DNA from: an uncultured Clostridia bacterium | GTDB taxonomy: Bacteria > Bacillota > Clostridia > Christensenellales > Borkfalkiaceae | Length of the DNA stretch: 32,394 nt | Assembly (NCBI GenBank): GCA_947625025.1 | Contig: CANQMQ010000018.1 | Coordinates: 1-32,394, forward strand | Reading direction: 5' to 3' | In this document: piece after piece, positions 1 through 32,394 of the stretch | Layout: each line of letters starts with the position of its first letter | Position numbering within the stretch: the first letter of the stretch is position 1 | Made by a program: the position numbers and the translations under genes | Notes under the pieces: model-generated | What the model was told of the DNA's origin: nothing | Seen by the model: the letters and a program-made list of their open reading frames with translations, nothing else | The model's database searches: none

Positions 1-74
1 TGGAGAACGCCATTCCGATTGAAAGTGAAGCCGCGGAAGAGAAGTCCATTCCCGACTTGGACGACTGCACATAA
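1..74 (+). CDS. C-terminal end of an unidentified protein (partial)
   Basis: The third forward frame is open from the window edge to a TAA at 72-74. It encodes about 23 residues ending in an acidic stretch that finishes PDLDDCT. Acidic, low-complexity C-termini are common and give no family assignment. The same bases are also open in frame 1, but that reading is Arg/Lys/Pro-rich and looks like a shadow up to about base 75. I chose frame 3 for this part on codon choice and composition only. The upstream sequence would settle it. Function unknown. Confidence 0.35.
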   Translation, partial: ENAIPIESEAAEEKSIPDLDDCT

Positions 75-90
75 GGACGTCACCGAGCGG

Positions 91-228
91 TTGCCCGTGC
101 TCGACGGGGCGCTGGCGGAGGAGGTGCGCCGCGTGCTCCGCTGCAATTTGCGCGAGCGGCACCTGCGGGGCGGAGAGTCCACCCGCAAAAAATACCTCAA
201 GGAGCGAAGCGAAAAGACAAGCGTGTAA
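91..228 (+). CDS. Small unrecognised basic protein or end of an upstream gene
   Basis: Frame 1 is open from the window start to a TAA at 226-228. From about base 75 onward its codons look coding (third positions mostly G or C). A possible TTG start lies at 91 with an AAGGAC-like ribosome site at 73-78, giving a 45-residue helical, charged protein with the motif HLRGGESTRKKYLKER. If the frame is entered from outside the window it would be a C-terminus instead, overlapping the frame-3 reading. I do not recognise the family. It ends about 240 bases before the next promoter. Confidence 0.3.
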   Translation: MPVLDGALAEEVRRVLRCNLRERHLRGGESTRKKYLKERSEKTSV

Positions 229-466
229 TTATGGTTACGGCGCCATTGCGGTAGGGCATGTCTGCGGCAGGATATGCAAACATGGTTGCGAATGGAACGA
301 TTACATGGCGGCATGTCCGCGATGGCAGGCGTAAATATGATTACGAGAGGCAACCATAATACGGAGACTTGCCATAAACGGAAGGCAACCGTAAAACGGA
401 AAAACTGTAAAATTAGAACAAACAGAGTGTAGAAAGCGGGGAAGTTTGTAATTTTTTCGTAAGCGC
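229..466. repeat. Gene-free stretch with degenerate ATGGTTRCG / GCAACCAT repeats
   Basis: No credible gene. The stretch contains several near copies of one short motif: ATGGTTACG near 231, ATGGTTGCG near 282, ATGATTACG near 337, and inverted forms GCAACCAT near 350 and GCAACCGT near 384. It also has two related GCATGTCYGCG segments near 257 and 311, and CATAAACGGAAGG / GTAAAACGG units near 372-400. The arrangement is irregular, so it is neither a CRISPR array nor a clean tandem repeat. It could be a decayed repeat cluster or binding-site cluster. Confidence 0.4.
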
Positions 467-495
467 TTGCCAACGCCCTCGGGTTGTGCTATAAT
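467..495 (+). promoter_or_regulatory. Sigma-A promoter for the activase operon
   Basis: A TTGCCA -35 box at 467-472 and a TATAAT -10 box at 490-495 are separated by exactly 17 bases, with an upstream TGC that makes an extended -10. Transcription would start near 502, leaving a leader of about 19 bases that carries a GAGG ribosome site at 510-513. This shows that the ATG at 521, not the upstream in-frame TTG at 467, begins the gene. Confidence 0.85.
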
Positions 496-520
496 AGATA
501 GGATACTTCGAGGAAACGTT

Positions 521-3442
521 ATGGAAAACCTGCTCGGAATCGACGTGGGGTCCACCACGGTGAAGGTCTGCGTACTCGATTGCGCAGGCAACATCTTACA
601 TACATCTTACACAAGGCATTTCGCACAACCCGCGGAATGTCTGCTTCGCGCACTCCAAGAGGTGCGCAAATTCGGAAAGACGTTCTCGGTTGCGGTGACG
701 GGCTCCGCGGGGCTCGGGCTTGCGCAGGCGGGCCTCTTCTTTGTGCAGGAAGTACAGGCCGCCTTCGCCGCAGTCCGCAGGCACCACCCGTTTGCGGATG
801 CCGTCGTCGAACTCGGAGGGGAGGATGCCAAGCTCATCTTCCTCACGGGGGGCGTAGAACAGCGCATGAACGGCAGTTGTGCGGGGGGTACGGGGGCGTT
901 TATCGACCAAATGGCCACCCTGCTCGACCTCTCCGTGGAGGAGATGGACAAGCTCTCTTTGGAGGCCAAGACGGTGTACCCCATCGCCTCCCGCTGTGGG
1001 GTGTTTGCCAAATCGGATATCCAGCCCCTCCTCAACCAGGGGGCGAGCAAGGCGGATATCGCCGCCTCCATCTTCCGTGCCGTTGTAGACCAGACGGTCT
1101 CAGGCCTCGCACAGGGCAGGCGCATTCAGGGGCAAGTCGTCTTTTTGGGGGGACCGCTGTACTTCTTAAAGGGGCTCCGCCGTGCCTTCCGGGAGGTGTT
1201 GAAGCTCGACGACGAGCACGCCATCTTCCCCCCGACGGCCCCCACCTTCATGGCCATCGGGGCGGCGCTCTCCGCACAGGGTCAGCCCGCGATGACGGTA
1301 GACGAACTCGAAGAGCGCATCGAGAACCTGCCTTCGGGGCGGGTCGCGGTGGGCAAGCCTCTCTTCTCCTCGCAGGAGGAATACGGCGTATTCCTCGCCC
1401 GCCACGGCAAGAGCGACTTGCAGTTTGAAAATATTTACAAGTACGAGGGGGATGCCTACCTCGGCATCGACGCGGGCTCGACGACGACCAAGCTCCTTCT
1501 CATTACTCCCGACGATAAAATCCTGTACTCCCACTATCAGACCAACAAGGGTCAGCCCCTCGAGATCGTTGTAAACAGGCTCCGCGAGATCTACTCGCTT
1601 GCGGGCGGCCGCGTTGCCATCCGCGGCGTCTGCGTGACGGGGTACGGGGAGGACATGTTCAAAGCGGCGCTCAAGGCCGATTTCGGCATCGTGGAGACGA
1701 TGGCGCACTTCAAGGCCGCGACCCACTTCAACCCCGATGTAGACTTCATCATCGACATCGGCGGGCAGGACATCAAGTGCTTCAAGGTGAAGAACGGCGC
1801 CATCGATTCCATCATGCTCAACGAGGCATGTTCTTCGGGGTGCGGCTCCTTTATCCAGACCTTTGCAAAGGCGATGGGCATGGAGATCGAACCCTTTGCC
1901 CGCCGCGGCCTGTTTGCGGAGCACCCCGTAGAACTCGGTTCCCGCTGTACCGTATTCATGAACAGCTCGGTGAAGCAGGCTCAAAAGGACGGGGCGAGCC
2001 TCGAGGATATCTCCGCAGGGCTCTCCGCCTCCATCGTGAAGAATGCGATTTACAAGGTCATACGCGCCCGCACCCCCGATGAACTCGGGCAGCACATCGT
2101 GGTGCAGGGAGGCACCTTCCTCAACGATGCCGTGCTCCGCTCCTTCGAACTCGAGACGGGCAAAGAGGTGGTGCGGCCCGCCATTGCGGGGCTGATGGGG
2201 GCATTCGGCGCGGCGCTGTATGCCAAGGAGAACACCTCGCCCGAGACCCTTCTCTCCACCGTCTTGACGGAGCCCGAACTCGAGCGCTTCGGCTACACCT
2301 CCCGCGGGGTCACCTGCAAGGGGTGTACCGCTCACTGTAACGTCAACATCCTCACCTTCTCGGACGGGCGGCGGTTCATTTCGGGGAACAAGTGTGAACG
2401 GGGTGCGGGGCTTCGGAAGAATGAGAAGAAGCTCGACATCTATTCGTATAAATACGAGACCCTCCTCTCCATGCCCAAGAGGAAGGGAACACGGGGGCGG
2501 GTGGGGCTACCCTTCCAACTCGTGATGTATGAACAGCTCCCGCTGTGGACAGGCTTTTTCGAGGAATGCGGGTTTGAAGTCGTCCTCTCGGATAGGAGCT
2601 CCCGTGAACTCTACTTCCGCGGTCAGCATACCGTAGCCAGCGATACCGCCTGCTACCCCGCAAAGCTCCTGCACGGGCACATCGAATCCCTCCTCGATAA
2701 GGGGGTGGATTTCATCTTCTACCCCGCCGAGAGCTACAATCTCGATGAGGGGAGCGGCACCAATCACTACAACTGCCCCGTCGTCGCCTACTATCCCGAA
2801 CTGCTCCGTGCCAACAACGAGCGGCTCACCGAGGAGAACTTTATCTCTCCCTATCTCGACCCCAACAATGAGAAGTACACCGTTCGTGCCCTCACCCGTG
2901 CCCTCAGGAAGTATAAACTCTCCACGGGGCTCGTGCGAAGAGCTTGGAGAGCGGGCATGGAGAAGCTCAGAAGCTACCACGAGGGAGTGGTCAACGAGGG
3001 CAAGCGCATCCTCTTCGAGGCGGAGAAGGCGGGCATGCCCGTCATTGTGCTCGCGGGGCGGCCCTACCATGTAGACCCCGAGATCAACCACGGCATTGAT
3101 AAACTGCTCTCCTCGCTGGGGCTCGCCGTGCTCTCAGAGGACGCCGTATTCGAGGAGGGGGAGACGCCCGAAGTGGGGGTGCTCAACCAGTGGACGTACC
3201 ATGCAAGGCTGTACCGTGCGGCGCAGTTCTGCACACGGAGGGCGGGGGTCAACCTCGTGCAACTCGTCTCCTTCGGGTGCGGCATCGACGCCATTACGGC
3301 AGATGAAGTGCGGAGCATCTTGGAGGGCGGCGGCAAGCTGTATACCCAAATCAAAATCGATGAGATCAACAACCTCGGCGTGGTGAAGATCCGCATCCGT
3401 TCCATGCTTGCGGCGGACGCCGAGCGGCGGAGGAAACAATGA
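521..3442 (+). CDS. Double-domain acyl-CoA dehydratase activase (BadF/BcrA ATPase x2 + DUF2229)
   Basis: Predicted 973-residue cytosolic iron-sulfur ATPase of the 2-hydroxyglutaryl-CoA dehydratase activator family. Family members use ATP to push an electron into a partner dehydratase. Two tandem ASKHA ATPase domains are visible: GIDVGSTTVK at residues 5-14 and GIDAGSTTTK near residue 315. Each domain has the two cysteine motifs expected to hold the bridging [4Fe-4S] cluster: NGSCAGGTG and SRCGVFAK in the first, NEACSSGCGS and SRCTVFMN in the second. A cysteine-rich segment (CKGCTAHC) near residue 603 opens the DUF2229 region, which runs through the C-terminus. The ATG at 521 is preferred because a promoter and ribosome site precede it. 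The stop overlaps the next start as ATGA. No bona fide dehydratase alpha/beta genes are present, so the real substrate is unknown. Confidence 0.9.
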   Translation: MENLLGIDVGSTTVKVCVLDCAGNILHTSYTRHFAQPAECLLRALQEVRKFGKTFSVAVTGSAGLGLAQAGLFFVQEVQAAFAAVRRHHPFADAVVELGGEDAKLIFLTGGVEQRMNGSCAGGTGAFIDQMATLLDLSVEEMDKLSLEAKTVYPIASRCGVFAKSDIQPLLNQGASKADIAASIFRAVVDQTVSGLAQGRRIQGQVVFLGGPLYFLKGLRRAFREVLKLDDEHAIFPPTAPTFMAIGAALSAQGQPAMTVDELEERIENLPSGRVAVGKPLFSSQEEYGVFLARHGKSDLQFENIYKYEGDAYLGIDAGSTTTKLLLITPDDKILYSHYQTNKGQPLEIVVNRLREIYSLAGGRVAIRGVCVTGYGEDMFKAALKADFGIVETMAHFKAATHFNPDVDFIIDIGGQDIKCFKVKNGAIDSIMLNEACSSGCGSFIQTFAKAMGMEIEPFARRGLFAEHPVELGSRCTVFMNSSVKQAQKDGASLEDISAGLSASIVKNAIYKVIRARTPDELGQHIVVQGGTFLNDAVLRSFELETGKEVVRPAIAGLMGAFGAALYAKENTSPETLLSTVLTEPELERFGYTSRGVTCKGCTAHCNVNILTFSDGRRFISGNKCERGAGLRKNEKKLDIYSYKYETLLSMPKRKGTRGRVGLPFQLVMYEQLPLWTGFFEECGFEVVLSDRSSRELYFRGQHTVASDTACYPAKLLHGHIESLLDKGVDFIFYPAESYNLDEGSGTNHYNCPVVAYYPELLRANNERLTEENFISPYLDPNNEKYTVRALTRALRKYKLSTGLVRRAWRAGMEKLRSYHEGVVNEGKRILFEAEKAGMPVIVLAGRPYHVDPEINHGIDKLLSSLGLAVLSEDAVFEEGETPEVGVLNQWTYHARLYRAAQFCTRRAGVNLVQLVSFGCGIDAITADEVRSILEGGGKLYTQIKIDEINNLGVVKIRIRSMLAADAERRRKQ

Positions 3443-4671
3443 ACGAGCAGGTTCCCGTATTCCCCGATGAGCGGCGGGAGGAGTACACCATCCTCGCGCC
3501 CGATATGCTTCCCTATCACTTCGAATTCCTTGCCTACGTCATGCGGGGGCATGGTTACCATATTGAAATTTTGCACGATGAGGGGAGGGAAGTCATCGAT
3601 GAAGGGCTCAAGCACTGCAACAACGATGCCTGCTTCCCCGCCCTGTGCGTTATAGGGCAGTATCTCCATGCCCTAAAGAGCGGGAAATACGATTTGGACC
3701 GCACCGCCCTCCTCATCACGCAGACGGGCGGCGGATGCCGTGCGAGCAACTATCTCTCCCTCGTGCGCAAGGCGCTGATGGAAGAATTTCCGCAGGTGCC
3801 CGTGCTCTCTCTGAACTTTTCAAGCCTCGAAAAGGGGAACAGCTTAAAACTCACGCCCTCCCTCGTGTTAAAACTTGCCTATTGCGTGTTTTACGGGGAC
3901 CTCATCATGACCTGTTTCAACCAGACCAAGCCGTATGAAAAGACGGAGGGGGATTGCGCACGGGTTCGCGAGGAGTGCAGTGAGAAGGTGAAAAAGCTCT
4001 TCGATAGCGGGGCATACAGAAAGCTCAGAAAGAATGCCCGCATGATCGCGGAGGCGTTCGCCGCCGTACCCTATGATTACGGCCACAAGACGAAGGTGGG
4101 CATCGTGGGGGAGATCTATGTGAAGTACTCCCCGCTCGGCAACTCCCGCCTCGTCGATTTTCTTCTCTCCGAAGGCTGTGAGCCCGTGGTGCCCGCCCTG
4201 CTCGACTTCGTGCTCTACTGCATCGTAAACACCCTCAACGACGCCAAGTTATACGGCAAGCGGAGCATCGTGACCCCTGCCTACCGCATCGTATACCGTT
4301 GGGCAAAGCGCAAACAGAGGATAATGAATGAGGTGCTCCGCGCGGGCAAACGGTATGAACCCTTCCACGAATTCGAACACCTTCGGAGCCTTGCGGACAA
4401 GGTAATTAACCAAGGCGTCAAGATGGGGGAGGGGTGGCTCATCCCCGCGGAGATGGCGGCGCTCGCGGAGAGCGATACGGAAAATATCGTGTGCGCCCAG
4501 CCCTTCGGGTGCCTCCCCAACCACATCGCGGGGAAGGGGGCGGTGCGCTCGGTGAAGAAACTCTTCCCCCGCGTCAACATCGTTCCCATCGATTACGACC
4601 CTTCGGCCACCAAAGTCAACCAGGAAAACCGCATCAAATTGATGCTCGCCTCCGCCCGTAACAATCACTAA
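3439..4671 (+). CDS. 2-hydroxyacyl-CoA dehydratase-like / activase-associated protein
   Basis: A 410-residue protein that often accompanies, or is fused to, the large activase in Clostridia. It resembles the HgdB/D-component side of 2-hydroxyacyl-CoA dehydratases and is probably its redox partner. Conserved cysteines typical of iron-sulfur binding are visible in CNNDACFPALC near residue 54, in TGGGCRASN near residue 95, and in CAQPFGCLPNH near residue 350. It overlaps the upstream gene by four bases (ATGA), which indicates translational coupling, and it is followed at once by a strong terminator. The physiological reaction of this widespread pair is not established from the sequence. Confidence 0.82.
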   Translation: MNEQVPVFPDERREEYTILAPDMLPYHFEFLAYVMRGHGYHIEILHDEGREVIDEGLKHCNNDACFPALCVIGQYLHALKSGKYDLDRTALLITQTGGGCRASNYLSLVRKALMEEFPQVPVLSLNFSSLEKGNSLKLTPSLVLKLAYCVFYGDLIMTCFNQTKPYEKTEGDCARVREECSEKVKKLFDSGAYRKLRKNARMIAEAFAAVPYDYGHKTKVGIVGEIYVKYSPLGNSRLVDFLLSEGCEPVVPALLDFVLYCIVNTLNDAKLYGKRSIVTPAYRIVYRWAKRKQRIMNEVLRAGKRYEPFHEFEHLRSLADKVINQGVKMGEGWLIPAEMAALAESDTENIVCAQPFGCLPNHIAGKGAVRSVKKLFPRVNIVPIDYDPSATKVNQENRIKLMLASARNNH

Positions 4672-4677
4672 AATTCA

Positions 4678-4712
4678 CCCTACCCCTCAGACATGGGGTA
4701 GGGATTTTTTAT
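4678..4712 (+). terminator. Rho-independent terminator of the activase operon
   Basis: A 9-bp perfect stem (CCCTACCCC at 4678-4686 with GGGGTAGGG at 4695-4703) and an 8-base loop are followed by ATTTTTTATA. It lies seven bases after the stop codon of the operon's last gene. Confidence 0.92.
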
Positions 4713-5284
4713 ATAGATACAGTTTTGTTCACCCGCCTTCTTGCCCACCCTTGGGATGAGGAGGGGGTGAGGAGGGTTCCCGCGGCGAAACGCATGGTTT
4801 TTCTTTCCCTCATTCCGAGGCCCCGAAGGGGCCGAGAGAATCCGCTCAGCTCCTACGGAGCTTACTTCGCCCTGCGGGCTCGTGCCACGCTTAGAAGTAA
4901 CAGAAGCCTCGCGTGTTCGGGATGACAAGGCTTGTCATTTCGAGCGGAGCGAAGCGGAGTCGAGAAATCTCGGCTCCCACTTGAGGGGGAGCTGTCACCG
5001 TAGGTGACTGAGGGGGTGTTTCCAATGTGGATTCCGATTAGAATTCACCCCTTCCGCCCCCTGCGGGGGCACCCACCCCTCGACGGGTGGGCAAGGATGA
5101 GATTTCTCCACGCGTCGCCCCAGGCGGCTTGGTACTTCGCGCTACGCGCTCGTGCCGCCGCAGTGGTAGCGCAATCAGGAGCGGCGTTCGAAATGACACC
5201 CATTCTCGCATTTCGAGTTTCTTCTTTTCCTCATCCCGAACGAAGTGAGGGGATGGGAGAGAAGGGGTGGAAAAAATAGACTGC
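4713..5284. repeat. Gene-free cluster of dispersed GC-rich intergenic repeats
   Basis: No supported gene in this stretch. It is a mosaic of short repeat units that recur elsewhere in the window. Unit A, 32 bases built around the palindrome GGCCCCGAAGGGGCC, lies at 4809-4840, 5875-5906 and 26240-26271 with no mismatch. Unit A is followed by a CTCCTACGGAG-type hairpin. Unit B, 38 bases beginning GTCATTTCGAGCGG, lies at 4934-4971 and again inverted at 5828-5865 with one mismatch. A relative of the 67-base unit found at 26033 and 26138 is seen near 5133-5195. The open frames here are accidents of GC-rich repeats. Confidence 0.75.
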
Positions 5285-5311
5285 GCCGCCCGCAACAAAG
5301 TTGCGGGCGGC
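5285..5311 (-). terminator. Terminator hairpin after the small CxxC protein gene
   Basis: A 12-bp perfect stem (GCCGCCCGCAAC at 5285-5296 with its complement at 5300-5311) encloses a 3-base loop. On the minus strand it lies ten bases past the stop of the 5321-5587 gene and is followed after a short gap by a run of six Ts. The plus strand also has a T-run after the hairpin, so it may work in both directions. Confidence 0.75.
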
Positions 5312-5320
5312 ACAAGTTTT

Positions 5321-5587
5321 TTACAACACACGGTAGCCGAAACTATCCAAATCCTCTTTGATACATTGGGCCTTATACCAAAAATCCACGTCGGGGTGCT
5401 TGCCCTCGTTATAGACGAGGGTAACTGCGGACCCTTCCCGCATGGGATATCCGAAAACGACCCGCTCAAAACAGCCGTATTCCATGATATGCTCCTCGAT
5501 TCGCTTTCTGCAATGGACGCAGTCGGGAATCAGCACGAAAAGCACGATACTTGTCTCCTCCCCATTTTGTTCCTTGTAATACTTCAT
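5321..5587 (-). CDS. Small hypothetical protein with a CxxC motif
   Basis: An 88-residue protein I do not recognise. It has a hydrophobic strand followed by DCVHCRKR near residues 22-29, a thioredoxin- or metal-type CxxC, and a further cysteine near residue 75. There is no signal peptide or clear membrane span. The ATG at 5585-5587 has an excellent ribosome site (AAGGAGGAG, 6 bases away). It is a single-gene unit with its own consensus promoter (5753-5781), a roughly 160-base structured leader that includes a terminator-like hairpin, and a terminator behind it. This good control apparatus around a tiny gene argues that it is real and regulated. A redox or metal-handling role is only a guess from the CxxC. 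Confidence 0.65.
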   Translation of the reverse strand: MKYYKEQNGEETSIVLFVLIPDCVHCRKRIEEHIMEYGCFERVVFGYPMREGSAVTLVYNEGKHPDVDFWYKAQCIKEDLDSFGYRVL

Positions 5588-5604
5588 TTCTCCTCCTTGC
5601 GGGC

Positions 5605-5746
5605 AAAAAATAAGGACGCTCCAATATGGAACGCCCGCTTAAGTAGTATCCCACATTGTAGCGATACAAATTCTCCCACAAACGGAAAATAGGATACACC
5701 TCAGCCAGTGTAACCGTTTATGGGGTTTTATAGAATTTATATCGCT
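5605..5746 (-). promoter_or_regulatory. Highly structured leader RNA with internal terminator (candidate riboswitch or small RNA)
   Basis: Reading down the minus strand from the predicted start near 5746, the RNA opens directly into a long hairpin. A 14-bp stem pairs 5732-5745 with 5661-5674. A 7-base bulge follows (5725-5731). An 11-bp stem pairs 5714-5724 with 5675-5685. After an asymmetric internal loop, a 5-bp stem (5708-5712 with 5695-5699) closes an 8-base loop. GTATCC beside that stem can also pair with GGATAC in the single-stranded tail (about 5645-5650), a possible pseudoknot. Then comes a 9-bp hairpin with two G-U pairs (5628-5636 with 5614-5622) and TTATTTTTT, a terminator-like end, before the ribosome site of the CxxC gene. 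I could not match it to a known riboswitch class. Confidence 0.65.
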
Positions 5747-5752
5747 GTTTTT

Positions 5753-5781
5753 AGTATAACATACCGCGGAACTTTTTGCAA
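5753..5781 (-). promoter_or_regulatory. Promoter of the structured leader and CxxC protein gene
   Basis: On the minus strand a TTGCAA -35 box (5776-5781) and a TATACT -10 box (5753-5758) are 17 bases apart. The predicted start, about seven bases on, coincides with the base of the long leader hairpin. Confidence 0.82.
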
Positions 5782-5977
5782 GTATTTGGGAAAATTTCTC
5801 TGATAAGAAGTATGACGGATTTGAATTGAGATTTCTCGACTTCGCTTCGCTCCGCTCGAAATGACAACACCCCCCTCATTCCGAGGCCCCGAAGGGGCCG
5901 AGAGAACGGTCCGCTCAGCTCCTGCGGAGCGTCGAGATGAGGGGGAGGGGGACAAGCCTGTCACCCCGTAAAAAACC
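5782..5977. repeat. Intergenic repeats between the leader promoter and the DUF4363 gene
   Basis: No gene. The stretch holds the inverted copy of unit B (5828-5865) and the second exact copy of unit A (5875-5906), followed by a CAGCTCCTGCGGAGC hairpin. These are the same families as at 4809-4971 and 26240-26271. No clear terminator for the minus-strand DUF421-DUF4363 operon was found here beyond the repeat hairpins themselves, which may serve that purpose. Confidence 0.6.
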
Positions 5978-6355
5978 TCAGAAGATGTTTTCAAGGGCGG
6001 GGGAGTAGGTGGCGGGGAGGCACGAGGTAAGGTGGGTGAGCATTTCGAGTTTGGGGAGGGCGAGGGCGTAGTTCTTCTCCCCGATGAGCTTCACCGTCTC
6101 TGCCATGTAATCATCGAGCCGCATGACGTCGTTATGGGGGATCCACACATGCAGCTTCTTCTTTCTGCTCTCCCAGGAGGTCTGCACTGCCTTCGCATCC
6201 TCTCCGTTTGCCGTCCCTTCCTCCACCTTATCGGTAAGCATCTCGAGTTCCTCGCGGAACCCTTCAAACTGTTCCCCCACGAGGGCGTGTTCCATGAAGG
6301 CCGCCCCCGCAAGCAGGAGCGCCGCCACCGCAATCGCAAGAAGTGACTTCACCAT
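5978..6355 (-). CDS. DUF4363 family protein
   Basis: A 125-residue protein with one N-terminal membrane segment (about residues 3-20, Ala/Leu-rich) and a helical, charged outer or cytosolic domain that ends near LENIF. The family is of unknown function and in Clostridia regularly follows a DUF421 gene, as here. The start is placed at the ATG at 6353-6355, whose A is shared with the TGA of the DUF421 gene (TGATG). That arrangement points to coupled translation. Two in-frame GTG codons just upstream are possible but less likely starts. Confidence 0.75.
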   Translation of the reverse strand: MVKSLLAIAVAALLLAGAAFMEHALVGEQFEGFREELEMLTDKVEEGTANGEDAKAVQTSWESRKKKLHVWIPHNDVMRLDDYMAETVKLIGEKNYALALPKLEMLTHLTSCLPATYSPALENIF

Positions 6356-7044
6356 CACCACACCTTCCCCTCGGGATACTCCGTATGGAGCACCCGATAT
6401 TTTTGATTTTTGACCTGCAAATAGAGTTTTCCCGCACCGTCTGCCGTAAGCACCAACACCTTCTTCACCTTGGTTACGCCCTCCTGCTCCAAAATTTTTC
6501 CGAAAAATTCCTTGCTCAGCCCCATGAGGGAGAGGTTCTTCTCATCGAATTTCCCGTTGTCGATGACGACGAGGGGCAGGGAAGTCTGCATTTCCTCATA
6601 ATTTTCACGGGGGAGGGCGGAGAAGGTGCCGTTGGATTCATAGAGGGCGTAGTCCACGCAGTCCAGGGAGAAGTACCCCGCAGAGCGCAGTGATTCGATC
6701 AGATCGGAGACATCGAGGTTGTTGCGCTTTAATTGGTAGTCGTCGATGCCGTTCTTGTTGACGACGACGCTCGGCTTCCCGCTGATGAAGGCCTTCAGGG
6801 GCTTCACCTTGAGGTCGATGAGCGAGAAGAGCTCGTGGAGCACGAAGATGGTGAGCACGGAGACGATGCCGTAGAGCAGCGGAATGGAGGAATCCGCCAT
6901 CGGAATGCAGGCGAGCTCTGCAATGAGGAGGGTAATCACGAGTTCGAAGGGCTGCATCTCCCCGATTTGCCGCTTGCCCATCAGCCGCATAATGACGAGC
7001 AGGGTAACGAAGATGATGGCAGTTCTGATAATGACGAGGGCCAT
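6355..7044 (-). CDS. DUF421 (YetF/YcaP-type) membrane protein
   Basis: About 229 residues. The N-terminal third has three hydrophobic helices, starting MALVIIRTAIIFVTLLVIMR and including the MGKRQIGEMQPFELVITLLI stretch typical of DUF421. The rest forms the soluble C-terminal DUF421 domain, with the expected KPSVVVNKNGI and LKRNNLDVSDLIESLR segments. Members sit in the cytoplasmic membrane. In Bacillus, relatives affect spore or stress physiology, but the biochemical role is unknown. I prefer the ATG at 7042-7044 because residues before it look unlike the family. An upstream TTG at 7071 would add nine residues, and neither start has a strong ribosome site. It is transcribed divergently from the ECF gene. 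Confidence 0.85.
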   Translation of the reverse strand: MALVIIRTAIIFVTLLVIMRLMGKRQIGEMQPFELVITLLIAELACIPMADSSIPLLYGIVSVLTIFVLHELFSLIDLKVKPLKAFISGKPSVVVNKNGIDDYQLKRNNLDVSDLIESLRSAGYFSLDCVDYALYESNGTFSALPRENYEEMQTSLPLVVIDNGKFDEKNLSLMGLSKEFFGKILEQEGVTKVKKVLVLTADGAGKLYLQVKNQKYRVLHTEYPEGKVW

Positions 7045-7087
7045 GCAAGCAGTATTGGGAAATTTCCGCAATTTATGTTTGAATCAC

Positions 7088-7116
7088 TTGCATACGGGGG
7101 GCAAAAGTAGTATACT
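7088..7116 (+). promoter_or_regulatory. Promoter of the ECF transporter gene
   Basis: A TTGCAT -35 box (7088-7093) and a TATACT -10 box (7111-7116) with a 17-base spacer. The start would fall near 7123, giving an 80-base leader. Confidence 0.82.
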
Positions 7117-7122
7117 TTGCAT

Positions 7123-7201
7123 GGAAGAAAGCTTCGGCAAGCCTTCCTCGATGGGCCGTATCCGTGCCCATAGGGTGATTTGCCATACAGGGAGGTTTTT
7201 T
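7123..7201 (+). promoter_or_regulatory. Leader able to sequester the ribosome site of the ECF gene
   Basis: The ribosome site AGGGAGG (7189-7195) is complementary to CCTTCCT at 7142-7148 (7 pairs, one G-U). That anti-site can instead pair within a 5' hairpin: GGAA at 7123-7126 with TTCC at 7144-7147, enclosing GCTT/AAGC. A separate 6-bp hairpin with arms ATGGGC and GCCCAT lies between. Two mutually exclusive folds, one hiding the ribosome site, are what a translational riboswitch looks like. Vitamin ECF S components are commonly under such control. I could not fit it to the tetrahydrofolate, TPP, cobalamin or preQ1 consensus from memory. Confidence 0.5.
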
Positions 7202-7873
7202 ATGGAAGAGATAAAAAACGGCGGTACCATGTCCGAAAAGAAGCCATCAATTTTAGCAAGGCTGTTTCTCTCGGAGACCCTTTTGGATAAGGGGCTCTCC
7301 GCAAGGATCGCCTACATCGGGGTGGTGACCGCCCTCTGTATCCTCTCCAATATGTTCGAATTCAAGTTCGCGGATACCCAATTCTCGCTCACCGTCTTTT
7401 TCTCCATGCTCGCAGGGCTCTTAATAGGCCCCGCGTTCGGGTTTGTGGCGGCCTTTTTGGGGGACGGGATCGGGTACCTCGTGAACAGTTTCGGCTACCT
7501 CTACATGCCGTGGGTGGGGCTCTCCTGTGCCGCCATGGCCCTGCTTTCGGGGCTGTTTTTGCGCATTCCCCTGCACTTTAAGGGGAGTTTGTATGTAAAA
7601 CTTGCCCTATTGTGCCTTGTTTCCCTGCTCGTGTGCTCGGTGGGCATCAACACCACGGGGTTCTACCTGTATTACACGAGGGTCGGGTTTACGGAGAAGG
7701 CCCTGGATCTCATCTTTGAGCACTTCGGGGAGGGCAATTCCTACCTCGCCTACGCCGCCGTCCGCCTCATCTTCATGGGGCAGCTGTGGAATAATCTTCT
7801 GAACTACGCCCTGCTCTTCGTCTTCGTGCCCGCCCTCCGTGCCGTAAAACCCCTCAAAATTCATCTCGGTTGA
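7202..7873 (+). CDS. ECF transporter S component (vitamin uptake, possibly folate)
   Basis: A 223-residue integral membrane protein with about six helices and the gene-family signature LSLTVFFSMLAGLLIGP-like segment followed by GDGIGYL. This matches ECF S components, the substrate-binding membrane subunits that share a common EcfA-EcfA'-EcfT energising module encoded elsewhere. The layout LLIGPAFGFVAAFLGDGIGY then MPWVG is most like the folate (FolT) group, but substrate cannot be fixed from sequence alone. The ATG at 7202 is chosen because GGAGG lies 6 bases upstream. An in-frame ATG at 7229 is an alternative. It is a single-gene unit bounded by its own promoter and the terminator at 7928. 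Confidence 0.8.
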   Translation: MEEIKNGGTMSEKKPSILARLFLSETLLDKGLSARIAYIGVVTALCILSNMFEFKFADTQFSLTVFFSMLAGLLIGPAFGFVAAFLGDGIGYLVNSFGYLYMPWVGLSCAAMALLSGLFLRIPLHFKGSLYVKLALLCLVSLLVCSVGINTTGFYLYYTRVGFTEKALDLIFEHFGEGNSYLAYAAVRLIFMGQLWNNLLNYALLFVFVPALRAVKPLKIHLG

Positions 7874-7927
7874 GGGCGACAGAAAAAACCGCACCCGCAC
7901 GGTGAAATTCTGAAAAAAGTTTGCTCT

Positions 7928-7954
7928 GTCAACCGCTTGCGGTTGACTTTTTTT
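7928..7954 (+). terminator. Terminator after the ECF gene, overlapping the lgt promoter
   Basis: A perfect 9-bp inverted repeat (7928-7936 with 7939-7947) and a 2-base centre are followed by seven Ts (7948-7954). The 3' arm ends in TTGAC and supplies the -35 box of the next promoter. Confidence 0.88.
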
Positions 7955-7972
7955 ATGCAGGGGTGGTATAAT
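7943..7972 (+). promoter_or_regulatory. Promoter of the lgt operon
   Basis: A TTGACT -35 box (7943-7948) lies inside the terminator stem. A TATAAT -10 box (7967-7972) with an upstream TGG follows after an 18-base spacer. GGGGG at about 7991-7995 provides the ribosome site for the ATG at 8004. Confidence 0.85.
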
Positions 7973-8003
7973 GTTTTTATCTACCATTTAAGGGGGAAAT
8001 TCT

Positions 8004-9047
8004 ATGCAATCCCTTCTACTCAGTTCCAACCCTATGTTCGGGACGTACGGCGAGGGTATCTATGTGTTTACCCTGCCCATTCAGTACTACGCCATCGTGA
8101 TCGTAACGGGCATGATCTTGGCGGCGGCGCTCTCGGCCCTTCTCATGAAGCGGCGGAATATGGATACGAGCTTCATTTTCACGCTCTTCATCTTCTGTAT
8201 TCCCTCCGCCATCATCGGCGCCCGCCTCTTCTCCTGCCTCACCGATCCCGCCCTCGGCATCAGGGCCTTCTTCGATTTCCCGTGGCGGGGGCTCTCCATC
8301 ACGGGCGGCGTCATCGGCGGGGTGCTCGCGGGCTTCATCGTCTGCCTCTGCTGTAAGGTGAGCTTTTTGCGGGCGGCGGACTGCGTCGTCATCAACATCC
8401 TCATCGGGCAAATTTGCGGAAGATGGGGGAACTTCTTCAACGCGGAGGTGTACGGCGGCGTCGTCACCAATCCTGACCTGCAGTGGTTCCCGTTTGCGGT
8501 GCCCATCGTGCACGGCATGGGCGGCGTGGAGGCCTTCTCCCACCTCTCCGAGGCCACCTGGCACTACGCCTTCTTCTTCTACGAGATGCTCCTCAACCTC
8601 ATCGGTTGGGCCATCCTCTTCACGTTTACCTGGTTCCGTAAGAGCAAGCCCAACGGCGTCTCGACGTTTTTATACTTCGTGTGGTACGGCTGTGTGCGTG
8701 CCCTCATGGAGCCCTTCCGCGAGGCAGAATTCATCCTCGATGGCGGCGGCGTGATGTGGAGCGAACTCTTTGCCATCCTCATGATAGGCTTCGGCATTTG
8801 CGGCATCATGCTCCTCATGATCTTTAACTTCAGGAAGGAGGGCGCCTTCATCGGAAGCAAGAGGGGAGACCCGTGCGGGATCACCGCCTTCCTCTCTTCG
8901 GATAAGAAGGCTGTGCCCTACTATTCCAAAATCAACATGCTCGGCGAAAACTACCCTGAAAAGCCCGCAAAGCTCACCAAGGAGGAGAAGCGGGCGCTCA
9001 AAGAAGCGAAGAAGCAAAAAGAGCAGGAGAAGGAGCACAAAGAATGA
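8004..9047 (+). CDS. lgt: Prolipoprotein diacylglyceryl transferase
   Basis: A 347-residue, multi-span membrane enzyme. It moves diacylglycerol from phosphatidylglycerol onto the lipobox cysteine of prelipoproteins, the first step of lipoprotein maturation. The family signature IGQICGRWGNFFNAEVYG is present with GRWGNF at residues 139-144, and a second conserved Arg lies in VRALMEPFRE (R232). The GGL-H/Y segment is SITGGVIGG here, with Thr where many relatives have His or Tyr. The C-terminus carries an unusual Lys/Glu-rich cytosolic tail (KEEKRALKEAKKQKEQEKE). It is first gene of the housekeeping operon, and its stop overlaps the pncB start (ATGA). lspA follows in the same operon. Confidence 0.95.
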   Translation: MQSLLLSSNPMFGTYGEGIYVFTLPIQYYAIVIVTGMILAAALSALLMKRRNMDTSFIFTLFIFCIPSAIIGARLFSCLTDPALGIRAFFDFPWRGLSITGGVIGGVLAGFIVCLCCKVSFLRAADCVVINILIGQICGRWGNFFNAEVYGGVVTNPDLQWFPFAVPIVHGMGGVEAFSHLSEATWHYAFFFYEMLLNLIGWAILFTFTWFRKSKPNGVSTFLYFVWYGCVRALMEPFREAEFILDGGGVMWSELFAILMIGFGICGIMLLMIFNFRKEGAFIGSKRGDPCGITAFLSSDKKAVPYYSKINMLGENYPEKPAKLTKEEKRALKEAKKQKEQEKEHKE

Positions 9048-10474
9048 GAAACCTCACCCTTCTTACAGACCTCTACGAACTCACGATGGGGCAGGGGTAC
9101 TTCAATGAGGGCAGGCAACATGAAATTGCCGCCTTCGACGTATTCTTCCGCCCCAATTCGCTCATCACCTATTCGGTCGCCGCGGGCATGGAGCAGGTCG
9201 CCGATTACTTGGAAGCCCTCTCCTTTACGGAGGAGGACATCGCATACCTGCGCAGTGTGGGCGGGTTTTCGGAGGAGTTTCTCACCTACCTCAAGGGGCT
9301 CAGGTTTACGGGAGACGTGGTCTCCGTGCGGGAGGGCGAACTCGTCTTTCCGTATGAACCCATCCTCACCGTAAAGGCTCCCATCATCGAGGCCCAACTC
9401 GTGGAGACCGCCATTCTGACCTTCGTCAACCACCAGACGCTCATTGCATCCAAGGCCGCAAAGATCGTGGATGCGGCGGGTGGCGGCGTGATGGAGTTCG
9501 GGCTCCGCCGTGCACAGGGCGCGGATGCGGGTATCTACGGCGCACGGGCGGCCATGATCGGCGGGTGCGTGGGGACTTCCAACGTCTACGCGGGCAAGCT
9601 CTTCGATGTGCCCGTTTCGGGTACCATGGCGCACAGCTGGGTGATGAACTTCGAGAGCGAACTCGAGGCCTTCCGTGCCTATGCAAGGAGCTTCCCCGAA
9701 GGGTGCTTGCTCCTCGTCGATACCTACGATACCCTAAAGAGCGGGGTGCCCCATGCCATTCAGGTATTCAAGGAACTCCGCGCCGCAGGGCATGAGCCCA
9801 AGGGCATCCGCCTCGATTCGGGGGACCTCGCGTACCTCTCCAAAGAGGCAAGGAAGATGCTCGACGCGGCAGGGTTTCCTAAGACCATCATCTGCGCTTC
9901 GGGGGATTTGGATGAGCACTCCATCAGCTCCCTCAAGGAGCAGGGCGCCAAGATCGATTCGTGGGGGGTGGGCACCAAGCTCATCACGAGTGCAGACCTT
10001 CCCGCCTTGGGGGGCGTATACAAGCTCGCCGCCGTATTCGAAAACGGCAGGGAGATCCCCAAGATCAAGCTCTCGGATACCACCGAAAAGATCACCAACC
10101 CCGGCATGAAGGAAGTGTACAGGTTATACGACAACGCCACAAATAAGGCCATTGCAGACCTCATCACCCGTGCCGATGAACACATCGATGAGACGAAGCC
10201 GCTCGAGATTTTCCACCCCGTGGAGACGTGGAAGCGCATGACGCTCACGAACTTCCATGCCCGCAATATCCGTACCCCTCTCATTCAAAACGGGAAGGCG
10301 GTGAGGGGGCATCAACACGTCCTCGAGCATGCCGCCTACTTCCGTGCGGAGCGTGCGAACTTCTGGGAGGAGTACACCCGCCGCGATATGCCGCACATCT
10401 ACAAGGTAGACCTCTCCTCCGCCCTCTACGACTTGAAGGCAGAGATGGTGAAGCGGGGCAAGCAAGATGCTTAA
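9044..10474 (+). CDS. pncB: Nicotinate phosphoribosyltransferase
   Basis: A 476-residue cytosolic enzyme of the Preiss-Handler NAD salvage route that makes nicotinate mononucleotide from nicotinate, PRPP and ATP. The N-terminus (TLLTDLYELTMGQGY), the FGLRRAQGADAGIYGARA segment, the GTMAHSWVM loop and IRLDSGDLAYLSKEAR match the long-form bacterial family, and the length is normal. It is translationally coupled to lgt (four-base overlap) and overlaps the next gene by eight bases. Confidence 0.95.
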   Translation: MRNLTLLTDLYELTMGQGYFNEGRQHEIAAFDVFFRPNSLITYSVAAGMEQVADYLEALSFTEEDIAYLRSVGGFSEEFLTYLKGLRFTGDVVSVREGELVFPYEPILTVKAPIIEAQLVETAILTFVNHQTLIASKAAKIVDAAGGGVMEFGLRRAQGADAGIYGARAAMIGGCVGTSNVYAGKLFDVPVSGTMAHSWVMNFESELEAFRAYARSFPEGCLLLVDTYDTLKSGVPHAIQVFKELRAAGHEPKGIRLDSGDLAYLSKEARKMLDAAGFPKTIICASGDLDEHSISSLKEQGAKIDSWGVGTKLITSADLPALGGVYKLAAVFENGREIPKIKLSDTTEKITNPGMKEVYRLYDNATNKAIADLITRADEHIDETKPLEIFHPVETWKRMTLTNFHARNIRTPLIQNGKAVRGHQHVLEHAAYFRAERANFWEEYTRRDMPHIYKVDLSSALYDLKAEMVKRGKQDA

Positions 10475-10949
10475 GCTCTACCCCGAGGGGAAGGTAAAAA
10501 AGCTCCTTGCCCGCATGCGGGAGGAGTGCGAGGGGGCGCTCGCCGACCATAAGCGGGAGGCGGAGGCCCTCAAGGAGGAGAACGCCATCCTCTCCGCGAA
10601 GGTGCTTCGCTATGAAGCGGAGCGCGGGGAAGTGACGGAGGCGTTGCTTGCGGCAGTCCGTGAAGGGGACCGCATGCGGAAGGAGTTGGAGGCAGAGGCC
10701 GAAAACGAGCGGCACGAACTTGCCCTCCTCCGCGAAAAGGGGATTTCCCTCCTGCGCTCTCTCGAACGGCGGTATCCCGATGCCGAAGAGAGGCAACAAT
10801 TAGAGGCGTACATAGAGGCACTATCCTCCGCCCTCGGGGAGCAGCCCGAAGAGACGGAGTTCGATATGGATGAGGTGATCGCACCCAAACAGCCGCTCGA
10901 CCTTGAAAAACTCTGCAAGGACCTCGGGCTCATGGAGGAGGAATCATGA
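10467..10949 (+). CDS. Coiled-coil protein, DivIVA-like
   Basis: A 160-residue, strongly charged protein that is almost entirely predicted coiled coil (about residues 15-125, repeated E/K/L/A heptads), ending in an acidic tail (DLEKLCKDLGLMEEES). It has no membrane span and no enzymatic motif. The general look is DivIVA/GpsB-like, but the diagnostic N-terminal lipid-binding segment of DivIVA is not evident, so the assignment is weak. It overlaps pncB by eight bases and lspA by four bases (ATGA) and must be co-translated with them. Confidence 0.7.
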   Translation: MLKLYPEGKVKKLLARMREECEGALADHKREAEALKEENAILSAKVLRYEAERGEVTEALLAAVREGDRMRKELEAEAENERHELALLREKGISLLRSLERRYPDAEERQQLEAYIEALSSALGEQPEETEFDMDEVIAPKQPLDLEKLCKDLGLMEEES

Positions 10950-11515
10950 ACAAGTATCAAAAGGCCAAAATCATCGTATCGGGGGCACTCATCGCCCTCA
11001 TCTTCGCATTCCTCGATCAGCTCTCCAAGCTCCTCGCCGTCTACTTCGACGTCGCCCAGACCCATTACTTCTTGGGGCTCATCCGCCTCAATTTGACGTA
11101 TAACACGGGCATGGCGTTCGGCACTTTCGACGACAACCCTACCGCCATGAAGATCGTGCTTGCGCTCACCATCCTCATGATCGTGGGCATCCCGTTTTTA
11201 TACTACTTCGCCTTCAAGCGCTCGGTCGCGGGAAGGGTGGCGCTCGCCATCGTCGAGGGGGGCGCCATCGGCAACCTCATCGATAGGCTTGTGCTCAACA
11301 AGGTGCGGGATTTCCTCGATATCGCGCCCACGGGCTTCGGCAACTGCAACGTTGCGGATTTCTGCATCACGCTCGGGGCGGTCGCCCTCATCTTCATCAT
11401 CCTGTTCATCGGGCCCACTGCCGTATTCCCCCTGAAGAAATCTTGGCGGGAACAGGCCAAGCGGGAGGAAGAGGAGCTTGCAAAGAAGAAGCAGGAGAAG
11501 AATGCAAAGGCTTGA
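10946..11515 (+). CDS. lspA: Lipoprotein signal peptidase (signal peptidase II)
   Basis: A 189-residue membrane aspartic protease that removes the signal peptide from diacylglyceryl-modified prelipoproteins, acting after Lgt. Four hydrophobic segments are visible. The family motifs are NTGMAFG near residues 53-59, GNLIDRL near 110, and the catalytic Asp pair D122 (in VRDFLDI) and D138 (in NVADF). The C-terminus is an unusually long Lys/Glu-rich tail resembling the tail on Lgt. It starts with an ATGA overlap on the coiled-coil gene and its end overlaps the rluD-like start by 14 bases. Confidence 0.95.
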   Translation: MNKYQKAKIIVSGALIALIFAFLDQLSKLLAVYFDVAQTHYFLGLIRLNLTYNTGMAFGTFDDNPTAMKIVLALTILMIVGIPFLYYFAFKRSVAGRVALAIVEGGAIGNLIDRLVLNKVRDFLDIAPTGFGNCNVADFCITLGAVALIFIILFIGPTAVFPLKKSWREQAKREEEELAKKKQEKNAKA

Positions 11516-12413
11516 GTACACGGTGGATACGCCCGCCCGGTGCGATGTGTTCCTCGCGGAGCGCTCCACGCTCACCCGCTCGGCGATAAAAAAGCTGTGC
11601 GATGCAGACATGGTATGCGTGAACGGCGTCCCCGCCAAGGCGGGCGCCTCCCTGAAGGTAGGAGATCTCGTAGAAGTTACCGTACCCGATCCCACTCCCA
11701 TTGCGGCGAAGGCGGAGGAAATTCCCCTCGATATCATCTATCAGGATGCGGATCTCGCCGTCGTCAACAAGCCGCAGGGCATGGCGGTGCATGCGGGCAA
11801 CGGCAACTACGAGGGCACCCTCGTCAACGCCCTCCTCTTCTGCCTCGATAATTTGAGCGGCATCAACGGGGAGCTCCGCCCCGGTATCGTGCACCGCATC
11901 GATAAGGATACTTCGGGCCTGCTCGTCGTTGCCAAAAACGACGCCGCCCACCTCTCCCTCTCCGAGCAAATCGCAAAAAAGACGGCGAAGCGGGAGTACC
12001 TCGCCCTGCTCGAAGGGGTGGTGAAGGAGGATAGGGGGCACATCGAGACGCAGATCGGGCGGGATAAAAGGGATCGGCTGAAGCAGGCCGTGCTCCCCAA
12101 AGGGGAGGGAAGGCTCGCCGTCACCGATTTCGACGTTATAGAACGCTTCAAAAACAACACCCTCGTGCGGTTCACCCTCTCCACGGGGAGGACGCACCAG
12201 ATCCGTGTGCATGCAAAATACATCGGGCACCCCGTCGTCGGGGATAAGACTTACGGCTACAAGGCGCAGCGCTTTCATTTGGAGGGACAGCTCCTCCACG
12301 CCTACCGCCTCACGCTCACCCACCCGAGAACGGGGGAGCGTATGCAGTTTGAGGCGCCCCTTCCCGATTATTTTGAACACGTCCTCGAGACCGTGCGCAG
12401 GGAAAGCAAATAG
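11502..12413 (+). CDS. rluD: RluA/RluD-family pseudouridine synthase
   Basis: A 303-residue enzyme that isomerises uridine to pseudouridine in RNA, most likely 23S rRNA. It has an N-terminal S4 RNA-binding domain (about residues 15-70: VFLAERSTLTRSAIKKL) and a catalytic domain with HRIDKDTSGLLVVAKND, in which D134 is the expected catalytic Asp, followed by GRTHQIRVHAKYIGHPVVGD. Its start at the ATG 11502 has a GGAGAAG site just upstream and lies inside the end of lspA. The lspA-rlu order is conserved in many Bacillota. The exact target uridines cannot be told, so the symbol denotes the family. Confidence 0.9.
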   Translation: MQRLEYTVDTPARCDVFLAERSTLTRSAIKKLCDADMVCVNGVPAKAGASLKVGDLVEVTVPDPTPIAAKAEEIPLDIIYQDADLAVVNKPQGMAVHAGNGNYEGTLVNALLFCLDNLSGINGELRPGIVHRIDKDTSGLLVVAKNDAAHLSLSEQIAKKTAKREYLALLEGVVKEDRGHIETQIGRDKRDRLKQAVLPKGEGRLAVTDFDVIERFKNNTLVRFTLSTGRTHQIRVHAKYIGHPVVGDKTYGYKAQRFHLEGQLLHAYRLTLTHPRTGERMQFEAPLPDYFEHVLETVRRESK

Positions 12414-12424
12414 CGGAGGATCAT

Positions 12425-12745
12425 ATGGCCAAGAAGAAAGAAATCAAGGAAGCAAAGCGGGTCTCGCGGGTGCGGTTTGCGGACTGCCTCGCCTTTCTCG
12501 CCCTCATTTTGAGCGCGATCCTGCTCCTCGCAGGGCCGCTTCTCCGAAAATTCCTCGCCGCAACGGTGGGGCCCCGCCTGATGGAGATTACTTCGCTCAT
12601 CGCGCAGTACTGTCTTTTGGGTGCGGTCGCCATCCCCGCATGGTACTTCGTGCGCAGAAAGGGGAAGCTCCTTCGGGCCCTCTATTTCTTCTGCCTCATC
12701 GTATACATTGCGGGCACCGTCTTGGGCATCGTATTCGGCATTTAA
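12425..12745 (+). CDS. Small hypothetical membrane protein
   Basis: A 106-residue protein with a Lys/Arg-rich N-terminus (MAKKKEIKEAKRVSRVR) followed by three hydrophobic segments (about residues 20-40, 55-75 and 84-105). The basic start implies that the N-terminus is cytosolic. GGAGG lies just before the ATG. No family recognised. It sits between rluD and der in the same direction, with an 11-base gap to rluD and a 69-base gap to der, and is probably part of the operon. Confidence 0.65.
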   Translation: MAKKKEIKEAKRVSRVRFADCLAFLALILSAILLLAGPLLRKFLAATVGPRLMEITSLIAQYCLLGAVAIPAWYFVRRKGKLLRALYFFCLIVYIAGTVLGIVFGI

Positions 12746-12814
12746 CCAAAATCGGGGGGTTGCTTCAGACATGCCCCCGTCGAAATTCATGAACTGACAA
12801 AAGAGGAGGAAGCT

Positions 12815-14125
12815 ATGCCCCCTGTCATTGCAATCGTGGGAAGGCCCAACGTGGGAAAGAGCACCTTCTTCAATCGGGTTGCGGGAAGAAAAATATCCAT
12901 CACCGAAAACAGGCCCGGCGTCACGCGGGACCGTATCACCGTAGACTGCGAATGGCGCGGCAAGCCCTTCACCCTCGTGGATACGGGCGGCATCGAGCTC
13001 AAGAGCGAAGATGAGATGTGGCGGCAGATCGCGGCACAGGCGCAAGTAGCCGTCGAGACCGCGGACGTCATTCTGTTCTTTACGGATGGCAGAGAGGGGC
13101 TCACCTCCTCCGATTACGACGTCGCCGAGTACCTCCGCCGCAGCAAGAAGCCCGTGGTGCTCGTCGTCAACAAGATAGACGACTACTCCCCCGATAAGAT
13201 CTTCGAGTTTTACGCTTTGGGGCTCGGGGAGCCCTACGCCGTCTCCTCCGAACACGGCAGGGGCATCGGGGATGCCCTCGATAAGGCGGTAGAGTTCTTC
13301 CCCAAAGGGGAACATGAGGGGGCGGATGCCCTCAAAATTGCCGTAGTCGGCAAGCCCAACGCGGGGAAGAGTTCGCTCGTCAACAAAATTTTGGGGGCGG
13401 AGCGCACCATCGTGACCCCCGTTGCGGGTACCACGCGGGATGCCATCGATACCCGTTTCGAGCGGGATGGCAAGCAGTATGTCCTCATCGATACGGCGGG
13501 CATCCGCAGAAAGCGGTCTGTGGAGGACGACGTCGAGTACTACTCGGTGCTCCGCGCCTTTGATGCGGTGCGCCGTGCCGATGTGTGCCTGCTCGTCGTG
13601 GACTGCGGGGAGGGCTTAACGGAGCAGGATGTGAAGATCATCGGCTACGTCCATGAACAGGGCAAGCCCTCCGTCATCGTCATGAATAAGTGGGATACCA
13701 TCGAGAAGGATACGGGCACCATTCAGACGTATGAGAAAAAACTTGCCGAAGATCTGAAGTTCATGAGTTACTTCCGCTCGGTGTACATCTCCGCCAAGAC
13801 GGGCCAGCGCGTCGATAAGGTGCTTGCCCTTGCGGAGGAGGTATACGCCCACGCCTCCTTCCGTATCCCCACGGGGGCCCTCAACGATCTTCTGATCGAT
13901 GCCGTGCGCGTCTCCGAGCCCCCGAGTTACAACGGGAAACGGCTCAAACTCTACTATAGTTCGCAGGTCTCCGTCAACCCGCCCCGCTTCGTGCTCATGG
14001 TGAACGACGAGGGGCTCATGCACTTTTCCTATGAGCGGTACCTCGAAAATGTGATACGGAATGCGTATGACTTTTCGGGAACTCCCATCCGCATCATCGC
14101 CAACGCACAAAAGGAGAATCCATGA
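12815..14125 (+). CDS. der: Ribosome biogenesis GTPase Der (EngA)
   Basis: A 436-residue essential GTPase of 50S ribosomal subunit assembly with two tandem G domains and a C-terminal KH-like domain. The first G domain shows GRPNVGKST (residues 8-16), DTGG and NKID. The second shows GKPNAGKSS near residue 179, DTAGIRRK and NKWD. The C-terminal part (about residues 350-436) is the RNA-binding domain. AGGAGG precedes the ATG. The stop overlaps the plsY start (ATGA), and the der-plsY pairing is common in Bacillota. Confidence 0.97.
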   Translation: MPPVIAIVGRPNVGKSTFFNRVAGRKISITENRPGVTRDRITVDCEWRGKPFTLVDTGGIELKSEDEMWRQIAAQAQVAVETADVILFFTDGREGLTSSDYDVAEYLRRSKKPVVLVVNKIDDYSPDKIFEFYALGLGEPYAVSSEHGRGIGDALDKAVEFFPKGEHEGADALKIAVVGKPNAGKSSLVNKILGAERTIVTPVAGTTRDAIDTRFERDGKQYVLIDTAGIRRKRSVEDDVEYYSVLRAFDAVRRADVCLLVVDCGEGLTEQDVKIIGYVHEQGKPSVIVMNKWDTIEKDTGTIQTYEKKLAEDLKFMSYFRSVYISAKTGQRVDKVLALAEEVYAHASFRIPTGALNDLLIDAVRVSEPPSYNGKRLKLYYSSQVSVNPPRFVLMVNDEGLMHFSYERYLENVIRNAYDFSGTPIRIIANAQKENP

Positions 14126-14859
14126 AGGCGCTGTCTTTTTCACAACTTTGGTATTGGTTTCTCTTGATGGTGGCAGTCTGCTACCTCATCGGATGCTTCA
14201 ACTTTGCAGTCGTCCTCGCCAAGGCACGGCATAAGGACGTCCGCAAGATCGGGAGCGGAAACCCGGGAACGATGAACATCAGCCGTGAATTCGGGCTCGG
14301 CGTAGGTTTTTTCAACTTCGTCCTCGATGCCATCAAGGGGGGATTGCCCGCCGTCATAAGCTACGTCATTTTCCGCGGCTACACCTTCGCGGGAACGACG
14401 GTCGTCGTATCCGATTTCACGCGGTATCTATGCGGCGTCTCCGTCGTCGCAGGGCACATTTGGCCCGTAACCATGGGCTTCCATGGCGGGAAGGGCATCG
14501 CAAGCTCTTTGGGGCTCTTGTGGTTTTGCCTCTCCTGCGATAATCAGTGGAACATCCTCTTCGCCCTCTTGGCCCTCTTCGGCATCGTCGGCATGATCGG
14601 CATCACCGAATACGGTTCGCTCGGATCGCTCACGGGCGTCACCGCCCTCACCGTGTGGCAGGGCATCATCTTCTATACCCGCTATGCGGGGACCTTGCAA
14701 AACGGATGGGTGATCGCCATCTTTATGCTCCTCTTCCTCCTGAACTTTTTAACGTGGTTTGCCCACAGGAAGAACCTCGTGAAGCTGTTTGCGGGGGAGG
14801 AACACCGCACCAGTGTGAAGAAGCTCTTCAAGGGCAAGCGCGGCACCCAAAATATGTAA
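14122..14859 (+). CDS. plsY: Glycerol-3-phosphate acyltransferase PlsY
   Basis: A 245-residue multi-span membrane enzyme that transfers an acyl group from acyl-phosphate to glycerol-3-phosphate, the first step of phospholipid synthesis. The three family motifs are present: IGSGNPGTMNISREFG near residue 46, GHIWPVTMGFHGGKGIASSLG near residue 112, and the later ITEYGSLGS segment. It is slightly longer than usual because of an extended periplasmic loop and a basic C-terminal tail. It is last gene of the lgt-plsY operon, coupled to der by a four-base overlap, with a terminator about 50 bases after the stop. Confidence 0.95.
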   Translation: MKALSFSQLWYWFLLMVAVCYLIGCFNFAVVLAKARHKDVRKIGSGNPGTMNISREFGLGVGFFNFVLDAIKGGLPAVISYVIFRGYTFAGTTVVVSDFTRYLCGVSVVAGHIWPVTMGFHGGKGIASSLGLLWFCLSCDNQWNILFALLALFGIVGMIGITEYGSLGSLTGVTALTVWQGIIFYTRYAGTLQNGWVIAIFMLLFLLNFLTWFAHRKNLVKLFAGEEHRTSVKKLFKGKRGTQNM

Positions 14860-14862
14860 CAG

Positions 14863-14908
14863 GAAGAAGTTTTGAAGAAGTAAGGTTGAAGAAGAAAGGC
14901 TGAAGAAG
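14863..14908 (+). repeat. Short GAAGAAG tandem repeat after plsY
   Basis: Four consecutive units begin with GAAGAAG at 14863, 14874, 14888 and 14902. The last steps are 14 bases apart, with the unit tail drifting. It lies between the plsY stop and the terminator hairpin. No function is evident. Confidence 0.6.
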
Positions 14909-14911
14909 AAT

Positions 14912-14944
14912 AGCGCCGCCCGAGGGGAACCCTCGGGCGGCGCT
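14912..14944. terminator. Bidirectional terminator between plsY and gpmI
   Basis: A 15-bp perfect stem (14912-14926 with 14930-14944) with a GAA loop lies between two convergent genes. T-rich sequence follows on the plus strand (TCTTATATTC), and the minus strand continues ATTCTTCTTC. It can serve both operons. Confidence 0.85.
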
Positions 14945-14985
14945 TCTTATATTCGCATTTCTATTCCTATTCCTTTTTCGATCCC

Positions 14986-16539
14986 TCACTTCACGATCAA
15001 GCTCTTGCCCGTCATTTCGGGAGGGATGGGGAGGTGCATGACTTCAAGGAGGGTGGGAGCGAGGTCGGCGAGGATGCCGTCCTTCCTGAGGGAGACGTGC
15101 TTCCACTCCTCCGAAATGAGCACGACGGGCACGGGGTTGGTGGTGTGTGCGGTGAAGGGGGAGCCGTCCGTATCGAGCATCTTATCGGCATTTCCGTGGT
15201 CGGCGGTGAGCAGGGCCGAGCCGCCCATTGCGAGGATCTTATCGACTACCCGCTTCACGCACCCGTCTACGGTATGCACCGCTTGGACGGCCGCGGGAAT
15301 GACGCCCGTATGGCCAACCATGTCGCAATTGGCGAAGTTGAGGATCATGACGTCGTACTCACCCGTCGAGAGTTCGGTAAGCACCCGTTCGGTGACTTCG
15401 GGGGCAGACATTTCGGGCTGTAGATCGTAGGTGGCGACTTTGGGGGAGTTGATGAGGACGCGCACCTCGTTCTCATTGGGGGCCTCGACGCCGCCGTTGA
15501 AGAAGAAGGTGACGTGTGCGTACTTCTCCGTCTCCGCGATGCGGAGCTGTTTCTTGCCGAGCTTGGCAAGGTATTCGCCCAAGGTGTTATTCATGCTCTG
15601 CTTGGGGAAGGCGATCTCCACCCCTTCGAAGGCGGCATCGTATACGGTAAAGCAGACGTAAACGGGATGAAGGAAGCCCGTCTTTCTCTCAAACGCCGTG
15701 CCCTTGGGCACCACGAATTCCCTCTGCGAGAAGGCGCGGGTGATTTCCCTTGCACGGTCGGGGCGGAAGTTGAAGAAGATGATGCTGTCCCCTTCCTCTA
15801 CGAGGGCTACTGGCTTGCCGTTTTCGCAGATGTTGGTGGGGAGCACAAATTCATCGGTGACGCCCCGTTGGTAACTCTCTTCGAGCGCCTTCACGGGGTC
15901 CTCCGCATGGAGGCCCGTGCCGAGGGTGAGCATATCGTAACTCTTCTCCTCACGGTCCCAATTGTTGTCTCGGTCCATCGAATAATACCGCCCGGAGAGG
16001 GAGGCGAGCTTGCCGTAGCCGATCTCCTTCATGTAGGCAAGCAATTCCTTCACATATTCCACGCCCGAGGTGGGGGAGACATCCCTGCCATCCATGAAGC
16101 CGTGCACATAGGTCTCGGGGACCTTCCGCTCCTTTGCCATTCTGAGCAGGGCGAAGAGGTGGGTGATGTGGCTGTGGACGCCGCCATCCGAGAGGAGCCC
16201 CCAGAGGTGCAGCTTCTTATGGCCTTCGCGGGCGCTATCCATTGCCTTGATGAGGGCGGGGTTTTGGAAGAAGTCTCCGTCCTCAATGGCCTTCGTAATT
16301 TTGGTGAGGTCCTGATATACGATCCTGCCCGCACCGATGTTGAGGTGACCCACTTCGGAATTGCCCATCTGCCCATCGGGGAGCCCTACGGAGAGCCCGC
16401 TTGCGCCGAGTGTGGCAGAGGGGTAGGTTTGGCGGAGTTCGGTTACATTCTTGCTGCCGTCCATGTAGATGGCATTGCCGTTGTGTTCGGGGTTGAGCCC
16501 GTAACCATCCATAATAATGATTGCATAAGGTTTTTTCAT
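14986..16539 (-). CDS. gpmI: 2,3-bisphosphoglycerate-independent phosphoglycerate mutase
   Basis: A 517-residue cytosolic glycolytic enzyme that interconverts 3- and 2-phosphoglycerate using two Mn ions and a phosphoserine intermediate. The N-terminal metal site IIMDGYGLN (residues 7-15), the nucleophile region DGQMGNSEVGHLNIGAGR (Ser in GNSE), GFMDGRDVSPTSG and the C-terminal LLTADHGNADKM are all present, and the length is typical. The start is the ATG at 16537-16539, which has GAGG upstream. The frame extends 13 codons further, but that stretch lies in the leader. It has its own promoter at 16570-16598 and faces plsY tail to tail. Confidence 0.97.
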   Translation of the reverse strand: MKKPYAIIIMDGYGLNPEHNGNAIYMDGSKNVTELRQTYPSATLGASGLSVGLPDGQMGNSEVGHLNIGAGRIVYQDLTKITKAIEDGDFFQNPALIKAMDSAREGHKKLHLWGLLSDGGVHSHITHLFALLRMAKERKVPETYVHGFMDGRDVSPTSGVEYVKELLAYMKEIGYGKLASLSGRYYSMDRDNNWDREEKSYDMLTLGTGLHAEDPVKALEESYQRGVTDEFVLPTNICENGKPVALVEEGDSIIFFNFRPDRAREITRAFSQREFVVPKGTAFERKTGFLHPVYVCFTVYDAAFEGVEIAFPKQSMNNTLGEYLAKLGKKQLRIAETEKYAHVTFFFNGGVEAPNENEVRVLINSPKVATYDLQPEMSAPEVTERVLTELSTGEYDVMILNFANCDMVGHTGVIPAAVQAVHTVDGCVKRVVDKILAMGGSALLTADHGNADKMLDTDGSPFTAHTTNPVPVVLISEEWKHVSLRKDGILADLAPTLLEVMHLPIPPEMTGKSLIVK

Positions 16540-16569
16540 GATACTTGCCTCGCTGTTTGTTTCGGTACC

Positions 16570-16598
16570 ATTATACACGCAAATCTATATTTTATCAA
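16570..16598 (-). promoter_or_regulatory. Promoter of gpmI
   Basis: On the minus strand a TTGATA -35 box (16593-16598) and a TATAAT -10 box (16570-16575) with a 17-base spacer. They lie about 30 bases before the gpmI start. Confidence 0.85.
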
Positions 16599-16699
16599 GC
16601 ATCGGAAGGAATTTTTTGCCAAAGAGAACAAAATTTTCAAAGCTGTTCGGGTTAAAATCGTAACCGCCCCGAAGGCGGGCACGAATCGGGCGCAGGGCA

Positions 16700-16728
16700 T
16701 TGCAAATCGGGCGGGAGTGTGCTATAAT
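16700..16728 (+). promoter_or_regulatory. Strong plus-strand promoter antisense to the phosphopantetheinyl transferase
   Basis: A TTGCAA -35 box (16700-16705), 17-base spacer and extended GTGC-TATAAT -10 (16723-16728) match the best promoters in the window. No convincing plus-strand gene starts just after it. Transcription would run antisense through the transferase gene and reach the C_GCAxxG_C_C gene at 17259, which lacks an obvious promoter of its own. Confidence 0.65.
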
Positions 16729-16732
16729 GAAT

Positions 16733-17224
16733 TCACAGTTCGATGAGCTCCGCTTCCGTGGGCCCTTGGGTGCACAGGCAGAGGACGAAGTTTTGGATTT
16801 CCCAATGGAGCAGGGTTACGGGAAGGGGGGCGCCGTTTTCATAGAGGACGCCGCCGCAGTAGCGGAGGGTGCGATAGCGGGAGGCAAGGGTATCGCCGAG
16901 GAGCTTGACGTAGGCCTCCTTCGCCGTCCACACCTCAAAGAAATCCTCCTCTTTCTCTTCGGGGGTGAGGTGAGCGTAAACCGTTTTGGGCACTTCCCGC
17001 TTTAACTCGGCATCTAAGCCCACTTCGGCATTGCCCACGGCAACGGCGCACAGCCCCTTGGTATGCGTGAGGCTGAAGTGCGGGGCGTCCCCCGCGAGAT
17101 AGGGCTTGCCACGCTCGGTCCTTTTGAGATAGGGCGGGGCGGGCGGGTGCGGATAGCCCACCGCCTCGAGGGCGCATGTTAAGAGCTGTGCGGGCGTGAG
17201 CGCCGTCGAATAGAAGAGTTTCAT
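16733..17224 (-). CDS. 4'-phosphopantetheinyl transferase (Sfp/AcpT type)
   Basis: A 163-residue protein, shorter than the two-domain Sfp enzymes (about 220). It transfers the phosphopantetheine arm of CoA to a serine of a carrier protein. The Mg/CoA motif GLDAEL (D71, E73) and the WTAKEAYVK motif (E103, K107) are intact, so it should be active. There is no polyketide or peptide synthetase nearby, so the target may be the fatty-acid carrier protein. The ATG at 17222-17224 lies six bases after a TATACT -10 box with no ribosome site, which suggests a leaderless message. The gene is divergent from 17259 with a 34-base gap. Confidence 0.85.
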   Translation of the reverse strand: MKLFYSTALTPAQLLTCALEAVGYPHPPAPPYLKRTERGKPYLAGDAPHFSLTHTKGLCAVAVGNAEVGLDAELKREVPKTVYAHLTPEEKEEDFFEVWTAKEAYVKLLGDTLASRYRTLRYCGGVLYENGAPLPVTLLHWEIQNFVLCLCTQGPTEAELIEL

Positions 17225-17230
17225 GGGAAG

Positions 17231-17259
17231 AGTATACCATAAACGGAGGGCAAAGTAAA
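17231..17259 (-). promoter_or_regulatory. Promoter of the phosphopantetheinyl transferase gene
   Basis: On the minus strand a TTTACT -35 (17254-17259) and a TATACT -10 (17231-17236, extended by TGG) with a 17-base spacer. The -10 box ends six bases before the ATG, so the predicted start is at or next to the start codon. The -35 box touches the start codon of the divergent gene. Confidence 0.7.
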
Positions 17260-17705
17260 TGACAAGAGGGGAAGTTGCAAGAAATTATTTTTTAGAGGGG
17301 TACACCTGTTCGCAGGCGGTGGCGCTCGCCTTTCGGGAAGAGCTCGATATCCCCGAACCTATCCTGCTCAGGGCGACCATTGCGCTCGGCGGGGGGATGG
17401 GGCGGCTTCGGCAGACGTGCGGTGCCGTATCGGGGTGCGCCGTCCTTTTGGGGCTCTTCTTCCCCGAGCGCAATAAGAGTGAAATTTACGCCCTCGTGCA
17501 ACGGCTTGCGGGGCGCTTCGCCGAGAGAAACGGGAGTTACAACTGCGGGGAACTGCTGAAGGGCGCCCATGTGCAGGCGGATACTTCGCCCACTGCGGAG
17601 GCTCGCACCCCCGAATACTACAAAAAACGGCCCTGCCCCCTTTTGATTGCCGATGCCGCGGATCTCTTGGAGGAGCTTCTGAAGGAAGAGGGGAGATTAA
17701 AATAG
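17259..17705 (+). CDS. C_GCAxxG_C_C family protein
   Basis: A 148-residue cytosolic protein of the cysteine-rich C_GCAxxG_C_C family, thought to be redox-active but without a proven reaction. The signature cysteines are visible: C17 in GYTCSQAV, then ALGGGMGRLRQTCGAVSGC (C54, C60), a cysteine near residue 90 (NCGELL) and the C-terminal CPLLIADAA. A GGAGG ribosome site at 17245-17249 fixes the ATG. No promoter fits directly upstream because the 34-base gap is used by the divergent gene. The nearest strong promoter on this strand is at 16700. Confidence 0.85.
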   Translation: MTRGEVARNYFLEGYTCSQAVALAFREELDIPEPILLRATIALGGGMGRLRQTCGAVSGCAVLLGLFFPERNKSEIYALVQRLAGRFAERNGSYNCGELLKGAHVQADTSPTAEARTPEYYKKRPCPLLIADAADLLEELLKEEGRLK

Positions 17706-17772
17706 AGGAAGAGTTTCGGACATGGGCGGGGGCATTTGTATGGAATGCCAAAATTTGACGCATACTTACCCC

Positions 17773-18177
17773 ATGCGAAACTTATTTCTTGCGGCGGCGG
17801 TCCTCGCATCCGTCTGCCCGCTCCCAAGCTGTCAACCCGAGAAGATGTCTACCCTCGCAGACGTCTCCAAGCCCTATTTGGGGGTGTATGAGTGCGAAAA
17901 GCTTAGGCTCGGAGAGCTGAATGTGCTCAAAGATTTCGAATATCTCCGCATTTCGCTCGGGTACGGCGGTGCCTGCGCCCTCTCCTACCGCACCGCATCG
18001 GGGAGGGAGGAAGAGCTTTTCGGCACCTATGTTGCGGACATGGTACGCCCCGAGATCACGTTTACCTATTCCGCGAACCAAAATTCCGTCGCCAAGACCT
18101 ACCGCCTCGAGGACGGCGCCATCTATGTGCGGGAGAACCTCGGCGGCGTCCTCTTATACGGCGAATTCCGTAGGTAA
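17773..18177 (+). CDS. Small putative lipoprotein
   Basis: A 134-residue protein with a classic lipoprotein signal: MRNLFLAAAVLASVCPLPSC, lipobox LPSC with the modified Cys at residue 20. It would be processed by the Lgt and LspA encoded earlier in the window and sit outside the cytoplasmic membrane. The mature part (about 114 residues) is beta-rich with no recognised domain. The start is uncertain. The ATG at 17773 gives the ideal signal peptide but lacks a ribosome site, while an in-frame ATG at 17722 has a weak GAGGAAG site and would add 17 residues. It lies 68 bases after the C_GCAxxG_C_C gene. Confidence 0.65.
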   Translation: MRNLFLAAAVLASVCPLPSCQPEKMSTLADVSKPYLGVYECEKLRLGELNVLKDFEYLRISLGYGGACALSYRTASGREEELFGTYVADMVRPEITFTYSANQNSVAKTYRLEDGAIYVRENLGGVLLYGEFRR

Positions 18178-18204
18178 AATTTTTCAAAATCGGTGAACAA
18201 AAGT

Positions 18205-18233
18205 TTGCATCTTTCGGGGAAATGTGCTATAAT
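18205..18233 (+). promoter_or_regulatory. Promoter of the RecD-like helicase gene
   Basis: A TTGCAT -35 (18205-18210) and an extended GTGC-TATAAT -10 (18228-18233) with a 17-base spacer. The -10 ends six bases before the ATG at 18240, so the message is predicted to be leaderless. Confidence 0.8.
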
Positions 18234-18239
18234 GGTGGC

Positions 18240-19499
18240 ATGAAATCAGCCCCGTCCGTAACGCTCACCGCCGATCAAGCCGAGGCGGCTGAGCTCATCG
18301 TGGAGTGGTACACCCACCTCAACACCCAAATTTTCGTGCTCTGCGGCTATGCGGGCACGGGAAAGACCTTTCTTGTGGACTACGTCGTGCGGCAGTTGGG
18401 GCTGACGGCGGGGGAGAGCGCCGCCTTCGTGGCCCCCACCGGCAAGGCCGCCTCCGTGCTCATCCGAAGCGGTACGCCCGCGGGAACGGTGCACGGCCTC
18501 ATCTATACGAGGGAGGAGGATATCGAAGTCAACGAGGACGGCGAAGTCATTTCGGAGCGGTTTCTGCGGTTCGTGCGCAAGGAGAGCCTCCCCAAAGACC
18601 TCAAGCTCATCGTGGTGGATGAGGCCTCGATGGTCTCCGATGAATTGCTCCGCGACCTCTTCTCCTATGGGATAAAGTGCCTCCTGTGCGGCGACCCCGC
18701 CCAGCTTCCTCCCGTAGGCGGTACAAATTCTATCCTATCGATGCCCGTCATTACCCTCAAGGAAATCGTGCGGCAGGAGCTCGATAACCCCATCGTCAAG
18801 ATGGCAGAGCTCGTGCGGGGCGGCGGGGTACTTCATCAAGGGGTTTACGGGAAGAACGCCGTCGTCACCTATGAGAGACTGCTCTCTCCCGAGGCAAGGA
18901 AGCGCCTTCTTTTGGGGGCGGACATCGTGATCGTAGGCACCAACCGCACCAGAAGCAGGTTGAACCGCGAAGTGCGCATGCTCAAGGGCATCTCCCCCGA
19001 AAACAAACTGCCCGTGGAGGGCGAAAAGCTCATTTGCACCCTCAACGATTGGTCCAAGCCCCTCGATGAAGAGGGGAATTTTCACCTCGTCAACGGCATC
19101 ATCGGCACCTGTAGCAATGTGCGGGAGCAGGAAGATGGGCTCGGCCAGCTCGATTTCCGTGCCGATTTCCTAAGCGATACCGTCTACGATCTGCCCTTCG
19201 ACGCGGGGATCTTCACGGAAGGGCAGTACTTCCATACATATGGGGCAAAGGCGTGTCTGCTCGCAAACGGGAAGTTGGTGCATGAGGATAACGCCGCCAT
19301 GCTGAGGCAGTTCCGCGTCAAGCGGGAGGATACCGTGTGCCGCTTCGAGTTCGCCTACGCCGTCACCTGCCATAAGGCGCAGGGGTCGGAATACGATTTC
19401 GTGGTCGTATTCGATGAGAGCCGCCGCTTCAGCGACGGCAGGGAATGGCTGTATACCGCCATCACTCGTGCCAAAAAGCGACTCGTCATAGTGAGATAG
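18240..19499 (+). CDS. RecD/Pif1-like superfamily 1 DNA helicase
   Basis: A 419-residue ATP-dependent 5'-3' type helicase core. Motifs in order: a Q-like LTADQAEA near residue 9; Walker A GYAGTGKT (36-43); PTGKAA (66-71); Walker B VVDEAS (125-130); motif III GDPAQLPPVG (151-160); and the C-terminal UvrD-like domain with VTCHKAQGSEYD and YTAITRAKKRL. It lacks the N-terminal helix-hairpin-helix region of full RecD2 (about 700 or more residues), so it is a short stand-alone form of unknown pathway, perhaps in repair or phage-like replication. The start at 18240 is the first ATG. An in-frame GTG at 18222 lies inside the promoter. No ribosome site is present, which suggests leaderless translation. 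Confidence 0.85.
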   Translation: MKSAPSVTLTADQAEAAELIVEWYTHLNTQIFVLCGYAGTGKTFLVDYVVRQLGLTAGESAAFVAPTGKAASVLIRSGTPAGTVHGLIYTREEDIEVNEDGEVISERFLRFVRKESLPKDLKLIVVDEASMVSDELLRDLFSYGIKCLLCGDPAQLPPVGGTNSILSMPVITLKEIVRQELDNPIVKMAELVRGGGVLHQGVYGKNAVVTYERLLSPEARKRLLLGADIVIVGTNRTRSRLNREVRMLKGISPENKLPVEGEKLICTLNDWSKPLDEEGNFHLVNGIIGTCSNVREQEDGLGQLDFRADFLSDTVYDLPFDAGIFTEGQYFHTYGAKACLLANGKLVHEDNAAMLRQFRVKREDTVCRFEFAYAVTCHKAQGSEYDFVVVFDESRRFSDGREWLYTAITRAKKRLVIVR

Positions 19500-19534
19500 C
19501 GCGAAGGAAGAGAAAAATAGTGCGCGAAAGAAGT

Positions 19535-19573
19535 GGGGCGCGGGACGTGCAATCGCACGTCCCGCGCCCCTAT
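19535..19573. repeat. 39-bp palindromic repeat, copy 1 (left edge of the defence island; terminator-like)
   Basis: A perfect 16-bp inverted repeat (19535-19550 with 19555-19570) has an AATC centre and is followed by TAT. It is identical over 39 bases to 21913-21951. It lies between the helicase stop and the stop of the minus-strand regulator, so it can terminate both, though it has no long T-run. Confidence 0.88.
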
Positions 19574-19579
19574 ATGATA

Positions 19580-19789
19580 TCAATATTCTTTTCTTCCGAG
19601 AAGATAATCGACGGAGACATCCAAAATGTTTGCAATCTTTGTCAGGTTCTCAAGCGTCGGCTCGCTCGTCCCGCTCTCGTAACGGATATAGGAAGGTTGG
19701 GAGATCCCGAGCTTTTCCGCCATTTGTCGTTGCGTAAGATGGCATAGCCCCCGCATTTCTTTCAAACGTTCACAAAAAATTCTCATCAT
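19580..19789 (-). CDS. XRE-family regulator resembling a restriction-modification controller (C) protein
   Basis: A 69-residue DNA-binding protein consisting of little more than one HTH_3 domain: LTQRQMAEKLGISQPSYIRYESG, then PTLENLTKIANILDVSVDYLLG. Its size and fold match C proteins and small phage-type repressors. It is divergent from the methyltransferase gene. On the minus strand a TATAAT (19799-19804) lies nine bases before the first of two adjacent ATGs (19787 or 19784) with no ribosome site. That gives a predicted leader of two or three bases, as reported for several C proteins. It most likely binds the two palindromes in the intergenic region and controls both promoters. Confidence 0.85.
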   Translation of the reverse strand: MMRIFCERLKEMRGLCHLTQRQMAEKLGISQPSYIRYESGTSEPTLENLTKIANILDVSVDYLLGRKEY

Positions 19790-19792
19790 GTA

Positions 19793-19821
19793 TTGACAAT
19801 TATAGCCGTTTGCTATATACT
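19793..19821 (+). promoter_or_regulatory. Consensus promoter of the methyltransferase-nuclease operon
   Basis: TTGACA (19793-19798), 17 bases, TATACT (19816-19821). The left operator fills the spacer and overlaps the -10. The minus-strand -10 (TATAAT, 19799-19804) of the regulator lies inside the same spacer, so the two promoters overlap. Confidence 0.85.
19801..19817. promoter_or_regulatory. Operator 1, palindrome TATAGC-CGTTT-GCTATA
   Basis: Two 6-base arms around a 5-base centre. It shares AGCNGTTTGCTAT with operator 2, whose centre is 31 bases away (about three helix turns). It overlaps the -10 boxes of both divergent promoters. Confidence 0.75.
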
Positions 19822-19831
19822 TATGCTGTTT

Positions 19832-19848
19832 GATAGCGGTTTGCTATC
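19832..19848. promoter_or_regulatory. Operator 2, palindrome GATAGC-GGTTT-GCTATC
   Basis: The same architecture and core as operator 1. It lies just downstream of the predicted methyltransferase transcription start (about 19828) and upstream of the GAGGAAG ribosome site. Confidence 0.75.
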
Positions 19849-19869
19849 AAAACAAGAGAGGAAGAGCAA

Positions 19870-20799
19870 ATGGCGAAGAACGAGAGCCTGCACAAGGCAC
19901 GGGAAGCGAAGCAGGATGAATACTATACCCAAATTTCCGATATCGAGCGCGAACTCGTCCATTACGAGGAACATTTTCAGGATAAGGTCGTCTTTTGCAA
20001 CTGCGACGACCCTGCTTGCAGCAACTTTTGGCGGTACTTTCAATTAAAGTTCTATCAACTCGGGCTCAAAAAGCTCATCTCCACGCACTATGAAGCGCAG
20101 GCGCCGAGTTATAAGATGGAGATCGTGCGGAAGGAGAGGGGGAAGCAAATCGGCATTCCCGAATATGTGCAGACCCCGCTCCATGGAAACGGAGACTTCA
20201 GAAGCGAGGAGTGCATTGAAATTCTGAAGGGAGCGGATATCGTCGTCACCAATCCACCCTTCTCCCTCTTCCGTGAATACCTTGCCCAACTCATCGAGTA
20301 CGGGAAGAAGTTCGTCATTATTGCCAATCTCAATGCAGTTACCTATAAGGAAGTTTTTCCGCTCCTCAAAAACAATCGGATATGGCTCGGATACAAGAGC
20401 GGGGCGCAGAGCTTTGCCGTTCCCGATACCGTTGAGCGGAATAATACTTACTACCTCCACGGGCAGAAGTATGCGAAGTTCGGAAATATCTGTTGGTTTA
20501 CCGATCTCGATATCCCAAAACGCCATGAAGAGCTCATCTTGGTAAAGCGGTATTGCGGGCACGAAGAGGAATATCCGAAGTACGATCATTATGATGCCAT
20601 CGAAGTGGGGAAACTTTCGGATATCCCGTGCGATTACGGTGGGGTGATGGGGGTCCCCATCACCTTCATCGAGAAGTATAACCCCGATCAATTTGAAATT
20701 TTGGGGCTTGACGACCATCGTGTCCCGTGGCGCGGGCGAGGCCCCGATTTGAACGGAAAAGCGATGTACCGCAGAATCATCATAAGGAGAAAGAAATGA
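19870..20799 (+). CDS. EcoRI-family adenine-specific DNA methyltransferase
   Basis: A 309-residue protein close in size and motifs to M.EcoRI (326), which methylates the inner A of GAATTC. Visible motifs: DEYYTQ (residues 16-21), the family's FCNCDDPACSNFWRYF (42-57), and the N6-adenine catalytic NPPF (128-131). The C-terminal half (ICWFTDLDIPKRHEEL, LDDHRVPWRGRGP) would carry target recognition. The target site cannot be read from sequence; GAATTC is only the default guess. A GAGGAAG site precedes the ATG. The stop overlaps the next start (ATGA). Two 60-base rows I counted (20281 and 20461) are 43-45% GC, against 55-58% for two rows in pncB and aspS, which suggests acquisition. Confidence 0.9.
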   Translation: MAKNESLHKAREAKQDEYYTQISDIERELVHYEEHFQDKVVFCNCDDPACSNFWRYFQLKFYQLGLKKLISTHYEAQAPSYKMEIVRKERGKQIGIPEYVQTPLHGNGDFRSEECIEILKGADIVVTNPPFSLFREYLAQLIEYGKKFVIIANLNAVTYKEVFPLLKNNRIWLGYKSGAQSFAVPDTVERNNTYYLHGQKYAKFGNICWFTDLDIPKRHEELILVKRYCGHEEEYPKYDHYDAIEVGKLSDIPCDYGGVMGVPITFIEKYNPDQFEILGLDDHRVPWRGRGPDLNGKAMYRRIIIRRKK

Positions 20800-21875
20800 A
20801 GATAGAGTTACATAAAATTCCCGTAAGGAAGGTGTATGAAGGGTATAAAAACAATGAGGAAGAGGGGGTCGTGGGGTATGGCGGGAAGCTGAATATCCGC
20901 CCCAAATATCAGAGGGAATTTGTCTACAAGGATAAGCAGAGGGATGCCGTCGTCGATACCGTCCGCAAGAATTTCCCGCTCAACGTCATGTATTGGGTGG
21001 TGAACGGGGACGGCTATGAGGTGCTCGACGGCCAACAGCGTACGCTCTCCCTCTGCGAATATATCAAGGGAAATTTTTCCATCGATTACAAGTACTTCTT
21101 CAACCTGCAGAGGGAGGAACAGGAACAGATCCTCAACTACGAGCTCATGGTCTACTTCTGTGAGGGGACGGATCGGGAGAAGCTCGATTGGTTCCGCATT
21201 GTGAATGTTGCGGGGGAGAAGCTCACCGAGCAGGAACTTCGCAACGCCGTCTATGCGGGGCCGTGGCTCTCCGATGCGAAGCGGTACTTCAGTAAAACAA
21301 ATTGCCCCGCGAAGGTATTGGGAGAGCCCTTCATGAGCGGAAGCCCCATTCGGCAGGAATATCTCGAGCGGGTGCTTCTCTGGATCTCGGAGGGCAAGAT
21401 CGAGAATTACATGTCTTATCATCAATTTTCCCCCAACGCCAACGAGCTTTGGCTGTATTACAACAACGTCGTAAATTGGGCAAAGGTGCTCTTCCCCACC
21501 CTGCGGAGGGAGATGAAGGAGGTGCCGTGGGGGCTTCTCTACAACAAGTTTCATCAAAATGCTTACGATGCCGCAGAGCTCGAGGCGAGGGCATCCAAGC
21601 TCATGGCGGACGACGACGTCACCAAGAAAGTTGGCGTCTACGAATACCTCTTCGACGGGGAAGAGAAGCATTTGAGTATCCGTGCCTTCACGCCCGGGAT
21701 GAAGCGGGGCGCCTACGAACGGCAGGGCGGCGTATGCCCCCACTGCGGAAGGGCGTTTCCGATCGAAGAGATGGAGGCGGACCACATTACCCCGTGGCAT
21801 GCGGGCGGCAAGACGGTAGCGGAGAACTGCCAAATGCTCTGCAGGGCGTGTAACCGAACCAAATCGGGGAAATAA
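20796..21875 (+). CDS. DUF262-HNH protein, candidate restriction nuclease partner
   Basis: A 359-residue protein with an N-terminal DUF262 (ParB/GmrS-like nucleotide-binding) domain, with QREFVY at 39-44 and DGQQRT at 78-83, a helical middle, and a C-terminal HNH nuclease with zinc-ribbon cysteines (C314, C317, C349, C352). The catalytic set is D329-H330, N344 and N353 (EADHITPWHAGG, ENCQ, CNRTKSGK). The start is the ATG at 20796 (AAGGAGAAA upstream), which overlaps the methyltransferase stop by four bases. DUF262 proteins include GmrSD and SspE, which cut modified or unmodified phage DNA. Here the position directly behind an EcoRI-type methylase suggests a methylation-controlled nuclease. 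There is no DUF1524 domain, unlike GmrD and SspE. It could also be a type IV-like or unrelated defence protein. Confidence 0.85.
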   Translation: MKIELHKIPVRKVYEGYKNNEEEGVVGYGGKLNIRPKYQREFVYKDKQRDAVVDTVRKNFPLNVMYWVVNGDGYEVLDGQQRTLSLCEYIKGNFSIDYKYFFNLQREEQEQILNYELMVYFCEGTDREKLDWFRIVNVAGEKLTEQELRNAVYAGPWLSDAKRYFSKTNCPAKVLGEPFMSGSPIRQEYLERVLLWISEGKIENYMSYHQFSPNANELWLYYNNVVNWAKVLFPTLRREMKEVPWGLLYNKFHQNAYDAAELEARASKLMADDDVTKKVGVYEYLFDGEEKHLSIRAFTPGMKRGAYERQGGVCPHCGRAFPIEEMEADHITPWHAGGKTVAENCQMLCRACNRTKSGK

Positions 21876-21912
21876 GTTTTCTATGATGATTTAAGAATGA
21901 TGTAATAAGAAC

Positions 21913-21951
21913 GGGGCGCGGGACGTGCAATCGCACGTCCCGCGCCCCTAT
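21913..21951. repeat. 39-bp palindromic repeat, copy 2 (right edge of the defence island; terminator-like)
   Basis: Identical over 39 bases to 19535-19573: a 16-bp perfect stem (21913-21928 with 21933-21948), AATC centre, then TAT. It lies 37 bases after the DUF262-HNH stop and 20 bases from the stop of the minus-strand gene beyond. No other hairpin in the window shares its sequence. Confidence 0.88.
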
Positions 21952-21970
21952 CAAATTACGTATCTTCTAT

Positions 21971-22162
21971 TTACGTATCTTCTGTTTTCCGCATTTCCCG
22001 AAGGGCTTCCGTAAAATATTTCTGCTTGAACGGACGCATTAAGACGCGTGTCGAGCATTTGGCGCGTGTGCCGATCGAGAGGCAGAACCGAATGAGAGCA
22101 TTCCGCTCTGCCGCAGTGATGTTCGTCTCATAACTTTCATCCAAATGAAATTCGTAAACCAT
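21971..22162 (-). CDS. Small hypothetical protein
   Basis: A 63-residue protein with no recognised domain, starting MVYEFHLDESYETNI and continuing TAAERNALIRFCLSIGTRAKC. It is probably helical, with two cysteines. The ATG at 22160-22162 has a TTGGAGAAAG ribosome site. The frame extends upstream to 22213, but that part covers the leader. It has its own near-perfect promoter (22213-22241). The end carries a 15-bp tandem duplication (ACGTATCTTCT at 21958-21968 and 21973-21983) that repeats the last three codons and the stop. It is divergent from aspS and just outside the palindrome-bounded island. Confidence 0.6.
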   Translation of the reverse strand: MVYEFHLDESYETNITAAERNALIRFCLSIGTRAKCSTRVLMRPFKQKYFTEALREMRKTEDT

Positions 22163-22212
22163 TTTCTTTCTCCAATCAGAGTTGTTTTTCTCCTCAGTTG
22201 TATCTCTTCTCA

Positions 22213-22241
22213 ATTATATCACATCCTCCCCTCAAATGCAA
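22213..22241 (-). promoter_or_regulatory. Promoter of the 63-residue protein gene
   Basis: On the minus strand a TTGCAT -35 (22236-22241), 17-base spacer, TATAAT -10 (22213-22218). The leader is about 45 bases. Confidence 0.82.
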
Positions 22242-22261
22242 GGGGAGGGGGGCTTTTGTTG

Positions 22262-22288
22262 CCGTAGTCCTTTTGGATTACGGGTTTT
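22262..22288. other. Isolated hairpin between divergent promoters
   Basis: A 9-bp stem with one G-U pair (22262-22270 with 22275-22283), TTTT loop and a GTTTT tail. It looks like a short terminator on the plus strand, but no plus-strand gene lies directly before it. It may block read-through into aspS. Confidence 0.4.
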
Positions 22289-22356
22289 CCAAACAAAGGG
22301 CAGAAGTGGGATGAGGGTTTTTGTTACAATTCCCCGCACTGCGGGGCGTCATTTTG

Positions 22357-22385
22357 TTGACATCTTGCGCCGAAACGTTTACAAT
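22357..22385 (+). promoter_or_regulatory. Promoter of aspS
   Basis: TTGACA (22357-22362), 17-base spacer, TACAAT (22380-22385). The leader before the ATG at 22415 is only about 22 bases and has no room for a T-box, so this synthetase gene is not under T-box control. Confidence 0.85.
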
Positions 22386-22414
22386 AAGAGAAAAAATGTC
22401 TCACGAGGCAAACC

Positions 22415-24169
22415 ATGTTTTACAGAACGCATACCTGCAACGAACTCCGCAAGGAGGACGTGGGCAAAAAAGTCAAGATCGCGGGGTGGCTCGATTCCAA
22501 GCGCGATAAGGGCGGGCTTCTCTTTGCCGTGATCCGCGATTTCTACGGCGTGACACAGGTCGTCTGCTCGGAAGAGCCCTGCCTTTCCGCCATCCGCGAA
22601 ATTCCCACCGAGTCCACAATTTCGGTGGAGGGGGAAGTGGTACTCCGCTCCGCACCCAATGAAAAGCTCCCTACGGGGCTCATCGAGATCGTGCCCGAGA
22701 AGGTAGAGGTACTCGGAAGGCGCATGACGAACGCCCTGCCCTTCGAGATCAACCGCTCCACCGAGGCGGGGGAGGATGCCCGCCTACGCTACCGTTTCCT
22801 CGATCTGCGCAACCCTGCCGTGAAGGAAAAGATCGTCCTTCGCTCCAAGATCATTGCCGACCTGCGGAGGCTGATGACGGAGCAGGGCTTCTATGAAATT
22901 TCAACGCCCATCCTGACCTCTTCCTCCCCCGAAGGGGCCCGTGACTACATCGTGCCGAGCCGCATCTATCCCGGGGAGTTCTACGCCCTGCCGCAGGCGC
23001 CTCAGCAATATAAACAGCTTCTGATATGTTCGGGGTTCGATAAGTACTTCCAGATCGCGCCCTGCTTCCGCGATGAGGATGCCCGTGCGGACCGTTCTCC
23101 CGGGGAATTCTATCAGCTCGATATCGAGATGGCGTTTGCGACACAGGAGGATGTCTTTGCGGTGCTCGAATCGGTGCTCCCGCCCGTCTTTGCCAAATAT
23201 AGCGGGTGGACCGCGGACATGCCCCCCTTCAAACGCATCCCGTATCGCACTGCCCTCGAGGATTACGGCACCGATAAGCCCGATCTCCGTAACCCTCTCC
23301 TCATCCGCGATGTGACGGAACTCACCGCAAACTGCGGCTTCGACCCCGTCATGCTCAAGCATGTGAAGGCCATTGCGGTGACGGGCGTTCCCGTGCCCCG
23401 CAAGTGGATCGATAAGACGGCGGAGGAGTTCAAGGTAAAGACGGAAGGCGGCGCCATGTATTGGTTTAAGCTCGATGAAAACGGCGCTCCCGCGGGCGGT
23501 ATCTCCAAATTCGTTGCCGAAAACATCTCCGCATGGAAGGAGAGGCTCGGGGTGGAGAAGGATGCCTTTGTCGCCCTCGTCGCAGAGGATAAATTGCAGG
23601 ATGTTCAGAAGCGGGCGGGGATCCTCCGCACCATGCTCGGCACGGGGCTCAATCTCGTTGAGAAGAATGTGTACCGTTTCTGCTGGATCGTAGACTTTCC
23701 GATGTATGAGATCGGGGAGGAGAGCGGGCAGCTCGAATTCTGCCACAACCCCTTCTCGATGCCGCAGGGAGGCCTCAAGGCCCTCGAAGAGCAGGATCCG
23801 CTCGATATCCTTGCCTATCAGTACGATATCGTATGCAACGGCGTAGAGCTTTCCTCGGGCGCCGTCCGTAACCATGACCCCGAGATCATGCTCAAGGCGT
23901 TCTCCCTCATCGGGACGGACAAGAGCGTTGTGGAGAGCAAATTCCCCGCACTCTACCATGCTTTTGAGTACGGCGCACCCCCGCATGCGGGCGTGGCGCC
24001 CGGCATCGATCGGATGGTGATGCTCATCTGCGATACCGTAAACATCCGTGAAGTGATTGCCTTCCCGATGAATGCCAAGGCACGGGACCTCATGATGAAC
24101 GCCCCCTCGCCCGTCGAGAAGCAACAGCTCGACGACGTCCACATCAAACTTGCAGAAAAGAAATCCTAA
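22415..24169 (+). CDS. aspS: Aspartyl-tRNA synthetase (bacterial type)
   Basis: A 584-residue class II synthetase that charges tRNA-Asp. It has an N-terminal OB anticodon-binding domain (about residues 1-110), then the catalytic core: motif 2 region PCFRDEDARADRSPGEFYQLDIEM near residue 213, a large bacterial GAD insertion (about 290-410), and motif 3 APGIDRMVMLICDT near residue 527. It may be discriminating or may also charge tRNA-Asn; the sequence does not decide this. GAGG precedes the ATG at 22415. It is monocistronic, with its own promoter and a strong terminator. Confidence 0.96.
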   Translation: MFYRTHTCNELRKEDVGKKVKIAGWLDSKRDKGGLLFAVIRDFYGVTQVVCSEEPCLSAIREIPTESTISVEGEVVLRSAPNEKLPTGLIEIVPEKVEVLGRRMTNALPFEINRSTEAGEDARLRYRFLDLRNPAVKEKIVLRSKIIADLRRLMTEQGFYEISTPILTSSSPEGARDYIVPSRIYPGEFYALPQAPQQYKQLLICSGFDKYFQIAPCFRDEDARADRSPGEFYQLDIEMAFATQEDVFAVLESVLPPVFAKYSGWTADMPPFKRIPYRTALEDYGTDKPDLRNPLLIRDVTELTANCGFDPVMLKHVKAIAVTGVPVPRKWIDKTAEEFKVKTEGGAMYWFKLDENGAPAGGISKFVAENISAWKERLGVEKDAFVALVAEDKLQDVQKRAGILRTMLGTGLNLVEKNVYRFCWIVDFPMYEIGEESGQLEFCHNPFSMPQGGLKALEEQDPLDILAYQYDIVCNGVELSSGAVRNHDPEIMLKAFSLIGTDKSVVESKFPALYHAFEYGAPPHAGVAPGIDRMVMLICDTVNIREVIAFPMNAKARDLMMNAPSPVEKQQLDDVHIKLAEKKS

Positions 24170-24175
24170 CAAAAT

Positions 24176-24208
24176 GGGCGGCCGCAACTTGCGGCCGCCC
24201 GTTCTTCT
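24176..24208. terminator. Bidirectional terminator after aspS
   Basis: A 10-bp GC-rich perfect stem (24176-24185 with 24191-24200; two further A-T pairs are possible) is followed by GTTCTTCT. It lies between the aspS stop and the stop of the convergent minus-strand gene, so it can serve both. Confidence 0.82.
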
Positions 24209-24216
24209 ATCAAAAA

Positions 24217-24483
24217 TCATTTTCTCATCAAAGCTGTGCAGGCGGATTGTAGGGTGGGGTGCTTTTGGTAACAGCACAGCTCAAAGTTCTCGAAATCGTA
24301 CCACCCGTCGAAGAAGGCGCCCTCCGCTTCCACGATGCACCCGCCGCGGAGAGAGGAGAGGGCGTAGACACGGCACCCCGTAAGCTCCCGCTCTTCGGGA
24401 AGGTAGTAGATCTGATCGGGTCCGCCCGTCATGTCTGTGCAGGGCTCCCCGCATAGCTTCTCCATCTCTTCAACTACGCTCAT
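24217..24483 (-). CDS. Small hypothetical protein coupled to radA
   Basis: An 88-residue protein with five cysteines (positions about 11, 15, 37, 49 and a CC pair near 69-70), no signal peptide and no membrane segment. CGEPC is a CxxxC pair. I do not recognise the family. Its ATG (24481-24483) overlaps the radA stop by four bases (ATGA), so it is translated with radA, and it ends at the shared terminator. The overlap is the best evidence that it is real. Confidence 0.65.
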   Translation of the reverse strand: MSVVEEMEKLCGEPCTDMTGGPDQIYYLPEERELTGCRVYALSSLRGGCIVEAEGAFFDGWYDFENFELCCYQKHPTLQSACTALMRK

Positions 24484-25841
24484 TTTGTCTCTCCGAATAA
24501 TGCTTTGATGAGTTGGGAGACGTAAGTGATGGGCACCAACTCGATTTTATCCTTGAACTTTTCACAGGCTCTCATGTTCTTGCTCGGCAGAATTACCCGC
24601 CGAAAGCCCATTTTGAGGCATTCGTTGACCCGTTTTTCGGCAAAGTTGACGGCACGGACTTCCCCCGTAAGCCCCACTTCCCCGAATACGGCGGTGTACT
24701 TATCGATGGCGATCATGCGCTCCGCAGAGGCAAGGGCGGCACAAATGGCGAGGTCTGCGCTCGGCTCATTGAGGCGGATCCCGCCCATCGCGTTGAGGTA
24801 GATATCCTGCCCCCCGAGGGCGAGCCCGCACCGCTTTTCGAGGACGGCGATGAGCACCACGAGGCGGTTGAAATCCACCCCCAATGCCATTCTGCGGGGG
24901 AGACCGTAAGCGGTTTTGGAGATAAGGGTCTGGATCTCCACATTCATACAGCGGTTGCCCGTCTCACTCGGGGTAACCACCGCCCCCGCGGCGATGCCCC
25001 GCGCTTCGGAGAGGAAGAGGGAGGAGTAATCGGTCACCCCGTAGAGGCCTTCTCCCGTCATTTCAAAGACGCCCACCTCCTGCACGGAACCGAACCGATT
25101 CTTTACGGCACGGAGGATCTTGTAATTCTCGGTACGCTCCCCTTCGAAATAGAGAACGGCATCCATGATATGCTCCAAAACCTTGGGGCCTGCGAGGGTG
25201 CCCTCCTTGGTGACGTGGCCGATGATAAAGAAGGTGATGCCGCGGCTCTTTGCGATGCGCATGAGCTTGGCGGCGCATTCGCGCACCTGCCCGACGCTCC
25301 CCGCCGCCGAAGTGAGGGTCTCGGTGTATACGGCCTGGATGCTATCGATAATGACGTATTCCGCCCCCAAGATAGCCTCTTCGGCATTCTCGATGCAGGT
25401 CTCGTTGAGCAGAAGAAAATCCGAAGTGAGCCCAAGCCGCTCGGCACGGAGCTTCACCTGCGAGCAGCTCTCCTCCGCAGAGAGATAGAGGACGCGGTGC
25501 TCCTTCCCGAGGTGTGCGGCAACCTCGGTGAGCAGGGTAGATTTGCCGACCCCGGGGTCGCCCCCCACGAGGATAAGGGAGCCGCGCACGATGCCGCCCC
25601 CGAGCACGACGTCGAGCTCGGCAATGCCGGAGGAGACCCGCTCGAATTTCTCGAATTTTACCTGCGAGAGGGGAATGGCGCGGGAGGGAGTAACCGCGGA
25701 CATGGTACCCACCTTTTTGATGGGGGCGGGGGCTACGGCCTCCTCGGCGAGGGTGTTGAATTTCCCGCAGGAGGGGCACCGCCCGAGCCACTTGGGGGAG
25801 GCATACCCGCACTCCGCACATACGAATTGTGTCTTTGGCAT
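24480..25841 (-). CDS. radA: DNA repair protein RadA/Sms
   Basis: A 453-residue RecA-like helicase that promotes branch migration in recombinational repair. An N-terminal four-Cys zinc finger (CAECGYASPKWLGRCPSC, residues 8-25), Walker A GGDPGVGKST (93-102), the RadA-specific KNRFG (247-251) and a C-terminal Lon-like domain (ALGGQDIYLNAMGGIRL) are all in place, and the length is typical. AAAGGAA precedes the ATG at 25839. In Bacillus radA lies upstream of disA and ispD/ispF. Here ispDF is still close by on the same strand, but disA is absent and a 477-base repeat-filled gap separates them. Confidence 0.96.
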   Translation of the reverse strand: MPKTQFVCAECGYASPKWLGRCPSCGKFNTLAEEAVAPAPIKKVGTMSAVTPSRAIPLSQVKFEKFERVSSGIAELDVVLGGGIVRGSLILVGGDPGVGKSTLLTEVAAHLGKEHRVLYLSAEESCSQVKLRAERLGLTSDFLLLNETCIENAEEAILGAEYVIIDSIQAVYTETLTSAAGSVGQVRECAAKLMRIAKSRGITFFIIGHVTKEGTLAGPKVLEHIMDAVLYFEGERTENYKILRAVKNRFGSVQEVGVFEMTGEGLYGVTDYSSLFLSEARGIAAGAVVTPSETGNRCMNVEIQTLISKTAYGLPRRMALGVDFNRLVVLIAVLEKRCGLALGGQDIYLNAMGGIRLNEPSADLAICAALASAERMIAIDKYTAVFGEVGLTGEVRAVNFAEKRVNECLKMGFRRVILPSKNMRACEKFKDKIELVPITYVSQLIKALFGETK

Positions 25842-26318
25842 AATGGATTTCCTTTGTTGAGTATATAGTTTCGATTTGGTTCACGAGGTCCGCTCAGCTC
25901 CTACGGAGCTTCGGGATGAGGGGAAGGGTTCGGGATGAGGGAGGATTGTCATTTCGACCAAGCGAACGAAATGAGCGCGTGGAGAAATCTCATAATGAGA
26001 AGTACGAGATTTCTCGACTTCGCTACGCTCCGTTACTTCGTCGCTACGCTCCTCGTGTCGCCGCAGTGGTTGCACAATCAGAAGCGGCGGTCGGGATGAC
26101 GGATTAGAAGCCCTTGTCCCCTCAGCTCCTACGGAGCTTACTTCGTCGCTACGCTCCTCGTGCCGCCGCAGTGGTTGCACAATCAGAAGCGGCGGTCGGG
26201 ATGAGGGGAAGAGGAGAGCATTCCGCACCCGCCCCCAACCTCATTCCGAGGCCCCGAAGGGGCCGAGAGAACGGTCCGCTCACCCCCTCGGGGGTTCGGG
26301 ATAAGGGGGCATGACAAT
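25842..26318. repeat. Gene-free cluster of dispersed repeats between radA and ispDF
   Basis: Apart from the radA leader at the left end, this is all repeats. A 67-base unit beginning TTACTTCGTCGCTACGC occurs twice, at 26033-26099 and 26138-26204, with one mismatch. A third exact copy of the 32-base unit A lies at 26240-26271. Variants of unit B lie near 25948-25991 and 26007-26032. Small CTCCTACGGAG hairpins occur near 25900 and 26123. The family is the same as at 4713-5284 and 5782-5977. No open frame here is credible. Confidence 0.75.
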
Positions 26319-27458
26319 TCAGCATGACGATTTCAGCAAGACGGTAGCGTAGGCGGTGATGCCGCGGCCCTCGCCGACGTAACCCAATCGCTCGTTAGTC
26401 CCTGCCGAAATGCCCACGCACTCGGCTTGAAGCGCCTCCGTCACCCTTTCCCGCATGTGTTCGATATGCGGAGAGAGGCGGGGGCGTTCACACACAATGG
26501 CGATGCTCGCATTCTTGACGCCGTACCCCTTCGCCCGCACCCGTTCCATTACGACAGCAAGCAGCTTCATGCTGTCCGCATTTGCATAGGCGGGGTCGGT
26601 ATCGGGGAAGAGGTGCCCGATATCGCTCTCCCCGATCGCGGAGAGCAGGGCATCCATGAGGGCGTGTACGGGGACATCGCCGTCGCTGTGTGCCTCGATG
26701 GCGCGGTCTGAGGGCACGGTGACGCCGCACAGCTTGATATAGTTCAAATTGAGCCGCGCGATGCCGCTATCGATTTCATTCTGATGGGCGAAGGCGTGGG
26801 TGTCCACCCCGAACCCCACGCGCTCGGCGGGGAAATCGGAAGGATAGGTGAGTTTACGGTTACGGGCATCCCCCAAGAAGAGATGGGGCGGGCGGACGTA
26901 AGCGGCAAATACGCCGCCGTCGTCCGTGAATTCCCCGAGCCGCCCCTCGGCCTCGGCCCTCTTATAGGCCCCGCGCAGTTCCTCCGTGAGGAAGCCCTGC
27001 GGGGTCTGCACGGTGTACACCTTGGAACGGGGCAGGGGGGTGGGTACATCGCCTTCCAAGAGGACGGCCGTATCCGTGAAGGGCAGGGCGCAGACGGCGC
27101 TCCCGTAAGCCTGCACATTTGCGATGCAATCCTCGATGAGGGCAGGGGATACAAAGGGGCGGGCGGCGTCGTGGATGAGTACCATGTCCGCGGTTACCCC
27201 CTCCAAAGCGCGAAATACGCTCTCGGAACGGGTGGCGCCGCCCACGACCGTGCTCGCCATCGGGAAGGGGGAGAGGAGGGGCCGAATGCGGGCCTCGTCC
27301 TCCTTTCTGCAAGCAATTATAATTTGCTCCGAAAAGGGGGCAAATGCCGAAAGGCAGTGCGTAATTGCGGGGAGCCCATCGACTTCCGCAAAGATCTTAT
27401 TTTTCTTGAGGCCCGTACGGGCGCCGCTTCCCGCAGCACAGAGTATGGTTGCGACCAT
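26319..27458 (-). CDS. ispDF: Bifunctional IspD-IspF (MEP pathway)
   Basis: A 379-residue fusion of two enzymes of non-mevalonate isoprenoid synthesis. Residues about 1-210 are IspD, the CTP-dependent cytidylyltransferase, with LCAAGSGART, the KKNK segment and LIHDAARPF. From about residue 215 it is IspF, the cyclodiphosphate synthase, with the zinc site GFGVDTHAF, then EAHSDGDVPVHALMDALL and DIGHLFPDTD. The fusion can channel both steps, although IspE between them is separate. The start is the ATG at 27456-27458 (GAGGGGG upstream). An in-frame TTG at 27476 lies in the preceding gene. It follows rqcP with a 10-base gap. Confidence 0.95.
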   Translation of the reverse strand: MVATILCAAGSGARTGLKKNKIFAEVDGLPAITHCLSAFAPFSEQIIIACRKEDEARIRPLLSPFPMASTVVGGATRSESVFRALEGVTADMVLIHDAARPFVSPALIEDCIANVQAYGSAVCALPFTDTAVLLEGDVPTPLPRSKVYTVQTPQGFLTEELRGAYKRAEAEGRLGEFTDDGGVFAAYVRPPHLFLGDARNRKLTYPSDFPAERVGFGVDTHAFAHQNEIDSGIARLNLNYIKLCGVTVPSDRAIEAHSDGDVPVHALMDALLSAIGESDIGHLFPDTDPAYANADSMKLLAVVMERVRAKGYGVKNASIAIVCERPRLSPHIEHMRERVTEALQAECVGISAGTNERLGYVGEGRGITAYATVLLKSSC

Positions 27459-27468
27459 GATTTCCCCC

Positions 27469-27711
27469 TCAGGCAATGATCTCGTAGAGGCTCGAGGCGT
27501 CGTCCTTCTTCACGGTCTCTTTGAGCTCCAAAATGCGGAACTTGAGCTTACCCGTCACGAAGGAGATCTCGACGATGTCTCCCACTTTCACGCGGTAGGC
27601 GGGCTTGACTTCCCTGCCGTTCACCGAAATTTTCCCCGCACTCGCCGCTTCCTGTGCCACGGTGCGGCGCTTTAAGATGCGGGAAACCTTCAAAAATTTA
27701 TCGATTCGCAT
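27469..27711 (-). CDS. rqcP: S4-domain RNA-binding protein, RqcP-like
   Basis: An 80-residue S4 protein closely resembling Bacillus RqcP/YabO: MRIDKFLKVSRILKRRTVAQEAASAGKI at the start, VNGREVKPAYRVKVGD in the middle, ELKETVKKDDASSLYEII at the end. (Each quoted stretch is only part of the match.) RqcP helps RqcH add alanine tails to nascent chains on stalled ribosomes. The ATG at 27709-27711 is chosen on family length and on a GGGAG site about nine bases upstream. The frame stays open 22 codons further, but those residues are AT-rich leader. It is first gene of a two-gene unit with ispDF. Confidence 0.85.
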   Translation of the reverse strand: MRIDKFLKVSRILKRRTVAQEAASAGKISVNGREVKPAYRVKVGDIVEISFVTGKLKFRILELKETVKKDDASSLYEIIA

Positions 27712-27805
27712 GGGTTTATTTCTCCCAATTTTCGGGGGAATTTCCGCAAAATTTGTCTTTTTTACGGTTTTTCCCAAAAAAATTTTTTTCTTACTTCAAA
27801 AGGAG

Positions 27806-27834
27806 TTGACATCTTTTCCAAGAAAAGATATAAT
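27806..27834 (+). promoter_or_regulatory. rpoBC promoter with a palindrome filling the spacer
   Basis: TTGACA (27806-27811), 17 bases, TATAAT (27829-27834), a fully consensus promoter. The spacer is an 8-bp inverted repeat, ATCTTTTC-CAA-GAAAAGAT (27811-27829), that abuts both boxes and looks like an operator. Confidence 0.85.
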
Positions 27835-27840
27835 TCCATA

Positions 27841-28054
27841 CTGTATCATTATGTCTTAGAATGCGCCTTTGCGCCGTTTCGGCAAATTTTTGGGAAGATC
27901 TCGCCGAAGCGCTTTCCCCAATTATAACGCACAAAGTTGCGTTTGTAAAGGGGGGAGACGCAAATTTCATTCAAAGCATTTCGATTTTTATCGATGAAAA
28001 GATATACTCGGTAAATCGCCAAATGATAACATCATGAAAGGAGTTATTTGACGG
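27841..28054 (+). promoter_or_regulatory. Long rpoB leader
   Basis: About 214 bases without a gene. It contains small hairpins: TTCGGC with GCCGAA near 27877-27910, AACGCA with TGCGTT near 27928-27946, and TCGAT with ATCGA near 27979-27992. No terminator-like structure was seen. AAAGGAG at 28037-28043 serves the rpoB ATG at 28055. Confidence 0.5.
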
Positions 28055-31000
28055 ATGAACTTACCAATTCAAAAGTACGGCAAGACAGAGCGAAGGAAGT
28101 TCGGCTCCATCAACGAGGTCATTGATATTCCCAACCTCGTTGAAATTCAGAAAGAGAGCTACGATACCTTTGTGCAGGAGGGCATCTCGGAGATCTTCGA
28201 GGATTACTCTCCCATCACCGACTTTTCAGACCACTTCGAGCTCTATTTCTTGAGCCACGAATTCGGCAAGAGTTCGAAGTACGATGAGAAGGAATGCCGC
28301 AACCGTGATGCGACGTATGCCCTCCCGCTCCGCGTGAAGGTACGCCTCGTCAACAAGGTGAAGGACGAGATCTTGGAGCAGGACGTCTTTATGGGGGACT
28401 TCCCGCTCATGACGGAGAACGGGTCCTTCATCATCAACGGCGCCGAGCGCGTCATTGTCTCCCAGCTCGTCCGCTCTCCCGGCGTCAACAACGTCGCCGA
28501 GACCGATAAGACGGGTAAGCAAATGTATGAGACGACGGTCATTCCCGGCCGCGGCGCATGGCTTGAATTCAAGCAGGATGCCCAAGGGGTGCTGTGGGTC
28601 AACGTGGATAGGCGCAGAAAGCTCACCGCGACCGTGCTTCTGCGTGCCCTCGGGTACGGTTCCAACCGCGCCCTCGAGGATCTCTTCGGCGGGGACAAGA
28701 TGATCGCCGCCACCATCGAGCGGGATGAGAAGGAAAATCCGCCCATCCATTCGGAATCGGACGGCCTCATCGCCCTCTACAGAAGGCTTCGCCCCGGCGA
28801 AGTGCCTACCGAGGATTCGGTCCGCCAACACCTCAATTCCCTCTTCTTCGACCCCCGCCGCTACGACGTCGCCAAAGTGGGCAGGTACAAGTTCAATAAG
28901 AAGCTCAACCTCGCCTACCGCCTTCCCGGCTGCCGCATCGCGGACGACATCTTCCATCCCGAAACGGGGGAACTCCTTGCGAGCAAGGGGCAGACGGTCT
29001 CCGAAGAGCAGGCCCGCGCCATCCAGAATGCGGGCATCGGGGAAGTTTTCGTCCTCGTCAACGACCCCGTAGACGGCGAGATCCGCCACAAGATCATCTC
29101 CAACAACATCGTAGACTTTGCGGCCCTCTCCGATAAGAACCCCAAGGCGTTCGGGCTGCTCAAGACGGTCTACTACCCCAACTTCGTATTCAGTAAGCAG
29201 ATCGCAGAGGCCTGCAAGACGGCGACGGATGAAGAGGTCGCAGAGCGCTACCTCGAGCCCATCAACGCCATCTACTACACCCGCGAGACGAGCCCCGAGG
29301 CAGACGAAAAGCAGGAGGAGAAGAAGAACAGGCTGAAGCGGCACGATAACCGCGTGAAGTTCGTTACCGCCTGCCGTATCTTCCACGAACTGCTTGCCCG
29401 CAATGAGGAGGAGAGGGGGGCAAACGACCCCGTAGACCTCGATGCAGAGCGCAGGGTGATGGGGGTGACGCCCGAAGAGAAGAAGGCCATCAAGCCCCTC
29501 GTCGAGAAGCTCAACCACAAGTGCATCACGGTAGACGATATCGTTGCCGCCGTCTCCACCAACCTCGACCTCCGCTACGGCATCGGCACCATCGATGAGA
29601 TAGACCACCTCGGCAACCGCCGCGTCCGTTCGGTAGGGGAGCTCCTTCAGAATCAGCTCCGCATCGGGATGTCCCGCCTCGAGCGCCTCATCAAGGAGCG
29701 CATGGCGACGGCGGACCCGATGGAAATTACCCCTGCAAGCCTCATCAACGTGCGGCCCATCTCGGCAGTCATTCGTGAATTCTTCGGCTCTTCCCAGCTC
29801 TCGCAATTCATGGATCAGACCAACCCCATCGCCGAGCTCACCCACAAGCGCAAGCTCTCCGCACTCGGCCCCGGCGGCCTCAACCGCGACCGCGCCACCT
29901 TCGAAGTGCGCGACGTCCACCACTCCCACTACGGCCGTATGTGCCCCATCGAGACCCCCGAAGGCCAGAACATCGGCCTCATCTCCTCCCTTGCGACCTT
30001 TGCGAAGGTCAACGAGTTCGGCTTCATCATGGCGCCCTACCGCAAGGTGGATAAGGCGACGGGCATCGTGACCGATCGGGTGGATTACCTCACCGCAGAC
30101 GAAGAGGACCGCTACGTCGTCGCCCAGGCCAATGAACCCCTCGATGAGGACGGCCGCTTCGTGCATGCCCGTGTCGGCTGCCGTTACCGTGAACTCATCA
30201 CCGAATATCCCCGTGAGCGCGTCGATTACATGGATGTGAGCCCCAAGCAGCTCGTCTCCGTTGCGACCGCACTCATTCCCTTCCTCGAAAACGACGATAC
30301 CAACCGTGCCCTCATGGGCTCCAACATGCAGCGGCAGGCAGTGCCCCTCCTCAAGACGGAGCCCGCCATCGTTGCAACGGGCATCGAGGCAGCCATCGCA
30401 CGCGATTCGGGCGTCATTGTCCGTGCCAAGGAGGCAGGCGTCGCGACCGCAGTCTCCTCGGACCGCATCGTCATTCGGGACGACAGCGGCTTCGAACATG
30501 AGTACACCCTCAAGAAATTCGAGCGTTCCAACCAGGGGACATGTCTCAACCAACGCCCCATCATCTCCACGGGGGATAGGGTAGAGAAGGACGAAGTCAT
30601 TGCAGACGGCCCCTCCACCTACGGCGGCGAACTCGCCCTCGGCAAGAACATCCTCGTCGGCTTCATGGAATGGGAGGGCTACAACTACGAGGACGCCATC
30701 CTGATTTCTGAAAAACTCGTGCAGGATGATGTCTTTACCTCCATCCACATCGAAGAGCATGAGACGGAGGCGCGGGATACCAAGCTCGGCGAAGAGGAAA
30801 TTACCCGCGATATCCCCAACGTCGGCGAAGATGCCCTCAAGGATCTCGATGAGGACGGCATCGTCCGCATCGGCGCCGAAGTGCAGAGCGGGGATATCCT
30901 CGTCGGCAAAGTTACCCCGAAGGGGGAGACCGAACTCACCCCCGAAGAGCGGCTGCTCCGCGCCATCTTCGGCGAGAAATCGAGAGAGGTCCGCGATACC

Positions 31001-32128
31001 TCCCTCCGCGTTCCCCACGGGGAAGGCGGCATCGTCGTCGACGTGAAGATCTTCACCCGTGCCAACCGCGATGAACTCTCTCCCGGCGTCAACAAACTCG
31101 TCCGCGTCTACATCGCCCAAAAGCGTAAAATTCAGGTGGGCGATAAGATGGCGGGCCGCCACGGCAACAAGGGCGTCATTTCCCGTGTCCTTCCGCAGAG
31201 CGATATGCCCTTCCTCCCCGACGGTACTCCCCTTCAAATTCTATTGAATCCCCTCGGCGTGCCTTCCCGTATGAACATCGGGCAGGTGCTCGAGGTGCAC
31301 CTCGGCTATGTCTGCCGCCAACTCGGCTGGAAAATTGCAACGCCCGTCTTTGACGGCGCCACCGAGAAGGACATCGAGCGCCTCTTCGAGGAGAACAACC
31401 TCTTGGGCCCCGAAGGCAAGGTAGACGGCAAGTTCCAGGTATTCGACGGCAGAACGGGAGAACCCTTCGAGAACAGGGTGACGATCGGCATCATGTATAT
31501 GATCAAGCTCATCCACCTCGTCGATGATAAGATCCATGCCCGTTCCATCGGCCCCTACAGTATGGTCACCCAACAGCCGCTCGGCGGTAAGGCGCAATTT
31601 GGCGGCCAGCGCTTCGGCGAAATGGAAGTTTGGGCGCTCGAGGCATACGGCGCCGCCCACATCCTGCAGGAGATCCTCACCGTCAAATCGGATGATATCG
31701 TCGGCCGTGTCAAGACGTATGAGAGCATCGTCAAGGGCAACAACATTTCCGAGCCCGGTATCCCCGAAGCGTTCAAGGTGCTCTTAAAAGAGCTTCAATC
31801 GCTCGCGCTCGACGTGAAGGTGCTCACCGAAAACAACGAAGAGCTCATCATCCGCGAATTCGAGGATGAGGATGAGCGTGAACCCGACCGCCGCCCCGAG
31901 CCCCATCCCGATGAACCCGATTTCGACTTCAATATGGAAGAGGAAGAGGGAGAGGGCATCGATTCCATCTTCGACGAAGCGGGCGAGGACGAAGATTTTG
32001 TCTCCGACGACTTTTTCAAGGGCAAGGATGAAGAGGAGGATGAGGACGACATGTCCGATGTCTCCGATGATTTCTCGCTCGGCAGCCTCTTCGACGACGA
32101 GGACGACGACGGTTCGGACGACGAATAA
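28055..32128 (+). CDS. rpoB: DNA-directed RNA polymerase beta subunit
   Basis: A 1357-residue core RNA polymerase subunit. The rifampicin region reads [20 protein letters not shown] followed by [12 protein letters not shown], then the conserved [20 protein letters not shown]. The C-terminal clamp and active-site segments ([35 protein letters not shown]) are intact. Residues from about 1267 to the end form a roughly 90-residue, extremely Asp/Glu-rich tail that makes the protein longer than most Clostridial RpoB (about 1240). AAAGGAG lies 11 bases before the ATG. Unlike the usual rplJ-rplL-rpoB order, the gene directly upstream is the divergent rqcP-ispDF pair. rpoC follows after 19 bases. Confidence 0.98.
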
Positions 32129-32141
32129 GAAGGGAGGATGA

Positions 32142-32394
<253 letters not shown>

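Follow-up and report, generated by a model that had tools for sequence, protein, structure and literature searches.

How does a nuclease of the DUF262-HNH kind, encoded directly behind an EcoRI-family DNA methylase, find the DNA that it cuts? The EcoRI type II system joins R.EcoRI (PF02963), a PD-(D/E)XK nuclease, to a methylase that belongs to this family (PF13651) and shares its catalytic motif, whereas the partner found in the 32,394-nucleotide stretch of DNA analysed here (the window), from an uncultured Clostridia bacterium, is a different nuclease. The two genes and their main motifs are as follows.

19870–20799, plus strand: EcoRI-family (PF13651) N6-adenine DNA methylase, 309 aa, assigned from profile matches and an AF2 model
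20251–20262, plus strand: catalytic motif NPPF of the methylase, residues 128–131, invariant in the 62-row alignment A3
20796–21875, plus strand: DUF262 (GmrSD_N)-HNH nuclease, 359 aa, matching PF03235 and PF01844
21027–21044, plus strand: DGQQRT nucleotide-pocket motif of the nuclease, residues 78–83, with DGQQR in 110/110 loci
21726–21866, plus strand: HNH nuclease motif region, residues 311–357 (PF01844, E=1.3e-13), resembling the solved HNH 4h9d

The sequence-only reading had described an EcoRI-family m6A methylase joined by an ATGA overlap to a DUF262 protein with an intact HNH nuclease, and the profile searches bear out each part of this description. The methylase matches PF13651 over residues 7–282 (E=4.4e-121), with 404.8 bits against a curated Pfam cut-off of 26.4, and the PADLOC model MTase_II (E=2.5e-121). 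Its AF2 model has a pLDDT of 87.9 and a pTM of 0.86, and besides NPPF it carries FCNCDDP at residues 42–48; m6A activity is predicted for this protein. The nuclease ATG at 20796 overlaps the methylase stop TGA at 20797–20799. GmrSD_N (E=1.2e-17) and HNH are the Pfam matches of the nuclease, in which no helicase domain is present. The residues D78-G-Q-Q-R82, D329 and H330 are unchanged in 110/110 loci and N344 in 109/110, and cutting may be gated by a nucleotide (NTP) bound in the DGQQR pocket.

The two genes adjoin in 77/80 loci, two of the three exceptions having less than 500 bp of upstream sequence, which rules out a lack of recurrent association between the two families. Nuclease identity follows the identity of the methylase core (Mantel r=0.72 across 110 loci; r=0.48 within the main clade of 99). 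These genes are a recurrent, co-inherited pair and most likely make up a restriction-modification system whose cutting arm is the DUF262-HNH protein, in which methylase and nuclease would act together. The pair itself is not new, since full-length PADLOC models labelled type II (REase_II/MTase_II) exist for both proteins and existing plasmid annotation has both genes side by side. An R.EcoRI-family (PF02963) gene was not found in the same genome, but this is weak evidence of absence, as the search was also silent in all control genomes.

The fold of the nuclease raises the question of whether the methylase matters to it at all. Its structure model resembles the N-domains of BrxU and SspE followed by an HNH domain, and both proteins are among the nearest folds. 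GmrSD and BrxU are described as type IV enzymes of the DUF262 family with DGQQR, a motif that the window nuclease shares together with an HNH-like cutter. This kinship and the BrxU match would fit a type IV enzyme that attacks modified phage DNA and merely lies beside an unrelated or protective methylase. We regard that as very improbable given the near-constant EcoRI-family partner and the co-inheritance described above. The window nuclease differs from the type IV enzymes not only in having this partner but also in its compact N-domain and in its cutter, since Pfam lists HNH and HNH_5, and DUF1524 is not among the matches at E<=0.01.

The nuclease is nearly constant beside a methylase whose recognition-like parts are not. 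Among loci with similar nucleases, two segments of the methylase are swapped, with type counts that hinge on a 55% threshold.

20383–20487, plus strand: 'mid', swappable methylase segment, residues ~172–206, putative target-recognition segment 1, 19 types in 110 DUF262-linked loci
20707–20784, plus strand: 'ct', swappable methylase segment, residues ~280–305, putative target-recognition segment 2, 54 types in 110 DUF262-linked loci

At this threshold, mid and ct types occur in 86 combinations across the 110 loci. Nuclease identity correlates weakly with both segments (mid r=0.19, ct r=0.17 across 110 loci; 0.20 and 0.09 in the main clade of 99). Several mid types were found in 7 of 12 clusters of near-alike nucleases and several ct types in 10, while two clusters were without a swap; one cluster of 16 loci, with a minimum nuclease identity of 78%, contains 6 types of mid and 11 of ct. 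On two contigs of a single MAG (L028 and L052), the nucleases are 94% identical and both mid and ct are unrelated. Across the 79 loci that have a nuclease neighbour at least 80% identical, the mid type is the same in 33% and the ct type in 9%. When the nuclease was scanned in 20-residue windows over 646 pairs, none covaried with mid or ct type (family-wise p 0.63 and 0.83). Segment types are non-random on the nuclease tree, with 62 changes against 77 after shuffling for mid and 89 against 97 for ct, and nucleases more than 90% identical have mid in common in 67% of 15 pairs. In three loci (L078, L113 and L171), two methylases of different types, one of them cut by the contig end, precede a single nuclease. 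We infer that DNA specificity is determined by mid and ct, and this location of specificity, in segments of the methylase, is what appears to be new.

A constant nuclease beside a variable methylase could also be accounted for by sensing of the kind described for SspE, a sensor of a self mark. The NTPase domain of the nuclease would then read any m6A as self, attack DNA that has none and ignore the sequence seen by the methylase. SspE is among the nearest folds, and SspABCD-SspE likewise couples a DUF262 nuclease to a DNA-modifying partner, there phosphorothioation genes, here an adjacent EcoRI-family methylase. However, the N-domain of the model is compact, at ~141 residues against aligned chain ranges of 242 in BrxU and 324 in SspE, so that insertions that could hold a sensor seem to be missing. 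Reading m6A in any context would, moreover, demand a new kind of recognition, and we consider this explanation improbable.

Methylases of the same family that are paired with R.EcoRI have a single mid type and a single ct type (8/8), and all 8 loci share both types with their nuclease neighbour. At matched methylase-core identity of 0.60–0.70, mid identity is 0.29–0.31 in DUF262-linked and 0.71–0.76 in EcoRI-linked enzymes, and ct identity 0.15–0.16 against 0.80–0.83, the control having 8 members whose pairs are not independent. None of 2000 random sets of 8 DUF262-linked loci, drawn so that their nucleases were on average no less identical than those of the R.EcoRI set, had a single mid or a single ct type. 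The EcoRI mid type occurs in 6/110 and the EcoRI ct type in 4/110 DUF262-linked methylases, never both together. The EcoRI order is also the reverse, R then M in 5/5 annotated plasmid records that list both genes. Of 111 methylase positions conserved with DUF262 partners, 93 are conserved with R.EcoRI too, and therefore no clear docking surface is apparent on the methylase.

The same control bears on whether mid and ct diversify to evade phage-encoded inhibitors and not to change targets. Phages do meet this family: PF13651 methylases occur in 12 phage records, and three mycobacteriophages retain, next to the methylase, a nuclease fragment of 50 aa. Conservation of the same segments in R.EcoRI-linked methylases, which are presumably exposed to phages as well, leaves such escape with hardly any weight in our judgement.

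The segment swaps can be set beside a second arrangement. Eight relatives, one of them Selenomonas flueggei (L049), carry a tetranucleotide repeat (GACA, or an apparent pentanucleotide) in the methylase gene. Behind it lie C-terminal cassettes that differ in reading frame, and in all 8 the nuclease gene lies downstream. The frame of cassette 3 is open in 6/7 arrays that possess one. The repeat tract was not seen in the window methylase gene, and both reading and DNA alignment match its ct in kind to cassette 3 of L002 and L089, which marks the window methylase as a fixed, cassette-3-like version. Slippage, which we infer for living cells, would switch the methylase between as many as three C-termini while the nuclease stayed the same. 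A change in repeat length of the type I hsdS of NgoAV gives full-length or truncated HsdS with differing specificity (PMC7394358). Repeat length would alter specificity here too, but in a stand-alone methylase and with as many as three C-termini to choose from, each in its own frame.

Both arrangements bear on the conventional type II explanation, by which the DUF262-HNH nuclease itself recognises the sequence of its methylase and the variable segments do not set that sequence. The PADLOC labels, which mean independent recognition, point this way, as do the operon layout and the classical type II nature of M.EcoRI from the same family. Yet the segments are fixed with R.EcoRI, swapped with DUF262-HNH partners and exchanged without change in the nuclease, and a frame-switching methylase beside an independent, constant nuclease would be expected to expose host sites. 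We therefore hold this explanation to be unlikely. The proposal that a DUF262-HNH enzyme serves as the cutting arm of an EcoRI-type methylase stands as to pairing and co-inheritance. The putative specificity segments of the methylase, uncoupled from the nuclease and frame-selectable in relatives, speak against a conventional EcoRI-like type II design.

From what the comparison of sequences shows (how the genes are built and paired, a nuclease and a methylase core inherited together, swapped segments, a constant nuclease, and repeats followed by cassettes), we think it probable that the system has one shared source of specificity, the nuclease borrowing its target from the methylase. The methylase would bind its target through the modular mid and ct segments and methylate adenine. 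The DUF262-HNH protein, without sequence specificity of its own, would dock on the methylase or be recruited by it at unmethylated targets, its DGQQR NTPase pocket acting as a gate and its HNH domain cutting. Changed segments would retarget marking and cutting jointly, therefore allowing free swapping between lineages, and in some relatives the slipping repeat would pick among up to three C-terminal segments.

Type III systems are described as having a methylase with swappable recognition segments, a constant nucleotide-using nuclease and repeat-driven phase variation of the methylase, and their Res subunit is a helicase-nuclease (PMC4005696). The pair resembles Mod/Res in its variable methylase segments and constant nuclease, a likeness of sequence pattern in which DNA reading by the segments is presumed, and in the methylase repeats, seen in 8 relatives from sequence alone. 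It differs in its DUF262-HNH nuclease, which is not a helicase-nuclease, and in a repeat that would choose among C-termini and not merely turn expression ON or OFF. The fullest form of our proposal, to which we give even chances, is a restriction system with shared specificity that belongs to neither type I nor type III. Its single-chain m6A methylase, in which both target segments can be exchanged, would guide a DUF262-HNH NTPase-nuclease of compact build. Several lineages would have a frame switch with three positions in the GACA (or apparent pentanucleotide) repeat, and one slippage event would give marking and cutting a new target together and so change the immune specificity of the cell.

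If this is true, a widespread pair that databases treat as a normal type II system represents a restriction design of its own. Its methylase would read the target for both activities, and specificity would therefore be exchangeable without re-evolving the nuclease. The three-frame switch would go further than ON/OFF phase variation, since a single gene could choose among several recognition segments. Such a design would also make it possible to ask by experiment what a DUF262 NTPase does where the partner, not the nuclease, locates the site, and a methylase that retargets a nuclease could help to make new DNA-cutting specificities in vitro.

The pair is preceded by a divergent regulator and flanked by a repeat.

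19535–19570, no strand: 36-bp near-palindrome, left copy, exact direct repeat of the right copy
21913–21948, no strand: 36-bp near-palindrome, right copy, exact direct repeat of the left copy
19580–19789, minus strand: divergent XRE-family regulator, 69 aa (HTH_3, E=4.8e-19)
19793–19821, plus strand: promoter-like site of the methylase-nuclease operon, TTGACA-17 bp-TATACT
19801–19817, no strand: operator-like palindrome 1, TATAGC-5-GCTATA, between −35 and −10 and 2 bp into −10
19830–19850, no strand: operator-like palindrome 2, TTGATAGC-5-GCTATCAA

With up to 3 mismatches allowed, the near-palindrome has no third site in the genome. The regulator had been called a C-protein-like XRE protein divergent from the pair. 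Its family and orientation are as described, but the C-protein label stays putative, the match to PADLOC control_protein being weak (E=3.6e-05) and that to NCBIfam RstR stronger (E=1.6e-21), yet under the curated RstR cut-off. The promoter-like site and both palindromes were read from the sequence. Palindrome 1 was not seen in L003, where the XRE protein is just 44% identical. L004 and L005 carry copies of the regulator that are 81% and 83% identical, with TTGACA-17-TATAAT upstream of the methylase; palindrome 1 is kept in L004 and, save for one spacer base, in L005, and the arms of palindrome 2 are kept in both.

The module in the window comprises an EcoRI-family methylase, a nuclease with DUF262 (GmrSD_N) and HNH domains, and a divergent XRE gene:

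19580-19789, minus strand: XRE gene, 69 aa (open reading frame), divergent from the pair
19793-19798 (TTGACA) and 19816-19821 (TATACT), plus strand: promoter-like site between the XRE gene and the methylase
19870-20799, plus strand: EcoRI-family methylase, 309 aa (PF13651, E=4.4e-121)
20796-21875, plus strand: nuclease, 359 aa, with domain matches to GmrSD_N (DUF262) and HNH

The methylase and nuclease reading frames share an ATGA overlap. Two perfect palindromes are located at the promoter-like site, one inside the hexamer spacer and the second directly downstream. The related loci L004 and L005 (XRE identity to the window 81% and 83%) carry a TTGACA-17-TATAAT site with the same palindrome arms; in L003, where the XRE protein is different (44% identical), the palindromes were not found on reading its sequence. 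This layout would fit local repression of the operon. The sequence-only reading had described the XRE protein as C-protein-like, of which the divergent gene stands and the identity as a C protein is not proven. An exact 36-bp near-palindrome flanks the module as direct repeats (19535-19570 and 21913-21948), with no further copy in the genome at up to 3 mismatches and no exact copy in 20 relatives; these repeats may mark the edges of an insertion or stem from duplication of a terminator. The aspS gene is found near the module in the window (22415-24169), L004 (7559-9304) and L005 (5033-6427) at differing spacing or orientation, and this position suggests a variable site beside a core gene.

The pairing of an EcoRI-type methylase with a DUF262-HNH protein, proposed by the sequence-only reading, is borne out across genomes. 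Among the best 80 of 256 nuclease relatives from a species-genome scan, 77 have an EcoRI-type methylase upstream on the same strand, separated by at most 25 bp or overlapping in 55 of the 77, with a 4-bp overlap in 21 (manual count). Among the three loci lacking an upstream methylase, the sequence available upstream is 194 bp in L006, 463 bp in L057 and 2285 bp, to the contig start, in L017. Hosts, by record title, include Clostridia, Bacteroidales, Patescibacteria, Treponema and archaea. Within 297 genomes of the same order, the methylase is present in 31 and a nuclease match (E<=1e-10, some partial) in 30. Besides the window, 25 of 29 same-order methylase loci have a nuclease match and none has an R.EcoRI match; of the remaining four, two lie at contig edges and two from separate genomes (L101, L106) stand beside a gene reading like a cytosine methylase. 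The pair also adjoins in plasmid annotation. Since PADLOC-DB holds models for both proteins (full-length REase_II for the nuclease, E=1.6e-146, and MTase_II for the methylase), the pairing is already catalogued and not new.

The nucleases of the window, L003, L004 and L005 are 84-94% identical. Between the L003 and window methylases, identity is 84-90% in the flanking core and drops sharply to 31% in block ~168-210 and to 23% in block ~280-305; between L005 and L004 the second block alone differs (36% against 94-96% elsewhere). We refer to the two swappable, putatively target-recognizing segments as mid (window residues ~172-206) and ct (~280-305). In the structure model of the methylase (mean pLDDT 87.9, but 56 over residues 281-290), mid precedes strand 207-211 inside the M.TaqI-aligned range, and ct lies in the C-terminal part. 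Alignment of 114 non-redundant DUF262-linked pairs, 110 of them with complete segments, gave 19 mid types, 54 ct types and 86 combinations when clustered at 55% identity, counts that vary with the threshold. When near-alike nucleases were grouped into 12 clusters, several mid types were present in 7 clusters and several ct types in 10; two clusters, each a pair of loci, have no swap. In the largest cluster, whose 16 nucleases are at least 78% identical, there are 6 mid types and 11 ct types. Two contigs of one MAG, which may mix strains, carry nucleases 94% identical and methylase cores ~89% identical with unrelated mid and ct (L028, L052).

By Mantel correlation over all loci, nuclease divergence follows that of the methylase core at r=0.72, and far more weakly that of mid (0.19) and ct (0.17); the main clade of 99 gives 0.48, 0.20 and 0.09, respectively. 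The locus pairs behind these values are not independent, and many loci are metagenome-assembled. On the nuclease tree, the minimum changes number 62 for mid and 89 for ct, below the shuffled means of 77 and 97; therefore, segment types are loosely, not fully, independent of descent. In a scan of 646 pairs, no 20-residue stretch of the nuclease tracked the mid type (family-wise p 0.63) or the ct type (0.83).

As a control, we used EcoRI-family methylases paired with R.EcoRI. R.EcoRI was matched in 22 records (19 from plasmids, one from a phage and two viral contigs); 10 of these were retrieved, and 8 had a complete neighbouring EcoRI-family methylase (L111, L115, L165, L166, L174-L177). In this small group, pairwise R.EcoRI identity is 0.45-0.92, the lowest values involving the partial L166, and all eight methylases share a single mid and a single ct type. 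When 2000 sets of 8 DUF262 loci were drawn at random at a similar mean nuclease identity, every set contained more than one mid type and more than one ct type. At core identity 0.60-0.70, mid identity is 0.71-0.76 in the control (15 pairs) versus 0.29-0.31 in DUF262-linked methylases (3398 pairs), and ct identity 0.80-0.83 versus 0.15-0.16. At core identity 0.80-0.95 the mid gap is smaller (0.93 versus 0.65) and the ct gap persists (0.91 versus 0.30). Residues 71-99 form a third variable stretch, v1, whose conservation in the control is no higher (0.15-0.36 versus 0.24-0.32 at core 0.60-0.70). Thus, mid and ct are kept constant in methylases whose partner nuclease has a fixed target of its own, as would be expected of recognition segments. 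Among DUF262-linked loci, 6 have a mid of the EcoRI type and another 4 have its ct type; no locus combines the two.

Searching with a profile of the C-terminal domain revealed additional copies at some loci. Eight distinct loci (L002, L040, L049, L089, L091, L099, L110, L138) have a (GACA)n-type repeat of at least 12 units and, past it, one or two more C-terminal cassettes lying in different frames. Of these, L049, L089, L091 and L099 include the upstream part of the methylase, stop-free into a repeat that falls within the first ct; the contigs of the remaining four start or end at the repeat. Past the repeat, frame 1 completes the first ct after 13-15 codons, frame 2 runs 68-78 codons to the end of the second cassette, and frame 3, where intact, runs 131-166 codons to the end of the third. 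Of the 7 arrays having a third cassette, 6 keep frame 3 open (one stop in L138; L099 lacks the cassette), with a joint chance of ~9e-8 by codon-order shuffles of the cassette-2 frame for arrays that are homologous, not independent events. The present frame leads to C-terminus 1 in L049, 2 in L089, 3 in L091 and a stop in L099. At all eight, a DUF262-HNH gene encoding no fewer than 330 aa lies downstream (same or overlapping locus), and arrays occur in 5 of the 31 same-order methylase-bearing genomes (G019, G029, G058, G088, G269). A nuclease with its own fixed target could not be compatible with such methylase switching, unless the switch left the target unchanged.

The L089 methylase has 7998 protein relatives; among the 120 of these that were listed, at least 18 have two C-terminal domains, separated by a TDRQ-type run of at least 2 units in 7 and an EEKRR-type run in 5 (by reading), which suggests that different repeat units have been used. 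Cassette 3 of L002 and L089 reads as the window's ct kind (DNA identity 0.80 and 0.76 over ~152 bp), and the window methylase thus looks like a fixed version of one cassette choice.

The whole case is comparative, and from it we infer a joint function of methylase and nuclease. Like type III systems, the proposed system lodges specificity in the methylase; its nuclease comes without a helicase motor. GmrSD/BrxU and SspE share domains with the window nuclease, which differs from them in its EcoRI-family partner and in having HNH instead of DUF1524. Repeat-based phase variation of type I and type III genes (PMC7394358, PMC11868660) and recognition-domain movement in type I S and type III M genes (PMC3983042) are known. 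No report of this pair or of the three-frame choice was found in searches of an open-access library.

Several further arrangements were observed. Two EcoRI-family methylases with differing mid and ct precede a single nuclease in L078, L113 and L171, the first in L171 being cut by the locus edge. A pattern for an EF-hand-like Asp-rich loop matches within residues 60-170 in 55 of 110 DUF262-linked and 0 of 8 EcoRI-linked methylases; this insert may bind calcium or serve in docking. In Acinetobacter schindleri (L178:1417-3307), an R.EcoRI homologue stands beside a methylase unmatched by EcoRI-family searches, so R.EcoRI too appears to change partners. In Lactiplantibacillus plantarum, the methylase lies within a 2.1-kb gene annotated dcm (L122:2180-4282). 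On plasmids, the methylase is near optrA in Enterococcus hirae (L114) and the pair near erm(A) in E. faecium (L118). A minority of loci (L010, L016, L028, L029, L032, L068, L072, L075 and others) have accessory ORFs between methylase and nuclease, resembling, by eye rather than profile search, GIY-YIG-like and RhuM-like proteins. In Mycobacterium phages Hami1, Norz and Marchy, a 50-aa ORF (L117:4565-4717, L179:3062-3214, L180:3065-3217) follows the methylase gene and matches the nuclease's first ~46 residues, as if these phages had captured the pair and retained only the start of the cutter.
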